Assembly: GCF_024199845.1 (NCBI RefSeq)
Contig: NZ_JANADO010000001.1
Coordinates: forward strand, 6,944,001-7,008,000
DNA: 64,000 nucleotides
From: Bradyrhizobium sp. CCGB12
GTDB lineage: Bacteria; Pseudomonadota; Alphaproteobacteria; Rhizobiales; Xanthobacteraceae
Direction of reading: 5' to 3'
Shown here: piece by piece, positions 1 through 64,000 of the stretch
How positions within the stretch are numbered: the stretch's first letter is position 1
Layout of the letters: each line of letters starts with the position of its first letter
Notes under the pieces: model-generated
Seen by the model: only the letters and a program-made list of their open reading frames with translations
Database searches by the model: none
Told to the model about the DNA's origin: nothing
Position numbers and translations under genes: made by a program

Positions 1-24
1 CGGATCGTGGCGCCGGCGCGCTAG

Positions 25-1140
25 TTATTCCGCAACCCGAGCCGACTTGTCGGCGGACGCTTCCGACCATTCGCCGACGACGCGGTCGAGATCGCAGAGA
101 TTCTGGTGCATCTGCTCGAGCGAGAAGCCGAGCGCGAAGAAGCGCTCGGCGGTGTCGCCGGGCTGGCCGCGGATCAGGCCGTCCTGGCGCACGGCGGCGA
201 CCGCCTCGGCGTAATGCTGGAGCGCGACGTGGACGGGATGGATCGGCGGCGCACCGGCCCCCTCGCGCAACGCCGCCGCGGCCGAATGCAGGAAGCGCGC
301 GATCACCGTCGAGACCTCCGTCAGCGGGCCTGCGAGCCGCATCTGCACGTCGGCCGGCAGCGGCACCACGGTGGCGCGGCCGATCATCACGACGTCATGG
401 CGCAGCCGCAGGATGGTGCGCAGCAAGGGGCCGGTATCCGGCCCGCTCGACAAGCGCGCGGCGCGCTCGCGTTCGGCTTCGGCGCCAATCGCGTTGAGGT
501 TGACCATGGCGGTGCCGATGCCGTCCTGGATCCGGTGCAGCGCGTCGTTGTCGCGGCCGCGCGTCAGGCCCGCGAGCAGCTCGGTGAAGGCATCGGCGAT
601 CAGTTCGAGCAGTTTTGCTGCGCTGGCGCGGATCTGCCGCACCGCGCGCGAGGGCAGCACCAGGAACGAGACCAGCAACCCCGTGATGGCGCCGACCGCG
701 ACCTCGCTGACGCGATCGATCGCCGAGGTCATGGGATCGGAGTGATGCATGGTCGGAACCAGGAGCACGATCACGGCCGTGACCGTCGCCGCGCTGAGGC
801 TCGGATTGATTGCGGCGATGAAGGCGAGCGGGGCGACCGAAAGCACCAGAAGCCCCAACAACCCGGCTTCGCTGGAGTACGGGATCAGGATCGCGATCGC
901 GCCGCCATAGATGGCGCCGCCGATGGTGCCGAGCATGTAGTCGCGCGTCGCCTTCAGCGAGCGGCCGACGCTCATCTGGGTCACGATCAGCGAGGTCAGC
1001 ACCGCCCAGAGCGGCAATAGCAGATGCAGTGCGGTGGCGATTGCGTAGGCTGCTACCGCCGCGACGGTGACCCGGATCGCCAGCCCCAGCTGCGTCCTGC
1101 GCGCCCGGATCCGGCCGAACAGCTCTCTTGCGCGTATCAT
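25..1140 (-). CDS. FUSC-family inner-membrane protein (putative aromatic acid exporter type)
   Basis: A 371-residue protein. The first ~190 residues hold a run of hydrophobic helices (for example around the AAYAIATALHLLLPLW and LLGLLVLSVAPLAFIAAI stretches). A hydrophilic, Arg/Glu-rich cytoplasmic half follows. This is the layout of the N-terminal half of fusaric-acid-resistance/aromatic acid exporter (FUSC) proteins, which are thought to export aromatic acids; substrate here is unknown. The chosen start is the ATG at 1138-1140; an upstream in-frame extension reads through the divergent promoter region and lacks family-like sequence. It is divergent from the MmgE/PrpD gene, about 120 bp away. 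Family assignment is fairly secure, function inferred. Confidence 0.8.
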   Translation of the reverse strand: MIRARELFGRIRARRTQLGLAIRVTVAAVAAYAIATALHLLLPLWAVLTSLIVTQMSVGRSLKATRDYMLGTIGGAIYGGAIAILIPYSSEAGLLGLLVLSVAPLAFIAAINPSLSAATVTAVIVLLVPTMHHSDPMTSAIDRVSEVAVGAITGLLVSFLVLPSRAVRQIRASAAKLLELIADAFTELLAGLTRGRDNDALHRIQDGIGTAMVNLNAIGAEAERERAARLSSGPDTGPLLRTILRLRHDVVMIGRATVVPLPADVQMRLAGPLTEVSTVIARFLHSAAAALREGAGAPPIHPVHVALQHYAEAVAAVRQDGLIRGQPGDTAERFFALGFSLEQMHQNLCDLDRVVGEWSEASADKSARVAE

Positions 1141-1262
1141 CGTCAACGTCCCGGTCCGATCCTGTTGAGCGAGGCAAAAGCATGGCTGATGCCCGCCCCC
1201 GCAAGGCCGCTTGAAAGGCGAAATCAGCCCGCCTAACTTGCCGGCCAAAACGAGGAAACACG

Positions 1263-2630
1263 ATGGCCCACGAAACCGCAACGCTCGCCGCCTATGTCTT
1301 CAATCTAAAATACCAGGATATTCCGGCGGAGGTGCTGAAGCGCGCCAAGGTGCTGACGCTGGATTTCCTCGGCAGTGCCATCCGCGCCCGCAACGAGGCG
1401 GAATCGACCCCGTCGATCCTGAAGACGCTGGAGGCGCTCGCGCTCGACACCAAGGGCGAGTCCACCGTATTCGGCGATGCCAAGACCTGGACGCCAGCGG
1501 TGGCGGCGCTGCTCAACGGCGCGCTCGGACATTCGCTCGACTTCGACGATACGCATGCCGATTCCTCGCTGCATCCGAGTGCGCCGGTGGTGCCGGCCGC
1601 CTTCGCCGTCGGCGAGATGGTCGGCGCGTCCGGACGTGACGTGCTGACCGCGATCGTCGCGGGCTATGAGGTCTGCTGCCGGCTCGGCAACGCGCTCGAT
1701 CCGACCTCGCACTACGCGCGCGGCTTCCACCCGACCGCGACCGCCGGCACCTATGGCGCGGCCGCGGCGGCGGCAAAACTGTTCGGCCTCTCCGCGCAGC
1801 AGATCATCGCAGCCTTCGGCGTGTCCGGCAGCCAGGCCGCGGGCTCGCTGCAATTCCTGGTCAACGGCGCCTGGAACAAGCGCTACCAGGTCGGCGCCGC
1901 CGCGATGAACGGCGTGATCGCCGCGACGCTGGCGCGCAACGATTTCGTCGGCGCGACCGAATCGGTCGAGGGCAAGCACGGCCTGCTCGCCGGCTACACC
2001 GACGATGCGCATCCGGGCAAGGCCGTCGCCGAGCTCGGCAAGACCTACGAGACCATGAAGATCGGCGTGAAGCCTTATCCGAGCTGTCGCTACACCCATG
2101 CGGCGATCGATGCGCTGATCGCGATGCGGCGCGAGCACAATCTGACGCCCGACCAGGTCAAGCGTGTCGAGATCGGCCTGCATCGCAACGGCATCACGCT
2201 CACCGGCGATGCCGCCACCAAGCGGCATCCGACCTCGATCGTCGGCGGTCAGTTCTCGATGTTCTTCACCGGCGCGCTCGCACTCGACCAGGGCTCGTTC
2301 GGCTGGGACGACTATGACCGCCTTGGCGACGCCGCCATCGACGCGCTCGCCGACAAGTTCGACGTGGTGCAGGACGACCGCCTCGAGGTCGGCCGCACCC
2401 ATCCGTTCGGCGCCCGCGTCAGCATCACCACCGACGACGGCGTGCACGAGCGGCTCTACGCCGATCCCTCCGGCGAGCCGAATTCGTTTCCCGACACACA
2501 GGCGATGCAGCAGAAGTTTCTGACGCTGGCCCGCCCCGTGCTGAATGCGCGGGCAGAAAAGTTTGCGGATGCGATCATGACGCTGGAGCGGTTCGATCGC
2601 GTGGCCAAGGCGACGGAGCTGGGGAGGTAG
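1263..2630 (+). CDS. MmgE/PrpD family protein
   Basis: A 455-residue protein of the MmgE/PrpD family, which includes 2-methylcitrate dehydratase, cis-aconitate decarboxylase and iminodisuccinate epimerase. The conserved N-terminal block GHSLDFDDTHADSS (about residues 89-102) and the mid-protein KPYPSCRYTHAAIDA block are clear. Length matches the family (~450-480). There is no prpB/prpC neighbour, so a methylcitrate-cycle role is not supported by context; the precise substrate cannot be read from sequence. An ATG lies ~8 nt after a GAGGAA ribosome binding site. A palindromic repeat follows the stop codon. Confidence 0.85.
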   Translation: MAHETATLAAYVFNLKYQDIPAEVLKRAKVLTLDFLGSAIRARNEAESTPSILKTLEALALDTKGESTVFGDAKTWTPAVAALLNGALGHSLDFDDTHADSSLHPSAPVVPAAFAVGEMVGASGRDVLTAIVAGYEVCCRLGNALDPTSHYARGFHPTATAGTYGAAAAAAKLFGLSAQQIIAAFGVSGSQAAGSLQFLVNGAWNKRYQVGAAAMNGVIAATLARNDFVGATESVEGKHGLLAGYTDDAHPGKAVAELGKTYETMKIGVKPYPSCRYTHAAIDALIAMRREHNLTPDQVKRVEIGLHRNGITLTGDAATKRHPTSIVGGQFSMFFTGALALDQGSFGWDDYDRLGDAAIDALADKFDVVQDDRLEVGRTHPFGARVSITTDDGVHERLYADPSGEPNSFPDTQAMQQKFLTLARPVLNARAEKFADAIMTLERFDRVAKATELGR

Positions 2631-2650
2631 GACTCGCGCTGCGCGTTCTC

Positions 2651-2802
2651 TTCCCTCTCCCCTTGCGGGAGAGGGTGGCTCGCCGCGTAGCGGCGAGACG
2701 GGTGAGGGGTTCTCTCCGCGAGCACCTTCATGCAGTTGAATTTGCGGAGACGTACCCCTCATCCGGCGCTTCGCGCCACCTTCTCCCGCAAGGGGAGAAG
2801 GA
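2651..2802. repeat. Palindromic intergenic repeat (CCCTCTCCC type)
   Basis: Two GC-rich inverted arms, CCCTCTCCCCTTGCGGGAGA near 2651 and TTCTCCCGCAAGGGGAGAAG near 2781, enclose about 110 bp. The same kind of element recurs at 4421-4552, 18600-18757 and 42673-42790 in this window. It lies between the convergent ends of two genes and can fold into a long hairpin. Confidence 0.75.
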
Positions 2803-2821
2803 AGAAAGCACCCCACTCCTC

Positions 2822-4249
2822 TCAATCCGCCCCCGCCACCTTCCCGTTCCCGCGCGTCGCCGCAATCACTTCCCGGATCAGATCGAACACGCCGTCGGCT
2901 TCCGGCGGCCCGTTCGGCGAGCGGCCGAGGCGCACGATGACGAGGCGCTCCGAGGGAATGATGATCGTGTACTGCCCGATCGTGCCCTTGGCGAAGAAGG
3001 CATCGCGCGGCCAGCCGTGCTTGATTCGAAACTTTGCACCAAAGCTATCGCCCTGGTTGGTCCAGAAGCCGGCGCCGATGCCGACCCAGGCGTTCGGCGT
3101 GGCGGCCGCGGAATAATTCACCCAGCCCTCCGGCAGGATGCGCTTGCCGCCGGCGACGCCGTCGTTGAGATAAAGCTGGCCGAAGCGCGCCCAGTCGCGC
3201 GCGGAGGCCAGCATCTCGCTTGAGCCCTCGATCGTGCCGGCACTGTCGAGCTGAAGCGTGACGTTGTTCATGCCGAGGGGCGCGAACAATTCGCGGCGCG
3301 CGAAGGCCAACGCATCTGCGGGTTTGCCGCCCGCGGCGTTGCGGATCAGATGCGCAAGAATGAGAAAATTGCCGTCGTGATAATTCCACGCCGTGCCCGG
3401 CGCGGTCGCGAGCGGCGCGCGCTCGGCAAAGCTGGTCATATCGTCCTCGGCGTACTTCATGGCGTTGATCGGCTCGAGTGCGGAGCCGAGCGAAGCCTCC
3501 AACGAGCTTCCGAGCGCAATGCCCGCGGTGTGCCGCAGCAATTGATCGACCGTGATGGCATGGTGCGGATCATCAGGATTTTGCCAGGCGGCGATTGGCG
3601 CGGGCCCATCCAGCTTCAACTTGCCCTGGCGCACGAGAATGCCCGTCAGTGCGGACATCACCGACTTCGTCATGGAGATGCCGAGCAGCTGCGTCTCCGG
3701 TCCGACACCGTCGGCGTAGCGCTCGGCGATGACGCGGCCGGACTTCATCACGACGATCGCGCGAGTGCGGCGATAGGGCGGCTGTGCGGGCTCGGCGAAG
3801 GCGCGATCGAGCGCGGCTGCCAGGCCCTCGCTTTGTGGAGGTACGATCCCTGCGCCGGCGATATCAGGGAGCAGCGCGGGCTGCTTGTCGTCAGGCGGCA
3901 ACGCGACGTCGACGAGCCCCTGGCCGTGCTCGAGCGTGCAGCCAAGTCCCTCGCGATAGACGGCATGGCTGCGGCCGATGCCGAATAGGGACACCGTGAC
4001 ATCCTTACGGGCGCGATCGACCTGCAGATTCATCGTCCAGGTCAGGAGGCCGGTGCCCGGCATCGCGTCGGTGGTCTCGACGAGGTTACGCTGGGGATCC
4101 AGGCCGGAGACGAACGTCTCCGAGCAGATGATGTCGGCGATGAAGCCGGTGGCAACCTTGGGCACGTGATGCGCCCGTGCCGCGCCGAGCGCGAGGCCGG
4201 CGCAGGCGATGGCAGTGGTGAGGAGGACGATCTTACGGCGACGGGTCAC
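2822..4249 (-). CDS. Exported serine hydrolase (beta-lactamase fold)
   Basis: A 475-residue protein with an N-terminal signal peptide (basic MTRRRK, hydrophobic core, then Ala-rich AARA near residue 26). The C-terminal two thirds are a class C beta-lactamase/esterase type serine hydrolase: the SxxK nucleophile motif is SMTK at residues 192-195, and the second motif is a Tyr near 290 in NYHDGN. The first ~150 residues form an extra domain before the hydrolase. Such proteins act on esters or amides in the periplasm; the substrate cannot be named. It is flanked by palindromic repeats on both sides, so it is probably monocistronic. Confidence 0.8.
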   Translation of the reverse strand: MTRRRKIVLLTTAIACAGLALGAARAHHVPKVATGFIADIICSETFVSGLDPQRNLVETTDAMPGTGLLTWTMNLQVDRARKDVTVSLFGIGRSHAVYREGLGCTLEHGQGLVDVALPPDDKQPALLPDIAGAGIVPPQSEGLAAALDRAFAEPAQPPYRRTRAIVVMKSGRVIAERYADGVGPETQLLGISMTKSVMSALTGILVRQGKLKLDGPAPIAAWQNPDDPHHAITVDQLLRHTAGIALGSSLEASLGSALEPINAMKYAEDDMTSFAERAPLATAPGTAWNYHDGNFLILAHLIRNAAGGKPADALAFARRELFAPLGMNNVTLQLDSAGTIEGSSEMLASARDWARFGQLYLNDGVAGGKRILPEGWVNYSAAATPNAWVGIGAGFWTNQGDSFGAKFRIKHGWPRDAFFAKGTIGQYTIIIPSERLVIVRLGRSPNGPPEADGVFDLIREVIAATRGNGKVAGAD

Positions 4250-4562
4250 GGGCTTTCTCCGGCTGCGGGGCGAGTGCGGGAGAGCAGGCCGGATGCGGGC
4301 GATACGCGCTCGCCGGATTTGAAAAGCGACCTCGTCGAAACTGATCGGGACTAGTCGATTTCGGAATTGTCCTTTTATTTCAATTACGTAAATCGCCGCA
4401 TCGCCACAGTGCGCTGCGCTCCCTCTCCCCGTTCTTACGGGGAGAGGGTTGGGGTGAGGGGCCGCTCTCCGCGGATGAGACCGTGGACGGACCTGTACCC
4501 CCTCACCCGGATCGCAAGGGCGATCCGACCTCTCCCCGCAGGCGGGGAGAGGTTAGGAGAAC
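4250..4562. other. Intergenic region with a palindromic repeat
   Basis: About 310 bp between the start of the serine hydrolase and the stop of the AraC-type regulator, both on the minus strand. It carries the promoter region of the hydrolase (an AT-richer stretch at 4360-4395) and, at 4421-4552, a repeat with CCCTCTCCCC/GGGGAGAGG arms. No gene is seen. Confidence 0.6.
4421..4552. repeat. Palindromic intergenic repeat (CCCTCTCCC type)
   Basis: Left part CCCTCTCCCCGTTCTTACGG with GGGGAGAGGG, right part CCCTCACCC...CTCTCCCCGCAGGCGGGGAG. It is the same family as the element at 2651, with both arms themselves palindromic. Confidence 0.75.
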
Positions 4563-5624
4563 TCAGGCTGCATCGGCCTTGAGGCGCCGGTACTCCGTCG
4601 GCGTTACCCCGGTTACCGCCTTGAAGGCGCGGTTGAACGGGCCGAGCGACTGGAAGCCGGCATCCATCGCGATGGTGATGACGGGAACCTCGGCCTGGGC
4701 GGGATCGGCGAGCGCGGCCTTGGCCTCCTCGATCCTGTGATTGTTGAGGAACACATTGAAGTTGCGATAGCCCAGTCGCTGGTTGATCAACCTGCGCAGC
4801 CGGTATTCCGGAATTTTCAGCCGGCCCGCCAGCACGCCGATGGTGATGTTCTCCTGACGATAGATCCGCTCGTCCCCCATCAGCCGCATCAGGGCGTCGA
4901 TGAGCTTTTGATCGGCGGCGTCATCGGCCGCAGGCTGGCTGAAAACGTCAGGCGATGCGGGCTCCGCCGCGGCCGGAAACAGATCCTCCCCGTCAACGCG
5001 CATCATGGCATAGACGATCGCCGCGACGGTGCAGGCGAGCACGCCGGCATTGATGGTTTCGGCGACCGCGCCGACATGGTGGCCGGCGACGGTGATCTGG
5101 AGCACCGCGTTCAGCCCGCCATAGAGCGCGGTTGCGCAGACAATGAAGACACGAACGCGGCGGCGGCGCTCGACCAGGTCGACCGGCCAGGAGGCGATCA
5201 TCTGGCCGACCGCAAGCGCGATGAAGCCGAGCACGATCAGATTGACCACCGTTACCGAGAACCGCACATGGCCGCTGGGTGCAATCCAGACGCAGCCTGC
5301 AAAGCTGAAGGCCGTCACCAGCGCCCAGACCCATCCGTGCCACCAGCGGAGGCGAAATTCGTCGTCGAACAGGGACCGCGTGAACAGCCAGAACACCACG
5401 ATGGTGCCGGTCGACAACGCGATCAGCGGTGCATGCCAGAGCGGAACCCGCGACGTGACATCCAACGAATAGCTCACAGCATGCGCGATCGAGCTCAGCG
5501 CGAAGGCCGCGCCGAGGCGAGCAGCCAGCACGTTGCGAAAATCATGTAACAGCGACGCCGCCAACATCAGCAGCAGCGCGACGCTGGCGGCGCGAAAGGC
5601 AAGCTCGAGGGCGGCTGTTGTCAT
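4563..5624 (-). CDS. AraC-family transcriptional regulator with membrane N-terminus
   Basis: A 353-residue protein. The C-terminal ~100 residues are an AraC-type double helix-turn-helix DNA-binding domain (AGRLKIPEYRLRRLIN, then AMDAGFQSLGPFNRAFKAVTGVTPTEYRR, residues about 255-350). The N-terminal ~210 residues contain about six or seven hydrophobic segments (for example VALLLMLAASLL, IVVFWLFTRSLF, VNLIVLGFIALAVG), a layout of membrane-anchored AraC regulators. This suggests sensing at the membrane, with the DNA-binding domain in the cytoplasm. Target genes are not evident; the pirin gene is divergent ~260 bp away with a repeat in between. Confidence 0.85.
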   Translation of the reverse strand: MTTAALELAFRAASVALLLMLAASLLHDFRNVLAARLGAAFALSSIAHAVSYSLDVTSRVPLWHAPLIALSTGTIVVFWLFTRSLFDDEFRLRWWHGWVWALVTAFSFAGCVWIAPSGHVRFSVTVVNLIVLGFIALAVGQMIASWPVDLVERRRRVRVFIVCATALYGGLNAVLQITVAGHHVGAVAETINAGVLACTVAAIVYAMMRVDGEDLFPAAAEPASPDVFSQPAADDAADQKLIDALMRLMGDERIYRQENITIGVLAGRLKIPEYRLRRLINQRLGYRNFNVFLNNHRIEEAKAALADPAQAEVPVITIAMDAGFQSLGPFNRAFKAVTGVTPTEYRRLKADAA

Positions 5625-5708
5625 CGCAGGCTGCGGTCGATCACGGTTGCGGTCGGCCGAACATCGTTCGTTGCGTCCATTTTTTCAAGAACCATCCACA
5701 CCACAACT

Positions 5709-5810
5709 GTCATCGCCCGGCTTGACCGGGCGATCCAGTATTCCGAGACGGCTGTGATTGAACCGATGGGCCGCGGCGTACTGGATGCCTCGCTTTCGCG
5801 GGGCATGACA
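5709..5810. repeat. Imperfect palindromic intergenic repeat (GTCATSSCCCG type)
   Basis: Starts GTCATCGCCCGGCTTGACCG and ends CTTTCGCGGGGCATGAC; the ends are inverted (GTCAT/ATGAC), and CCAGTA/TACTGG repeats sit inside. It lies between two divergent genes. Elements at 48027-48094 and 50778-50919 have similar GTCATG..CCGG ends. Confidence 0.65.
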
Positions 5811-5883
5811 GAGGTGCTTTGTCGCGACGGCAATGCGAAATTCTGCTACGATCACGCCCAAGAAAGTCAGAAGGAGTCCACCC

Positions 5884-6801
5884 ATGAGCTGGCAACCCTC
5901 GAACGATCCCGTGCTCGGCGATCCCATGTCCTGTGATGCGCTCGACCTCGTCATCGTCCCGCGCACGCGCGACCTCGGCGACGGATTTGCGGTGCGGCGC
6001 GCGCTGCCGCATGGCAGGCGGCAGATGGTCGGCCCCTTCATCTTCTTCGATCATTTCGGACCGGTGCAGTTCGTCTCCGGCAAGGGCATGGACGTGCGGC
6101 CGCATCCGCATATCGGGCTTGCCACCGTCACCTATCTGTTCGACGGCGCGATCATGCATCGCGACAGCGAGGGCAACGTTCAGGAGATCGCGCCCGGCGC
6201 GATGAACCTGATGACGGCGGGGCGCGGCATCGCGCATTCCGAGCGCACGCCGGATGCGCAGCGCGCCTCGGGCCAGAAGATGCTCGGCCTGCAGAGCTGG
6301 ATCGCGCTGCCGGCCGGATCGGAAGAGATCGCGCCGTCGTTCCAGCATTATGCCGCCGGCGATTTGCCGATGATCTCCGAACGCGACTTCACCGCGCGCG
6401 TGATCGCGGGCTCCGCCTTCGGCATCGCCTCGCCTGTGTCGATGGTCTCGCCCTGGTTCTACACCGAGGTCACCGCCGCGGAAGGCGCGCGCGTCCCGCT
6501 CGACCCCGACCATGAGGAGCGTGCGATCTATGTCGTCGACGGCGAGGTCGAGATCGCGAACGAGCGTCATGAGGGACCGCGACTCCTGATCTTCCGCCCC
6601 GGCGACCGCATCACCGTGAAGGCGCTCAAGCCGACGCGGATGATGTTTCTCGGCGGCGATGCACTGGAGGGCCCGCGCCACATCTGGTGGAATTTCGTCT
6701 CCTCCAGCAAGGAGCGGATCGAGCAGGCCAAGCAGGACTGGAAAACCGGCCGCTTCGCGGCGGTTCCGCAGGAACATGAGTTCATTCCGCTGCCGGAATA
6801 G
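5884..6801 (+). CDS. Pirin family protein
   Basis: A 305-residue bicupin of the pirin family. The N-terminal cupin carries the iron-binding signature: HPHIGL (two His), a further His at HRDS and GIAHSE (His and Glu). Pirins are iron proteins with reported quercetinase activity in some bacteria; the role here is unknown. The start at ATG 5884 is supported by AGAAGGAG nine bases upstream; an upstream in-frame ATG at 5833 adds 17 poorly conserved residues. It is followed 78 bp later by purC, with no terminator obvious. Confidence 0.88.
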   Translation: MSWQPSNDPVLGDPMSCDALDLVIVPRTRDLGDGFAVRRALPHGRRQMVGPFIFFDHFGPVQFVSGKGMDVRPHPHIGLATVTYLFDGAIMHRDSEGNVQEIAPGAMNLMTAGRGIAHSERTPDAQRASGQKMLGLQSWIALPAGSEEIAPSFQHYAAGDLPMISERDFTARVIAGSAFGIASPVSMVSPWFYTEVTAAEGARVPLDPDHEERAIYVVDGEVEIANERHEGPRLLIFRPGDRITVKALKPTRMMFLGGDALEGPRHIWWNFVSSSKERIEQAKQDWKTGRFAAVPQEHEFIPLPE

Positions 6802-6879
6802 GCTATCCCGGTTATCGGCCGTCCTATCAGGCGCGGCCGGATTGTTTGCCTGAAGGCCCTGTCCGCGAAAGCTTTGCCG

Positions 6880-7794
6880 ATGACCACCATGCTCTCCAGT
6901 GACCTGCCGCTGCCCAAGATCGGACGCGGCAAGGTGCGCGACATCTACGCCGTCGACGACGACCGCCTGTTGCTCGTCACTACCGATCGTATCAGCGCCT
7001 TCGACGTCGTGATGGGCGAGACCATCCCGATGAAGGGCGCGGTGCTGACGCAAGTGAGCGCGTTCTGGTTCAATGAGCTCGAAGGCGTGGTGCCGCATCA
7101 CATGATCAGCGCCGACACCGATGCGATCCTCGCGGCGGTGCCGGCCTTGAAACCCCACCGCGCCGAAATCCTCGGCCGCGCCATGCTGTGCAAGCGCACC
7201 ACCGTATTCCCGATCGAATGCGTGATCCGCGGCTATCTCTCGGGCTCGGCCTGGAAGGAATATGCCGCGAGCGGCACGCTCGCCGGCGAGAAGCTGAAGG
7301 CCGGCCTCGTCGAGAGCGAAAAGCTGGAGCCCGCCATCTTCAGCCCCGCGACCAAGGCCGAGAGCGGCCATGACGAGAACATCACCATCGCGAAGATGCG
7401 CACGGTCGTCGGCGACGAGGTCGCCTACACGCTGGAGAGCATGACCCGCGCGATCTACACGCTCGGCGAGGAACTGGCCCGCGAGCAGGGCATCATCATC
7501 GCCGACACCAAATTCGAGTTCGGCCGCGACAAGGACGGCCGCATCATCCTGATCGACGAGGTCATGACGCCGGACTCCTCGCGCTTCTGGGCGGTCGACG
7601 CCTACAAGCCCGGCCAGCCGCAGGCGAGTTTCGACAAGCAACCGCTGCGCGACTATCTCGACATCGAGCGCCACGCCGGTCGCTGGAACGGCGACGCCCC
7701 GCCGCCACCGTTGCCGGCGAGCGTGGTGGACGCGACCAGCAAGCGGTACCTGGAAGCGTATCGGCGCGTGACGGGGCAAGAGCTGAAGATTTAG
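6880..7794 (+). CDS. purC: Phosphoribosylaminoimidazole-succinocarboxamide synthase
   Basis: Catalyses ATP-dependent joining of CAIR and aspartate to SAICAR in purine synthesis. The 304-residue protein has the family motifs [21 protein letters not shown] at the N-terminus, the [14 protein letters not shown] block and IADTKFEFG near residue 212, with [13 protein letters not shown] after it. Length ~300 fits the longer SAICAR synthase type rather than the ~240-residue E. coli form. The ATG at 6880 is preferred over a TTG two codons upstream. Most alphaproteobacteria carry more than one purC-like gene; this one is not next to purS/purQ here. Confidence 0.93.
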
Positions 7795-7812
7795 GCCGGC
7801 TGCCGCGCGCGC

Positions 7813-7935
7813 CGTCATTGCGAGGAGCCCTTGCAACGAAGCAATCCAGGCTGCCTCCGCGGAGGGATTCTGGATTGCTTCGCGGAGCCTGTCATCGGGC
7901 CGCGCTTCGCGCGGACCCGGTGGCTCGCAATGACG
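7813..7935. repeat. CGTCATTGCGAGG intergenic repeat with internal CGGAGCCTGTCATCGGGC extension
   Basis: Inverted ends CGTCATTGCGAG and CTCGCAATGACG flank GAAGCAATCCAG and CTGGATTGCTTC, which are also inverted. A copy with the same internal CCTGTCATCGGGC extension is at 30614-30764; shorter copies without it are at 8703 and 14095. Confidence 0.85.
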
Positions 7936-7983
7936 TGGATGGGCTGGTGTGCTCCTCTGGCCCGCCGCGTGTGATTGGCCGTT

Positions 7984-8463
7984 CAATCCGCCAAGCACGA
8001 ACTTCGGAATGTAGCCAAGCAGTTCGGGCGCGATCGCGAGCATCAGCAGAGACAGCGCCGAGACGGTGAGGCCGGACAGGCGGCCGCGGCCGCCGCTGGA
8101 AAAATTGAGGATCGAGCGGCTGACCGAGATGCAACCGGCATAGCCGCCGAGCACGCCGGTCAGCATGTTGGCCGTGCCGGTGACGTTCAGCTCGCGCTCG
8201 AGATTGGCCTCGCGGTGGACGGCTACCTCGATCCTGGTGGTGTTGAACAGCGTGCTCGATGCCGTGACGAAGACCACGGCGACGAGATTGCCAAGCAGGT
8301 CCGGCACCGCAAACCAGGGATATTGAATGAAGCCGTCGGGATGCCAGGGCATCATGAAGGAAGCAGCCGGGGGCGGCTGGAAGGTCCAGCCGAGCGCGCG
8401 GGCTTGGTCGGGCGAGATGCCGGAGAGCCAGAACGCCAGGTGCGCCGTGAGCACGCCGCCGAC
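7984..8463 (-). pseudogene. SulP family anion transporter, internal fragment
   Basis: Read on the minus strand, about 160 residues match the central part of SulP-type sulfate/anion transporters: a hydrophobic LLGNLVAVVFVTASSTLFN segment, then the NVTGTANMLTGVLGGYAG and SVSRSILNFSSGGRGRLSG blocks, ending YIPKFVLGGL. There is no start, and neither the N-terminal part nor the STAS domain is present. The fragment is cut at 7984 near a repeat and at 8463 against an oppositely oriented fragment of what looks like the same gene. A remnant, not a functional gene. Confidence 0.75.
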
Positions 8464-8622
8464 GAGGTCGACAGCGTGCTCTACGTGCTCAACACGCACC
8501 AGTTCGACGCGATCAAGGCCGGGGATTCCGCACTCAGCCACAAGCTGCTGACGTACTTCGTGTCGATCATGGCGGAGCGGCTGACATTCGCAAACCGGAC
8601 GATCGCGGTGTTGAGAAGGTAG
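8464..8622 (+). pseudogene. C-terminal end of a SulP/cyclic-nucleotide-binding transporter, inverted fragment
   Basis: On the plus strand the frame reads DSVLYVLNTHQFDAIKAGD then LLTYFVSIMAERLTFANRTI and ends AVLRR. This resembles the last helices of a Crp-type cNMP-binding domain, as found at the C-terminus of SulP proteins that carry STAS and cNMP domains. It abuts the opposite-strand SulP fragment. The simplest reading is that one gene was broken by an inversion with loss of the STAS region and most of the cNMP domain. No start codon belongs to it. Confidence 0.6.
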
Positions 8623-8624
8623 GC

Positions 8625-8697
8625 CGTAGCCCGCATGAGCGAAGCGATATGCGGGACCTGAGGCCCCGGATGTCGCTAGAGCTCATCCGGGCTACGA
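8625..8697. repeat. GTAGCCCG/CGGGCTAC palindromic repeat
   Basis: Begins CGTAGCCCGCATGAGCGAAG and ends GCTCATCCGGGCTACG; the ends and the GCATGAGC/GCTCATC blocks are inverted. A different family from the neighbouring CGTCATTGCGAGG element. Confidence 0.65.
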
Positions 8698-8702
8698 AGT
8701 TT

Positions 8703-8789
8703 CGTCATTGCGAGGAGCTCTTGCGACGAAGCAATCCAGACTGTCTCAGTGGAAAGATCCTGGATTGCTTCGCTTCGCTCGCAATGACG
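8703..8789. repeat. CGTCATTGCGAGG intergenic repeat
   Basis: Ends CGTCATTGCGAGGAG and GCTCGCAATGACG are inverted; GAAGCAATCCAG and CTGGATTGCTTCG lie inside. Same family as 7813, 14095 and 30614. Confidence 0.85.
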
Positions 8790-8807
8790 TGGAGGGGCCG
8801 ATACGCC

Positions 8808-10301
8808 TCACACCCCCGCCATCATCACGTATTTGATCTCGACATATTCTTCCATGCCGTGACGCGAGCCTTCGCGCCCGAGGCCGCTTTCCTTGACGCC
8901 GCCGAAGGGCGCGACTTCCGTGGTGATCAGGCCGGTGTTGACGCCGACCATGCCGGACTCCAGTGCCTCGGCGACGCGCCAGACACGGCCGAGATCGCGC
9001 GAGTAGAAATAGGACGCCAAGCCGAACGGCGAGGCGTTGCACATCGCGATCACGTCGGCCTCGTCCTTGAATCTGATCACCGGCGCAAGCGGGCCGAAGG
9101 TTTCCTCCTGCGACACCAGCGAGTCCGCCTTGACGTCGGCGAGCACGGTCGGCTCGAAGAACGAGCGCCCGAGCTCGCTGCGCTTGCCGCCAGTGACGAC
9201 CTTGGCGCCGCGCTTGACGGCATCCGCAATGTGGCGCTCGACCTTGTCGATCGCCTTCATGTTGATCAGCGGGCCCTGCGTGACGCCGCCCTCGGTGCCG
9301 TCGCCGATCTTCATCGCCGCGACCTTCTTCGACAATTTCTGCACGAACTCGTCGTAGATCTTGTCCTGGGCGTAGATGCGGTTGGCGCAGACGCAGGTCT
9401 GGCCCATGTTGCGGTATTTCGACACGATGGCGCCCTCGACCGCGGCATCGATGTCGGCGTCGTCGAACACCACGAACGGCGCATTACCGCCGAGCTCCAG
9501 GCCGAGCCGCTTCACGCCGACGGAAGCCTGCTGGTAGAGGATCTTGCCGACTGCGGTTGAGCCGGTGAAGCCGACGAAGCGCACGGCCGGATGCTCGCAC
9601 AGCACCTTGCCGATCGGCGGCGCGTCGCCGGTGATGATGTTGAGCACGCCCTTGGGGATGCCGGCCTTCTCGGCGAGCACCGCCAGCGCGAGCGCCGACA
9701 GCGGCGTTTCATTGGCGGGCTTGAGCACCACGGTGCAGCCGGCCGCCAGCGCCGGCGAGACCTTGCGGGTGATCATCGAGTTCGGGAAATTCCACGGCGT
9801 GATCGCGCCGCAGACGCCGATCGGCTGCTTGATGGCGAGCAGGCGCGCATCGGCGCGCTGGGTCGGAATGGTCTCGCCATAGACGCGGCGGGCCTCTTCC
9901 GCGAAAAACTCGATATAGGCGGCGCCGATGTCGACCTCGCCGAGCGCCTCCGTGAGCGGCTTGCCCTGTTCGGAGGTGAGGATCAGCGCGAGATCCTCGC
10001 GGTTGGCGATGATCAGCTCGAACCATTTGCGCAGGATGTTGGAGCGCTGTTTTGCGGTGTGCTTGGCCCAGGCCGGGAAGGCGCGCTCGGCGGCCTCGAC
10101 CGCCCTGGTCGTATCATCGGCACCAAGCTGCGGAACCTTGGCGAGCTCGATGCCGGTCGCGGGATTGTTCACGGCGAAGACCGGCGTGCCGACCCAGGCG
10201 CCGTCGATGTAGCAGGCTTCCTTCAGCAGCGAAGGGTCCTTCAACCGGTCGCGCAGATGGGACGAGGCTTGCGGGGCGCGGGCGGCGGCGGTCGGGGTCA
10301 T
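8808..10301 (-). CDS. gabD: Succinate-semialdehyde dehydrogenase (NAD(P)+)
   Basis: A 497-residue aldehyde dehydrogenase that oxidises succinic semialdehyde to succinate, the last step of GABA degradation. ALDH landmarks are present: PWNFPNSMITRK, GFTGSTAVGK, the glutamate in LELGGNAPFVVF, and the catalytic cysteine in NMGQTCVCANRIY near residue 300. The double-Cys context and C-terminal SGLGREGSRHGMEEYVE are typical of GabD. The start at 10301 follows a GAGGAG ribosome binding site; the reading frame stays open 25 codons further upstream. No gabT is adjacent. Assignment to SSADH rather than a close ALDH relative is by family resemblance. Confidence 0.88.
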   Translation of the reverse strand: MTPTAAARAPQASSHLRDRLKDPSLLKEACYIDGAWVGTPVFAVNNPATGIELAKVPQLGADDTTRAVEAAERAFPAWAKHTAKQRSNILRKWFELIIANREDLALILTSEQGKPLTEALGEVDIGAAYIEFFAEEARRVYGETIPTQRADARLLAIKQPIGVCGAITPWNFPNSMITRKVSPALAAGCTVVLKPANETPLSALALAVLAEKAGIPKGVLNIITGDAPPIGKVLCEHPAVRFVGFTGSTAVGKILYQQASVGVKRLGLELGGNAPFVVFDDADIDAAVEGAIVSKYRNMGQTCVCANRIYAQDKIYDEFVQKLSKKVAAMKIGDGTEGGVTQGPLINMKAIDKVERHIADAVKRGAKVVTGGKRSELGRSFFEPTVLADVKADSLVSQEETFGPLAPVIRFKDEADVIAMCNASPFGLASYFYSRDLGRVWRVAEALESGMVGVNTGLITTEVAPFGGVKESGLGREGSRHGMEEYVEIKYVMMAGV

Positions 10302-10410
10302 GGCGTTGCTCCTCAGGGCGCGATCGGATCGGCCCGGAATATAGGGACAGACGGTGCGTAATGCACCGCCCCGCAACGCACATCTGCTGGGAGCTAAACG
10401 GCCAGCGGCC

Positions 10411-10731
10411 TTACGCCGCGCCGCTCATATAGGTCTCGCGCCGGCCGATCATGCGCTCGGCCGCGGCCTTGGCGTCGGCCTTCGAGGACGTCGCGCACGT
10501 CCGGTATTCGAGATCCGGGACGTCGGACCTGTCGCGGCGGCCGAACCAAGATTTCGAGCCGACCGGCAGCAGCGCCAGGGACTGCGCCAGATTGTCGACC
10601 GCGCCGAAGGAATACAGCGCGCCCGTGCCGGCGATGCGAACTTCGTAAATGCCGGGCGAGATCGGCGCCTCCAGATTGTCGCCCCGTCCGTGACGGGGAT
10701 AGCGCTTCCATTCGCTCCAGGTCGAAATCAT
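10411..10731 (-). CDS. Conserved hypothetical small protein, possible GIY-YIG-like fold
   Basis: A 106-residue protein that I do not recognise firmly. The N-terminal part reads SPGIYEVRIAGTGALYSFG, which loosely resembles the GIY...YIG pattern of GIY-YIG proteins. It is followed by a Leu-rich helix, a charged middle and a C-terminal helix with CATSSKADAKAAAERMIGRR. The catalytic Arg/Glu set of GIY-YIG nucleases is not clearly present. Codon use is like its neighbours. It stands alone between gabD (same strand) and a divergent hydrolase. Confidence 0.55.
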   Translation of the reverse strand: MISTWSEWKRYPRHGRGDNLEAPISPGIYEVRIAGTGALYSFGAVDNLAQSLALLPVGSKSWFGRRDRSDVPDLEYRTCATSSKADAKAAAERMIGRRETYMSGAA

Positions 10732-11076
10732 CCAAAGCCCCCTCGCGGCCGATCAGCGACCGCCAAATTTGCATCAAGTCTTAACGTCGGCGGCCGATTG
10801 GCCGAGTGCTGAACGCAGCAACGCACAAAATGTTTCAAGTGAATCAAACAGGTGAAACATAACGCCCGCGCTCATCCACGGTCACGGCGAGTTGCGGCCA
10901 TCCACCGCAGATTGTGACGGAGTGTTGCAGTTCAGCCGCCTGTCGTCCTGCGCGGGGCGCGGACCGTCAAGTCACGACATCGCGACCACCGCGGGCATCT
11001 CGACACGCTTGCCGCGCGGGGCGTGCGGGAGGACAATCGATCACTTCCAACAATAATCAAACCGGAGGAAACACGC
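10732..11076. other. Intergenic region, divergent promoters, possible operator
   Basis: About 345 bp between the divergent small protein and serine hydrolase genes. No gene is seen. It contains the inverted repeat TGTTTCA (10831-10837) / TGAAACA (10853-10859) in an AT-richer patch, which could be a regulator binding site, and GC-rich DNA after that. Confidence 0.45.
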
Positions 11077-12273
11077 ATGCAAAGCCGAGCCGAGATCGAC
11101 GAGATCCTGCGCCAGAAGAGCGACGCAAAGGAAATTCCCGGAGTCGTTGCCATCGCCGCCAGCGGTCAAGACGTGTTGTATCAGGGTGCGTTCGGCAGGC
11201 GCGACCTGTCGAAGCCCGATGCGATGACTGCGGACAGCGTGTTCTGGATCGCGTCGATGACGAAGGCGGTGACGTCGGCGGGCGCCATGCAACTGGTCGA
11301 GCAAGGCAAGCTGTCGCTGGATGCGCCGATCGGCGAGTTGCTGCCCGATCTCGCCAAGCCGCAGGTGCTCGAAGGCTTCGATGCCAAGGGCGAGGCGAAG
11401 CTGCGGCCGGCGAAAGGACCGATCACGCTGCGCCAGCTCATGACCCACACCGCCGGCTTCTGCTACAACATGTGGAACGGCGATCTCGCGGTCTATCTGG
11501 AAAAGACCGGCATTCCCGCCATCACCACCTGCCAGAACGCGGCGCTGAAGACGCCGATCATGTCCGACCCCGGCACGCGCTGGGAATACGGCACCAATAT
11601 CGACTTCGTCGGCAAAGCGGTGGAGGCCGCCAGCGGCAAGCGGCTCGATGCTTATCTGCGCGACAATCTGTTCGCGCCGCTCGGCATGGGCGATACTGCC
11701 TTCAAGATCACCGACGGCATGCGCAAGCGCCTCGTCGGCATGCATGCGCGCGGCGAGGACGGCCAGCTCGCATCGATCCCGTTCGAGCTCGAGCAGGAGC
11801 CGGAATTCCACATGGGTGGCGGCGGCCTCTACTCGACCGCGGCCGACTACATCAAGTTCACCCAGATGATCCTGAACAAAGGCCGTGGCAACGGCAACCA
11901 AGTGCTGAAGCCGGAGACGATCGCGATGATGGGCCAGAACCAGATGGGCGATCTTACCATGGGCAAGCTGACCACGGCGGCGCCGATGTACACGAACGAC
12001 GTCGATCTCTATCCGGAGCAGGTGAAGAAGTGGGGCCTCAGCTTCATGATCAACACCGCCAAGACGGCGGAAGGGCGCAGCGCAGGCAGCCTCGCCTGGG
12101 CCGGCCTCGCCAACACCTATTACTGGATCGACCCGGCGCGCGACGTCACCGGCGTGATCCTGATGCAGCTGCTGCCGTTCGCTGACGCAAAATGCCTGGA
12201 GGCGTTCGCGGGCTTCGAGCGCGGGGTTTATGCCGGCCTCGATGCTGCCGGGAGCGGGAAGAGGGCGGCCTAA
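11077..12273 (+). CDS. Serine hydrolase (class C beta-lactamase-like)
   Basis: A 398-residue cytoplasmic-looking serine hydrolase with no signal peptide. The SxxK motif is SMTK in [14 protein letters not shown] (near residue 65), and the Tyr motif is YGTN in [15 protein letters not shown] (near residue 170). Relatives include esterases of the EstB/penicillin-binding type. The start at ATG 11077 has a clear CGGAGGAA site eight bases upstream. The acyl-CoA ligase gene follows 107 bp later on the same strand; a functional link is possible but unproven. Confidence 0.85.
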
Positions 12274-12380
12274 CCCTTAGTATGAGGCGCGCGGCGTCGC
12301 GCGCCTCCCCGGCAAGGGATAACCTCGTGCCCGAAAGCTCTCGGCTTCAGGCACGAGGCAACAATCTTGAGGAGACGAAC

Positions 12381-14087
12381 TTGGCGGACGATCTTGCAGG
12401 CAAAGCCGACAGCTATGTTTGCGGCATCTCGGACACGCCGCTGCTCGGAGACACCATCGGCCGCAGTCTCGACCATGCGGTGCGGCGCTGGGGCGATCGC
12501 GAGGCGCTGGTCTCGCCCAGCCACGGCGTGCGATGGACATGGTCCGAATTTGCCGAACGGGTCGATGCGCTCGCCGCCGGCTTTCTCGCGCTCGGCCTGG
12601 AGCGGGGGCAACGAATCGGCATCTGGTCGCTGAACCGGCCGGAATGGACGCTGACCCAGTTCGCCGCCGCCAAGGCCGGCCTGATCCTGGTGACGATCAA
12701 TCCTGCCTATCGCTTGAGCGAGCTGGAATTTGCGCTTCGCAAGGTCGGCTGCGCTGCGATCGTCACCGCGACGGCATTCAAGACCAGCAACTACATAGAG
12801 ATGCTCAATGCGCTGCTGCCGGAGCTGTCCGCCGCCAAGCCGGGGCAGCTGCATGCGGCACGGCTGCCTGCCCTTCGCAACGTCATCCAGATCGGCGGCC
12901 CAGCCGCGCCAGGCACGATTGCTTTCGACGAGATCGCGGGTATGGGCGGCGACCGGCACCGACAGCAGCTTGTCGCGCTCGGCCATGAGCTGCAGTTCGA
13001 CGATCCCGTCAACATCCAGTTCACCAGCGGCACCACGGGATCGCCCAAGGGCGTGACGCTGACCCATCACAACATCCTCAACAACGGCTATTTCGTCGGC
13101 CGCGCCATGCGCCTGACGGAAGCGGATCGCATCTGCATTCCGGTGCCGCTCTATCATTGCTTCGGCATGGTCATGGGCAACCTTGCCTCCGTCACGCTCG
13201 GCGCCGCAATGGTTTATCCCGGCGAGGGTTTTGACCCGCTCACGACGCTGCGCACGATCGAACAGGAGAAATGCACGGCGCTCTACGGCGTGCCGACGAT
13301 GTTCATCGCCGAACTCGATCACCCCGAATTCGGGCACTTCGACCTGACATCGCTCCGCACCGGCATCATGGCGGGCGCGCCCTGCCCTATCGAGGTGATG
13401 AAGCGCGTCAACACCGCGATGAACATGCGGGAGGTTACGATCGCCTACGGCATGACCGAGACCAGTCCCGTCAGCTTCCAGAGCGCGGTGGACGATCCGC
13501 TGGAGCGCCGCGTCTCCACGGTCGGACGGATCCATCCGCACGTCGAAGTCAAGATCGTCGATCTCGAGGGCAAGATCGTCAAGCGCGGCGAACGGGGCGA
13601 GCTGTGCACCCGCGGCTACAGCATCATGCTGGGTTATTGGGAAGAGAGGGAGAAGACCGCCGACGTGCTCGATGCGAACGGCTGGATGCACACCGGCGAC
13701 CTCGCCACCATCGACGACGAGGGTTATTGCAACATCGTCGGCCGCATCAAGGACATGGTGATCCGCGGCGGCGAAAATCTCTATCCGCGCGAGATCGAGG
13801 AATTTCTGTATCGTCACCCCAAGATCCAGGACGTGCAGATCTTCGGCGTGGCGGACAGCCGCTATGGCGAAGAGCTCTGCGCCTGGATCCGCGTCAAATC
13901 GGGCGAGCAACTGACGGCGGACGAGGTGCGGACGTTCTGCGAAGGCCAGATCGCCCACAACAAGATCCCGCGCTACGTGGAATTCGTCGACGAATTTCCG
14001 ATGACCGTGACCGGAAAGATCCAGAAATTCCTGATGCGCGATGCGGTGGAGCAGCGGCTGGGGCTGACGGCCGCGAAGACGGCGTGA
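12381..14087 (+). CDS. Acyl-CoA synthetase (AMP-binding, fatty-acyl-CoA synthase type)
   Basis: A 568-residue member of the ANL adenylate-forming family that activates a carboxylic acid, probably a fatty acid, as acyl-AMP and then acyl-CoA. Motifs: [20 protein letters not shown] (P-loop), [25 protein letters not shown], and the catalytic Lys in [10 protein letters not shown]. The TTG at 12381 is taken as start because TGAGGAGA sits eight bases upstream and the protein begins like its relatives there; the open frame extends 63 codons upstream without family-like sequence. A repeat follows the gene. Confidence 0.88.
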
Positions 14088-14094
14088 GCTGCAT

Positions 14095-14181
14095 CGTCAT
14101 TGCGAGGAGCTCTTGCGACGAAGCAATCCAGATTCTTGCCGCGGAGACAGACTGGATTGCTTCGCTACGCTCGCAATGACG
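14095..14181. repeat. CGTCATTGCGAGG intergenic repeat
   Basis: Inverted ends CGTCATTGCGAGGAG / CTCGCAATGACG with GAAGCAATCCAG / CTGGATTGCTTCG inside. It lies between convergent genes (acyl-CoA ligase and adenosine kinase) and can form a long hairpin. Confidence 0.85.
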
Positions 14182-14198
14182 GGCGTGAGAGACGAGCC

Positions 14199-15200
14199 TT
14201 AAACCGTCAGCCCGCGCTGCTGGGCCAGCTCCTTCAGCGACACCTGCGGACGGGCGCCGATGTGCTGGATCACTTCGGCAGCCGCGAGCGCGCCGAGCTC
14301 GCCGCATTGCTTGTGCGCCAGGTTGCGCGAAAGGCCGTACAGGAAGCCGGCAGCGAAGAGATCACCGGCGCCGGTGGTGTCCACCAGTTTCGTGATCGGC
14401 GAGGCCGGAGCTGCGACAGCGTCGGTCGGCGTCACCACCACGCAGCCCTTCTCGCTGCGGGTGACGACACCGAGATTGACGTCATTGCGCAGCTGCTTCA
14501 GCGCGGTGTCGAAATCCGAGGTCACATAGAGCGAGTGCAACTCGGACTCGTTGGCGAAGACGATGTCGACGGTGCCGTCGCGCATCAGCCCCAGGAATTC
14601 GTCGCGGTAGCGATCGACGCAGAAGGAATCCGACAGGGTGAGCGCGACCTTGCGTCCGGCCACGTGCGCAATCCTCGCCGCCTTGAGAAAGGCTTCCTTG
14701 GCGGCCGGCGGATCCCAGAGATAGCCTTCGAGATAGATGATCCTGGCCGCGGAGATCTCGGCCGGATCGATGTCGGCGGGCGACAGATCCTGCGCCGCGC
14801 CGAGATAGGTGTTCATGGTGCGCTCGCCGTCACCGGTGACGAGGATGTAGGAACAGCCGGTGGCGGGGCCGTCCTTCGCGGCGGGGGTGTTGAAGGCGAC
14901 GCCGGCGGCGCGGATGTCGTGGACGTAGAGCTTGCCGATCTGGTCGTCCTTGACCTTGCCGACATAGGCGGCGCGTGCCCCCAAGCTGCCGATGCCGACG
15001 ATGGTGTTGGCAGCCGAGCCGCCCGAGACTTCCGTGGCCGGCCCCATGTCCTTGTAGATGGCCGCGGCCCGCGCCTCGTCGATCAGGGACATGCTGCCCT
15101 TGGTCATGCCATGCTTGGCCAAAAAGGCCTCGTCGGTCCTGACCAGCACGTCGAACAGCGCGTTACCGATGCCGAGAACGTCATATTTCACGTCAGCCAT
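14199..15200 (-). CDS. Adenosine kinase (PfkB family)
   Basis: A 333-residue PfkB-family sugar/nucleoside kinase. The N-terminal GNALFDVLV block, the GGSAANTIVGIGSLG motif (PfkB signature 1 region) and the C-terminal DTTGAGDLFAAGFLYG (signature 2, with the catalytic Asp) are clear. Alphaproteobacterial proteins of this length and sequence are annotated as adenosine kinases that phosphorylate adenosine to AMP. The substrate is inferred from family, not demonstrated. Transcribed divergently from murJ across ~120 bp. Confidence 0.85.
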   Translation of the reverse strand: MADVKYDVLGIGNALFDVLVRTDEAFLAKHGMTKGSMSLIDEARAAAIYKDMGPATEVSGGSAANTIVGIGSLGARAAYVGKVKDDQIGKLYVHDIRAAGVAFNTPAAKDGPATGCSYILVTGDGERTMNTYLGAAQDLSPADIDPAEISAARIIYLEGYLWDPPAAKEAFLKAARIAHVAGRKVALTLSDSFCVDRYRDEFLGLMRDGTVDIVFANESELHSLYVTSDFDTALKQLRNDVNLGVVTRSEKGCVVVTPTDAVAAPASPITKLVDTTGAGDLFAAGFLYGLSRNLAHKQCGELGALAAAEVIQHIGARPQVSLKELAQQRGLTV

Positions 15201-15324
15201 TCACCTTGATCCTGTTTGGCGGATTGCGATACCTGCGGAAATCCGCTTCCTGTCGGCCTGAAATCTGGCTCGCGGCCTATCACGACCGGGCCTTTGCGGG
15301 CAAGCAACGGTATTATTAAAGAGC

Positions 15325-16857
15325 ATGATCCGCTCCTTCCTGACCGTCTCGACGGGAACACTGGCCTCGCGGCTGCTGGGCTTTGCGCGCGATTCCATGA
15401 TCGCGGCACTGCTTGGCACCGGCGCGGTGGCGGATGCGTTCCTGGCGGCGTTCCAGCTCGTCAACGTGGTGCGACGACTGCTCAGCGAGGGGGCGCTGAA
15501 TGCGGCGCTGATTCCGGCCTGGCTCCGGATCAGGGACAGCGACGGCGCAGCGGCTGCGGCGGCATTCGCCGGGCGCGTGCTCGGCACGGTCAGCGTGGCC
15601 CTGGTCGCGATCTCGATCTTCATTGCGCTCGCAATGCCGCTGATCATCACGGTGATCGCGCCTGGCTTTCTCGGCAGTGGCACGCTCGATCTCGCCGTGC
15701 ACAATGCGCGGCTGATGCTGCCCTATCTCGCCTTTGCCGGCCCGGTCACCGTGCTGATGGGGCTGCTCAACGCACAAGGCCGCTTTGCGCTCACGGCGTT
15801 CTCGCCGCTGCTGTTCAACATCGCCCTGATCGCCGCGATCGCGATGCTGCTCGTCTGGCATGCCGATGCGACCTTCGCGGCGTGGCTGCTGGCGGCCACC
15901 GTCGGCATCGCCGGCCTGCTGCAACTCGCGATGCTGCTGTCGCAGCGAAGCGGACACCTCGCAACACCGTTGCGCGTCAACTTCGACAAGGAGATGCAGG
16001 CCTTTTTCGCCAAGGCCGTACCCGGCATGATCGCAAGCTCGGGCCCGCAATGGCTGATGGTGGCGGGCGCGATCATCGCTTCGTCGACGCCCTCCGCGGT
16101 CTCCTGGCTCTATTTCGCCAACCGCCTGATCGAGCTGCCGCTCGGCATCGTCGGCGTCGCCATGGGCACGGTGCTGGTGCCGGAGCTGACCCGCGCGGTC
16201 GGAAGCCGCGACCGCGATGCTGTAGCGCATGCGGAATCACGCGCGCTGGAGCTTGCGACCGGGCTGGCGCTGCCGGCCACAATCGGCCTGATCGTGCTGG
16301 CCGAGCCGATCGTGCGGCTTCTGTTCGAGCATGGCGCCTTTGGCGCACAGGACAGCGCGGCGACGGCGCACGCGCTGATGTGGCTGGCGCTCGGCCTGCC
16401 CGCGCATGTGCTGATCAAGGCGCTGTCGCCGGCCTTCTATGCCCGCAGCGACACGATGACGCCGTTGCTGGCAACGGCCAAAGGGTTCGTGGTGACGGTC
16501 GTGCTCGCGGTTCTGCTCGGCCATTTCCTTGGCACGAGCGGGATCGCGGCGAGTATCGCGGCCGGCGCCTGGAGCAGCGCGCTTGCGCTGATCCGGAAAG
16601 GCACCGGCGAATTCGGCTTCTCGGCTGATGCCGCCGCGCGAAAACGGCTGCCGCGGATCCTGCTCGCCGCCGCCGCCATGGGCGCCCTGCTCTGGCTGAC
16701 TGCAGGTCTTGTGCCTGGCGAAGCCCACGGCCTCATCCATGTCATCGTGCTGGGTGCGCAGATCGCGGCCGGGATCGCCGTCTACGGCCTGCTCCTGCAA
16801 ATCCTCGGTGCCGCCTCCTGGCGCGAGGCGGCCAGCGCCCTGAAGCGGCCCGCCTAA
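15325..16857 (+). CDS. murJ: Lipid II flippase MurJ
   Basis: A 510-residue polytopic membrane protein of the MOP superfamily that flips lipid II across the inner membrane for peptidoglycan synthesis. It opens with the characteristic SFLTVSTGTLASRLLGFARD and GAVADAFLAAFQLVNVVRRLLSEGA (family: RD...A/GTG..ADAF...N..R.L..EGA). About 14 hydrophobic segments follow. Length matches the family (~510). trpS follows 70 bp downstream in the same direction, so co-transcription is possible. Confidence 0.95.
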   Translation: MIRSFLTVSTGTLASRLLGFARDSMIAALLGTGAVADAFLAAFQLVNVVRRLLSEGALNAALIPAWLRIRDSDGAAAAAAFAGRVLGTVSVALVAISIFIALAMPLIITVIAPGFLGSGTLDLAVHNARLMLPYLAFAGPVTVLMGLLNAQGRFALTAFSPLLFNIALIAAIAMLLVWHADATFAAWLLAATVGIAGLLQLAMLLSQRSGHLATPLRVNFDKEMQAFFAKAVPGMIASSGPQWLMVAGAIIASSTPSAVSWLYFANRLIELPLGIVGVAMGTVLVPELTRAVGSRDRDAVAHAESRALELATGLALPATIGLIVLAEPIVRLLFEHGAFGAQDSAATAHALMWLALGLPAHVLIKALSPAFYARSDTMTPLLATAKGFVVTVVLAVLLGHFLGTSGIAASIAAGAWSSALALIRKGTGEFGFSADAAARKRLPRILLAAAAMGALLWLTAGLVPGEAHGLIHVIVLGAQIAAGIAVYGLLLQILGAASWREAASALKRPA

Positions 16858-16926
16858 CGAAATGCCCTTGACGAGGCAGCGCCGCTGTTGGAAACGACGG
16901 CCGAATACCTTTTGGGAAGGCTGACA

Positions 16927-17979
16927 ATGGCATTCGTTGAACGGGTCTTTTCGGGCGTCCAGCCGACGGGCAATCTTCATCTCGGCAACTATCTCGGCGC
17001 GATCGTCAACTTCGTGAAGATGCAGGAAACCCACAACTGCATCTATTGCGTCGTCGACATGCACGCGATCACGCAAGGGCTGGACGTCTGGGGCGGGCCG
17101 GCCGAGCTCACGCGCAACACCCGCGAGGTCACCGCGGCGTTCATCGCTGCGGGCATCGATCCGAAGAAGCACATCGTGTTCAACCAGAGCCAGGTCTCGG
17201 GCCATGCCGAGCTCGCCTGGATCTTCAACTGCGTCGCGCGCATGGGCTGGCTCAGCCGCATGACCCAGTTCAAGGAGAAGGCCGGCAAGGACCGCGAGAA
17301 CGCCTCGGTCGGGCTGTTCGACTATCCCGTGCTGATGGCGGCCGACATTCTGCTTTACCGCGCCACCCACGTGCCTGTTGGCGAGGACCAGAAGCAGCAT
17401 CTCGAGCTCTCGCGCGACATCGCGCAGAAGTTCAACAACGACTTTGGCGATTCCATTCGCGCCCAGGGCGCCAATGACGGCCTGTTCTTCCCGCTGCCGG
17501 AACCCTTCATCACGGGCCCGGCGACACGCGTGATGAGCCTGCGCGACGGCACCAAGAAGATGTCGAAGTCGGACGCCTCCGACAATTCGCGCATCAATCT
17601 GACCGACGATGCCGACACCATAGCCCAGAAGATCCGCAAGGCGAAAACCGATCCGGAGCCGCTGCCGAGTGAAGAGAAGGGCCTGGAAGCGCGTCCCGAG
17701 GCCGACAATCTCGTCGGCATCTTCGCCGCGCTCTCGGACCGCTCCAAGGCGGACGTGCTGCGCGATTTCGGCGGCGGCCAGTTCTCCAGCTTCAAGAATG
17801 CGCTGGCGGAGCTGTGCGTCACCAAGCTCGCGCCGATCGCCGGCGAGATGAAGCGCCTCGTTGCCGACCCCGACCATATCGACGCGATCCTGAACGACGG
17901 CTCCGACCGGGCCCGCGCCATCGCCGACGAGACGATGAAGCTCTCCAAGGACATCGTCGGCTTCATCCGCCGGCGCTGA
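16927..17979 (+). CDS. trpS: Tryptophan--tRNA ligase
   Basis: A 350-residue class I aminoacyl-tRNA synthetase that charges tRNA-Trp. The HIGH-like signature is [11 protein letters not shown] (about residues 13-23) and the KMSKS loop is [10 protein letters not shown]. Length fits bacterial TrpRS (~330-350). The ATG at 16927 has GGGAAGG ten bases upstream; an in-frame ATG at 16888 would add 13 residues unlike the family. A strong GC-rich hairpin follows the stop codon. Confidence 0.96.
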
Positions 17980-17995
17980 TCGTCGCGTCAGCGCA

Positions 17996-18027
17996 ACGTC
18001 GGCCGGCGCCACCGCGCCGGCCGACGT
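17996..18027. terminator. Perfect 13-bp hairpin after trpS
   Basis: ACGTCGGCCGGCG and its exact reverse complement CGCCGGCCGACGT are separated by a 6-nt loop, 17 bases after the trpS stop. No T-run follows, so it may act as a mRNA 3' stabiliser or a factor-aided terminator rather than a classic intrinsic terminator. Confidence 0.55.
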
Positions 18028-18089
18028 CCCCTCTCCCAAAACGGGAGGGAGTGTGGCAGCATGCTCGCCGCGCACACACCGGGACATGC

Positions 18090-18584
18090 ATGACCAGCAA
18101 GCGACTTTGCTTCGAGCCGGGTCACAAGCCCAAATGCCTCGTCATCGTCGATGACACCGCCGAATGGGATCGCGCGGTCTATTACGCCAGCCGCTGGGCG
18201 ATCCGCGCCGGCGGCGGCGTGGTGATGCTCCGCATCATCGAGCCGGAGCAGCAGAGCCAGGAATGGCTCGGTGTCGCCGATATCATGCGCGCCGAGGCGC
18301 AAGAAGCCGCCGAAGCCGCGCTCGACCGCGCCGCCGGTAGAGCCAACGGCATCGCCGCGATCACGCCGGAACGGGTGATCCGGGAGGGCGCCGCGATGGA
18401 GCAGCTGCTCGCTGCCATCGACGAGGACCCTGACATCGCCATGCTGGTGCTCGCCGCCAATCCCGGCGCGGAAGGGCCCGGGCCCCTGGTCGCCCTGCTC
18501 TCGCATGAGGTGGGGACGTTTCCGGTGCCGGTGACGATCATCTCGGGCGCGCTGAGCGACCAAAGCGTGGATTCGCTTTCGTAG
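18090..18584 (+). CDS. Universal stress protein (UspA family)
   Basis: A 164-residue protein of the UspA fold: an N-terminal beta strand KCLVIVDDTAEWDRAVYYAS, a middle Ala/Glu-rich helix and a C-terminal VLAANPGAEGPGPLVALL block at the position of the Usp nucleotide-binding loop. The G-2x-G-9x-G-S/T ATP signature is not clearly complete, so nucleotide binding is uncertain. The start at ATG 18090 gives a family-like N-terminus; the open frame further upstream overlaps trpS. Role likely in stress survival, inferred only. Confidence 0.78.
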   Translation: MTSKRLCFEPGHKPKCLVIVDDTAEWDRAVYYASRWAIRAGGGVVMLRIIEPEQQSQEWLGVADIMRAEAQEAAEAALDRAAGRANGIAAITPERVIREGAAMEQLLAAIDEDPDIAMLVLAANPGAEGPGPLVALLSHEVGTFPVPVTIISGALSDQSVDSLS

Positions 18585-18888
18585 CTACGCGGCCTCTTAC
18601 CCTCCCCTGGAGGGGGAGGGTCGGCTCACATCTGAGCGCAGCGAAGATGAGAGACGGGGTGGGGTGAAGGTCTCTCCGCCGCGAACAGTGCCCGTGTGGA
18701 GAGATCACCCCGCCCCGCTCGCGCTGCGCGCGATCGACCCTCCCCCTCTGGGGGAGGTAAGCGACGCCACAACCCACTGATATTACAACGAAACGCCCGC
18801 CTCACCCCTTGATCGTGCGTTCCTCGTCGCCATCTGCTAGTGGATAGGGCACGCGCCGGCCTTGAACCGGCGACGTCTGGAGAAAACC
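18585..18888. other. Intergenic region filled by a palindromic repeat
   Basis: 304 bp between the universal stress protein and NifU-like genes. Most of it is the repeat at 18600-18757; the last ~110 bp hold the promoter and leader of the NifU-like gene. No coding sequence seen. Confidence 0.6.
18600..18757. repeat. Palindromic intergenic repeat (CCCTCCCC type)
   Basis: Left arm CCCTCCCCTGGAGGGGGAGG followed by GTCGG; right arm CGACCCTCCCCCTCTGGGGG. Between them are GACGGGGTGGGGTG and CACCCCGCCCC, again inverted. A nested palindrome ~155 bp long. Confidence 0.75.
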
Positions 18889-19458
18889 ATGTTCATTCAA
18901 ACCGAAGCCACCCCTAATCCCGCCACGCTGAAGTTTATTCCCGGCCGCGTCGTGGTCGACGGCAGCCCGATGGAGTTTTCGAGCCGCGAAGCCGCGGGCC
19001 GCTCGCCGCTGGCCGAAAAGCTGTTCGACGTGCCTGGCGTCACCGGCGTGTTCTACGGATCGGACTTCATCACCGTGACCAAGGCGGGCGGTGAATGGCA
19101 GCAGCTTAAGCCCGCGATCCTCGGCGCAATCATGGAGCACTACATGTCTGGTGCGCCGCTGCTCGCCGACGGTACGGCGCAAGCCGACGCCGATCTCGAC
19201 GACGAGGACGAATTCTTCGACGAAGCCGATGCCGAGACGGTCGACATGATCAAGGACCTGATCGAGACCCGTGTGCGGCCGGCCGTAGCCAATGACGGCG
19301 GTGACATCACCTTCCGCGGCTTCAAGGACGGGATCGTCTATCTCAACATGAAGGGTGCCTGCTCAGGCTGCCCGTCATCGACCGCGACGCTCCAGCACGG
19401 CATCCAGAACCTGCTCAAGCATTTCGTGCCTGACGTGGTCGAAGTCCGGCCGATGTAA
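18889..19458 (+). CDS. NifU-like Fe-S scaffold/carrier protein (Nfu type)
   Basis: A 189-residue protein with an N-terminal Nfu domain (MFIQTEATPNPATLKFIPG) and a C-terminal NifU domain holding the cluster-binding CxxC in GACSGCPSS (about residues 159-167). An acidic linker (DADLDDEDEFFDEADAE) separates them. Proteins of this type carry Fe-S clusters to apo-enzymes; it is not the nitrogenase-specific NifU, which is longer. The ATG at 18889 follows GGAGAAA. Confidence 0.9.
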   Translation: MFIQTEATPNPATLKFIPGRVVVDGSPMEFSSREAAGRSPLAEKLFDVPGVTGVFYGSDFITVTKAGGEWQQLKPAILGAIMEHYMSGAPLLADGTAQADADLDDEDEFFDEADAETVDMIKDLIETRVRPAVANDGGDITFRGFKDGIVYLNMKGACSGCPSSTATLQHGIQNLLKHFVPDVVEVRPM

Positions 19459-19466
19459 GACGGTGC

Positions 19467-19555
19467 CGTAGGGTGGGCAGAGGCGCACTTGCGCCGTGCC
19501 CACCAACCAGGATGAAAGAGCCGTGGTGGGCACGCTTCGCTTTGCCCACCCTACG
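19467..19555. repeat. GTAGGGTGGGC/GCCCACCCTAC palindromic repeat
   Basis: Ends CGTAGGGTGGGCAGAGGCGC and GCTTTGCCCACCCTACG are inverted, with GTGCCCACC/GGTGGGCAC inside. A second copy with the same ends is at 47102-47195. Confidence 0.85.
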
Positions 19556-19659
19556 AAGTACGGCGATATCAGGGGGTTGCGAATAGTGCGCGAAGAATGG
19601 CGGATAGGCGCGTGGTTCGCTAGACTGTTCGCCATTCGCCACTCGCCATTCGCTTTTCC

Positions 19660-20352
19660 ATGCTGATCCTCGCCATCGATACCGCGCTCGACGCCTGCGC
19701 GGCCGCCGTGCTCGACACCGAAACCGCCGAGCTGCGCGCGCAGGAATCACTGCCGATGAAGCGGGGGCATGCCGAAGCGTTGATGCCGCTGATCGCGCGG
19801 GTGATGCAATCGGCAGCGCTCAGCTTCACCGCGCTCGACCGCATCGCCGTCACAGTCGGCCCCGGCAGCTTCACCGGCCTGCGCGTCGGCATTTCGGCGG
19901 CGCGCGGCCTTGCGCTCGCGGCCGAGCGGCCGGCCATCGGCCTGACCACCTTGTCGGCCTATGCCGCCACCATCGTCGGCCAGAGCCGATCGGCGCCCGT
20001 GATCTCCGCGATCGACGCGCGGCACGACCACGTCTATTTCCAGATCGTCGCCGGCGACGGCAGCCAGCTGGTGCGACCGAAAGTCGCCAGCATCGACGAG
20101 GCCATCGCGGCCTCGCAATTCGGCGCGCCGCATCTGGTCGGCAACGCCGCAAACATCCTTGCCGAGCGCTGGCCGAAGGATGGGCCGCAACCCGTTGCGG
20201 TCGACGCACAAGCCGCGCCCGACATCGGCTGGGTCGCTTGGCTCGGTGCCGCCGCCGATCCCGCGACAAATCCGGCGCGGCCGTTCTATCTAAAAGCACC
20301 CGATGCCAAGCCGGCCGCACAGGCGCCGCTCGCACAAGCCGCAAACTCATGA
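19660..20352 (+). CDS. tsaB: tRNA threonylcarbamoyladenosine biosynthesis protein TsaB
   Basis: A 230-residue ASKHA-fold protein that pairs with TsaD (and TsaE) to make t6A37 on ANN-decoding tRNAs. Typical N-terminus MLILAIDTALDACAAAVLD, then the conserved GPGSFTGLRVGISAARGLALA block and DARHDHVYFQ. The stop overlaps the rimI start in an ATGA, an arrangement common in bacteria and a sign of translational coupling. No tsaD in the window. Confidence 0.93.
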   Translation: MLILAIDTALDACAAAVLDTETAELRAQESLPMKRGHAEALMPLIARVMQSAALSFTALDRIAVTVGPGSFTGLRVGISAARGLALAAERPAIGLTTLSAYAATIVGQSRSAPVISAIDARHDHVYFQIVAGDGSQLVRPKVASIDEAIAASQFGAPHLVGNAANILAERWPKDGPQPVAVDAQAAPDIGWVAWLGAAADPATNPARPFYLKAPDAKPAAQAPLAQAANS

Positions 20353-20834
20353 TGAGATGGTTGTCGCAATGGTGGCGCGGCGGCACCGCCGCCGTCGAGC
20401 CCGCGTCCGCACGCGATGCCGCGCGGCTGGCGCAGCTTCATGGCGCCTCCTTCGCACGCGGCTGGGGCGAAGGCGAGTTCGAGGGCATGATCAGCGAGCG
20501 CAACACGCTGGTGCATCGCTTGCGCCTTGGCCGCAGCACGATCGGCTTTGCGGTGTCGCGGATCGGCGCGGACGAAGCGGAAATCCTCTCGATCGCAGTC
20601 GACCAGGCCCATCGCGGCCGCGGCCTCTCCCGCACGCTGCTGATGACCCATCTCGGCCATCTCGCGGGGCGCGGCGTGCGCACCATATTTCTTGAAGTTG
20701 AGGAAAATAACCAGCCGGCGCGCCGGCTGTATGATCGGGCCGGATTCATGGTGGTCGGGCGCCGCGAACGCTACTATAAGCAGCCGAACGGGGAACAATT
20801 GAACGCCCTTCTGATGCGACGTGACTTGTCGTAA
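20349..20834 (+). CDS. rimI: Ribosomal-protein-alanine N-acetyltransferase
   Basis: A 161-residue GNAT enzyme that acetylates the N-terminal alanine of ribosomal protein S18 in E. coli. The acetyl-CoA motif is VDQAHRGRGLSRTLLMTHL (R/QxxGxG/A) followed by FLEVEENNQPARRLYDRAGF, which is the RimI signature. A short Trp-rich N-terminal extension (MMRWLSQWWRGG) precedes the domain. It starts inside the tsaB stop codon, and the Fur gene follows 38 bp later. Confidence 0.9.
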   Translation: MMRWLSQWWRGGTAAVEPASARDAARLAQLHGASFARGWGEGEFEGMISERNTLVHRLRLGRSTIGFAVSRIGADEAEILSIAVDQAHRGRGLSRTLLMTHLGHLAGRGVRTIFLEVEENNQPARRLYDRAGFMVVGRRERYYKQPNGEQLNALLMRRDLS

Positions 20835-20872
20835 CATTGATGGCAGAAAGCGCCCCGTCAGGCAGATCCATC

Positions 20873-21328
20873 ATGACCGCACTGAAACCCTCTTCCGCAT
20901 CCAAGGCGTCCGGCATCGAGGCCCGCTGTGCCGCCACCGGCATGCGCATGACCGAGCAGCGCCGCGTCATCGCCCGCGTGCTCGCGGAGGCGGTCGACCA
21001 TCCCGATGTCGAGGAGCTGTACCGGCGCTGCGTCGCAGTCGACGACAAGATCTCGATCTCGACGGTGTATCGTACCGTGAAATTGTTCGAGGATGCCGGC
21101 ATCATCGAGCGCCACGATTTCCGCGAGGGCCGCGCGCGCTACGAGACGATGCGCGACAGCCACCACGACCACCTCATCAACCTTCGCGATGGCAAGGTGA
21201 TCGAGTTCACCTCCGAAGAGATCGAGAAGCTCCAGGCGGAGATCGCGCGCAAGCTCGGCTACCGACTGGTCGATCACCGGCTCGAGCTCTATTGCGTGCC
21301 GCTCGACGACGACAAGCCGACGTCTTAG
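20873..21328 (+). CDS. fur: Fur-family transcriptional regulator (Fur/Mur type)
   Basis: A 151-residue metal-responsive repressor. The winged helix ends with SISTVYRTVKLFEDAGIIERHDF; the metal site 2 region has SHHDHLINLRDGKVIEF, the Fur/Mur pattern, with a later ELYCVPL. It has no C-terminal CxxC pair, as in other rhizobial Fur/Mur proteins, which respond to Fe or Mn. It is distinct from the Irr-type paralogue at 50260. ATG 20873 is preferred; an in-frame ATG at 20840 would add 11 residues. It sits between rimI and a HAD phosphatase gene. Confidence 0.85.
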   Translation: MTALKPSSASKASGIEARCAATGMRMTEQRRVIARVLAEAVDHPDVEELYRRCVAVDDKISISTVYRTVKLFEDAGIIERHDFREGRARYETMRDSHHDHLINLRDGKVIEFTSEEIEKLQAEIARKLGYRLVDHRLELYCVPLDDDKPTS

Positions 21329-21330
21329 TT

Positions 21331-21405
21331 GGGCATGATCTCCGCGCAAACGCCTTCCGCGTTTGTCGCGCGGGAAAACCGCTCCACACTTTTCCGGATC
21401 ATGCC
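21331..21405. repeat. GGCATGATC/GATCATGCC palindromic repeat
   Basis: Ends GGGCATGATC and GGATCATGCC are inverted, and CGCGCAAACGC / GCGTTTGTCGCGCG lie inside. It fills the whole gap between the Fur gene and the HAD gene and resembles an intergenic repeat common in Rhizobiales. Confidence 0.7.
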
Positions 21406-21408
21406 TTA

Positions 21409-22089
21409 GTGCCGATAGACCTCATCATCTTCGATTGCGACGGCGTGCTCGTGGATAGCGAGGTGATCTCCTGTCGCGCGCATGCGGATGTACTGACGAG
21501 GCACGGCTATCCGATCACGTCGGACCAAGTGTTCGAGCGCTTCCTCGGTCGCTCGACGCGGCAGGCCAATCTCGAGATCGAGACCGAGCTCGGCCGCAAG
21601 CTGCCCGACGCCTATCACGGCGATCTTCAGGCCGAGTTGTTCCGTTCGTTCGAGGCCGATCTCGAAGCGATCCGAGGCATCCATGACGTGCTCGAGGTCG
21701 TCACCCAGCGCGTCTGCGTCGCCTCGAGCGGCTCGCATCAGCGCATGCGCGTGAGCCTGGGGAGTACGGGCCTGTACGAGCGCCTCGCGCCGAACATCTT
21801 CTCGGCCTCACAGGTGAAGAACGGAAAGCCGGCGCCGGACCTGTTCCTGTTCGCGGCGAACGAGATGGGCGTATCGCCAGAGCGCTGCGTCGTGATCGAG
21901 GACAGCCTGGCCGGCATTGCCGGCGCGCGGGCGGCCGGGATGACCGTGTTCGGCTTTTACGGGGGCAGCCATTGCGGCGACGGCTATGCCGAAACGCTGC
22001 GCGAGGCCGGCGCTGATCTGCTCTTTTCCGACATGCATGAGCTGCCGGAGCTGGTCCGGCGGGTCGAAACGGACGCCCTGGCGGGCTGA
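21409..22089 (+). CDS. HAD-superfamily hydrolase (phosphoglycolate phosphatase-like)
   Basis: A 226-residue HAD subfamily IA phosphatase. Motif I is FDCDGVLVDSEV near the N-terminus (nucleophile and acid/base Asp), motif II is VASSGSH, the lysine of motif III is in VKNGKPAPDLF, and motif IV is VIEDSLAGI. The substrate is a phosphorylated metabolite that sequence does not identify. The start is a GTG at 21409, directly after the repeat; no strong ribosome binding site is visible. The open frame further upstream overlaps the Fur gene in another register. Confidence 0.83.
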   Translation: MPIDLIIFDCDGVLVDSEVISCRAHADVLTRHGYPITSDQVFERFLGRSTRQANLEIETELGRKLPDAYHGDLQAELFRSFEADLEAIRGIHDVLEVVTQRVCVASSGSHQRMRVSLGSTGLYERLAPNIFSASQVKNGKPAPDLFLFAANEMGVSPERCVVIEDSLAGIAGARAAGMTVFGFYGGSHCGDGYAETLREAGADLLFSDMHELPELVRRVETDALAG

Positions 22090-22271
22090 TTTCGGCCACT
22101 CCGCGTGATTCCGAGGCACCCTTGGACGCGGGAATCTCGCGGCAAAACTCTGAAATCCGGGTTCGCGCTGGCGTGCGCCCCGGAATGACGACCCGAAAAG
22201 CGGCCAATCGCTGGATTTTCACCCCTCCAGCCTATATCTGAGGGCCGTCCTCCACCTCAATTTCGGGTTCC

Positions 22272-23666
22272 ATGACGCCGCCGCGCAAGCTGCACATCAA
22301 ATCATATGGCTGCCAGATGAACGTCTACGATGCCCAGCGCATGGTGGACACGCTGGCGCCGGAAGGATTCGTGGAGACGGCCAGCGCCGAGGAAGCCGAC
22401 CTCGTCATCCTCAACACCTGCCATATCCGCGAGAAGGCCTCAGAGAAGGTCTATTCCGAGCTCGGGCGCTTGCGCGTCGCCAAGGACGAGGCCGCGCGCG
22501 CGGGCCGCGCGATGCAGATCGCGGTCGCCGGCTGCGTGGCGCAGGCCGAGGGCGAGGAGATCGTGCGCCGCGCGCCCGTCGTCGACGTCGTGGTCGGACC
22601 GCAGAGCTACCATCACCTGCCGGATCTCCTGAAGCGCGCCGGCGACGAGGGCCGGGCAATCGAGACGGAGTTTCCCGCGGCCGACAAGTTCGGCTTCCTG
22701 GCCCAGCCCAAACCCGACGCGATCCGCGCGCGCGGCATTTCCGCTTTCGTCACGGTGCAGGAAGGCTGCGACAAGTTCTGCACCTTCTGCGTCGTGCCCT
22801 ATACGCGCGGCGCCGAGGTGTCGCGCCCCGTTGCAAAGATCGTGGACGACGTGAAGCGGCTTGCCGACAACGGCGTGCGCGAGCTCACCTTGATCGGGCA
22901 GAACGTCAACGCCTATCACGGCGAAGGGCCGGATGGAAAAAGCTGGCCGCTCGGCCGGTTGCTCGAGCATCTGGCAAAAATTCCGGGCATCGCGCGGCTG
23001 CGCTATTCGACCAGCCATCCGCGCGACGTCGACGATAGTTTGATTGCGGCCCATCGCGATCTCGGTGCCCTGATGCCGTTCGTGCATCTGCCGGTGCAGT
23101 CGGGCTCGGACCGGATTCTGGCCGCCATGAACCGGAAACATACCGCCGATGATTATCTCGATGTCATCGACCGTTTCCGTACCGCACGCCAAGATATTGC
23201 TTTTTCATCAGATTTTATCGTCGGCTTCCCCGGCGAGAACGAGCAAGATTTTCTTGCCACCCTCGCGCTTGTCACGCAAATCGGCTACGCTGCGGCTTAT
23301 TCGTTCAAATACTCCGCCCGGCCGGGAACGCCGGCCGCGGACATGCAAGAGACGGTGTCCCCCGCCGAGATGGACCAGCGATTGGAGCGGCTCCAGGAAT
23401 TGATCGACAGCCAGCAATCGGCCTTCAACAAGGCTGCGATTGGCTCAACGGTCGATGTGCTGTTCGAGCGTCCGGCCCGCAAGGAGGGCCAGATCGTCGG
23501 CCGCACCGCTTACCTCCAGCCCGCGCATGTGATGGCTTCGCCCGACATCATCGGACAGATCCTGCCGGTACGCATCGACAGCCTCGAGCGCTACAGCTTT
23601 CTCGGCGAGCTCGTGACGCCGCGCAACGCGCGCGAGCCCGTTTTATCGCAAGCCACTGGAGCCTGA
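22272..23666 (+). CDS. miaB: tRNA-2-methylthio-N6-dimethylallyladenosine synthase
   Basis: A 464-residue radical SAM methylthiotransferase that makes ms2i6A at tRNA position 37. N-terminal auxiliary-cluster cysteines are in [17 protein letters not shown] and [10 protein letters not shown]; the radical SAM CxxxCxxC is in [17 protein letters not shown]; a TRAM domain ends the protein. Length fits. It begins a run of same-strand genes (miaB-phoH-ybeY-corC-lnt) with very short gaps, the same order as in E. coli (miaB-ybeZ-ybeY-ybeX-lnt). Confidence 0.96.
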
Positions 23667-23670
23667 ACCC

Positions 23671-24726
23671 TTGCCAAAAAGCGCATCGGATTCGTCTTCT
23701 ATCGCTCCCAGCCGCAAATTTGACCGCGACATGCAAGTTCCGCCCGAGACCCAGGTCGTCATCGATCTCGACGACAATCGCGCCGCTTCCGCGCTGGTCG
23801 GCCCTTACGGTCAGAATCTCGCGCAGATCGAGCGGCGCCTCGGCGTGGTCGTCGACTCCAAGGGCAACCACATCACCATCGGCGGCACGCGCGACGGCTG
23901 CGACGCCGCACGCCGCGTGCTGGAGATGCTCTACGCTCAGGCCGTGAAGGGCCAGGATCTCGACCAGGGTGAGGTCGAGGGCGCGATCCGCGCCGTGATC
24001 GCGCAAGGCTCGCTGTTCGAGTTCGACGCCAAATCGGCCAAGTCGACCTTCGACAGCATCAATTTGCGCAAGCGCCCGGTGCGCGCGCGCACCGCCGCGC
24101 AGGATTCCTACATCCGCGCGCTGAAGCGCCACGAGTTGGTGTTCGGCATCGGCCCGGCCGGCACCGGCAAGACCTGGCTCGCAGTCGCGCATGCCGCACA
24201 GCTGTTCGAGCGCAAGGAGGTCGACAAGATCATCCTGTCGCGTCCGGCGGTGGAAGCCGGCGAGCGGCTCGGTTTCCTGCCCGGCGATCTTCGCGAGAAG
24301 GTCGATCCTTATCTCCGTCCGATCTACGACGCGCTCTATGACCTGATGGACGCACGCATCGTCGAGCGCGCGCTGCAGACCGGCGAGATCGAGATCGCGC
24401 CGCTCGCCTTCATGCGCGGCCGCACGCTCACCAACGCCGCCATCATCCTGGACGAGGCGCAGAACACCACGTCGATGCAGATGAAGATGTTCCTGACCCG
24501 TCTCGGCGAGAACAGCCGCATGATCGTAACAGGCGACCCCTCCCAGATCGACCTGCCGAACGGCCAGACCTCGGGTCTGGCGGAAGCGACCCGGCTGCTT
24601 GGTGGCGTCGAGGGGATTGCACAAGTTCATTTCAAAGCCGAGGACGTGATTCGCCACGAGCTCGTGGCGCGGATCGTCGCCGCATATGAAGGCTCGCCGC
24701 AGCGGCCGGCCACCGGTAAATCCTGA
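23671..24726 (+). CDS. phoH: PhoH-family ATPase (YbeZ type)
   Basis: A 351-residue PhoH/YbeZ NTPase. An N-terminal KH-like RNA-binding region (LVGPYGQNLAQIERRLGV) precedes the P-loop GPAGTGKTWLAVAHAA (near residue 160) and the Walker B IILDEAQNTTSMQMK. YbeZ works with YbeY in rRNA metabolism, and the genes are adjacent here. The start is taken as TTG 23671, four bases after the miaB stop, with CTGGAG upstream; an internal ATG at 23731 is the alternative. Confidence 0.9.
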   Translation: MPKSASDSSSIAPSRKFDRDMQVPPETQVVIDLDDNRAASALVGPYGQNLAQIERRLGVVVDSKGNHITIGGTRDGCDAARRVLEMLYAQAVKGQDLDQGEVEGAIRAVIAQGSLFEFDAKSAKSTFDSINLRKRPVRARTAAQDSYIRALKRHELVFGIGPAGTGKTWLAVAHAAQLFERKEVDKIILSRPAVEAGERLGFLPGDLREKVDPYLRPIYDALYDLMDARIVERALQTGEIEIAPLAFMRGRTLTNAAIILDEAQNTTSMQMKMFLTRLGENSRMIVTGDPSQIDLPNGQTSGLAEATRLLGGVEGIAQVHFKAEDVIRHELVARIVAAYEGSPQRPATGKS

Positions 24727-24785
24727 AGAGACAACAGCCGGACCAAGCGGCGCAAACACGGCGCCTTTCGTTCCGAACAAACAAG

Positions 24786-25295
24786 ATGTCACATCCGAAC
24801 TTTCCCATGACCGAGGTCCTCGTCGTCGCCGATTGCTGGCAGCGCGAGCCCGATTCCGAATCCGTGATCCAGCGCGCCGTTGCGGCCGCCGCCGAGAGCG
24901 TCGACGAAGACGTTGCGGAGGCGGAAGTGGCCGTGATGCTGACCGATGACGCCGGCATCCGTACCCTCAACGGCAACTGGCGCGGCATCGACAAGCCGAC
25001 CAACGTGCTGTCGTTCCCCGCGCTCCAGCCGGAGGGCGAGTGGAAGCCAGGCGATGCGCCGCGCATGCTCGGCGACATCGCGATCGCCTACGAGACCATG
25101 CGGCGCGAGGCGGACGAGGAACACAAGCCGTTCGAGCATCATTTGAGCCACCTCGCCGTGCACGGCTTCCTGCATCTGATCGGTTACGACCACGAGAACG
25201 ACGCCGACGCGGAGGAGATGGAAGCGCTAGAACGACAGATCCTGGCGCATCTCGGCATCCCCGACCCCTATGCAGACCGCCCGGGGACAAACTGA
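24786..25295 (+). CDS. ybeY: Endoribonuclease YbeY
   Basis: A 169-residue metal-dependent RNase involved in 16S rRNA 3' maturation and ribosome quality control. The zinc-binding H-x3-H-x5-H motif is HLAVHGFLHLIGYDH near residue 119-133, and the upstream TNVLSFPA motif is present. An alternative ATG at 24807 would shorten it by seven residues. The next gene begins one base after its stop, so the genes are coupled. Confidence 0.95.
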   Translation: MSHPNFPMTEVLVVADCWQREPDSESVIQRAVAAAAESVDEDVAEAEVAVMLTDDAGIRTLNGNWRGIDKPTNVLSFPALQPEGEWKPGDAPRMLGDIAIAYETMRREADEEHKPFEHHLSHLAVHGFLHLIGYDHENDADAEEMEALERQILAHLGIPDPYADRPGTN

Positions 25296-25296
25296 G

Positions 25297-26415
25297 ATGC
25301 CGGACTCCGACCCAATCCAGGACAACCCGCCCAACACGCGCAATTTGCCCGTCGTCGTGACGCAAGGCGAGGTGATGCGCCCGACCGCGGAAGGCTGGCT
25401 GCTGCGCGCCATCCGCACGCTGTTCGGCTGGAAGGCGGGATCGGTGCGCGACGACCTCCAGGTCGTGCTCGACGCGTCGACGCCCGACGACACCGGCTTC
25501 TCCGCGGTCGAGCGCACCATGCTGCGCAACATTCTCGGCCTGCATGAGCGCCGCATCGCCGACGTCATGGTCCATCGCGCCGACATCATCGCGGTGAAGC
25601 GCGACATCCCGCTCGGCGAATTGATGGACCGCTTCGAGAGCGCCGGCCATTCGCGGCTCGTCGTCTACAACGAGACGCTCGACGACCCCGTCGGCATCGT
25701 CCACATCCGCGACCTGCTCGCCTTCATGACCTCGCGCGCGCGCGTGTCGGACGCCGCCAAGACCAAGCGCAAGAAGCCGCTGCCGGCCGGACTCGATCTG
25801 CGCGCCGTCGATCTCGCGCTGCCACTCCAGGACGCGCGCATCATCCGCAAGCTGCTTTACGTCCCGCCGTCGATGCGGGCGATCGACCTGCTCGCGCAGA
25901 TGCAGGCTACGCGCATCCACCTCGCCCTCGTGGTCGACGAATATGGCGGCAGCGATGGGCTGGTCTCGCTCGAGGACATCGTCGAGCAGATCGTCGGCGA
26001 GATCGACGACGAGCACGACAGCGACGAGCCGCCCTCGATCGTGCGCCTGCCCGACAACGCCTTCATCGCCGACGCCCGCGCCAGCCTCGACGACGTCCGC
26101 TCGGTGATCGGCGAGGATTTCGTCACCGGCGAGGCCGGCGAAGAGGTGGAGACGCTGGGCGGCTATCTCGTCAGCTTCGTCGGACGCCTGCCGGTGCGCG
26201 GCGAAGTGATCTCGGGCCCCGGCACTTACGAGGTCGAGGTGCTCGATGCCGATCCGCGCCGCGTCAAGCGGCTGCGCATCTCGACGCGGAAGGAGCGTCC
26301 TGCACCGCGCACCCAGCGTGAGAGCCGACGCCGCGAAGCTGCGCCGGAGAGCGGTCAACCATCGGCCAACGACACGCCCACCCCGCCGCCCAGCGACGGG
26401 GCCGGTCCGCAGTGA
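25297..26415 (+). CDS. corC: HlyC/CorC-family CBS-domain protein
   Basis: A 372-residue soluble protein with two CBS domains (RIADVMVHRADIIAVKRDIPL... and the following PSMRAIDLLAQMQATRIHLALVVDEYGG) and a C-terminal CorC/HlyC domain (GGYLVSFVGRLPVRGEVISGPGTYEVEVLDADPRRVKRLRI region). It corresponds to E. coli YbeX/CorC, linked to Mg/Co efflux and ribosome metabolism. The C-terminal ~50 residues are a low-complexity Arg/Pro tail. Overlaps lnt by four bases (GTGA). Confidence 0.88.
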   Translation: MPDSDPIQDNPPNTRNLPVVVTQGEVMRPTAEGWLLRAIRTLFGWKAGSVRDDLQVVLDASTPDDTGFSAVERTMLRNILGLHERRIADVMVHRADIIAVKRDIPLGELMDRFESAGHSRLVVYNETLDDPVGIVHIRDLLAFMTSRARVSDAAKTKRKKPLPAGLDLRAVDLALPLQDARIIRKLLYVPPSMRAIDLLAQMQATRIHLALVVDEYGGSDGLVSLEDIVEQIVGEIDDEHDSDEPPSIVRLPDNAFIADARASLDDVRSVIGEDFVTGEAGEEVETLGGYLVSFVGRLPVRGEVISGPGTYEVEVLDADPRRVKRLRISTRKERPAPRTQRESRRREAAPESGQPSANDTPTPPPSDGAGPQ

Positions 26416-28022
26416 GCCTCCTCCAGCGACTTCGGCAGATTGCGCTTGCCATCATCCTCACCTGGGGATGGAAGCGCGCCGTCATCGCCATGGCAGCCGG
26501 AGCGCTGTCGGTGCTGGCGCTGGCGCCGTTCAATCTCTTCCCGGTGCTGTTTGTCACCTTCCCGGTGCTGGTCTGGTTGATCGACGGCGCCGGAGCCGGA
26601 CGACATGGCGGCGTCCCTGCCGCGGCGCTAACCGGCTACTGGTTCGGGCTCGGCTATTTCGTGCCCGGCCTCTACTGGATCGGCTACGCCTTCTTCGTCG
26701 ACGCCGACGTGTTCGCCTGGCTGACGCCGTTCGCCGTGCTGGGCCTACCGGCCTATCTCTCGATCTTCACGGCGATCGGCTTTGCGCTGGCGCGGCTGCT
26801 CTGGACCAAGAACGCCACGCGCGTGCTGGCTCTCGCAGCAAGCCTCACCATCAGCGAATGGCTGCGTGGTCACGCGCTGACCGGCTTTCCCTGGAACGCG
26901 TTCGGCTACGCGCTGTCCGAGCCGCTGCCGCTGGCGCAGACGGCATCGTTGATCGGCTTGTGGGGCATGACGTTCCTGACGGTCGCGATCTTCGCGAGCC
27001 CTGCGACGCTGATCGACCGCGCGCCCGATCGCCGCCTGCAATGGCGCGCGACGGCCGCGGCGATTGCGCTTCTGATCGTCATGGGCGCGTTCGGCGCGAT
27101 CCGTCTGTCGCTGCATCCGACCACGATGGTATCAGGCGCCAAGCTGCGCCTAATGCAGCCGAACCTCCAGCAGGACGTGAAATTCAACTATGCCGCCAAG
27201 GCGGAGGTGATGAAGAAATACCTGGCGCTGTCCGACCGCGCCTCGGGTCCGCAATCGACCGGCGTGCGCGATGCTACCATCCTGATCTGGCCGGAATCCG
27301 CCTTTCCGTTCTTCCTCACGCGCGAAGCCGACGCGATGGCTGAGATCGCCGACCTTCTGCCGAAGGGCACCGTGCTGATCACGGGTTCGGTCCGCGCGCC
27401 CGACCTGCCGCGGGGCACGCCAATCACGCGCGCCTATAATTCGATCTATGTGATCGATCACGACGGCAGCGTGCTCGCTGTGTATGACAAGCTGCATTTG
27501 GTGCCTTTCGGAGAATTTCTTCCCTACCAGGGGTTGATGGAGAAGCTCGGTTTCGAGCAACTGACGCGCATGCGCGGCGGCTTCATTGCCGGCACCGTGC
27601 GGCACGCGCTGCCGGTCCCCAGCGCTCCGCCCGCGCTGCCGCTGATCTGTTACGAAGCCATCTTTCCCGGCGAGGTCGCAGGACGCAACGAACGTCCCGG
27701 CTGGATCGTGAACCTCACCAATGACGGTTGGTTCGGCATCTCGACCGGTCCCTATCAGCATCTGGAGCAGGCGCGGATGCGCGCGATCGAGCTCGGCTTG
27801 CCGTTGGTGCGCTCCGCCAATACCGGCATCTCCGCAGTGATCGATCCGGTGGGCCGCACCATTGCCAGCCTCGGTCTCGGGATCGAAGGCATTCTGGATG
27901 CAAGCCTGCCGGCCGCTATTCCGCCGACCGTCTATGCGCGGGTGGGCGATGCGCCCGCCGCCATGCTCGTCGCGCTGGCCGTTATCGTGGCGGTCCGTCG
28001 GCGCGTCGCCAAGCGCCCCTGA
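26412..28022 (+). CDS. lnt: Apolipoprotein N-acyltransferase
   Basis: A 536-residue inner-membrane enzyme that N-acylates the lipoprotein N-terminal cysteine, the last lipoprotein maturation step. Several N-terminal membrane helices precede a periplasmic nitrilase-fold domain with catalytic Glu in WPESAFPF (~residue 294), Lys in YDKLHLVPFGEFLPYQ (~360) and Cys in LICYEAIFPGEVAG (~413). The start GTG 26412 overlaps the corC stop. Last gene of the miaB-lnt run. Confidence 0.95.
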   Translation: MSLLQRLRQIALAIILTWGWKRAVIAMAAGALSVLALAPFNLFPVLFVTFPVLVWLIDGAGAGRHGGVPAAALTGYWFGLGYFVPGLYWIGYAFFVDADVFAWLTPFAVLGLPAYLSIFTAIGFALARLLWTKNATRVLALAASLTISEWLRGHALTGFPWNAFGYALSEPLPLAQTASLIGLWGMTFLTVAIFASPATLIDRAPDRRLQWRATAAAIALLIVMGAFGAIRLSLHPTTMVSGAKLRLMQPNLQQDVKFNYAAKAEVMKKYLALSDRASGPQSTGVRDATILIWPESAFPFFLTREADAMAEIADLLPKGTVLITGSVRAPDLPRGTPITRAYNSIYVIDHDGSVLAVYDKLHLVPFGEFLPYQGLMEKLGFEQLTRMRGGFIAGTVRHALPVPSAPPALPLICYEAIFPGEVAGRNERPGWIVNLTNDGWFGISTGPYQHLEQARMRAIELGLPLVRSANTGISAVIDPVGRTIASLGLGIEGILDASLPAAIPPTVYARVGDAPAAMLVALAVIVAVRRRVAKRP

Positions 28023-28244
28023 TCGCGCCGTGGCCGCAGACGCGGCTGGAATCCTTTGACAACCGTAGTCCCGCTGTTGACAGACTGCACGCGGGCTCCC
28101 CATTCTGCACCGGCTGCGAAAGACGGCGATGCATTGCTAAATTTCTCCGCAATGTTTCCCAATAAGAGGATTCGGTTTGACGATGCTGGCACCTGAGGCA
28201 TGCTTGACGATTGCGCCGAGGGTGATGTTTGGAGGGCTGAGGAA

Positions 28245-28658
28245 ATGTCGAAAGCGCCCAACCCTGTTGACAAATATGTCGGCAGTCGCGTGCGTATGCG
28301 CCGCATCATGTTGGGCATGAGCCAGGAAAAGCTCGGTGAAGCTTTGGGCCTGACTTTCCAGCAGATTCAGAAGTACGAGAAGGGCACCAACCGGGTCGGT
28401 GCGAGCCGCATCCAGCAGATCGCCGAAATTCTCCAGGTCCCTGTGTCGTTCCTGTTCGAGGGCGGGCCGAGCGGTGTGCCAGGTCCGGATGGCTTCAGTG
28501 AAGGCGCCTCGCCCTCTTACGTCTCGGATTTCCTCGCGACATCGGAGGGACTCGCCTTGACCAAGGCGTTCACCCGAATCACCGATTCCAAGATGCGCCG
28601 CTCCATCGTCGATCTCGTCGAGCAGATCGCCGCCCGCGAAGGCCCCGACAAGCGCTGA
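28245..28658 (+). CDS. XRE-family transcriptional regulator
   Basis: A 137-residue protein with an N-terminal Cro/CI helix-turn-helix (VRMRRIMLGMSQEKLGEALGLTFQQIQKYEKG, about residues 14-45) and a C-terminal helical part. It matches a conserved alphaproteobacterial regulator of this size, related to the PraR/SinR-like XRE proteins found near lnt in rhizobia. Target genes are unknown. ATG 28245 gives the family-like N-terminus; 28200 is an in-frame alternative. Confidence 0.88.
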   Translation: MSKAPNPVDKYVGSRVRMRRIMLGMSQEKLGEALGLTFQQIQKYEKGTNRVGASRIQQIAEILQVPVSFLFEGGPSGVPGPDGFSEGASPSYVSDFLATSEGLALTKAFTRITDSKMRRSIVDLVEQIAAREGPDKR

Positions 28659-28774
28659 CGCGCGAATCTCAATGGCGATTTGAGACTGCGCCAAATCTGG
28701 CCTATGTCGTCATTGCGGCCGCGCCTCGATGCGCGTCCTCTCCGATGATGCAGTTCAAGGGCATAGATGCGTTC

Positions 28775-29902
28775 ATGGCCAGCTCCAATTGGTTCGATTC
28801 CCAAACCATTCTCGATGGCATCCGCCGCTGGGTGGAGATCGAGACGCCGACCGAAGCGCCCGAACAGGTCAACAAGCTGATCTCCGTGGTCGCTGAGCAG
28901 TACCGCGATCTGCCCGTCACGCTCGAGCGCGTCGCCGGCGTCGGAGGCTGCGGCGATCATCTCGTGGCGCGCTCGACCTGGGGCCAGGACCGGCCGGGTA
29001 TCCTGGTGCTGAGCCACCTCGATACCGTTCACCCGATGGGCTTCATCGAGCGCCTGCCGTTCAAGGTCGAGGGCGACAGCGCATTCGGCCCCGGCATCTA
29101 CGACATGAAGGGCGGCGCCTACATCGCCCATCACGCCTTTCGCGCGCTCTGCGCCACCGGCGATCGGTCGCCGCTCGGCATCACCCACATGTTCACCTCC
29201 GACGAGGAGATCGGCAGCCCCACCTCGCGTGCGCTGATCGAGAAGGAGGGGCGCAAGGCCAAATATGTGCTGGTGACGGAGCCGGCGCGCGACGGCGGCA
29301 GGATCGTCACCGGACGCAAGGGCGTCGGACGCTTCCGCGTCTTCATCAAGGGTGTGCCCGCGCATGCCGGGTCCCGGCCGGAAGACGGCCGCAGCGCCGT
29401 TCGCGAGCTCGCCAACGTGATCCTGGCGCTGGAAGGGATGAACGACCTGAAGCGCGGCGTCAGCGTCAATGTCGGCGTGGTGCGCGGCGGCACGCGTCCC
29501 AACGTGACGCCGGAAGACGCCTATGCCGAAGTCGATCTGCGCGTGCTGAGCCTCAACGACGCGGACGAGTTCGTCGGCAAGATCCTCGCGCTGACGTCGA
29601 AGACCGAAGGCGTCACCGTCAAGGTCACGGGCGAGCTCAATCGTCCCCCTTACGAGAAGAGCAATGCAGGCGCCTCGCTCTACGAGCACGCAAAGACGCT
29701 TGCCGCCGAGATCGGCTTCGAGCTGATCGACACCCACACCGGCGGCGGTTCGGACGGCAATTTCACTGCCCCGCACACCGCGACCCTCGACGGACTCGGC
29801 GTCGACGGCAAGGGTGCGCACACCCATTATGAGCAGCTCTACGTCTCGTCGCTCGAGCCGCGTGCGCGGCTGCTCCACCGTCTGTATCAGACGCTGCGAT
29901 GA
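28775..29902 (+). CDS. M20-family metallopeptidase (glutamate carboxypeptidase type)
   Basis: A 375-residue zinc peptidase/deacylase. Metal and catalytic residues appear in order: HLDTVHP (His, Asp), GIYDMKGG (bridging Asp), TSDEEIGS (catalytic Glu pair), EPARDGG and a C-terminal GGGSDGNF with His (HTGGG). The dimerisation domain begins GRKGVGRFRVFIKG. It resembles carboxypeptidase G2-type proteins that remove C-terminal glutamate; the true substrate is unknown. An in-frame ATG at 28745 is an alternative start. Overlaps trmB by four bases (ATGA). Confidence 0.87.
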   Translation: MASSNWFDSQTILDGIRRWVEIETPTEAPEQVNKLISVVAEQYRDLPVTLERVAGVGGCGDHLVARSTWGQDRPGILVLSHLDTVHPMGFIERLPFKVEGDSAFGPGIYDMKGGAYIAHHAFRALCATGDRSPLGITHMFTSDEEIGSPTSRALIEKEGRKAKYVLVTEPARDGGRIVTGRKGVGRFRVFIKGVPAHAGSRPEDGRSAVRELANVILALEGMNDLKRGVSVNVGVVRGGTRPNVTPEDAYAEVDLRVLSLNDADEFVGKILALTSKTEGVTVKVTGELNRPPYEKSNAGASLYEHAKTLAAEIGFELIDTHTGGGSDGNFTAPHTATLDGLGVDGKGAHTHYEQLYVSSLEPRARLLHRLYQTLR

Positions 29903-30612
29903 GCGAGCGCAAATCAGATCCCGAGCGCGATGACAGCGAGCGCGCCTTCTTCGGGCGCCGCAAGGGCCACAAGCTCAGGCAGCATCAGGCCGGGTTGATC
30001 GATCATCTGCTGCCGCATCTTGCGCTCGACATCGCGAGCGAAGCGCCGGCGAATGCCTGCGAGATCTTCGATCCCGCAGCGAACGATGTGCGGCTCGAGA
30101 TCGGCTTCGGCGGCGGCGAGCATCTCGCAGCCGAGGCGCAGAATTTCGCCACGACCGGCTTCATCGGCTGCGAGCCCTATGTCAACGGCATGGCCAAGAT
30201 CCTCGCGCAGATCGAGGCGGCCAATATCGGCAACATCCGTCTGTTCGCGGGCGATGCCGCCGAGCTCCTGGCATGGCTGCCGAAGGCCTCGCTGTCGCGG
30301 ATTGATCTGATTCATCCTGATCCCTGGCCGAAACGGCGACACTGGAAGCGGCGCTTCGTCCAGGACAGGACCATCGCCGCAATGGCGCGCGTGCTCAAGC
30401 CTGGCGGCGAATTCCGCTTCGTCTGCGACATCGACGATTACTGCGCCTGGACGCTGTCGCATCTTGCGCGGTCGCCGGACTTCGTCTGGCTTGCGGAGCG
30501 CGCCGACGATTTCCGGCAGCCCTGGGACGGCTACACCATGACGCGCTACGGCCGGAAGGCCGCCCGCGAGGGACGCAAGGCGGCTTACTTGCGATTCAGA
30601 CGGGTCGATTAG
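29899..30612 (+). CDS. trmB: tRNA (guanine-N7-)-methyltransferase
   Basis: A 237-residue SAM-dependent methyltransferase making m7G46 in the tRNA variable loop. The N-terminal FGRRKGHKLRQHQ, the SAM-binding LEIGFGGGEHLAAEA and the signature HPDPWPKRRHWKRRFVQ are clear. It starts within the stop of the peptidase gene, so the two are probably co-translated. Followed by a repeat. Confidence 0.95.
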   Translation: MSERKSDPERDDSERAFFGRRKGHKLRQHQAGLIDHLLPHLALDIASEAPANACEIFDPAANDVRLEIGFGGGEHLAAEAQNFATTGFIGCEPYVNGMAKILAQIEAANIGNIRLFAGDAAELLAWLPKASLSRIDLIHPDPWPKRRHWKRRFVQDRTIAAMARVLKPGGEFRFVCDIDDYCAWTLSHLARSPDFVWLAERADDFRQPWDGYTMTRYGRKAAREGRKAAYLRFRRVD

Positions 30613-30613
30613 C

Positions 30614-30764
30614 CGTCATTGCGAGAAGCCCGCGACAAAATTGCGAAGCAATTTTGCGCTGGCGACGAAACAATCCAGAGTGCCTCCACGGAGAGATTTC
30701 TGGATTGCTTCGCGGAGCCTGTCATCGGGCGCGCATTCGCGCGACCCGTTGGCTCGCAATGACG
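30614..30764. repeat. CGTCATTGCGAGA intergenic repeat, extended form
   Basis: Same family as 7813-7935, with inverted ends CGTCATTGCGAGAAGC / GGCTCGCAATGACG and the extra CGGAGCCTGTCATCGGGC block. An additional hairpin AAAATTGCGAAGCAATTTTG is inserted near 30634-30654. It separates convergent genes. Confidence 0.85.
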
Positions 30765-30774
30765 AAGCGCGGCG

Positions 30775-31857
30775 CTAAATCGTCTGCCGGTTGCGCCAGA
30801 AATTCACGACGCGTTCGGCGGTCGTCGGCATCAGACGCGTGAAGTTCACGCGCGCGGTCTCGATGTCGGCATCGGCGGGCGTGCGATGCGGGCCGTACCA
30901 GAGCAGGATGAGCGCGCGCACCGTGGGCCAGCCGAGATTGAGCGCGCGGCCCAGGATCAGAATCGGATCGTAGCGGTCGCCCGAAATCAGACGATCGAGG
31001 ATCGAAAGGCGGACGCCGGACATCGCCGAGAGCGAGGCGATCGATTCCTCGTATTTGTGCGCCTTGGCGAAACCGAGCAGGGCGCTTTCGCCGAGGTGCC
31101 CCTCACGATGCAGGGCGAGCACGGTACGCTGTGCCGCCGAGAAATCGCGGCGCGGCCCCGGCGGCAGCGCCGCCTCCTCGATGGCCGCCATCGCGCGCTT
31201 GATCTCGATCTGGCGCACGGGATTGACCACGCTGGAGAGGCGGCGGCGGATGACGTCGAGCGTGCCGTCGAGAAGCTCTTTCAGGTGCTCGCCCGAGAGA
31301 TCATTGCGCTGGCCGATCTTGAGGGTCAGCACGCCGTCCTGCGCGGCACGCTTGATCAATTCGGAATAGCTGCCAGGCGAAAACACCGCTCCGGCATTGC
31401 CCGCGGCGCGGCGCACCACGTCACGATCGCCGCGCTCGATCAGGACGTCCGTGACCTTCGCCGACAACGCGGGACGCTCCGTCATCGCCAGCAGATGGCC
31501 CTGGCCCTTCAGCCGCGCGATCTCGACCAATGCGGCCTCGTCAAGCACGGGCGAGCGGCGCAGCACGGGGCCGGCCACCATGATCTCGTTTTCACGCGCG
31601 AGCTGGCCGACCAGATGCCGCGGCGCATTGTTCAGCCGCGAGAAGCGTTCGGCGAGATCGACGCGCGAGGTGAGCTCGGCATGCGGGACGAGATCGATCA
31701 GGAGATTGTCGAAGAGATCGATGAGCTCGGGACGGAGTCTTGCGGCGTCGTGGAAGAATAATTCGGAGATGGCGCGCGCGATTTCGCCGCGACGCCGGGG
31801 ATCGCCGCGTTTGACGATTTCGTCCAGTCCGGGAATGAGCGACGTGGCAACGGTCAT
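30775..31857 (-). CDS. DUF2336 domain-containing protein
   Basis: A 360-residue, mostly helical soluble protein that matches the alphaproteobacterial DUF2336 family, whose biochemical function is unknown to me. Recognisable parts are LFFHDAARLRPELIDLFDNLLIDLVPHAE near the N-terminus, the repeated short HEAT-like helices and the C-terminal RPTVRALILLW-like region. The start is taken as ATG 31857; the upstream extension runs into the promoter region shared with the rimP operon. Divergent from rimP. Confidence 0.8.
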   Translation of the reverse strand: MTVATSLIPGLDEIVKRGDPRRRGEIARAISELFFHDAARLRPELIDLFDNLLIDLVPHAELTSRVDLAERFSRLNNAPRHLVGQLARENEIMVAGPVLRRSPVLDEAALVEIARLKGQGHLLAMTERPALSAKVTDVLIERGDRDVVRRAAGNAGAVFSPGSYSELIKRAAQDGVLTLKIGQRNDLSGEHLKELLDGTLDVIRRRLSSVVNPVRQIEIKRAMAAIEEAALPPGPRRDFSAAQRTVLALHREGHLGESALLGFAKAHKYEESIASLSAMSGVRLSILDRLISGDRYDPILILGRALNLGWPTVRALILLWYGPHRTPADADIETARVNFTRLMPTTAERVVNFWRNRQTI

Positions 31858-32007
31858 GAAAACGCAACTCGTACGGGGCACGCCGCGGGCGCCCTTGGTC
31901 CAAGCCGCCCCACGATCGGGGAATTTAGCCGCCCGAGGTGAAGGAAGCGTTAGGCCCGGGGCGCCGCGAATCGGGCGCAAAAAGCCTCGTCCGCCCTGCG
32001 ATGGGCC

Positions 32008-32035
32008 TTGTCCGGGGGGTTGGAAAGCGCTATAT
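32008..32035 (+). promoter_or_regulatory. Candidate promoter of the rimP operon
   Basis: TTGTCC (32008-32013) and CTATAT (32030-32035) separated by 16 bases, just upstream of the leader hairpin. Good match to a housekeeping promoter; transcription start not known. Confidence 0.4.
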
Positions 32036-32073
32036 CAACAGCAATTCATCTTCTCATACGATCCGCGTAGTGA

Positions 32074-32103
32074 GAGTGGGCCCGAAAGGACCCGCTCTTT
32101 TTT
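32074..32103 (+). terminator. Terminator-like hairpin in the rimP operon leader (possible attenuator)
   Basis: GAGTGGG pairs with CCCGCTC around a CC-GAAA-GG inner stem, immediately followed by TTTTTT. This looks like an intrinsic terminator located between the likely promoter and rimP, about 115 bases before the start codon. It could terminate a short leader RNA and so set operon expression. Confidence 0.65.
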
Positions 32104-32193
32104 ATTACCTGAACGCGGCTTGGCGGAAGATGCAGCCCGACGCGCCGTCGGGAGAGTTCCGAAGCGGGCTTTGAAGCCTTAACCAAGCCTTAA

Positions 32194-32973
<780 letters not shown>

Positions 32974-32975
32974 CC

Positions 32976-34586
32976 ATGGCAGTCAGCGCCAATCGACTTG
33001 AGTTGCTCCAGATCGCGGATGCCGTTGCGCGCGAGAAATCGATCGACCGCGGCATCGTCATCGCGGCGATGGAGGATGCCATCGCCAAGGCGGCGCGGGC
33101 CCGTTACGGCAGCGAGACTGACGTTCACGCCGAGATCGACCCCAAGAAGGGCGAGCTGCGGCTGTCGCGCCACATGCTGGTGGTCGAGAAGGTGGAAAAC
33201 CATTCCAACCAGATCTCGCTGGTGGATGCACAGCGCGCCAATCCCGGCGCCCAGGTCGGTGACACCATCGCCGACACGCTGCCGCCGCTGGAGTACGGCC
33301 GTATCGCCGCGCAATCGGCCAAGCAGGTGATCGTGCAGAAGGTGCGCGAAGCCGAGCGCGACCGGCAATATCAGGAATTCAAGGACCGCATCGGCGACAT
33401 CGTCAACGGCGTCGTCAAGCGCGTCGAATATGGCAGCGTGATCGTCGATCTCGGCCGCGGCGAGGCCATCATCCGCCGCGATGAGATGCTGCCGCGTGAA
33501 GTCTTCCGCAACGGCGACCGCGTCCGCGCCTATATCTTCGACGTCCGCCGGGAGACGAGAGGCCCGCAGATCTTCCTCTCCCGCACCCATCCGCAGTTCA
33601 TGGCAAAACTGTTCGCGCAGGAAGTGCCGGAGATCTATGACGGCATCGTCGAGATCAAGGCGGTCGCCCGCGACCCCGGCTCGCGCGCGAAAATCGGCGT
33701 GATTTCCCGCGATTCCTCGGTCGATCCGGTCGGCGCCTGCGTCGGCATGCGCGGCTCGCGCGTGCAGGCGGTGGTGAACGAATTGCAGGGCGAGAAGATC
33801 GACATCATTCCCTGGTCGCCCGACATCGCGACCTTCGTGGTCAACGCGCTGGCGCCGGCGGAAGTCTCGAAGGTCGTCATCGACGAAGACCGCGAGCGCA
33901 TCGAGGTCGTTGTGCCCGATACCAACAACCAACTCTCGCTGGCGATCGGCCGTCGCGGCCAGAACGTACGTCTGGCCTCGCAGCTCACCGGCTGGGACAT
34001 CGACATTCTGACCGAGCAGGAGGAATCGGAGCGCCGCCAGGCCGACTTCGAGAACTCCACCCGCGTCTTCATGGAATCGCTCAACGTCGACGAAGTGGTC
34101 GGCCAGCTGCTGGCGTCCGAAGGCTTCACCTCGGTCGAGGAGCTCGCCATGGTGGACCTCAAGGAGCTCGCCGGCATCGAGGGCTTCGACGAGGAGACCG
34201 CGCAGGAGCTCCAGAACCGTGCCCGCGAATATCTCGAGCAGCAGGAAGCCGAGATCGAGGCCCGGCGGAAGGAGCTCGGCGTCGAGGATGCCCTCAAGGA
34301 CGTGCCCGGCGTCACCTCGAAGATGCTGGTCAAGCTCGGCGAGAACGACATCAAGACCGTCGACGACCTCGCCGGCTGCGCCACTGACGATCTGGTCGGC
34401 TGGACCGAGCGCAAGGAAGGTGGCGAATCCACCAAATATCCGGGTGCGCTCGACGGTATCGACATCAGCCGTGACGACGCCGAAGCGATGATCATGCAGG
34501 CCCGCGTCAAGGCCGGCTGGATCACCGAGGCCGATCTCGCCAAGCCGGCCGAAGAGGCCGAGGCGACCGAAGATCAGCCGGCTTAA
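32976..34586 (+). CDS. nusA: Transcription termination/antitermination protein NusA
   Basis: A 536-residue RNA polymerase-binding factor. Domains in order: N-terminal RNAP-binding domain (1-~130), S1 domain (GVVKRVEYGSVIVDLGRGEAIIRRDE, ~140-200), KH1 and KH2 (VGACVGMRGSRVQAVVNEL; NNQLSLAIGRRGQNVRLA), and C-terminal helix-hairpin-helix/acidic repeats (ELAGIEGFDEETAQELQNRA). Two bases separate it from rimP. Confidence 0.97.
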   Translation: MAVSANRLELLQIADAVAREKSIDRGIVIAAMEDAIAKAARARYGSETDVHAEIDPKKGELRLSRHMLVVEKVENHSNQISLVDAQRANPGAQVGDTIADTLPPLEYGRIAAQSAKQVIVQKVREAERDRQYQEFKDRIGDIVNGVVKRVEYGSVIVDLGRGEAIIRRDEMLPREVFRNGDRVRAYIFDVRRETRGPQIFLSRTHPQFMAKLFAQEVPEIYDGIVEIKAVARDPGSRAKIGVISRDSSVDPVGACVGMRGSRVQAVVNELQGEKIDIIPWSPDIATFVVNALAPAEVSKVVIDEDRERIEVVVPDTNNQLSLAIGRRGQNVRLASQLTGWDIDILTEQEESERRQADFENSTRVFMESLNVDEVVGQLLASEGFTSVEELAMVDLKELAGIEGFDEETAQELQNRAREYLEQQEAEIEARRKELGVEDALKDVPGVTSKMLVKLGENDIKTVDDLAGCATDDLVGWTERKEGGESTKYPGALDGIDISRDDAEAMIMQARVKAGWITEADLAKPAEEAEATEDQPA

Positions 34587-34609
34587 GGGCGAAGGAGGAT
34601 GTCGCCCGG

Positions 34610-35293
34610 ATGCTTGCCGATACTGACCCCGAACTCGACCATGGACCGCGGACCGAAAGGTCCGCGACCATGCGAATGTGCGCGGTCAGTCGCGAGGTCC
34701 GGCCGATCGACGAGCTGATCCGCTTCGTTATCTCGCCCCAGGGCGATATAGTTCCCGATCTCAAGCGCAAGCTGCCCGGACGCGGCATGTGGATCACCGC
34801 CTCGCGCGTGGTGGTTGCGGAAGCCGTCCGGCGTCACCAATTTAACAAGTCCTTCAAGCGCGAGCTGCGCATCCCTCAGACGCTTTCCGCCGATATTGAG
34901 GCGCTCCTGGTCCGGAGCGCGACGGAAGCCCTTGGGATCGCCGCCAAGGCGGGCCAGATCGTGGCCGGCTTCGGCAAGGTCGAAAGCGCCCTTCGGGAAG
35001 GCACGGTCGAGGTCCTGATCCACGCCAGCGACGGGGCCGCGGACGGAATCCGCAAATTAGACACGCTGGCACGTCAAAATGCCGGGAATCGCGGCGCCAA
35101 GCCGCAGATTCCCGTCGTTACTGCACTGAAATCGTTAGAATTGGATTTGGCACTGACCCGGTCAAATGTGATACATGCTGCCCTGCTCGCGGGCCCGGCG
35201 AGCAAGTCATTCCTGTCACGTAGCCAGATGCTGGTCCGATACCGGATGGCGGACGATGACAAGACTGCCGAAAAGCCCGGCCAGGATTTCTGA
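34610..35293 (+). CDS. YlxR-type RNA-binding protein (DUF448) fused to an L7Ae-like domain
   Basis: A 227-residue protein. The N-terminal ~90 residues are the YlxR domain, with CAVSREVRPIDELIRFV and KLPGRGMWITASR. The next ~90 residues (LLVRSATEALGIAAKAGQIVAGFGKVESAL...VEVLIHASDGAADG) resemble the L7Ae/L30e RNA-binding fold (YlxQ-like). Gram-positive bacteria have these as two genes between nusA and infB; here they are joined in one, as is usual in alphaproteobacteria. Likely ribosome or RNA related; exact function unknown. Confidence 0.88.
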   Translation: MLADTDPELDHGPRTERSATMRMCAVSREVRPIDELIRFVISPQGDIVPDLKRKLPGRGMWITASRVVVAEAVRRHQFNKSFKRELRIPQTLSADIEALLVRSATEALGIAAKAGQIVAGFGKVESALREGTVEVLIHASDGAADGIRKLDTLARQNAGNRGAKPQIPVVTALKSLELDLALTRSNVIHAALLAGPASKSFLSRSQMLVRYRMADDDKTAEKPGQDF

Positions 35294-35363
35294 GAGATAA
35301 CGACGACCCGATAGGACGGTGCGGCAACGCACAACACTAATAAATCAGGATTAGGACTGCTGA

Positions 35364-38069
35364 ATGGTTGATACCAAGACCCCTGGCGACAAGAAGCTGA
35401 GCGTTCCGAGCAAGACGCTATCGCTCAAGCCGCGCGTCGAAACGGGCACTGTGCGCCAGAGCTTCAGCCATGGCCGCAGCAAGCAGGTCGTGGTCGAGAA
35501 GCGCGGCAAGCGTCGCATCGACGGCACCCCTGAGCCGCAGGCTGCCGAGGTGGCGAAGCCGGCACCGGCCGCCCCCACGCCCGCTCCGGCCCGTCCGGCG
35601 CCGCCGCGCAACGCCGGCTCCGGCGTGGTGCTGCGCACGCTGACCGAGGACGAACGTTCCGCCCGCGCCAGCGCGCTGGCCGATGCCAAGGTGCGCGAAG
35701 TCGAGGAGCGCCGCCAGGCCGAGGAAGAGGCCCAGCGCCGCGCTGTCCGCGAAGCCGCCGAACGCGCCGAACGCGAGGCCGCCGAATCGCGCCGCAAGGC
35801 CGAGGAAGAGCGCCACCGTCACGAGGACGAGGCCAAGCGCAAGGCCGAGACCGAGGCCAAGAAGCGTTTTGGCGAAGGCGAGCAGCCGCAATCTGCTCCG
35901 CGTCCTGCTGCGGCCGCCCCGGCCACTTCTGCGCCCCGGCCCGGCGCGCCCACGGCGCGGCCCGGTACCACCACAACCACGGCACGCCCGGGAACAACGA
36001 CCGCGCGCCCCGGAACGACCACGGCAAGGCCAGGCGGCGGCCCGTTGGGTCGCGCTCCCGCGGTTGCAGCCGGACCGGACGAGGATGATGGTCCGCGCCA
36101 GATCCGTCGCGGTCCTGGCGGCGCTGCACGCCCGGCGACAGCCCCGAAGCCCACCCACAAGCCCGGCCCGCAGAAAGAGCGCGGCCGCCTGACGGTCGTC
36201 ACCGCATTCAATGCCGACGACGTGCGCGAGCGCTCGATCGCCTCATTCCGCCGCCGCACCCAGCGCCTGAAGGGCCATGCCGCGAACGAGCCGAAGGAAA
36301 AGCTCATCCGCGAGGTGATCATTCCGGAAGCGATTACGATCCAGGAACTCGCCAACCGCATGTCCGAGCGCGCGGTGGAAATCATCCGCATGCTGATGAA
36401 GCAGGGCGCGATCCACAAGATCACCGACGTGATCGACGCTGACACCGCGCAGCTGATCGCCGAGGAACTGGGTCACACCGTCAAGCGCGTTGCCGCGTCC
36501 GACGTTGAAGAAGGCCTATTCGACGCCACCGACGATTCCACCGACACCGAGACGCGTTCGCCTGTGGTGACCGTGATGGGCCACGTCGACCACGGCAAGA
36601 CCTCGCTGCTCGACGCGCTCCGTCACGCCAACGTCGTCTCGGGCGAAGCCGGTGGCATCACCCAGCATATCGGCGCCTATCAGGTGTCCTCGCCCGAAAC
36701 CGGCAAGAAGATCACCTTCATCGACACGCCCGGCCATGCCGCGTTCACCGCGATGCGCGCCCGTGGCGCCAAGGTCACCGACATCGTCGTGCTGGTGGTT
36801 GCGGCCGACGACGGCGTGATGCCGCAGACGGTGGAAGCCATCAACCACGCCAAGGCGGCGGGTGTGCCGATCATCGTTGCCATCAACAAGATCGACAAGC
36901 CCGACGCAAAGCCCGAGCGCGTGCGCACCGAGCTGCTCCAGCACGAGGTGCAGGTGGAATCCTTCGGCGGCGAAGTTGTCGACGTCGAAGTTTCCGCCAA
37001 GAACAAGACCAATCTCGACAAGCTGCTCGAGATGATCGCGCTCCAGGCCGAAATCCTCGACCTGAAGACCAATTCGGAGCGTCCGGCCGAAGGCACCGTG
37101 ATCGAAGCCAAGCTCGATCGCGGCCGTGGTCCGGTCGCGACCGTGCTGGTCCAGCGCGGCACGCTTCGCGTCGGTGACATCATCGTTGCCGGCGCCGAAA
37201 TGGGCCGTGTCCGCGCGCTGATCTCGGATCAGGGCGAGACGGTTCAGGAGGCCGGTCCCTCGGTGCCGGTCGAGGTGCTCGGCTTCAACGGTCCGCCGGA
37301 AGCCGGCGACCGTCTCGCGGTGGTCGAGAACGAAGCCCGCGCCCGCCAGGTCACCAGCTACCGCGCGCACCAGAAGCGCGAGAACGCGGCGGCCTCGATC
37401 TCCGGCATGCGCGGCTCGCTCGAGCAGATGATGTCGCAGTTGAAGACGGCGGGCCGCAAGGAATTCCCGCTGATCGTCAAGGCCGACGTGCAGGGCTCGC
37501 TGGAAGCGATCCTCGGCTCGCTGGAGAAGCTCGGCACCGACGAAGTCGCCGCGCGCATCCTGCATGCCGGCGTCGGCGGCATCTCGGAATCCGACGTGAC
37601 GCTCGCGGAAGGTTTCAACGCCGCGATCATCGGCTTCTCGGTTCGAGCCAACAAGGAGGCCGCTGCGGCCGCCAAGCGCAACGGCATCGAGATCCGCTAC
37701 TACAACATCATCTACGACCTCGTGGACGACGTGAAGAAGGCGATGAGCGGCCTGCTCGCGCCGACCTTGCGCGAAACCATGCTGGGCAATGCCTCGATCC
37801 TGGAGATCTTCAACATCTCCAAGGTCGGCAAGGTTGCCGGCTGCCGCGTCACCGACGGCACCGTGGAACGCGGCGCCAATGTGCGCCTGATCCGCGACAA
37901 CGTCGTCGTGCACGAAGGCAAGCTGTCGACGCTGAAGCGCTTCAAGGACGAAGTGAAGGAAGTCCAGTCCGGTCAGGAATGCGGCATGGCCTTCGAGAAC
38001 TACCACGACATGCGCGCAGGCGATGTCATCGAGTGTTATCGCGTGGAGACGATCCAGCGCTCCCTGTAA
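35364..38069 (+). CDS. infB: Translation initiation factor IF-2
   Basis: A 901-residue GTPase that brings fMet-tRNA to the 30S subunit. A long low-complexity N-terminus (1-~270) is rich in Ala, Pro, Arg and Glu. It includes a charged coiled-coil-like stretch (~100-170) and four tandem copies of an ARPGTTT-like unit (~195-225). The IF2 N2 region follows, then the G domain with [12 protein letters not shown] (~403), DTPGHAAF and NKIDKPDA, and the C-terminal beta barrels. The gap to nusA/ylxR is short; rbfA follows 157 bp later. Confidence 0.97.
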
Positions 38070-38123
38070 GTCCAAATCTTACCGAAGCGCCCGGATCTTT
38101 TTGAGCTAAAATTGCAGGAGTGC

Positions 38124-38148
38124 GATGGCCGGATTTATTCCGGCCATC
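38124..38148 (+). other. Perfect 10-bp hairpin between infB and rbfA
   Basis: GATGGCCGGA (38124-38133) and TCCGGCCATC (38139-38148) with a 5-nt loop. No T-run follows, so an RNA processing or stabilising hairpin is more likely than an intrinsic terminator. Confidence 0.55.
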
Positions 38149-38226
38149 CGCGCCTCATTCGGTTTCAACAGGACAAATGACAATGCTCGTGTCCCAAACG
38201 CGGGCACGATGAGGTGATTTTCGACG

Positions 38227-38658
38227 ATGCCACGGCACCACCAGAAAAAGAGTTCCGCGCCCGGCGGCTCGCAGCGTCAGTTGCGCGTCGGCGAGCAGGT
38301 TCGCCACGCGATGGCCGAGATTCTGGCGCAAGGCAACGTGCATGATGCGGACCTCGAGGGCCACATCATCACCGTGCCGGAGGTACGGATGTCGCCCGAC
38401 CTGAAGCTCGCAACAGTCTATGTGATGCCGCTTGGTGGCCGCGACACCGAGATCGTCATCGCTGCGCTCGAGCGCAACAAGAAATTCCTGCGCGGCGAAG
38501 TTGCGCGGCGCGTTAACCTGAAATTTGCACCTGACATTCGCTTCCGCGTCGACGAACGATTCGACGAAGCGGAACGGATCGAGAAGCTTTTGCGAACACC
38601 TGCGGTGCAGAAGGACTTGGAACAGGATCCGGATTCGGATCGGGAAGATGAACGATGA
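38227..38658 (+). CDS. rbfA: Ribosome-binding factor A
   Basis: A 143-residue KH-fold protein that binds the 30S subunit during late 16S rRNA maturation. The core reads [20 protein letters not shown], then [19 protein letters not shown] and [21 protein letters not shown], all family hallmarks. The C-terminus is acidic. The stop overlaps the truB start (ATGA). Confidence 0.95.
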
Positions 38659-39776
38659 CGATGGACCCGGCTCACGACACGATCAGCGGCGAACAGCCCG
38701 ATCAGCGCGACGTGCAGAAAAATAATTTCGCGGATCTGGACAGCAATTCTCAACCGCACCAGGAGCCGCGCCGCGTCAACAATGATCCGCGTGCCAAGCA
38801 GCAGCAGAAGGGCAACCAGCCGCGCCGCGACCGCCGCGACGTCCACGGCTGGGTCGTGCTCGACAAGCCGATCGGCATGACCTCGACGCAGGCCGTCGCC
38901 GTGCTCAAGCGCCTGTTCAATGCCAAGCGCGCGGGACATGCCGGCACGCTCGATCCGCTCGCCTCGGGCGGCCTGCCGATCGCACTCGGCGAAGCCACCA
39001 AGACCGTCCCCTTCGTGATGGACGGCCGCAAGCGCTACCAGTTCACGGTGTGCTGGGGCGAGGAGCGCGACACTGACGACATCGAGGGCCGGGTGACCGC
39101 GACCTCCGACCAGCGCCCGACCCGGGAGGCCATCCTGGCTCTCCTACCCCGCTTCACCGGGGTGATCGAGCAGATCCCGCCGCGCTACTCCGCGATCAAG
39201 GTCCAGGGCGAGCGCGCCTATGACCTCGCCCGCGACGGCGAAGTCGTGGAGCTGGCCCCCCGCCCCGTCGAGATTCACCATTTAACCCTTGTAGATCAAC
39301 CGGATAACAACCGGGCGGTGTTCGAGGCCGAATGCGGCAAGGGCACCTATGTCCGGGCGCTGGCCCGCGATATGGGCCGGATTCTCGGCACCTATGGCCA
39401 TATCTGCGCGCTGCGGCGGACCCTGGTCGGCCCATTTGGCGAAAACGACATGATTCCGCTGGATCAGTTGGAGGCTTTGTGCGATAGAGCCGCGTCCGGC
39501 GAGGGTAGCCTCGCCGACGCGCTTATGCCCGTTGAGACCGCGCTGGACGACATCCCGGCACTGGCCGTCACTCGGGCTGATGCGGCAAGGCTCCACCGGG
39601 GCCAGGCCGTTTTGTTGCGCGGACGGGATGCGCCCACTTGTAGCGGCACAGTCTATGTCACGGTGGCAGGCCGTCTTCTGGCGCTTGCTGAAGTTGGCAA
39701 TGGCGAAATCATCCCCAAGCGTGTGTTCAACCTGACCGGCTTGACTGCCTCAACCGGTCGCAACGAGAGAAATTGA
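38655..39776 (+). CDS. truB: tRNA pseudouridine(55) synthase
   Basis: A 373-residue enzyme making pseudouridine 55 in the tRNA T loop. The catalytic Asp is D100 in [31 protein letters not shown] and [12 protein letters not shown] are also present. The first ~60 residues (Asn/Gln/Arg-rich) precede the family core and are an unusual extension of unclear function, though some alphaproteobacterial TruBs carry one. Stop overlaps the region just before rpsO. Confidence 0.95.
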
Positions 39777-39778
39777 CG

Positions 39779-40048
39779 ATGTCGATTGCCGCAGAACGCA
39801 AAGCGGAAGTCATCAAGACGAATGCCACCAAGGCCGGCGACACCGGCTCGCCCGAGGTTCAGGTCGCGATCCTGTCGGAACGCATCAACAACCTCACCAA
39901 CCATTTCAAGACCCACGTGAAGGACAACCATTCGCGTCGCGGTCTCTTGAAGCTGGTCTCGACCCGCCGCTCGCTTCTCGACTACCTCAAGAAGAGGGAC
40001 GAGGCGCGGTACAAGGCGCTGCTCGAGAAGCACAATATTCGTCGCTAA
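39779..40048 (+). CDS. rpsO: 30S ribosomal protein S15
   Basis: An 89-residue primary 16S rRNA-binding protein. Typical sequence: [40 protein letters not shown] and [12 protein letters not shown]. The ATG at 39779 gives the standard N-terminus; it begins two bases after the truB stop. A strong terminator follows, so pnp is at least partly transcribed on its own. Confidence 0.97.
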
Positions 40049-40424
40049 GTGTTGCTGCGCGCGCCAATGGCGCGCGTTTTCGCACGTGGTTTCGAACGAA
40101 AGCGCTTATTTAAAGGTTTTTGATCGAGGCTGCGTACGCGTCGGATGCGGGCCGTGATGATTCGCATCCGGGGGCATGATGAGCGAAGACCGCGGTTCGG
40201 TGTTCGCGTTCGTGCCGACTGAAAGTCCAGCAGCAATCCGGCGGCTGGGCACAACGGGCAAGGCGCCCGTATGACCCGAAAGGATGGACGCCATCCGAAA
40301 TCCAAAAACCATGGCAGGATCGCAGGACGCTGATCGCCCGCTTCGATCAGTATCCCGCAATCTTGCGCATGGTTTTTGTTTTTCGAGCCGTCCCTTCTTT
40401 CGAGAACCATGAAAGAAGACATCT
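40049..40424. other. rpsO-pnp intergenic region and pnp leader
   Basis: 376 bp with the rpsO terminator at its start, an AT-richer stretch at 40095-40125 (CGCTTATTTAAAGGTTTTTG) that could hold a promoter, and then GC-rich DNA with several potential hairpins, such as GATGCGGGCC...GATTCGCATC and GATCGCCCGCTTCGATC. No convincing gene. By analogy with other bacteria it may carry an RNase III-processed pnp autoregulatory leader. Confidence 0.5.
40057..40080 (+). terminator. Intrinsic terminator after rpsO
   Basis: CGCGCGCC (40058-40065), 3-nt loop AAT, GGCGCGCG (40069-40076), then TTTT. Located 9 bases after the rpsO stop. Confidence 0.75.
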
Positions 40425-42587
<2,163 letters not shown>

Positions 42588-42612
42588 TCGCTTCCCTGCA
42601 TCAGAAACACGA

Positions 42613-42638
42613 AGGGCGGCCTCGCGGCCGCCCTTTTG
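42613..42638 (+). terminator. Intrinsic terminator after pnp
   Basis: GGGCGGC and GCCGCCC pair around a CTCGCG loop, followed by TTTTG, 27 bases after the pnp stop. Confidence 0.75.
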
Positions 42639-42672
42639 TTTGTCGCCTGCACTCGCTCCGGGCGATCTGCGC

Positions 42673-42790
42673 TCCCTCTCCCGCTTGCGGGAGAGGGTCG
42701 GGGAGAGGGTGTTTCCGCTGAAAGACTCCCAGCGAGGAGAGAACCCTCACCCGGTGCTTCGCACCGACCTCTCCCGCAACCGGGAGAGGT
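42673..42790. repeat. Palindromic intergenic repeat (CCCTCTCCC type)
   Basis: Left CCCTCTCCCGCTTGCGGGAG with AGGG, right CCTCTCCCGCAACCGGGAGA with GG; inner parts GGTGCTTCGCACC form a further hairpin. Lies between the convergent pnp and katG genes. Confidence 0.75.
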
Positions 42791-42821
42791 TGCACGGAGC
42801 CCGTGGCGATATCAGCTCACC

Positions 42822-45100
<2,279 letters not shown>

Positions 45101-46027
45101 ATGATAAACCTGACGCTGCGCCAGCTTCGCTATTTCGATGCGCTGGCGCGCCACGGCCATTTCGGCCGCGCGGCCGAGTCCTGTTCCATCTCTCAGCCCG
45201 CCTTGTCGATGCAGATCAAGGAGTTGGAGGAAACTCTCGGCGGCCTGCTGCTGGAGCGCAGCGCCCGGCAGGTTGCGTTGACCCGGTTCGGTGAGGAACT
45301 CTCCCATCGCGTCCGCGACATTCTGCGCTCGGTCGATGAGCTCAGCGACTTCGCCCGCGCCTCGCAGGACCGTTTCTCAGGTCGCCTGCGCATCGGCATG
45401 ATCCCGACGATCGCGCCGTACCTGCTGCCCACGATCACCAAAAATCTGACGCGCATGCATCCGGAGCTCGACATCCGCGTGCGCGAGACCATGACCCCGC
45501 GGCTGATCCAGGAGCTCGTCGAGGGCCGGCTCGATACCGCCATCGTCGCATTGCCGGTGTCCGAGCCCTCGCTCACCGAGGTCCCGCTGTTCGACGAAAA
45601 ATTCCTGCTGGTGCGGCCGGGCGCGGACGCGGGCACCCCGGTGCCGTCGCGCGAGATGATGCGCGAGATGCGGCTGTTGCTGCTCGAGGAGGGGCATTGC
45701 TTCCGCGACCAGGCGCTGTCGTTCTGCAACATGCAGTCGGCGCCGCCGCGCGAGATGCTGGACGCGAATTCGCTCTCGACGCTGGTCCAGATGGTCAGCG
45801 CCGGCATCGGCGTCACGCTGATTCCGGAGATGGCGGTGCCGGTCGAGACGCGATCGGCCTCGGTCTCGCTGGCGCGCTTCCGCGACCCCGAGCCCTCCCG
45901 CACCATCGGCATGGTCTGGCGCAAGACCAGCCCGCTGGCGCGGCAGCTGCTGCAAATCTCCGAAGTGGTGTGCCTGTCGGCCGGCAAGGCGCGCCCACGT
46001 CTGGCCGCGCGCAACCAACGCGGTTGA
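45101..46027 (+). CDS. oxyR: Hydrogen peroxide-sensing LysR-type activator OxyR
   Basis: A 308-residue LysR regulator. The N-terminal HTH is LRYFDALARHGHFGRAAESCSISQPALSMQIKELEE. The regulatory domain carries the redox cysteine pair C200 and C209 in EEGHCFRDQALSFCN, matching C199/C208 of E. coli OxyR, which form a disulfide on peroxide exposure. The neighbouring, divergent katG is the expected target. Confidence 0.93.
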   Translation: MINLTLRQLRYFDALARHGHFGRAAESCSISQPALSMQIKELEETLGGLLLERSARQVALTRFGEELSHRVRDILRSVDELSDFARASQDRFSGRLRIGMIPTIAPYLLPTITKNLTRMHPELDIRVRETMTPRLIQELVEGRLDTAIVALPVSEPSLTEVPLFDEKFLLVRPGADAGTPVPSREMMREMRLLLLEEGHCFRDQALSFCNMQSAPPREMLDANSLSTLVQMVSAGIGVTLIPEMAVPVETRSASVSLARFRDPEPSRTIGMVWRKTSPLARQLLQISEVVCLSAGKARPRLAARNQRG

Positions 46028-46034
46028 GGTCCCG

Positions 46035-46499
46035 ATGTCGCATCCCATCATCCGCCCCGCCCGCGCGGACGAATATGATGAGGTCGGCCGCGTCTGGATG
46101 GAGAGCTGGGTCTCGACAGGACTCGCCGAGGCCAGCGAGTTCCTGCTCGCCAATTTGCGTGCGCGCGTTCGGCGCGAGATCGAGCAGGGCTGGAGCCTGT
46201 TCGTCGCCGACGACAACGGCACGATCGCCGCCATGCTCGCGCTGCATCTGCCAAAACTCTATCTCGACATGCTTTTCGTCGCGCCCGCCTATCAGGGCCG
46301 ATCGCTCGGGCGGAAATTACTCGCCTTCACGCGCGCGCAAATGCCGGATGAAATGTATCTGCGCTGCGTGCGCGAGAACGAAAAGGCCTGGCGCTGGTAC
46401 GAGCGCGAGGGGTTCGTGTTCGAGAAGGAAGAGATCGAGCCGTCGAACGGGTTCATGATGAAGTACTACCGGTGGACGAACAAAGGACATGCCCCATGA
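46035..46499 (+). CDS. GNAT-family N-acetyltransferase
   Basis: A 154-residue acetyltransferase. The acetyl-CoA motif is LFVAPAYQGRSLGRKLLAFTRA (about residues 76-97), and the C-terminal RCVRENEKAWRWYEREGFVFEKEE is the usual GNAT motif B. The substrate is unknown. It starts 7 bases after oxyR, so it may be co-transcribed with it, and it overlaps the next gene by four bases (ATGA). Confidence 0.87.
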   Translation: MSHPIIRPARADEYDEVGRVWMESWVSTGLAEASEFLLANLRARVRREIEQGWSLFVADDNGTIAAMLALHLPKLYLDMLFVAPAYQGRSLGRKLLAFTRAQMPDEMYLRCVRENEKAWRWYEREGFVFEKEEIEPSNGFMMKYYRWTNKGHAP

Positions 46500-47092
46500 T
46501 CAAGCTCTACTGGTCGCCCCGCTCGCGCTCGTTCACCACGCTCTGGCTGATGGAGGAGAGCGGCCTTCCCTATGAGCGCGTGCTGACCGACATCTCGACC
46601 GGCGCGCAGAAGGCGCCGGACTATTTGAAGGTCAATCCGATGGGCAAGGTGCCGGCGCTGACTGACGGCGACGCCGCGCTCGGCGAGGCCGCTGCGATCT
46701 GCGCCTACATCGCCGACCGCTACCCCGAGACCAGGCTCGCGCCCGCCGTGACTGATCCGCGCCGCGCGCGCTATCTGCAATGGCTGTTCTTCTCGCCGGG
46801 CTGCATCGAGCCCGCCATCATCCAGATCTTCACCAAGATCGAGATCCCGACCTCGACCGCGGCCTGGGGCAGCGCGACGCAGGTTTTCGATGTGTTGGAA
46901 GCCGCGCTCGAGAAGGGGCCGTGGATTCTCGGCGAGGACTTTTCGGCCGCCGACATCACGATCGGCTCGGGCCTGAACTTCGCGGTGCGCCTGTTCAAGA
47001 TGGTGCCGTCGCGCCCGGCCTTCGACGCCTATCTCGCACGCTGCATGGCGCGGCCGGCGTTCCAGCGCGCCGAGAAGATCGCGGCGGGATAA
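46496..47092 (+). CDS. Glutathione S-transferase family protein
   Basis: A 198-residue GST. The thioredoxin-like N-terminal domain has MIKLYWSPRSRSFTTLWLMEE (catalytic Ser/Arg region), the cis-Pro NPMGKVPAL, and the Glu/Ala motif GEAAAICAYIADRYP that contacts glutathione. The helical C-terminal domain ends with FSAADITIGSGLNF. Start ATG 46496 with AAAGGA upstream. Context with oxyR and katG suggests an oxidative-stress role, an inference only. Confidence 0.88.
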   Translation: MIKLYWSPRSRSFTTLWLMEESGLPYERVLTDISTGAQKAPDYLKVNPMGKVPALTDGDAALGEAAAICAYIADRYPETRLAPAVTDPRRARYLQWLFFSPGCIEPAIIQIFTKIEIPTSTAAWGSATQVFDVLEAALEKGPWILGEDFSAADITIGSGLNFAVRLFKMVPSRPAFDAYLARCMARPAFQRAEKIAAG

Positions 47093-47101
47093 ACCACCTC
47101 T

Positions 47102-47195
47102 CGTAGGGTGGGCAAAGGCGCTCTTGCGCCGTGCCCACCGTCTCTCGACGAGAGCGACGGAAGAGGTGGGCACGCTTCGCTTTGCCCACCCTACG
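47102..47195. repeat. GTAGGGTGGGC palindromic repeat
   Basis: Inverted ends CGTAGGGTGGGCAAAGGCG / CGCTTTGCCCACCCTACG and inner GTGCCCACC/GGTGGGCAC. Second copy of the element at 19467. It lies between convergent genes. Confidence 0.85.
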
Positions 47196-47203
47196 AAAGC
47201 ATC

Positions 47204-48004
47204 TTATTCCGACGTCTTCAGATCGTCCGGCCTCGGCATCAGGATAGTGTTGTAGCCGGAATCGACATAATGGATTTCGCCGGTCACGCCGCCGGAGAGA
47301 TCCGACAGCAGATACAGTGCCGAGCCGCCGAGCTCGTCGAGCGTGACGCCGCGGCGCAGCGGCGCGTGCTTTTGCATGAATGCGAACATCGCGCGCGCCT
47401 CCCCGATGCCCGAGCCGGCGAGCGTGCGGATGGGGCCTGCGGAGATCGCGTTGACGCGGATGCCGCGCGGTCCGAAGTCCGCCGCGAGGTAGCGCACGGA
47501 GGCTTCCAGCGCCGCCTTGGCCACGCCCATCACGTTGTAATTCGGCATCGCGCGCTCCGACGCGCCGAAGGTCAGCGTGATCATGCTGCCGCCCTCCGTC
47601 ATCAGCTCGGCCGCGCGTTTTGCGACTTCCGTGAACGAGAAGCAGGAGATCACCATGGTGCGCGAAAAGTTCTCGCGGCTGGTGTCGGCGTAGCGGCCCT
47701 TCAGCTCGTTCTTGTCGGCGAAGCCGATCGCGTGGATCACGAAATCGAGCTGCCCCCACTTTTCGCGAAGCACAGCGAAGGTCGCATCGACGCTGGCGAT
47801 GTCCTCGACGTCGCAGGGCAGCACCAGCTCGACGCCGAGCTGCTCCGCCAGCGGCTTGACGCGCTTGCCCAGGGCCTCGCCCTGGAAGGTGAAGGCCAGC
47901 TCGGCGCCATGGGCGTGCAGCGTCTTCGCCATGCCCCAGGCGATCGAATGATCATTGGCGATGCCCATGATCAGACCGCGCTTGCCTTTCATCAAACCTT
48001 CCAT
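47204..48004 (-). CDS. fabI: Enoyl-[acyl-carrier-protein] reductase
   Basis: A 266-residue SDR enzyme that reduces trans-2-enoyl-ACP, the last step of each fatty-acid elongation cycle. The NADH-binding GIANDHSIAWG and the catalytic Tyr156/Lys163 in NYNVMGVAKAALE are present. The other tyrosine of the E. coli site (Tyr146) is Phe146 here (TLTFGASERA). The first of two possible starts is used; an ATG 12 bases downstream has GGAAGG in front of it. Last gene of the fabA-fabB-fabI set. Confidence 0.93.
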   Translation of the reverse strand: MEGLMKGKRGLIMGIANDHSIAWGMAKTLHAHGAELAFTFQGEALGKRVKPLAEQLGVELVLPCDVEDIASVDATFAVLREKWGQLDFVIHAIGFADKNELKGRYADTSRENFSRTMVISCFSFTEVAKRAAELMTEGGSMITLTFGASERAMPNYNVMGVAKAALEASVRYLAADFGPRGIRVNAISAGPIRTLAGSGIGEARAMFAFMQKHAPLRRGVTLDELGGSALYLLSDLSGGVTGEIHYVDSGYNTILMPRPDDLKTSE

Positions 48005-48026
48005 CTCGCAATTATTCTCCGCTCTC

Positions 48027-48094
48027 CGTCATGCCCGGGCTCGCCTCGCCGAAGCGGCTTCGGCCGCGCAGGCGGGACGAGCCCGGCCATGACG
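48027..48094. repeat. GTCATG..CCCGGGC palindromic repeat
   Basis: CGTCATGCCCGGGCTCG and CGAGCCCGGCCATGACG are inverted ends around GAAGCGGCTTCGGCC. Occupies most of the fabI-fabB gap. Confidence 0.75.
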
Positions 48095-48122
48095 AAAAAA
48101 CCATTAGCGCGTCCGCAAGGGG

Positions 48123-49346
48123 TCACGCATCCAGCCGGCTGAACACCAGCGTGGCGTTGGTGCCGCCGAAGCCGAAGGAGTTCGACAGCACGGTGCCGAT
48201 CTTGACGTTGTCGATGCGCTTGCGCACGATCGGCATGTCCGCGAACACCGGATCGAGCTCCTGGATGTGCGCGCTCTCGCAGATGAAGCCGTTGTTCATC
48301 ATCAGCAGCGAATAGATCGCCTCCTGCACGCCGGTGGCGCCCAGCGAGTGGCCGGTCAGCGCCTTGGTCGCCGAGATCGGCGGGCACTTCTCGCCGACGC
48401 CGAACACTCTTCGGATCGCCTCGATCTCCGGCGGATCGCCGGCGGGTGTCGAGGTCGCGTGCGGATTGATGTAGTCGACCTTGGTCTTCACCGTCGACAT
48501 CGCCATGCGCATGCAGCGCTCGGCGCCTTCGCCCGACGGCGCGACCATGTCATGGCCATCCGAGGTGGCGCCATAGCCGACAATCTCGCCATAGATGCGC
48601 GCGCCGCGCGCCTTGGCATGCTCGAGCTCTTCCAGCACCAGCACGCCGGCGCCGCCGGCAATGACGAAGCCGTCGCGATTGACGTCGTAGGGACGCGAGG
48701 CCGTGGCGGGCGTGTCGTTGTATTTCGAGGACATCGCGCCCATGGCGTCGAACAGCACGGAGAGCGACCAGTCCAGCTCCTCGCAGCCGCCGGCGAAGAT
48801 GATATCCTGCTTGCCGATCTGGATCGTCTCATAGGCATTGCCGACGCAATGGTTCGACGTCGCGCAGGCCGAGGAGATCGAATAGTTCACGCCCTTGATC
48901 TTGAACCAGGTCGCCAGCGTCGCGGACGCCGTGGAGGACATCGCCTTCGGCACTGCAAACGGTCCGACGCGCTTTGGTCCCTTGCTGCGGGTGATGTCGG
49001 CGGATTCGACGATGGTGCGCGCCGAGGGGCCGCCTGAGCCCATGATGATGCCGGTGCGGATATCGGACACTTCGTCAGGCGAGAGGCCTGAATCCTGGAT
49101 CGCCTGCTCCATCGCGACGTGATTCCACGCCGCGCCCTGGCCGAGGAAACGCATCGCGCGGCGGTCGACCACCGTCGCAGGATCGAGCGTCGGCTCACCC
49201 GCGACCTGCGAACGGAAGCCGAGCTCGGCATATTTCTCAGCCCGCGAAATGCCCGACTTCGCCTCGTGAAGGCTCGCAAGCACTTCCTGGGTGTTGTTTC
49301 CGATCGATGAGACGATGCCCATCCCGGTGACCACAACCCGCCTCAT
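48123..49346 (-). CDS. fabB: 3-oxoacyl-[acyl-carrier-protein] synthase I
   Basis: A 407-residue condensing enzyme. The active-site Cys is C161 in [16 protein letters not shown], and the two His are in [14 protein letters not shown] and [10 protein letters not shown]. FabB extends cis-unsaturated intermediates made by FabA, and the two genes are adjacent (39-bp gap), fixing it as FabB rather than FabF. Expressed from the fabA side. Confidence 0.95.
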
Positions 49347-49385
49347 GACAGCCTCGCCTCAATCGTTGTCTTCGTGGTGATGCGC

Positions 49386-49907
49386 TCAGCCCAGGCTCGT
49401 GCCCTGCTTGAACAGTCCGACCTTCAGATCCTTCGCGCGATAAATAATCTGGTCATCGACCGAAAGCCACCCGTCGGCGATGCCGAGCACGAGCTTTGAA
49501 CGCATCACGCGTTTGATGTCGACGTTGTACACAACCTTGCGGGCCTCGGGCAGCACCTGGCCGCTGAACTTCAGCTCGTTCAGGCCAAGCGCGCGGCCAC
49601 GACCTTCGCCCCCGGTCCAGCCCAGAAAAAAGCCGACCATTTGCCACAGCGCATCGAGGCCGAGGCAGCCGGGCATCACGGGGTCATTCTTGAAGTGGCA
49701 GCCGAAGAACCAGAGGTCCGGCTTCACGTCGAGCTCGGCACGCACGAGCCCCTTGCCGAATTCCCCGCCGGTGTCGGCAATTTCCGAGATGCGGTCGAAC
49801 ATCAGCATCGGCGGCAGCGGCAGCTGGGCATTGCCCGGGCCGAACATCTCGCCGCGGGCACAAGCCAGCAGATCTTCGTATTCGTAACCGTTGCGCCTGT
49901 TCAGCAT
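49386..49907 (-). CDS. fabA: 3-hydroxydecanoyl-[acyl-carrier-protein] dehydratase
   Basis: A 173-residue bifunctional dehydratase/isomerase that makes the cis-3-decenoyl-ACP needed for unsaturated fatty acids. The catalytic pair is H71 and D85 in [24 protein letters not shown], matching E. coli H70/D84. ATG 49907 gives the family N-terminus. First gene of the fabA-fabB-fabI set, divergent from irr across ~350 bp. Confidence 0.96.
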
Positions 49908-50259
49908 GCACGAGCCTCTATTCAAATCCAGATTGGGCGACGTTTTCTGGCGAAAATGGGCCCCGTCTCGGTCGGAGAGCAACGCCAATTGCCATCGTCA
50001 GGCGCACCTCCCGCAAGCCCCGATGGACTGCGGGCCGGGCCTCCATGCCTGGCTGCGCCAAAATCGGCTGTGCGGAACCGCGCGCTCTCTAACACAGGCC
50101 ATTTCGGGTGGCAAAGCGCATCCATGAAGGTAAAATGACGGGTCCCTCGACCGGTTCCAAGCCTGATTAGAACCTCTCTAGTTGCGAGAAACTTGCATCT
50201 GCATCTTTCTGTTCTTATATTGCTGAGAGATATTGTTCACGCGTGCCGAAATCTGGATA
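49908..50259. promoter_or_regulatory. fabA-irr divergent intergenic region
   Basis: 352 bp between divergent fabA and irr. The half near irr (50160-50250) is clearly AT-richer than the surroundings and contains the TAGA/TCTA inverted repeat described separately. The half near fabA is GC-rich. No gene supported. Confidence 0.5.
50167..50181. promoter_or_regulatory. Candidate Irr-box (iron control element) upstream of irr
   Basis: TTAGAACCTCTCTAG contains TAGA and TCTA in inverted orientation, as in the TTTAGAA-N-TTCTAAA type sites bound by Irr in rhizobia. It lies ~80 bp upstream of the irr start. The match is partial. Confidence 0.35.
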
Positions 50260-50751
50260 ATGAGCGAGAATACCGCGCCCCATCACGACGACGACGTCCA
50301 TTCCGCGGCCCTCCTGTCCGGCCGCCAGCCGGCTTTGACCGGCTGCCCATGGCACGATGTCAACGAAATGCTCCAGTCCGCTGGGCTCCGTCCGACGCGC
50401 CAACGCATGGCGCTCGGCTGGCTCCTGTTCGGCAAAGGAGCGCGCCACCTCACGGCTGAAATGCTCTACGAGGAAGCGACACTGGCCAAGGTTCCGGTGT
50501 CGCTGGCGACGGTCTACAACACGCTGAACCAGCTCACCGATGCCGGCCTGCTCCGCCAGGTCAGCGTCGACGGCACCAAGACCTATTTCGACACCAACGT
50601 CACCACCCACCACCACTATTACCTCGAGAACAGCCATGAGCTGGTCGATATCGAGGATCCGCATCTGGCGCTGTCCAAGATGCCCGAGGTGCCCGAGGGC
50701 TACGAGATCTCGCGCATCGACATGGTCGTGCGCCTGCGCAAGAAGCGCTGA
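50260..50751 (+). CDS. irr: Iron response regulator Irr (Fur family)
   Basis: A 163-residue Fur-family regulator that controls heme synthesis and iron genes and is itself degraded on heme binding in Bradyrhizobium. The heme regulatory motif is GCPWHD with Cys29-Pro30, and the second heme site His117-His119 is in TTHHHYYLENSHEL; both are as described for B. japonicum Irr. The winged helix includes VSLATVYNTLNQLTDAGLL. ATG 50260 is the start; an in-frame upstream ATG adds 9 residues. Divergent from fabA. Confidence 0.96.
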   Translation: MSENTAPHHDDDVHSAALLSGRQPALTGCPWHDVNEMLQSAGLRPTRQRMALGWLLFGKGARHLTAEMLYEEATLAKVPVSLATVYNTLNQLTDAGLLRQVSVDGTKTYFDTNVTTHHHYYLENSHELVDIEDPHLALSKMPEVPEGYEISRIDMVVRLRKKR

Positions 50752-50777
50752 GATCGTCCCAAACTGCTGAGATCGTC

Positions 50778-50919
50778 GTCATGGCCGGGCTTGTCCCGGC
50801 CATTGTCGTTTGCACCGTCATTCCGGGCCGGTGCGCAGCACCGAACTATGGTGCGCACTCGCGCACCTGAGAAATCTCGAGATCCCGGATTCGATGCTGC
50901 GCATCGCTCCGGGATGACG
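50778..50919. repeat. Composite GTCATGGCCGGG / GTCATTCCGGG repeat
   Basis: GTCATGGCCGGGCTTGTCCC with CGGCCAT, then GTCATTCCGGGCCGGTGCGC ... CGCTCCGGGATGACG. Both units are palindromic. Fills the gap between irr and the convergent SH3-domain gene. Confidence 0.7.
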
Positions 50920-50928
50920 CCTTCGGCG

Positions 50929-51459
50929 TCAATTCACCTGCTCGTCCGAGTAGACGCCCCAGAGGCGCTCCTGCTGGATCCAGCCGTCAAAGCCGTTGCC
51001 GGTGACGTGGCACCAGTTTGCGGTGCACTTCTTCACCTGCGTGACGACACCGGCCTGGAGCTTGGCCGCAACCGCGCTGTCGAGATCGGCGCGGTCGTAG
51101 ATCGGCGCGAGGTCGTCCTTGTGCTTCATGGTGACGACCGCAGTGCGGCGGCCCGACAGCAGCGAGTGATAGACCCAGCCCTCGGCGCCTTCGGAATCGC
51201 GCACCCGGCGCCAGTTCTCGAATTCGGCGGTGATTTCGACCGGTAGGCCAGCGCGTGTATAGACCCAGGCGACGTCGTTATCCTTGGTCGGGCCGGCGCG
51301 AACGTTGACGTGGTCCGATTTGAGGCTGACATAGCGCGGCACCGGCAAGCCGCTAGCGGTCTGGGGGGTGCTGTCCTTCGCCGAATGCGAGGGGCTGACC
51401 GAGACGCTCAACCAGGTGCAAACGAGCGCCATCACCGAACAAAAACGCCCCAACGCCAT
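50929..51459 (-). CDS. Exported SH3-domain protein
   Basis: A 176-residue protein with a signal peptide (hydrophobic SVMALVCTWLSVSVS, residues ~8-22, then SHSA). The mature part has two bacterial SH3-like modules: VNVRAGPTKDNDVAWVYTRAGLPVEI... and the C-terminal VVTQVKKCTANWCHVTGNGFDGWIQQERLWGVY. A Cys pair in KCTANWC may form a disulfide. SH3b proteins bind cell-wall or other periplasmic targets; the exact role is unknown. Conserved in Bradyrhizobium-like genomes as a single gene. Confidence 0.83.
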   Translation of the reverse strand: MALGRFCSVMALVCTWLSVSVSPSHSAKDSTPQTASGLPVPRYVSLKSDHVNVRAGPTKDNDVAWVYTRAGLPVEITAEFENWRRVRDSEGAEGWVYHSLLSGRRTAVVTMKHKDDLAPIYDRADLDSAVAAKLQAGVVTQVKKCTANWCHVTGNGFDGWIQQERLWGVYSDEQVN

Positions 51460-51783
51460 TTACCCGTCTCCTGTCGAAGACCTGCCCGAGCCAGGTCCTC
51501 ACCCCAAAATCCAAAACCCTGCCGCGCCAGCCCCTGTCCCGCCCCACGCAGGTGTTCCGCAAGCCCGACCTGTGGTTCTTGTCTTGGCCCGGCCTTCTGC
51601 TAGAGAGGACGGACGCTTGAACAACCAGTTTGCCCCGATTTTCCGGCCGGAAATATCGGGAGAGCTTGAAGGAAACGCCGGGGACGACACGGCAAGGGCA
51701 GTGTCGAACAACCGGGTTAATGAGGCCTCAACGACCTGCCTTTGGCGACAGAGGCGGCCCATGACGCCCCATGAGAGCAGGAC
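51460..51783. other. Divergent intergenic region
   Basis: 324 bp between the SH3-domain gene (minus) and the hydroxyacid dehydrogenase gene (plus). A weak promoter candidate TTGTCT...CTAGAG lies near 51579-51605, with a 15-base spacer, facing the dehydrogenase. An open frame crosses the area (51617-51793) but has no family-like sequence. Nothing else recognised. Confidence 0.4.
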
Positions 51784-52785
51784 ATGTCGGTGAAGAAAAA
51801 GCCCCTCGTCGTGGTGACGCGCAAGCTGCCGGATTCGATCGAGACGCGAATGCGCGAACTGTTCGAGGCGCGGATCAATCTCGACGACACGCCGATGTCG
51901 GCCGAGCAGATCCTTGAGGCCGCGCGCACCGCCGACGTGCTGGTTCCGACCGTGACCGACCATATCAGTGCCGAGGTCGTGAATCAGCCCGACTGCAAGC
52001 TCCGCCTGATCGCCAATTTCGGCAACGGTGTCGACAATATCGACGTCGAGGCTGCGCATGCCCGCGGCATCACCGTCACCAACACGCCAAAAGTCCTGAC
52101 CGAAGACACCGCCGACATGACCATGGCGCTGATCCTCGCCGTGCCCAGGCGAATGATCGAAGGCGCCTCGATCCTGACGGAAGGAAAAGCCTGGCCGGGC
52201 TGGTCGCCAACCTGGATGCTCGGCCACCGCATCGGCGGCAAGCGCCTCGGCATCATCGGCATGGGCCGCATCGGCCAGGCGGTGGCGCGCCGCGCCCGCG
52301 CCTTCGGCCTGCAGATCCACTATCACAACCGCCGCCCCGTCGCCCCGAAGATCGCCGAAGAGCTGGGCGCGACCTATTGGGAAAGCCTCGACCAGATGCT
52401 GGCCCGGATGGACATCATCTCGGTGAACTGCCCGCACACCCCGGCGACCTATCATCTGCTCTCGGCGCGGCGGCTGAAGCTGATCCGCAAGGATGCCTAC
52501 ATCGTCAACACCGCGCGCGGCGAGGTCACCGACGAGGACACCCTGATCAAGCTGATCGAAGGCGGCGAGATCGGCGGCGCCGGGCTCGACGTCTACGAGC
52601 ACGAGCCCGCGGTGAATCCAAAACTGGTGCGGCTCGCCAAGGCCGGCAAGGTGACGCTGCTGCCGCATATGGGCTCGGCCACGATCGAAGGCCGCGTCGA
52701 GATGGGCGAGAAGGTGATCATCAACATCCGCACGTTCCTCGACGCGCACAAGCCGCCGGATCGCGTGCTGCCGAGCATGCTCTAG
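51784..52785 (+). CDS. 2-hydroxyacid dehydrogenase (D-glycerate / glyoxylate reductase type)
   Basis: A 333-residue NAD(P)-dependent D-2-hydroxyacid dehydrogenase. The Rossmann motif is LGIIGMGRIGQAVARRARAFG (near 160), the catalytic Arg is in NTARGEVTDE, Glu in DVYEHEPAVN and His in LLPHMGSATIEGR. Close relatives reduce glyoxylate and hydroxypyruvate. It converges with the LysR gene, overlapping by four bases at their stops. Confidence 0.9.
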   Translation: MSVKKKPLVVVTRKLPDSIETRMRELFEARINLDDTPMSAEQILEAARTADVLVPTVTDHISAEVVNQPDCKLRLIANFGNGVDNIDVEAAHARGITVTNTPKVLTEDTADMTMALILAVPRRMIEGASILTEGKAWPGWSPTWMLGHRIGGKRLGIIGMGRIGQAVARRARAFGLQIHYHNRRPVAPKIAEELGATYWESLDQMLARMDIISVNCPHTPATYHLLSARRLKLIRKDAYIVNTARGEVTDEDTLIKLIEGGEIGGAGLDVYEHEPAVNPKLVRLAKAGKVTLLPHMGSATIEGRVEMGEKVIINIRTFLDAHKPPDRVLPSML

Positions 52786-53693
52786 GGTCTATCTGTCCCG
52801 CGCTTGCGCCAACCTGCGACGAAATCGATGAAGGCGCGCAGCGCCGGCGGCACCTGGCGGCGGCTCGGATAGTACAGGAACGGTCCGGGAAACGGCTCGC
52901 ACCAATCTTCCATCAAGCTGACCAGCGCGCCGGACGTCACGGCGCCATGGACGTAGCCATCAAGCGTTGCCCAGATACCAGCGCCGTCGAGGGCAGCGCG
53001 CATGGCAAGATTCATATTGGTCGAGATCAGTTTTGCAGGCGGATCGACCTTCACGATTTGGCCAGCCTTCTCGAATTCCAGATCATGCATCACGCCACTC
53101 GAGTAGCGGGCGCGAATGCAGTCATGGTCGAGCAGATCCTTCGGATGCTGCGGCCTGCCGCGGCGCGCGACGTAGTCGGGCGATGCGACGACGACATAAC
53201 GCTGCGGTCCGCTCAGGGGGATCGCCACCATGTCCTGCGCGAGATGCTCGCCGTAGCGGACGCCGGCATCGTAGCCACGACTCACGATGTCGACGAAACC
53301 GCTTTCGGAGACGATGTCGAGATCGACCTGCGGATGCTCGCGAAGGAACGGCCCGGCCATCGTCGCCAGAACCAGGTCGACCGCCGGCGGCGGCGCGTTG
53401 ATGCGCAGGCGGCCTGAGGCGACCTCGCGCAGGCCCCGTACCTGATCCAGGGCATCGCCGACATCGCGCAGCGCCGGCGCCACGCGTGACAGCAGCAATT
53501 CGCCCGCCTCGGTCAGCGCGACGCTGCGGGTGGTGCGGTTCATCAGGCGGACGCCGAGGCGCTCCTCGAGGTCCCGCAGGCGCTGGCTAAGGCTCGACAC
53601 CGACACGCGAATGTCCTGCGCCGCACGCCGGAAATTGCGGGTGCGGGCGACCGCCACGAAGACATCGAGATCGCGCAGATCAGGCTCGGCCAT
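52782..53693 (-). CDS. LysR-family transcriptional regulator
   Basis: A 303-residue LysR regulator with the N-terminal HTH LDVFVAVARTRNFRRAAQDIRVSVSSLSQRLRDLEERLGVRL and a periplasmic-binding-like effector domain. It resembles the LysR group that often sits divergently next to reductase or dehydrogenase genes. The divergent aldo/keto reductase 120 bp away is the obvious candidate target. A TGTTC-N8-GAACA palindrome abuts its start codon. Confidence 0.88.
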   Translation of the reverse strand: MAEPDLRDLDVFVAVARTRNFRRAAQDIRVSVSSLSQRLRDLEERLGVRLMNRTTRSVALTEAGELLLSRVAPALRDVGDALDQVRGLREVASGRLRINAPPPAVDLVLATMAGPFLREHPQVDLDIVSESGFVDIVSRGYDAGVRYGEHLAQDMVAIPLSGPQRYVVVASPDYVARRGRPQHPKDLLDHDCIRARYSSGVMHDLEFEKAGQIVKVDPPAKLISTNMNLAMRAALDGAGIWATLDGYVHGAVTSGALVSLMEDWCEPFPGPFLYYPSRRQVPPALRAFIDFVAGWRKRGTDRP

Positions 53694-53711
53694 TGTTCGA
53701 CATAATGAACA
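53694..53711. promoter_or_regulatory. Candidate LysR operator between lysR and the aldo/keto reductase gene
   Basis: TGTTCGACATAATGAACA: TGTTC and GAACA are inverted around 8 bases, immediately upstream of the LysR start codon. It contains the T-N11-A core expected of LysR-type sites. The only such palindrome noticed in the 120-bp gap. Confidence 0.4.
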
Positions 53712-53813
53712 AGCTATTCTGGATTGTCCAACTTATCGGCGCAATCGAGCAGGTGCATATCAGCCCTCGTCACGCGGCGCACTCAGCCTGCCGCCTTTTT
53801 GAGGAGAGCCACC

Positions 53814-54821
53814 ATGCAACAGCGCAAACTCGGTTCAACCGGCCCCACCGTCGCTACCCTTGGGCTCGGCTGCATGGGCATGTCGGAGGTCTATGGCCCG
53901 GCCGATCGCGGCGAGGCCATTGCCACGGTGCATGCAGCGCTCGATGCCGGCATCACGCTGCTTGATACCGGCGATTTCTACGCCATGGGCCACAATGAGA
54001 TGCTGGTCCGCGAGGCGCTGAAGGAGGTTGCGCGCGACAAGGTGCAGATCAGCGTCAAGTTCGGTGCGCTGCGCGGTCCGGCCGGCGAATTCGCCGGCAT
54101 GGACACAAGGCCAGCCGCGACAAAGAACTTCCTCGCTTACTCGCTGCAGCGTCTCGGCACCGACTACATCGACATCTATCGCCCGGCGCGGCTCGATCCC
54201 AACGTGCCGATCGAGGACACCATCGGCGGCCTCGCCGATCTCGTGAGGGCCGGCTACATCAAGCATATCGGCTTGTCAGAGGTCGGCTCAGACACGATCC
54301 GCCGCGCGCATGCGGTGCATCCCATTGCCGATCTCCAGATCGAATATTCGCTGATCGAGCGCGGCATCGAACGCGACATCCTCAAGACGTGCCGCGAGCT
54401 CGGCATCGGCATCACCGCCTATGGCGTGCTCGCGCGCGGCCTGATCAGCGGCCACTGGACCAAGGACTCAGGCAAGGCCGGCAAGGACTACCGGCTGATG
54501 ACGCCGCGCTTCCAGGGATCGAATCTCGATGCCAATCTCGCGCTGGTCGAGCAGCTGCGCGCCATTGCCGCAGAGATCGGCGCGACGCCGGCGCAGGTCG
54601 CAATCGCCTGGGTGGCGGCGCAGGACAAGGCAATCGTCCCGCTGGTCGGCGCGCGCACCCGCAATCGTCTCACCGAAGCGCTCGGCGCTACGAAGGTCAC
54701 GCTGACGCCGGCTCATCTTGCAGCTCTGACAAAGGCGTTCCCGCGCGATGTCGCCGCCGGCACGCGTTACGCCGCCGAGCAAATGGCGCATCTCGACAGC
54801 GAGAAGCCGGCCACCAGGTGA
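53814..54821 (+). CDS. Aldo/keto reductase
   Basis: A 335-residue NADPH-dependent (beta/alpha)8 oxidoreductase. Typical start QQRKLGSTGPTVATLGLGCMGMSEVYGP; catalytic Asp and Tyr in LLDTGDFYAMGHNE, Lys in ISVKFGA, and the NADPH-binding end VPLVGARTRNRLTEALGA. It lacks the usual His after the DxxxxH strand (DIYRPARLDP), which is also seen in many members of this AKR subgroup. ATG 53814 has GAGGAGA upstream. Likely under control of the divergent LysR gene. Confidence 0.9.
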   Translation: MQQRKLGSTGPTVATLGLGCMGMSEVYGPADRGEAIATVHAALDAGITLLDTGDFYAMGHNEMLVREALKEVARDKVQISVKFGALRGPAGEFAGMDTRPAATKNFLAYSLQRLGTDYIDIYRPARLDPNVPIEDTIGGLADLVRAGYIKHIGLSEVGSDTIRRAHAVHPIADLQIEYSLIERGIERDILKTCRELGIGITAYGVLARGLISGHWTKDSGKAGKDYRLMTPRFQGSNLDANLALVEQLRAIAAEIGATPAQVAIAWVAAQDKAIVPLVGARTRNRLTEALGATKVTLTPAHLAALTKAFPRDVAAGTRYAAEQMAHLDSEKPATR

Positions 54822-54827
54822 CGGCGA

Positions 54828-55631
54828 TCAGGTGCGATGGGCGCTGAGGTCGGTGATCACAGGCCCGTCGCCATTGAGTGGATTGGCGGGATCGCGCCCA
54901 TAGCGCAGCGTCTCGAAGCGCATCGCGCGGGCATCGATCATCAGGAGGCGACCGACGAGGCCGTCGCCAAAGCCGACGATCTCGCGGATCGCCTCCAGCG
55001 CCATCATCGAGCCGAGCACGCCCGCCAGCGCGCCCATGACGCCGGCCTCCGCGCAGGCCGGCACCGTGCCGGGCGGCGGCGCCTCCGGAAACAGGCAGCG
55101 ATAGGTCGGATTGAATTCGCCCGCTTCGTTCGTCTCATGCGCGCGGATGGTCGTGAGCGAGCCGTCGAAGGTGCCCAGCGCCGCCGTGATCAGCGGCCGC
55201 TTCGCGAAGAAGCAGGCGTCCGAGACCAGATAACGGGTCGAGAAATTGTCGGAGCCGTCAAGCACGAGGTCGTAGTCGCCGATCAGGCTGAGCGCATTGT
55301 CGGCATTGAGCCAGGTCGCATGACCGACGAAACGGACATGCGGATTGAGCGCCGCAATCCGCTCGGCCGCGCTCTCAACCTTGTGCCGGCCGATGTCGGG
55401 CGTCGTATGGATCACCTGACGCTGGAGGTTGGACAGTGACACCACGTCGTCATCGACCACGCCGAGCGTGCCGATGCCGGCGGCGGCCAGATACATCAGC
55501 GCGGGCGCGCCGAGCCCGCCGGCGCCGATCACCAGCACCGAGGCCCGCTTCAGCGCAGCCTGACCGGGACCGCCGACATCGCGCAGGACGATATGGCGGG
55601 CATAGCGTTCGAGTTCGTCCGGGCTCAGCAC
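54828..55631 (-). CDS. moeB: HesA/MoeB/ThiF-family adenylyltransferase
   Basis: A 267-residue E1-like enzyme that adenylates the C-terminus of a ubiquitin-like sulfur carrier (MoaD or ThiS) for molybdopterin or thiamin synthesis. The nucleotide motif GAGGLGAPALMYLAAAGIGTLGVVDDD (near residue 36) and SNLQRQVIH, the Arg-finger and the DGSDNFSTRYL block are clear. The C-terminal rhodanese domain of longer MoeB/MOCS3 forms is absent. MoeB and ThiF cannot be separated by sequence alone, and no moa or thi genes adjoin it. Confidence 0.85.
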   Translation of the reverse strand: MLSPDELERYARHIVLRDVGGPGQAALKRASVLVIGAGGLGAPALMYLAAAGIGTLGVVDDDVVSLSNLQRQVIHTTPDIGRHKVESAAERIAALNPHVRFVGHATWLNADNALSLIGDYDLVLDGSDNFSTRYLVSDACFFAKRPLITAALGTFDGSLTTIRAHETNEAGEFNPTYRCLFPEAPPPGTVPACAEAGVMGALAGVLGSMMALEAIREIVGFGDGLVGRLLMIDARAMRFETLRYGRDPANPLNGDGPVITDLSAHRT

Positions 55632-55659
55632 CTTAATCTACTCCTGAACCACCCCAACA

Positions 55660-57096
55660 ATGTTCGCGACCAACGAGATGTGCTTCAATGGCATGCTTTT
55701 CAATGTTTTGGCGTTCAATGGGCTGGCTGGATTTGTCATGAGATCGATGCTTGCGGCAACACTGATGTTCGCGGCCGCCACCGGCGCGCACGCCCAGATG
55801 ACGGCGCCGCAAGTCCCCGGCACCCAGCCGAAAACCGTCCAGACCGTTCCGATCAAGCCACCCGCAACGCAGACGCCGTCGGCGACGTCCGACGCCATGG
55901 CAAAAGCAGAGCGGCTGTCGCTCCAATCCGACCTCGCCTGGGCCGGCCAGTATAACGGCGCCATCACCGGCGACGTCAGCGAGCGCATGGTCAACGCCAT
56001 CAAGGAGTACCAGAAGGCCAAGGGCGGCAAGCCGACCGGCGTGCTCAATCCGCAGGAGCGCGCCGCGCTCGCCGAGGCCGCGCGCAAGAAGCAGGAGAGC
56101 GTCGGCTGGAAGATCGTGACGGAGCCGACCAGCGGCGCACGGCTCGGCATTCCCGGCAAGCTCTTGCCGCAGCAGGCAAGCGACGCCAATGGTTCGACAT
56201 GGACCTCGCCGACCGGCACGGTGCAGGTGCTGCTGAGCCGCCGCAAGGAGGTGAACCCGACCACGGCAAAGCTCGCCGACCTGGAGAAGGAGCCGACTGG
56301 CCGCAAGGTCGACTATACCGTGGTGAAGCCCGACTTCTTCGTGCTGTCGGGAGTGCAGGGGCTGAAGAAGTTCTACATTCGCGGCACCTTCAAGGGCGAC
56401 GAAGTCCGCACCATGACGATCCTCTACGACCAGGCGACCGAGAACACGGTCGATCCGGTCGTGATCGCGATGTCGAGCGCGTTCAATGCGTTCCCGTCGG
56501 GACCGCAGGCCGGGCCGCCGCCGCGCAAGACCGTCGAGTACGGCACGGGACTGGTTGTCAGTGACGACGGTGCGATCATCACCGACCGCCTCGTCACCGA
56601 CGGCTGTCTTGCGATCACGATCGGCGGCTACGGCAGCGCCGACCGGCTCGCCGAGGACAAGGAGCACGATCTCGCACTGTTGCACATCTACGGCGCGCGT
56701 GGCCTGACGCCGCTCAGCCTCGGCATCGGCGCAGCCAGGACGAATGTCGATGTCGTCGGCATCGCCGACCCGCAGAGTCAGGGCGGCGCGGCCGGCGTAT
56801 CGAGCGTCAAGGCTGCGCTGGCGCCGGCGACAAGCAGCAATGCCGCGCTGTCTCCCCCGCCGGCGGTCGGCTTCTCCGGCAGCCCGGCCATTGACGCCGA
56901 CGGCAAGTTCGCCGGCGTCGCGCTGCTGAAGCCGGCGATGGTTGCGGGACCTGCGACGTCGGTGCCGGCGTCACAGGCCACCATGGTCTCAGGTGGGACC
57001 GTGCGCGATTTCCTGAAGGCGAACGGTGTCACGGCGAATGGCACGTCGACGGACGCAAAGGCGGCTGTCGTGCGCGTGATCTGCGTGCGGAAGTAG
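55660..57096 (+). CDS. Exported trypsin-fold protein with peptidoglycan-binding-like domain, active-site His missing
   Basis: A protein of up to 478 residues. A signal peptide (MRSMLAATLMFAAATGAHA) begins at ATG 55738, the likely true start. A peptidoglycan-binding-like repeat (SDLAWAGQYNGAITGDVSERMVNAIKEYQ) follows. The C-terminal half has a chymotrypsin-like serine protease domain with GTGLVVSDDGAIITD, the Asp in EHDLALLHI and the Ser in GFSGSPAID. The position of the catalytic His (normally HxxxGC) reads LVTDGC, so no His is present. Either it is a pseudo-protease or the acid-base residue is elsewhere. Confidence 0.75.
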   Translation: MFATNEMCFNGMLFNVLAFNGLAGFVMRSMLAATLMFAAATGAHAQMTAPQVPGTQPKTVQTVPIKPPATQTPSATSDAMAKAERLSLQSDLAWAGQYNGAITGDVSERMVNAIKEYQKAKGGKPTGVLNPQERAALAEAARKKQESVGWKIVTEPTSGARLGIPGKLLPQQASDANGSTWTSPTGTVQVLLSRRKEVNPTTAKLADLEKEPTGRKVDYTVVKPDFFVLSGVQGLKKFYIRGTFKGDEVRTMTILYDQATENTVDPVVIAMSSAFNAFPSGPQAGPPPRKTVEYGTGLVVSDDGAIITDRLVTDGCLAITIGGYGSADRLAEDKEHDLALLHIYGARGLTPLSLGIGAARTNVDVVGIADPQSQGGAAGVSSVKAALAPATSSNAALSPPPAVGFSGSPAIDADGKFAGVALLKPAMVAGPATSVPASQATMVSGGTVRDFLKANGVTANGTSTDAKAAVVRVICVRK

Positions 57097-57318
57097 AGCG
57101 CAGGTAAATACGGCCCACGCGCGACCACGGGTCCGGTATTGGTACGGATTAGCTGGCATTCCCGATTCTGCCATCATCATACCGTTGATTCGGACATCCG
57201 CGGTCCCCTTTGGATCGGGCAGGGCACGTCCTGAGCGAGAAGAGCTCAGCATCGAGAAGCGATGCACGTTCGCGTGGCGTTACCCAAAGACCAGGCACTC
57301 CAAAGGAATCAATCTTCA

Positions 57319-57804
57319 ATGCACACGATCGTACTGGCCACCCAAAAGGGCGGCAGCGGCAAGAGCACGCTTGCCATCGGCCTCGCGCTGGCCGCCAAGC
57401 AGGCCGGCTTCACCGTTCGCCTGATCGAGACCGATCCGCAGGGCACCCTCTCCAACTGGCTGCGCCGCCGCAACACTGACGATATCGTCGTCGAGCCGAT
57501 CTATCACGCCGCCGATTTCGCGCCGCGGCTGAAGATGCTGGCCGACAGCGGCCTTCAGCTCGCGATCGTCGACACCGCGGCCGGCCTCAGCGCCGCCACC
57601 ACAGCCGCGATCCGCCATTCCGACCTCTGCCTGATCCCGGCCCGTCCGAGCGTCGCCGACATCGAGGCGACCGTCTCCACCGTCAGCGTCGCGCGCGCCT
57701 GGAAGCGGCCTTACAGCTTCGTGCTGAACCAGACGCCGATCCGCGGTCTGTGCGTCAGACCGATTGCCATCGTCAGCGCCGATTTCTGCAACCCGCCGAG
57801 TTAG
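57319..57804 (+). pseudogene. ParA-family ATPase, C-terminal part replaced at an island junction
   Basis: The first ~143 residues are a normal ParA/MinD-type ATPase: deviant Walker A KGGSGKSTLAIGLAL, ETDPQGTLSNWL and DTAAGLSAATTAAIRHSDL. After FVLNQTPIRG (about base 57749) the frame continues for only ~18 residues of unrelated sequence (ending ADFCNPPS) and stops. Family members are ~210 residues or longer with more conserved sequence after this point. The break coincides with the change to lower-GC DNA, so the 3' end was probably lost or displaced by an insertion. Start ATG 57319; an upstream in-frame ATG at 57262 is possible. Confidence 0.7.
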
Positions 57805-58103
57805 TGAAACTCTTGGCGGGCGACTTTCAACACGTTCAGAATGTCCGTTCCGGGTCGGAAGCGGCGGTAGACGCCAAGCTGCATAGGCGACTTGTTTGCC
57901 TCCGACGCCGACATGACACGTGTTCGGGCGAGTTCGGCTAAGGGGGCCATGAGCTGACTGAGTTCATACCAATGGCAGCTATCCTTACGCACCAGGCGAC
58001 TTCGGGCCACTTGATCAACCTCGGATTGCTTGGATTGCGAGTAAGAGCTGCTATCGTCGCAACTGTGGCCACTTCCAAAGCTAGTTCTCCAAGGGAGGTG
58101 ATC
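57805..58103. other. Left edge of accessory region, no certain gene
   Basis: About 300 bp. A minus-strand open frame (57801-58010, 69 codons, with VYRRFRPGTDILNVLKVARQ near its end) may be the tail of a broken gene, but I do not recognise it. The rest is the leader of the acetyltransferase gene with AGGGAGGTGATC as its ribosome binding site. Confidence 0.4.
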
Positions 58104-59084
58104 ATGTCAGATCATAATGCCAGCGAGAACACTGGTCCGAACGCCAGGCGTCCGGTCGTGGGCAAACTCGATGAACAAGACTTGCCGGAAGCTGCGCGGA
58201 TTTTCCGTCTTGCCTTTGGGACTTTCCTTAAGGTACCGGACCCGGAGACGTTCTGGGCCGATCGGGACTACGTCTATAGCCGCCAGCGCGCGGCTCACGT
58301 GGCCTCATACGGCGCGACGCTGGATGGAGAATTAGTCGGCTCCAACTTTGTTACCAATTGGGGAAGCGTCGGCTTCTTCGGCCCCTTGACCGTGCGTCCT
58401 GATCTCCAGGAGCGAGGTATCGCCCGAGCACTGCTTGCGAAAACCATGGAGCAATTCAATGCCTGGAACACGCGGCATGTCGGGCTATTCACATTCTCAG
58501 ATAGCGCGAAGCATATCGCCTTATATCAAAAATACGGCTTCTTCGCGCGTTTCCTCACAGCAATCATGTCGGCAAGAGCGGTGCGGCACACGGCGGCCGG
58601 ATGGTTGCGCTTCAGCGAGTTAAGCGAAGCTCAGCGAGAGGAGGCTCTTCAGTCGTGCCGGAACGTAGCTGAAACGGTTTACCCGGGTCTCGACCTGTCC
58701 GGCGAGATAAGCGCTACGCATGCGCAGGGTTTGGGTGATACAGTTTTGGTTGAAGGTGTCCGTGACATCGCGGCGTTCGCAGTTTGTCACTACGGGCCAC
58801 GCAGCGAGGCCGGCGCAGACACCTGCTTCGTTAAATTCGGTGCAGCTCGCGACGGAGGGTCGGCCGAACACCACTATCTCCAACTGCTCGACGCGTGCGA
58901 GGCTTTAGCGGTCGCTGCCGGCATGTCGAACGTGTTGGCTGGCGCGAACATGGCGCGCCACGAAGCCTATCGGCATCTCGTCGCCCGCGGATTTCGCAGC
59001 GAAATTCAGGGCGTGACCATGCACAGACAGAACGATCCCGGCTATTGCCATCCTGGCGCCTACATCATCGACGATTGGCGCTAA
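58104..59084 (+). CDS. GNAT-family N-acetyltransferase (accessory region)
   Basis: A 326-residue protein with a GNAT domain in its first half: GPLTVRPDLQERGIARALLAKTMEQF is the acetyl-CoA motif, followed by FTFSDSAKHIALYQKYGFFA. The second half (GGSAEHHYLQLLDACEALAVAAGMSNVLAGANMARHEAYRHLVARGFRSEI) looks like a further degenerate GNAT half, as in tandem-GNAT proteins. Substrate unknown. Strong ribosome binding site AGGGAGGTGATC. Codon use is less GC-biased than the genes left of 57.7 kb. Confidence 0.8.
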   Translation: MSDHNASENTGPNARRPVVGKLDEQDLPEAARIFRLAFGTFLKVPDPETFWADRDYVYSRQRAAHVASYGATLDGELVGSNFVTNWGSVGFFGPLTVRPDLQERGIARALLAKTMEQFNAWNTRHVGLFTFSDSAKHIALYQKYGFFARFLTAIMSARAVRHTAAGWLRFSELSEAQREEALQSCRNVAETVYPGLDLSGEISATHAQGLGDTVLVEGVRDIAAFAVCHYGPRSEAGADTCFVKFGAARDGGSAEHHYLQLLDACEALAVAAGMSNVLAGANMARHEAYRHLVARGFRSEIQGVTMHRQNDPGYCHPGAYIIDDWR

Positions 59085-59115
59085 GGTCCGGCAGGCGCGA
59101 CTTCCGGAATGGGTC

Positions 59116-59274
59116 TTGGCTGTGTGAAAACGCGAAGACGCTCAATCGCGATAGAAGAAGTTATTCGTCCAAGACCGTTTTAATCGCTCAACGCGCAAGC
59201 GGATTCAACTTAGAGATCGAACTGAAAAATATCATTTTTTGTCGAGTTTCGATTTTTGAGTTTTTACACAGCCA
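59116..59274. mobile_element. Possible miniature inverted-repeat element (MITE)
   Basis: Inverted ends TTGGCTGTGTGAAAAC and GTTTTTACACAGCCA (15-16 nt with one or two differences) are ~160 bp apart and flanked on both sides by GGGTC, a possible 5-bp target duplication. No transposase is present. The interior is AT-rich. Confidence 0.45.
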
Positions 59275-59703
59275 GGGTCAGAAGGTGAAAAACTCAGAGT
59301 GAGCAGATCCTAGTCCGCCATGCCTAACGGAGCGGACGTCAATCCGAGCGCCACATCTGATGGGCCAGAAGCTGTCACGCGGCTCTGGCTTCAATCCCAA
59401 ACCTCGCGGAAGCTTTGAAGTAGCTCCGCCACCCGTATGCATTGCTACCCTGCTCAAGCCGATGCGATAGCCAGGTCCAAAGGGGCAGCAACCAGCACTC
59501 TTGCAGAAGATCTGCCCGCACGACTTGCCCGCCGTCTTGGGTACCCGCCTCCTAAGCGACCGCGCTTAGAGTACTATTCCCGCCGCGCCGAGGTCATAGT
59601 TCTCTACGCATTAGCAAACTTGCAGTTTGAATGATGCTAGCTGCAACGCAAAACCGACATCAGGCGAGGATACCACAACCGAGCCGTGCAGCTTTAGTCG
59701 AGG

Positions 59704-59731
59704 TTGACTAACCCGATAGACTCAATACTTT
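59704..59731 (+). promoter_or_regulatory. Candidate promoter of the hxs operon
   Basis: TTGACT at 59704-59709 is a good -35 hexamer; TACTTT at 59726-59731 (16-base spacer) or AATACT at 59724 are possible -10 elements. The hxsA start is ~25 bases further on, so the leader would be short. Confidence 0.35.
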
Positions 59732-59755
59732 GAGATGGCAAAAAGGGGGGACCAG

Positions 59756-60034
59756 ATGAGTCAGAATAAGATCTCGATTATTCCGCTTGCGGCCGCGCTC
59801 GCCTCGTTGGGAACTGCTGCCAATGCTGCCGTCCCTGCAGCGAACGAGGTCGTCGCGCAGCCGACGGACGTAGAGAAGGCATCGGCAGAAAAGTCTCAGG
59901 CGAACATGTTTTACCAGGTCGGACACGACCTACTGGGCATGATCGTAACCGCGAGAGAGGACGGCACGTTGTTCGCTGGTCATTCCTCGCATTCTTCTCA
60001 CTCGTCCCACTCGTCTCATCACTCAAGTCGCTAG
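59756..60034 (+). CDS. hxsA: His-Xaa-Ser repeat precursor peptide HxsA
   Basis: A 92-residue protein, the presumed precursor of a ribosomally made, post-translationally modified product. The N-terminus has a short basic start and a hydrophobic ISIIPLAAALASLGTAANA segment that looks like a Sec signal peptide with cleavage after about residue 24. A middle of ~50 ordinary residues follows. The C-terminus (76-92) is HSSHSSHSSHSSHHSSR: five His-Ser-Ser units plus one extra His. That repeat defines HxsA proteins and is the presumed modification site. AAAAGGGGGG lies just upstream of ATG 59756; an in-frame ATG at 59735 is less likely. HxsD begins 6 bases after its stop. Confidence 0.85.
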   Translation: MSQNKISIIPLAAALASLGTAANAAVPAANEVVAQPTDVEKASAEKSQANMFYQVGHDLLGMIVTAREDGTLFAGHSSHSSHSSHSSHHSSR

Positions 60035-60040
60035 AATTCG

Positions 60041-60346
60041 ATGGCAGCAAAAACCATCGAATTTGATCAAGCGACCCAGTCGCTTGAGGCGTTGAACGCT
60101 GCTGCCTACAGATTGCTCGGTTCGGCGATCTGTAAGGTCGAGCCGGTTGGGACCAAATATGTAGTCTCAGTGGAGGCATCCACGCCGGGCACAACCGATT
60201 CTGACGAATTAAACCAGCGTTTCATGGCGACAGTTATCGACGAGAATGTCAGGCAGCAAATTGCCCAACGAACCGAGCCGGTGCGGAATCTGATCTTGGC
60301 TCTCGCGTTTGGATCGCTTGCTCATCCGCTGAGCGAAAAGTCGTAG
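60041..60346 (+). CDS. hxsD: His-Xaa-Ser system protein HxsD
   Basis: A 101-residue protein. The C-terminal half contains NVRQQIAQRTEPVRNLILALAF, which resembles the conserved end (N-x-LR-x-x-IA...R-LI-A-AF) of HxsD, the small protein always found in His-Xaa-Ser loci. Its biochemical role is unknown; a precursor-binding partner of the maturases is an obvious but unproven idea. Sits between hxsA and hxsB with gaps of 6 and 7 bases, so one transcript is very likely. Confidence 0.78.
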   Translation: MAAKTIEFDQATQSLEALNAAAYRLLGSAICKVEPVGTKYVVSVEASTPGTTDSDELNQRFMATVIDENVRQQIAQRTEPVRNLILALAFGSLAHPLSEKS

Positions 60347-60353
60347 CAGAAAG

Positions 60354-61811
60354 ATGTCTCGCTTCTTTCTACCCGGCGACTTTCATGGAAGTAATGCGCC
60401 GCTGCAACTTTTGCCACTGCGCTTCGAGAGAACAAGCGCCCAGCAATATCTTGTCTCAAACATCGTTGGCGACTTCATTCGCCTCGATGCGGATGAATTC
60501 CAGCGGCTCATCGACCTCCGACTGAACCCAGGTGATGGCCTGTACGAGCGAGCGTATTCGGCGCACCTCGTGTCACGAGAAGGACAGAGCGCTCAGCATC
60601 AAATCTTGGCGATGCGGCTGCGAACTCGCATGTCGTTTTTGCGCCAACCATCCGCTCTCCACATGTTCGTAGTCACTCTCCGCTGCGAACATTCATGCCC
60701 CTATTGTCAGGTGTCTCGGCAGAGCACCGACCGTTCTCGTTTCGATATGTCCGAGGAGACAGCGCAGCGGTCCCTCTCCATCGCCCTTCAAAGCCCCGCG
60801 TCACGCATCAAGATCGAGTTTCAGGGGGGAGAGCCACTCCTGAATTTTGCTTTGATTCAAAAAGTCGTTGAAGCAGCAAAACGCGAGGCTCCAACCAAAG
60901 GTAAGGAGGTGGATTTCGTCATTGCGTCAAACTTGGCGCTTTTGACGGACGACATTTTGTCGTTCTGCAGGACGAACCACGTTTCCTTGTCGACATCGCT
61001 GGATGGTCCGCCGGATCTTCATAACCGCAATCGCCCGAGGCCGGGTGGAAATAGTCATGAACTCGCTGTCCAAGGTATCAAGAAAGCTCAGGCAACGTTG
61101 GGGCGTGATCGCGTAAGCGCGCTGATGACAACCACTCGGCAAAGCCTTGCTCGCGTCGAAGAGATTATCGACGAGTACGCTGCTCACGGCTTGGATGGCG
61201 TCTTCCTCAGACCATTGTCGCCATACGGCTTCGCAATCAAAACCAAGCAGTTTCAAAAGTATGACCCCGCCGAATGGATGACATTCTATCGGCGCGGGCT
61301 CCGATATATTCTCGATTTAAACCGCAGGGGACACGAGTTCTACGAATTCTATACACTCCTGTTACTGAGGCGAATCCTGACAGATCAGCCCATCGGGTAC
61401 GTCGACCTCCGAAGCCCTGCAGGAATTGGACTGGGCGCTCTCGTCTATAACTATGACGGCCGCGTGTTCGCGTCTGACGAAGGGCGCATGCTCGCCGAAA
61501 TGGGGGACCGCACCTTTGAATTGGGGCACGTCGCAAACAGCGATTATCGTTCTCTCATTTTGTCGGACAAGCTCGTATCAAACATTGCCTCTTCGCTGAG
61601 TCAGTGCGCACCGGAGTGCCACGATTGTGTGTACGAGAGCCACTGCGGCGCTGATCCGGTCTACCATCATGCCATTCACGCCGATCCCTTGGGTATCAAA
61701 CCGTTGTCTGGTTTCTGCCAGCGGCAGAAGGGGGTGATATCCACCATCCTCGATCTGCTTGACGACTCGCCGGAAGATGCGGTCGTGCTAAGATCATGGA
61801 GCATGATGTGA
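60354..61811 (+). CDS. hxsB: His-Xaa-Ser system radical SAM maturase HxsB
   Basis: A 485-residue radical SAM enzyme. The iron-sulfur CxxxCxxC is C111, C115 and C118 in TLRCEHSCPYCQVSRQ, and the SAM-binding GGEP is at 158-161. The C-terminal region has an auxiliary-cluster-like cysteine set: C418, C422, C425 and C431 in QCAPECHDCVYESHCG, and C455. This SPASM-like tail is typical of peptide maturases. The N-terminal ~100 residues are a family-specific part that may bind the precursor. Its stop codon shares one base with the hxsC start. It is expected to modify the His-Ser-Ser tail of HxsA; the chemistry is unknown. Confidence 0.85.
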   Translation: MSRFFLPGDFHGSNAPLQLLPLRFERTSAQQYLVSNIVGDFIRLDADEFQRLIDLRLNPGDGLYERAYSAHLVSREGQSAQHQILAMRLRTRMSFLRQPSALHMFVVTLRCEHSCPYCQVSRQSTDRSRFDMSEETAQRSLSIALQSPASRIKIEFQGGEPLLNFALIQKVVEAAKREAPTKGKEVDFVIASNLALLTDDILSFCRTNHVSLSTSLDGPPDLHNRNRPRPGGNSHELAVQGIKKAQATLGRDRVSALMTTTRQSLARVEEIIDEYAAHGLDGVFLRPLSPYGFAIKTKQFQKYDPAEWMTFYRRGLRYILDLNRRGHEFYEFYTLLLLRRILTDQPIGYVDLRSPAGIGLGALVYNYDGRVFASDEGRMLAEMGDRTFELGHVANSDYRSLILSDKLVSNIASSLSQCAPECHDCVYESHCGADPVYHHAIHADPLGIKPLSGFCQRQKGVISTILDLLDDSPEDAVVLRSWSMM

Positions 61812-62992
61812 TGCTGAAGCTTCGCGGCACGGCATCCTATGTGCGCGGATTTGAGACAGCGCACCCATCAGAGATCGTTCGTATATCTGCACCGACGAGC
61901 CGAGCCCGTCACTCGGTAGATGCAGCCGTAATCAAACATCCCGAAGAGGCTTGCGTCGCCTTCCAGTGTGGCTTCACGAAGGCTGTGCTGGTGGGTGATC
62001 ACACTGCGACACTTGAAAGCCCGTTCCGTGACCTCATGGTGGTCCCCCCCGAATACAACTATCTTGCGCATGGCGACCTGATCGGGCTGCAGCCACAAAC
62101 AGGAAAATTCCGGTCACTTTATCGGCGCGGATCTGATCACAATTCGTTCTTGGTAACCGAACGATGCAACCATAACTGCTTGATGTGCTCGCAACCGCCA
62201 CGAAATGTGGACGATCGATGGGTGCTGGATGAGATCAGCCGCGCACTGCCGTTCGTCGACCCCACGACCAGGTCGTTCGCATTCACCGGCGGCGAGACTC
62301 TGACCGATTGGCGGGAATTCATTGATCTCCTAACACAATGCAAGTCGACCTTACCGAATACTGCTGTTCATGTGCTCACAAACGGGCGGGCGTTTGCACG
62401 TACAGAGGTGGCTGCTGCTTGGGCAGAAGTGCAACATCCGCAACTAACTGCTGGCATACCGATATACGCAGCCGTGGACCACATCCATGATTACGTTGTC
62501 CAAGCGAAGGGCGCGTTCGACGAGACCGTTCTTGGCATTTTGAAACTGAAGGACCGAAAGCAACGGGTGGAAATTCGTGTCGTACTCCATGCCTTGACGG
62601 CCCCGACCATCGCGGAGACGTGCCGATGGCTTGCGCGCAACCTTCCGATTGTGGATCATGTTGCGTTGATGGGGCTTGAGAACACCGGCTTTGCGATCGC
62701 GAACGATGCCATGCTCTGGATCGACCCTCTCGACTACCAAGAAGGCCTTGCTGAAGGAGTTGCCGCTCTCACCTCAGCGGGGGTCAGGGTTTCGATCTAT
62801 AATCTGCCGCGCTGTGTGTTGCCGCGATCTGTTTGGCCTCAGGCGGTTCAATCCATCTCCGATTGGAAGAACGCCTATGTCGAAGCATGCTCAGGCTGTA
62901 TCGAGAAGAAACGCTGCAGCGGTTTTTTCACCACTGGTCGGCCCCGCATCAGTCGCGGAGTTTCACCGATCTTGGAGGCTAACCCGGCTTAA
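61811..62992 (+). CDS. hxsC: His-Xaa-Ser system radical SAM maturase HxsC
   Basis: A 393-residue second radical SAM enzyme. CxxxCxxC is C119, C123 and C126 in TERCNHNCLMCSQPP, and the GGET motif is at 160-163. C335, C360, C363 and C369 near the C-terminus (EACSGCIEKKRCSGFF) may hold another cluster. The N-terminal ~110 residues are specific to HxsC. ATG 61811 overlaps the hxsB stop (TGATG); an in-frame ATG at 61796 is an alternative. Two different radical SAM maturases in one operon is the hallmark of the His-Xaa-Ser system. Confidence 0.85.
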   Translation: MLKLRGTASYVRGFETAHPSEIVRISAPTSRARHSVDAAVIKHPEEACVAFQCGFTKAVLVGDHTATLESPFRDLMVVPPEYNYLAHGDLIGLQPQTGKFRSLYRRGSDHNSFLVTERCNHNCLMCSQPPRNVDDRWVLDEISRALPFVDPTTRSFAFTGGETLTDWREFIDLLTQCKSTLPNTAVHVLTNGRAFARTEVAAAWAEVQHPQLTAGIPIYAAVDHIHDYVVQAKGAFDETVLGILKLKDRKQRVEIRVVLHALTAPTIAETCRWLARNLPIVDHVALMGLENTGFAIANDAMLWIDPLDYQEGLAEGVAALTSAGVRVSIYNLPRCVLPRSVWPQAVQSISDWKNAYVEACSGCIEKKRCSGFFTTGRPRISRGVSPILEANPA

Positions 62993-63376
62993 TTTATCAG
63001 CAAAAGGGTGGACAAAGTGAACCCACTCTTGTTCGCGCTGATAAGCGCGAAAGCCAGAGCTCCTGCAACAACGCGGGGCCAAGGCTCCGTCCAATTCCAC
63101 AAGGCCAATTTTCTTGTTCGGCTTGAGTCGGGATACTGGCTCAAAGCGGTCAGCTCAAGGCTAAAGGCGGCGGGCGATGGCTGAGAGACAGTGAGCGCTC
63201 CCGCAGGCAACAATATGAAGGAGCGAATCGGAATGGGGCCAGGGACCGATCGCGCGAGACGGCGAGCAGAAAATTGCCGTCGCTTCGAGTCGTTAGCGCG
63301 ACCTGTCCTTCTCAGCCGGGAGATCACGAAGCTATTGCATTCAGAATTGAGTAGGGTCGGATTTATGACAAACGCT
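62993..63376. other. Region between hxsC and the terminase gene, no certain gene
   Basis: About 385 bp between convergent genes. A small plus-strand frame (63017-63184) is listed separately. Other frames here (63191-63418 plus strand, 62989-63387 minus strand) lack recognisable sequence and overlap each other or the terminase gene. Confidence 0.5.
63017..63184 (+). CDS. Small unknown ORF following hxsC (tentative)
   Basis: A GTG-initiated 55-residue frame 24 bases after hxsC, with AAAGGGTGG at a good distance upstream, similar to the site in front of hxsA. It starts NPLLFALISAKARAPA and ends LKAAGDG. I do not recognise it. It could be a real extra operon member or chance. Confidence 0.22.
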   Translation: MNPLLFALISAKARAPATTRGQGSVQFHKANFLVRLESGYWLKAVSSRLKAAGDG

Positions 63377-63865
63377 TCAATCGTCAAAGAATTCGTCGGG
63401 TTCAGACTGCCGTCCTAGTAATCCTTCGAATTTGCTTCGTCCCGGAGCCGCCGGTGCAAGAGAAACCCGCGACCTAGAAACCGGCGAGAGGCCGAACTCC
63501 GTTAGGTATCTGTGCATCAACTCCAATTGCTTGTTGGCGATAGTGAGCCAGGGGTTTTGCTGAACGATCCCTGACGGCAGCTTCAGCAGCATCGGTGTCT
63601 CGTGGAGTTTTCGCTCGGCCTCAACCCAGCGACCATAGGCCTGGCAGTACGCCGCGAGAGCTCCTCGGTCGAGGTCCGTGAGGATGCGAAGAACCAGTAG
63701 CTGCGAGGCGAGCCGCTTCCACTCAGCTTTGGCGGCCGGACAAAGATGGGAGGGGCACGTAGGCGCCCTCAATTCAGGCGACGGCTCCCTCTGATTTATT
63801 GACCGCTTGCCCGGATTCCCGTGGAGTAGCTTAAGATGAGTTGGAGTTGGCTTTCGACCACGCAT
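63377..63865 (-). CDS. P27-family phage terminase small subunit
   Basis: A 162-residue protein matching P27-type terminase small subunits, which bind phage DNA and start packaging. It begins MRGRKPTPTHLKLLHGNPGKR, a strong family signature, then PSHLCPAAKAEWKRLASQLL, DRGALAAYCQAYGRWVEAERKL and WLTIANKQLELMHRYLTEFG. ATG 63865 is two codons after the stop of an upstream methyltransferase gene on the same strand. It points to a prophage or phage remnant that continues to the right of the window; no large terminase subunit is present in the window. Confidence 0.88.
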   Translation of the reverse strand: MRGRKPTPTHLKLLHGNPGKRSINQREPSPELRAPTCPSHLCPAAKAEWKRLASQLLVLRILTDLDRGALAAYCQAYGRWVEAERKLHETPMLLKLPSGIVQQNPWLTIANKQLELMHRYLTEFGLSPVSRSRVSLAPAAPGRSKFEGLLGRQSEPDEFFDD

Positions 63866-63866
63866 C

Positions 63867-64000
63867 TCAACCTTCGACCGACGTAGGCTGGCGCTGGAAC
63901 GGCTCGCCAGTGGCCTCGTTTCGGGCGAGCTCTCCGGTGAAGGACTGCCACCGCTGGACAGCAACGTCGACGTAAGCAGGCGATAGTTCAATCGCGTAGC
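63867..64000 (-). CDS. DNA methyltransferase, C-terminal end (partial, runs off the window)
   Basis: The last ~44 codons of a minus-strand gene cut by the window edge. It reads YAIELSPAYVDVAVQRWQSF then TGELARNEATGEPFQ before the stop at 63867-63869. The IELSPAYVDVAVQRWQ...TG pattern is the usual C-terminus of N4/N6 DNA methylases of the phage and ParB-like type. The terminase start codon follows one base after its stop, so the two are probably co-transcribed. Confidence 0.7.
   Translation of the reverse strand, partial: YAIELSPAYVDVAVQRWQSFTGELARNEATGEPFQRQPTSVEG

What the first reader, a model, noticed from the sequence alone, without database searches (positions are those of the whole stretch)
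59756..62992. His-Xaa-Ser (hxsA-D-B-C) radical SAM peptide-modification operon
Seen directly: a 92-residue peptide ending in HSS repeats, a 101-residue partner, and two radical SAM enzymes with different CxxxCxxC sequences, separated by 6, 7 and -1 bases. Established knowledge: HxsA/B/C/D families were defined by comparative genomics (TIGRFAMs) as a likely modification system; to my knowledge the product and its function are not well described. Inference: HxsB and HxsC act in turn on the His-Ser-Ser tail, perhaps making crosslinks or altered residues. No peptidase or transporter is in the operon.
Basis: partly seen in the sequence, partly recalled or inferred. Interest (0 to 1): 0.88.

Follow-up and report, generated by a model that had tools for sequence, protein, structure and literature searches.

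The report
Mobile His-Xaa-Ser peptide-modification cassette (hxsA2-D-B-C)
Four neighbouring genes make a small protein with a repeated histidine-x-serine tail and two iron-sulfur enzymes that probably rework that tail; the family is known by name but its product is not, and the comparison here suggests an exported protein, probably kept in the cell envelope, encoded by a cassette that moves between mobile elements.

Summary
In detail: hxsA2, hxsD, hxsB and hxsC lie at 59756-62992 with gaps of 6, 7 and -1 bases, and all four pass curated NCBIfam cut-offs. One correction: the peptide is HxsA2 (NF038296), not HxsA (TIGR03979, 21.5 of 121.65 bits). It is a new member of a known kind; I found no product described in the held library. 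What comparison adds: (1) 107 of 118 related precursor ORFs hold a signal-peptide-like start (shuffles 25.7; HxsD 3 of 104), and some carry peptidoglycan-binding or PEGA domains: probably exported and envelope-kept, which would explain the missing transporter and peptidase. (2) The unit is His at i and Ser at i+2 (568 of 571 triplets) with a free middle residue, the geometry of three-residue cyclophanes that radical SAM enzymes make, some on His. (3) The operon is a mobile cassette found on plasmids, prophages and islands and across phyla; in E. coli it shares cargo slots with defence genes, but a wider neighbour test did not single out defence. Chemistry and function remain inferred. Interest moderate.

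The parts
59673..59755 (+). conserved upstream part of the cassette, with a purine-rich ribosome-binding stretch just before the start
   Evidence: similarity to the closest locus by DNA (L163, same genus, 82.6%) begins at 59673; sequence. The promoter scan found none here.
59756..60034 (+). hxsA2, precursor of 92 aa: signal-peptide-like N-terminus (about residues 1-24, by eye), conserved pre-core stretch (GxDLLG...DG...A), His-Xaa-Ser tail (residues 76-92)
   Evidence: NF038296 59.2 bits, cut-off 48; alignment A1 of 32 rows with H76, S78, H79, S81, H82, S84, H85, S87 invariant; signal-peptide-like features by a script heuristic
60041..60346 (+). hxsD, partner of 101 aa, predicted strand-helix-strand-strand-long helix
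   Evidence: TIGR03976 53.0 bits, cut-off 50; model pLDDT 91.8
60354..61811 (+). hxsB, radical SAM enzyme of SPASM kin with an extra N-terminal region like that of PDB 5wgg; radical SAM Cys 111/115/118 and one auxiliary-cluster Cys set 422/425/431/455
   Evidence: TIGR03978 593.3 bits, cut-off 370; invariant columns; model pLDDT 92.2; fold matches
61811..62992 (+). hxsC, second radical SAM enzyme with its own set of four further invariant Cys
   Evidence: TIGR03977 365.1 bits, cut-off 267.9; alignment A3 of 13 rows

Best explanation
A mobile, self-contained cassette that makes one exported, post-translationally modified protein. Steps: (1) HxsA2 is made with an N-terminal segment that serves as Sec signal and probably also as leader (inferred; about 75%). 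(2) HxsB, helped by HxsD and by its own extra N-terminal region, binds the precursor in the cytoplasm (inferred). (3) HxsB and HxsC abstract hydrogen atoms in the H-x-S units and change them; the most likely product is a row of three-residue cyclophanes, each joining the imidazole of His(i) to C-beta of Ser(i+2), with loss of 2 Da per unit (inferred; about 50% for a His-Ser crosslink of any kind). (4) Sec exports the protein, signal peptidase removes the leader, and the stiff, perhaps metal-binding tail stays in the cell envelope (inferred; about 65%). No dedicated transporter or peptidase is needed. The benefit is unknown; protection of the host or of the element against other mobile elements or phages is my leading guess at about 25-30%. 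Shown here: family membership, the conserved pattern, and mobility.
For: Family membership above curated cut-offs. All 15 loci of one set have an HxS precursor beside hxsBC, as do 113 of the 117 loci in which HxsB was found, of 118 examined (without one: L075, L100, L107, L123; the set holds a few loci twice). Signal-peptide-like start: 107 of 118 precursor ORFs when every Met before the repeat may be the start, 81 of 118 when only the listed start counts; mean 25.7 in 20 shuffles; HxsD 3 of 104, HxsB 2 of 117, HxsC 8 of 100 by the generous rule. Of 10 long precursors scanned, three carry PG_binding_1 and one PEGA. Third position Ser in 568 of 571 triplets while the middle position takes 17 residue types. 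Precedents for i to i+2 links by radical SAM enzymes, with His C2 as one partner (HaaB, YhhB) and Ser C-beta as the other (MscB), in passages of PMC11002830. HxsB aligns to the YhhB model over 107-469 at 74.4 bits. No Cys in the window's HxsA2, so thioethers are excluded there. Mobility.
Against: No chemistry was tested. HxsB scores higher against PapB, the quinohemoprotein amine dehydrogenase maturase and nif11 maturases (98.7, 97.1 and 94.3 bits) than against YhhB (74.4), so similarity does not pick the reaction. The signal-peptide test is a home-made heuristic, not a trained predictor, and depends on the start codon chosen. Pfam finds no domain in 6 of the 10 long precursors. HxsA2 itself has no Pfam domain, so in this window envelope retention is by analogy. 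The neighbour test did not single out defence.
Confidence: 0.5

Rival explanations
1. The enzymes oxidise or epimerise single residues of the tail (for example Ser to formylglycine, as anaerobic sulfatase maturases do, or D-amino acids) instead of crosslinking. The changed Ser would then react with envelope amines or shape a metal site.
Against: The equally strict His is unexplained by Ser oxidation alone; HxsB does not reach the sulfatase maturase cut-off (65.8 of 349.45 bits). Two different radical SAM enzymes for one simple oxidation would be unusual (general knowledge).
Confidence: 0.25
2. The HxS tail is a metal-binding tail (Cu, Zn, Ni) whose affinity is tuned by the modification; the system serves metal storage or metal tolerance on mobile elements.
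For: Regular His spacing; mercury resistance genes and a cutA gene lie near hxs on the one Klebsiella plasmid viewed.
Against: Apart from the hxs genes, no gene cluster recurs in more than 14 of 118 loci, and none of the 26 clusters listed looked by eye like a metal gene, though they were not annotated. The strict Ser is unexplained by metal binding.
Confidence: 0.15
3. A classical RiPP: the tail is cut off and secreted as a bacteriocin or signal.
For: Small precursor beside peptide-modifying radical SAM enzymes.
Against: No transporter or protease recurs widely: of the clusters, two seen in four loci each look by eye like transporters, somewhere within about 10 kb. In 24 of 28 precursor ORFs that lie downstream of hxsB the repeat is internal, with more than 60 further residues, PG_binding_1 in the three scanned; that does not fit release of the repeat alone.
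Confidence: 0.1

Closest known systems
His-Xaa-Ser (Hxs) systems, NCBIfam TIGR03976-TIGR03979 and NF038296 (described by Haft and Basu, as cited in PMC9062424, passages seen)
   Same: All four window proteins pass a family cut-off; a precursor-first layout is the commoner one (90 of 118 precursor ORFs lie upstream).
   Different: Precursor is the short HxsA2 type without the PG_binding_1 domain found in the three downstream precursors scanned.
Triceptides / three-residue cyclophane-forming radical SAM enzymes (HaaB, YhhB, MscB, OscB, XncB; passages in PMC11002830)
   Same: i to i+2 motif with an aromatic first residue; His and Ser are each known partners; radical SAM with SPASM kinship.
   Different: HxsB is far below the cut-offs of the YhhB, GrrM/OscB, FxsB and XyeB models, lacks the AuxI Cys and works beside a second radical SAM enzyme and HxsD; no product known.
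PDB 5wgg, a thioether-forming sactipeptide-type maturase (CteB; the short name is recalled)
   Same: Closest solved relative by sequence (E 5e-30), Foldseek E 2e-21, aligned from HxsB residue 20 and chain residue 1 on.
   Different: Makes thioethers; the window's precursor has no Cys; AuxI Cys missing in HxsB.
Anaerobic sulfatase-maturating enzyme (PDB 4k36-4k39)
   Different: Aligned only from about HxsB residue 99 on; HxsB misses the AuxI Cys; family cut-off not met.

Membership tests
His-Xaa-Ser system | HxsB above TIGR03978 cut-off | tested here: met
   593.3 bits, cut-off 370
His-Xaa-Ser system | HxsC above TIGR03977 cut-off | tested here: met
   365.1 bits, cut-off 267.9
His-Xaa-Ser system | HxsD above TIGR03976 cut-off | tested here: met
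   53.0 bits, cut-off 50, a narrow pass
His-Xaa-Ser system | HxsA2 precursor above NF038296 cut-off | tested here: met
   59.2 bits, cut-off 48
HxsA proper (TIGR03979) | score above TIGR03979 cut-off | tested here: not met
   21.5 bits, cut-off 121.65; no Pfam domain
Three-residue cyclophane-forming enzymes | motif with an aromatic residue at i and a fixed residue at i+2 in the precursor | tested here: met
   third position Ser in 568 of 571 triplets, middle residue free; the precursors had been picked with His every third place and S, T or A allowed at i+2
Three-residue cyclophane-forming enzymes | membership in a known cyclophane-forming family | tested here: not met
   YhhB 74.4 of 445, GrrM/OscB 53.6 of 310, FxsB 43.2 of 370, XyeB 37.3 of 450 bits (best 25 of 63 families shown)
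Three-residue cyclophane-forming enzymes | a C-C link between ring and C-beta in the product | not testable with these tools
   needs mass spectrometry and NMR
SPASM radical SAM maturase | radical SAM core plus Cys for two auxiliary clusters | tested here: not met
   by sequence only: core Cys and C422/C425/C431 invariant and C455 nearly so in 56 rows; the AuxI Cys of 5wgg and anSME align to other residues (which Cys bind which cluster is recalled)
RiPP recognition element in HxsB | PqqD-like N-terminal domain | tested here: inconclusive
Anti-phage defence system | matches a PADLOC model of a known system | tested here: not met
   only weak matches of HxsB and HxsC to viperin models, best 34.1 and 24.3 bits; none for HxsA2 and HxsD
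Anti-phage defence system | neighbours enriched in defence genes | tested here: inconclusive
   PADLOC families matched: 69 near 27 hxs loci, 106 near 27 integrases, 26 at 27 control places; E. coli slots suggestive

The most novel reading that the evidence does not exclude
Hxs is a mobile 'envelope armour' cassette: a Sec-exported protein whose tail is turned into a row of His-Ser three-residue cyclophanes and then fixed to peptidoglycan or another envelope layer by exchangeable domains, carried by plasmids, prophages and integrative elements in slots shared with defence systems, where it protects the host or the element against competing phages or elements. That would be a RiPP-type modification retained on the cell wall, not released.
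Probability: 0.15. Interest if true: 0.8.

Novelty: new member of a known kind. Interest (0 to 1): 0.45.

Why it matters
Hxs operons are widespread (153 of 5,426 complete E. coli genomes have a match, 139 over at least 80% of the operon query; 509 plasmid records with an HxsB-like match), yet I found no product described in the held library. The comparison turns 'two radical SAM enzymes of unknown product' into concrete tests: export, envelope location, and 2 Da lost per H-x-S unit. If right, it would add a class of wall-retained, radical-SAM-modified proteins and a new kind of cargo to mobile elements.

Tried and rejected
HxsB as a single query in viral contigs: no relative; the alignment A2 found 18. 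Literature for a product: searches gave none; several listings were capped (20 of 27, 14 of 17, 20 of 29 and 20 of 325 shown). Searches asked about prophage hotspots and the TIGR04141/DUF6119 neighbour. The founding paper (JB.00040-11) is not held and is cited from PMC9062424 and recall. PMC8446631: one passage seen, which only lists hxs genes in a Pseudomonas aeruginosa genome study. PMC9122126 (0 hits for radical SAM or His-Xaa; section 10 read), PMC9519451 and PMC10121019 (find only) do not hold those terms in their main text.

Defence as general function: PADLOC on the five nearest genes of at least 100 aa. Cases: 27 of 29 hxs loci (the script found no HxsB/C in L171 and L172), 135 proteins. 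Control places: 27 of 29 (two contigs too short), of which 24 were drawn at random and three were a fixed stretch of contig 1; 134 proteins, one of 2,125 aa left out. Integrase loci: 27, picked by me from the list to avoid Xer-like ones, two genomes left out because only such were listed; 132 proteins, two from the short L243. Families matched at E up to 1e-8: 69, 26 and 106. The tool counts families, not proteins, and prints 25. Reading: hxs neighbourhoods look like mobile-element neighbourhoods, not specially like defence islands.
Full report
What is there. At 59756-62992 on the + strand lie four genes in one tight run: a 92-residue peptide, a 101-residue protein and two radical SAM enzymes, separated by 6, 7 and -1 bases. 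NCBIfam names them HxsA2 (59.2 bits, cut-off 48), HxsD (53.0, cut-off 50), HxsB (593.3, cut-off 370) and HxsC (365.1, cut-off 267.9); the peptide fails the HxsA model TIGR03979 (21.5 of 121.65). hxsC is better started at 61811 than at 61796, by its nearest relatives. The Ser codons of the tail are mixed, so it is not a fresh DNA repeat. The genome holds one HxsA2 and one HxsB above the cut-off.

The precursor. Thirty-one of the 120 listed homologues (142 found) were aligned with it: H76, S78, H79, S81, H82, S84, H85 and S87 are invariant, a stretch GxDLLG...DG...A before the tail is conserved, and the start is a charged, hydrophobic, Ala-rich segment. HxsB was found in 117 (not in L104), and an HxS ORF near it in 113 of them; four loci had none (L075, L100, L107, L123). 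The 118 precursor ORFs lie upstream of hxsB (90) or downstream (28, one of them a spurious frame in L154). By a home-made rule 107 of 118 have a signal-peptide-like start if any Met before the repeat may be the start, 81 of 118 if only the listed start counts; the mean in 20 shuffles is 25.7. Under the generous rule HxsD gives 3 of 104, HxsB 2 of 117 and HxsC 8 of 100. Seventy-nine of the 90 upstream precursors end within 15 residues of the repeat, while 24 of 28 downstream ones run on for more than 60 residues. Of ten long ones scanned, three carry PG_binding_1 and one PEGA; six have no Pfam domain. I read this as export with retention in the envelope; for HxsA2 itself retention is by analogy.

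The unit. Over 97 distinct runs and 571 triplets, the third residue is Ser in 568, Ala in 2 and Trp in 1, while the middle one takes 17 kinds of residue, Ser, Ala, Arg, Tyr and Gly being commonest. The precursors had been picked with His every third place and Ser, Thr or Ala allowed at i+2. A fixed His(i) and Ser(i+2) with a free residue between is what a link from i to i+2 would need. A review (PMC11002830, passages seen) tells of radical SAM enzymes that make such three-residue cyclophanes: C2(His)-C-beta(Ala) by HaaB, C2(His)-C-beta(Arg) by YhhB and C4(Phe)-C-beta(Ser) by MscB. A His-Ser link would join two known partners. There is no Cys in the window's precursor, so no thioether there.

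A mobile cassette. The operon's GC is 0.552 against 0.650 in the first 55 kb of the window; the stretch from about 57.1 kb on is low too (0.587). To its right come a P27 terminase small subunit, a DNA methylase (PF01555) with a weak ParB-like part, a serine recombinase below the named models' cut-offs, and then what looks by eye like a housekeeping trehalose-phosphate gene. DNA similarity to 21 near loci (15 distinct by contig) is limited to the operon: the closest, L163, is 82.6% alike over 59673-63001, and no flank match over 80 bases at E up to 1e-8 was seen in any of the 21. Genomes with HxsC, the window's own counted each time: 13 of 146 of the genus (one with a stop inside, one a partial match), 7 of 385 of the class and 15 of 398 of the phylum. 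A tree of 49 HxsB, chosen by me from 79 rows, puts the window in a fully supported set of 14 rows: 8 Pseudomonadota, 5 Actinomycetota and the window itself. Plasmids: 509 records with an HxsB-like match, 324 of them Klebsiella, 390 with at least 80% of the query covered; some weak ones will be other radical SAM enzymes. Phages: in the Leptospira phage LE1 record all four genes are annotated. E. coli: 153 of 5,426 genomes, all on chromosomes.

What it is for. In E. coli one relaxase-type integrative element carries hxs beside ABC-three-component or SIR2 genes (L179, L180, L181, L191). I viewed six elements from the 127 genomes with that relaxase, picked from the 60 listed; one had hxs (L191). 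The five hxs-free ones carry, in that place, ABC-three-component genes (L190), SIR2 plus a three-component ABC set (L192), restriction-type genes (L193), UvrD helicase plus a nuclease (L194), or DRT3 antiviral reverse transcriptases and ABC-three-component genes (L195). In one P2-like prophage hxs sits between ogr and gpD, a slot that other prophages leave empty or fill with other genes. This points to defence or competition between elements. Against it: hxs itself matches no PADLOC system, and around 27 hxs loci 69 PADLOC families matched, between control places (26) and integrase neighbourhoods (106). On plasmids and another E. coli locus viewed, other cargo lies nearby: resistance genes, toxin-antitoxin genes, a Tn7-like transposition set. 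So 'mobile cargo' is shown, 'defence' is a guess.

Verdict. It is a new member of a known kind. The added value is a testable model: export, envelope location and His(i)-Ser(i+2) links, encoded by a hopping cassette. The paper that described the system was not held; what I say of it comes from PMC9062424 (passages) and recall.

Noticed in passing
window 59117-59274: A short element with 20-base inverted ends (85% complementary) and nine similar places in the genome, the window's included: a MITE-like repeat upstream of the operon.
   Followed up: partly
window 57100 to about 8 kb past the window end (L006): Low-GC island with a short ParA-like gene, a GNAT gene, hxs, P27 terminase small subunit, a DNA methylase with a weak ParB-like part and a serine recombinase.
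   Followed up: partly
window 55660-57096: Protein with a stretch resembling the peptidoglycan-binding end of HxsA (21.5 bits to TIGR03979) and a weak protease-like part; a protein that clusters with it follows hxsA directly in L035.
   Followed up: partly
L023:11565-13178, L179, L180, L183: TIGR04141 / DUF6119 protein of unknown function directly after hxsA in enteric loci.
   Followed up: partly
L038, L052, L061, L070, L073, L074, L083, L114, L115, L116: A gene that looks by eye like a SAM-dependent methyltransferase recurs within about 10 kb of hxs in 10 of 118 loci from several phyla.
   Followed up: no
L056, L062, L076, L080: Loci with two HxS precursor ORFs for one enzyme set.
   Followed up: no
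G811:C1:190294-190992, G779:C146:86176-86676: Same-genus genomes with an hxsC match that has a stop inside, and one that covers only positions 2-167 of the model: possible loss.
   Followed up: no
L182, L185-L189 (P2-like prophages of E. coli): The place between ogr and gpD is a variable cargo slot, distinct from the A-Q hotspot described in PMC9122126.
   Followed up: partly
L179-L181, L190-L195: An E. coli relaxase-type integrative element whose cargo place held defence-type genes in the elements viewed.
   Followed up: partly
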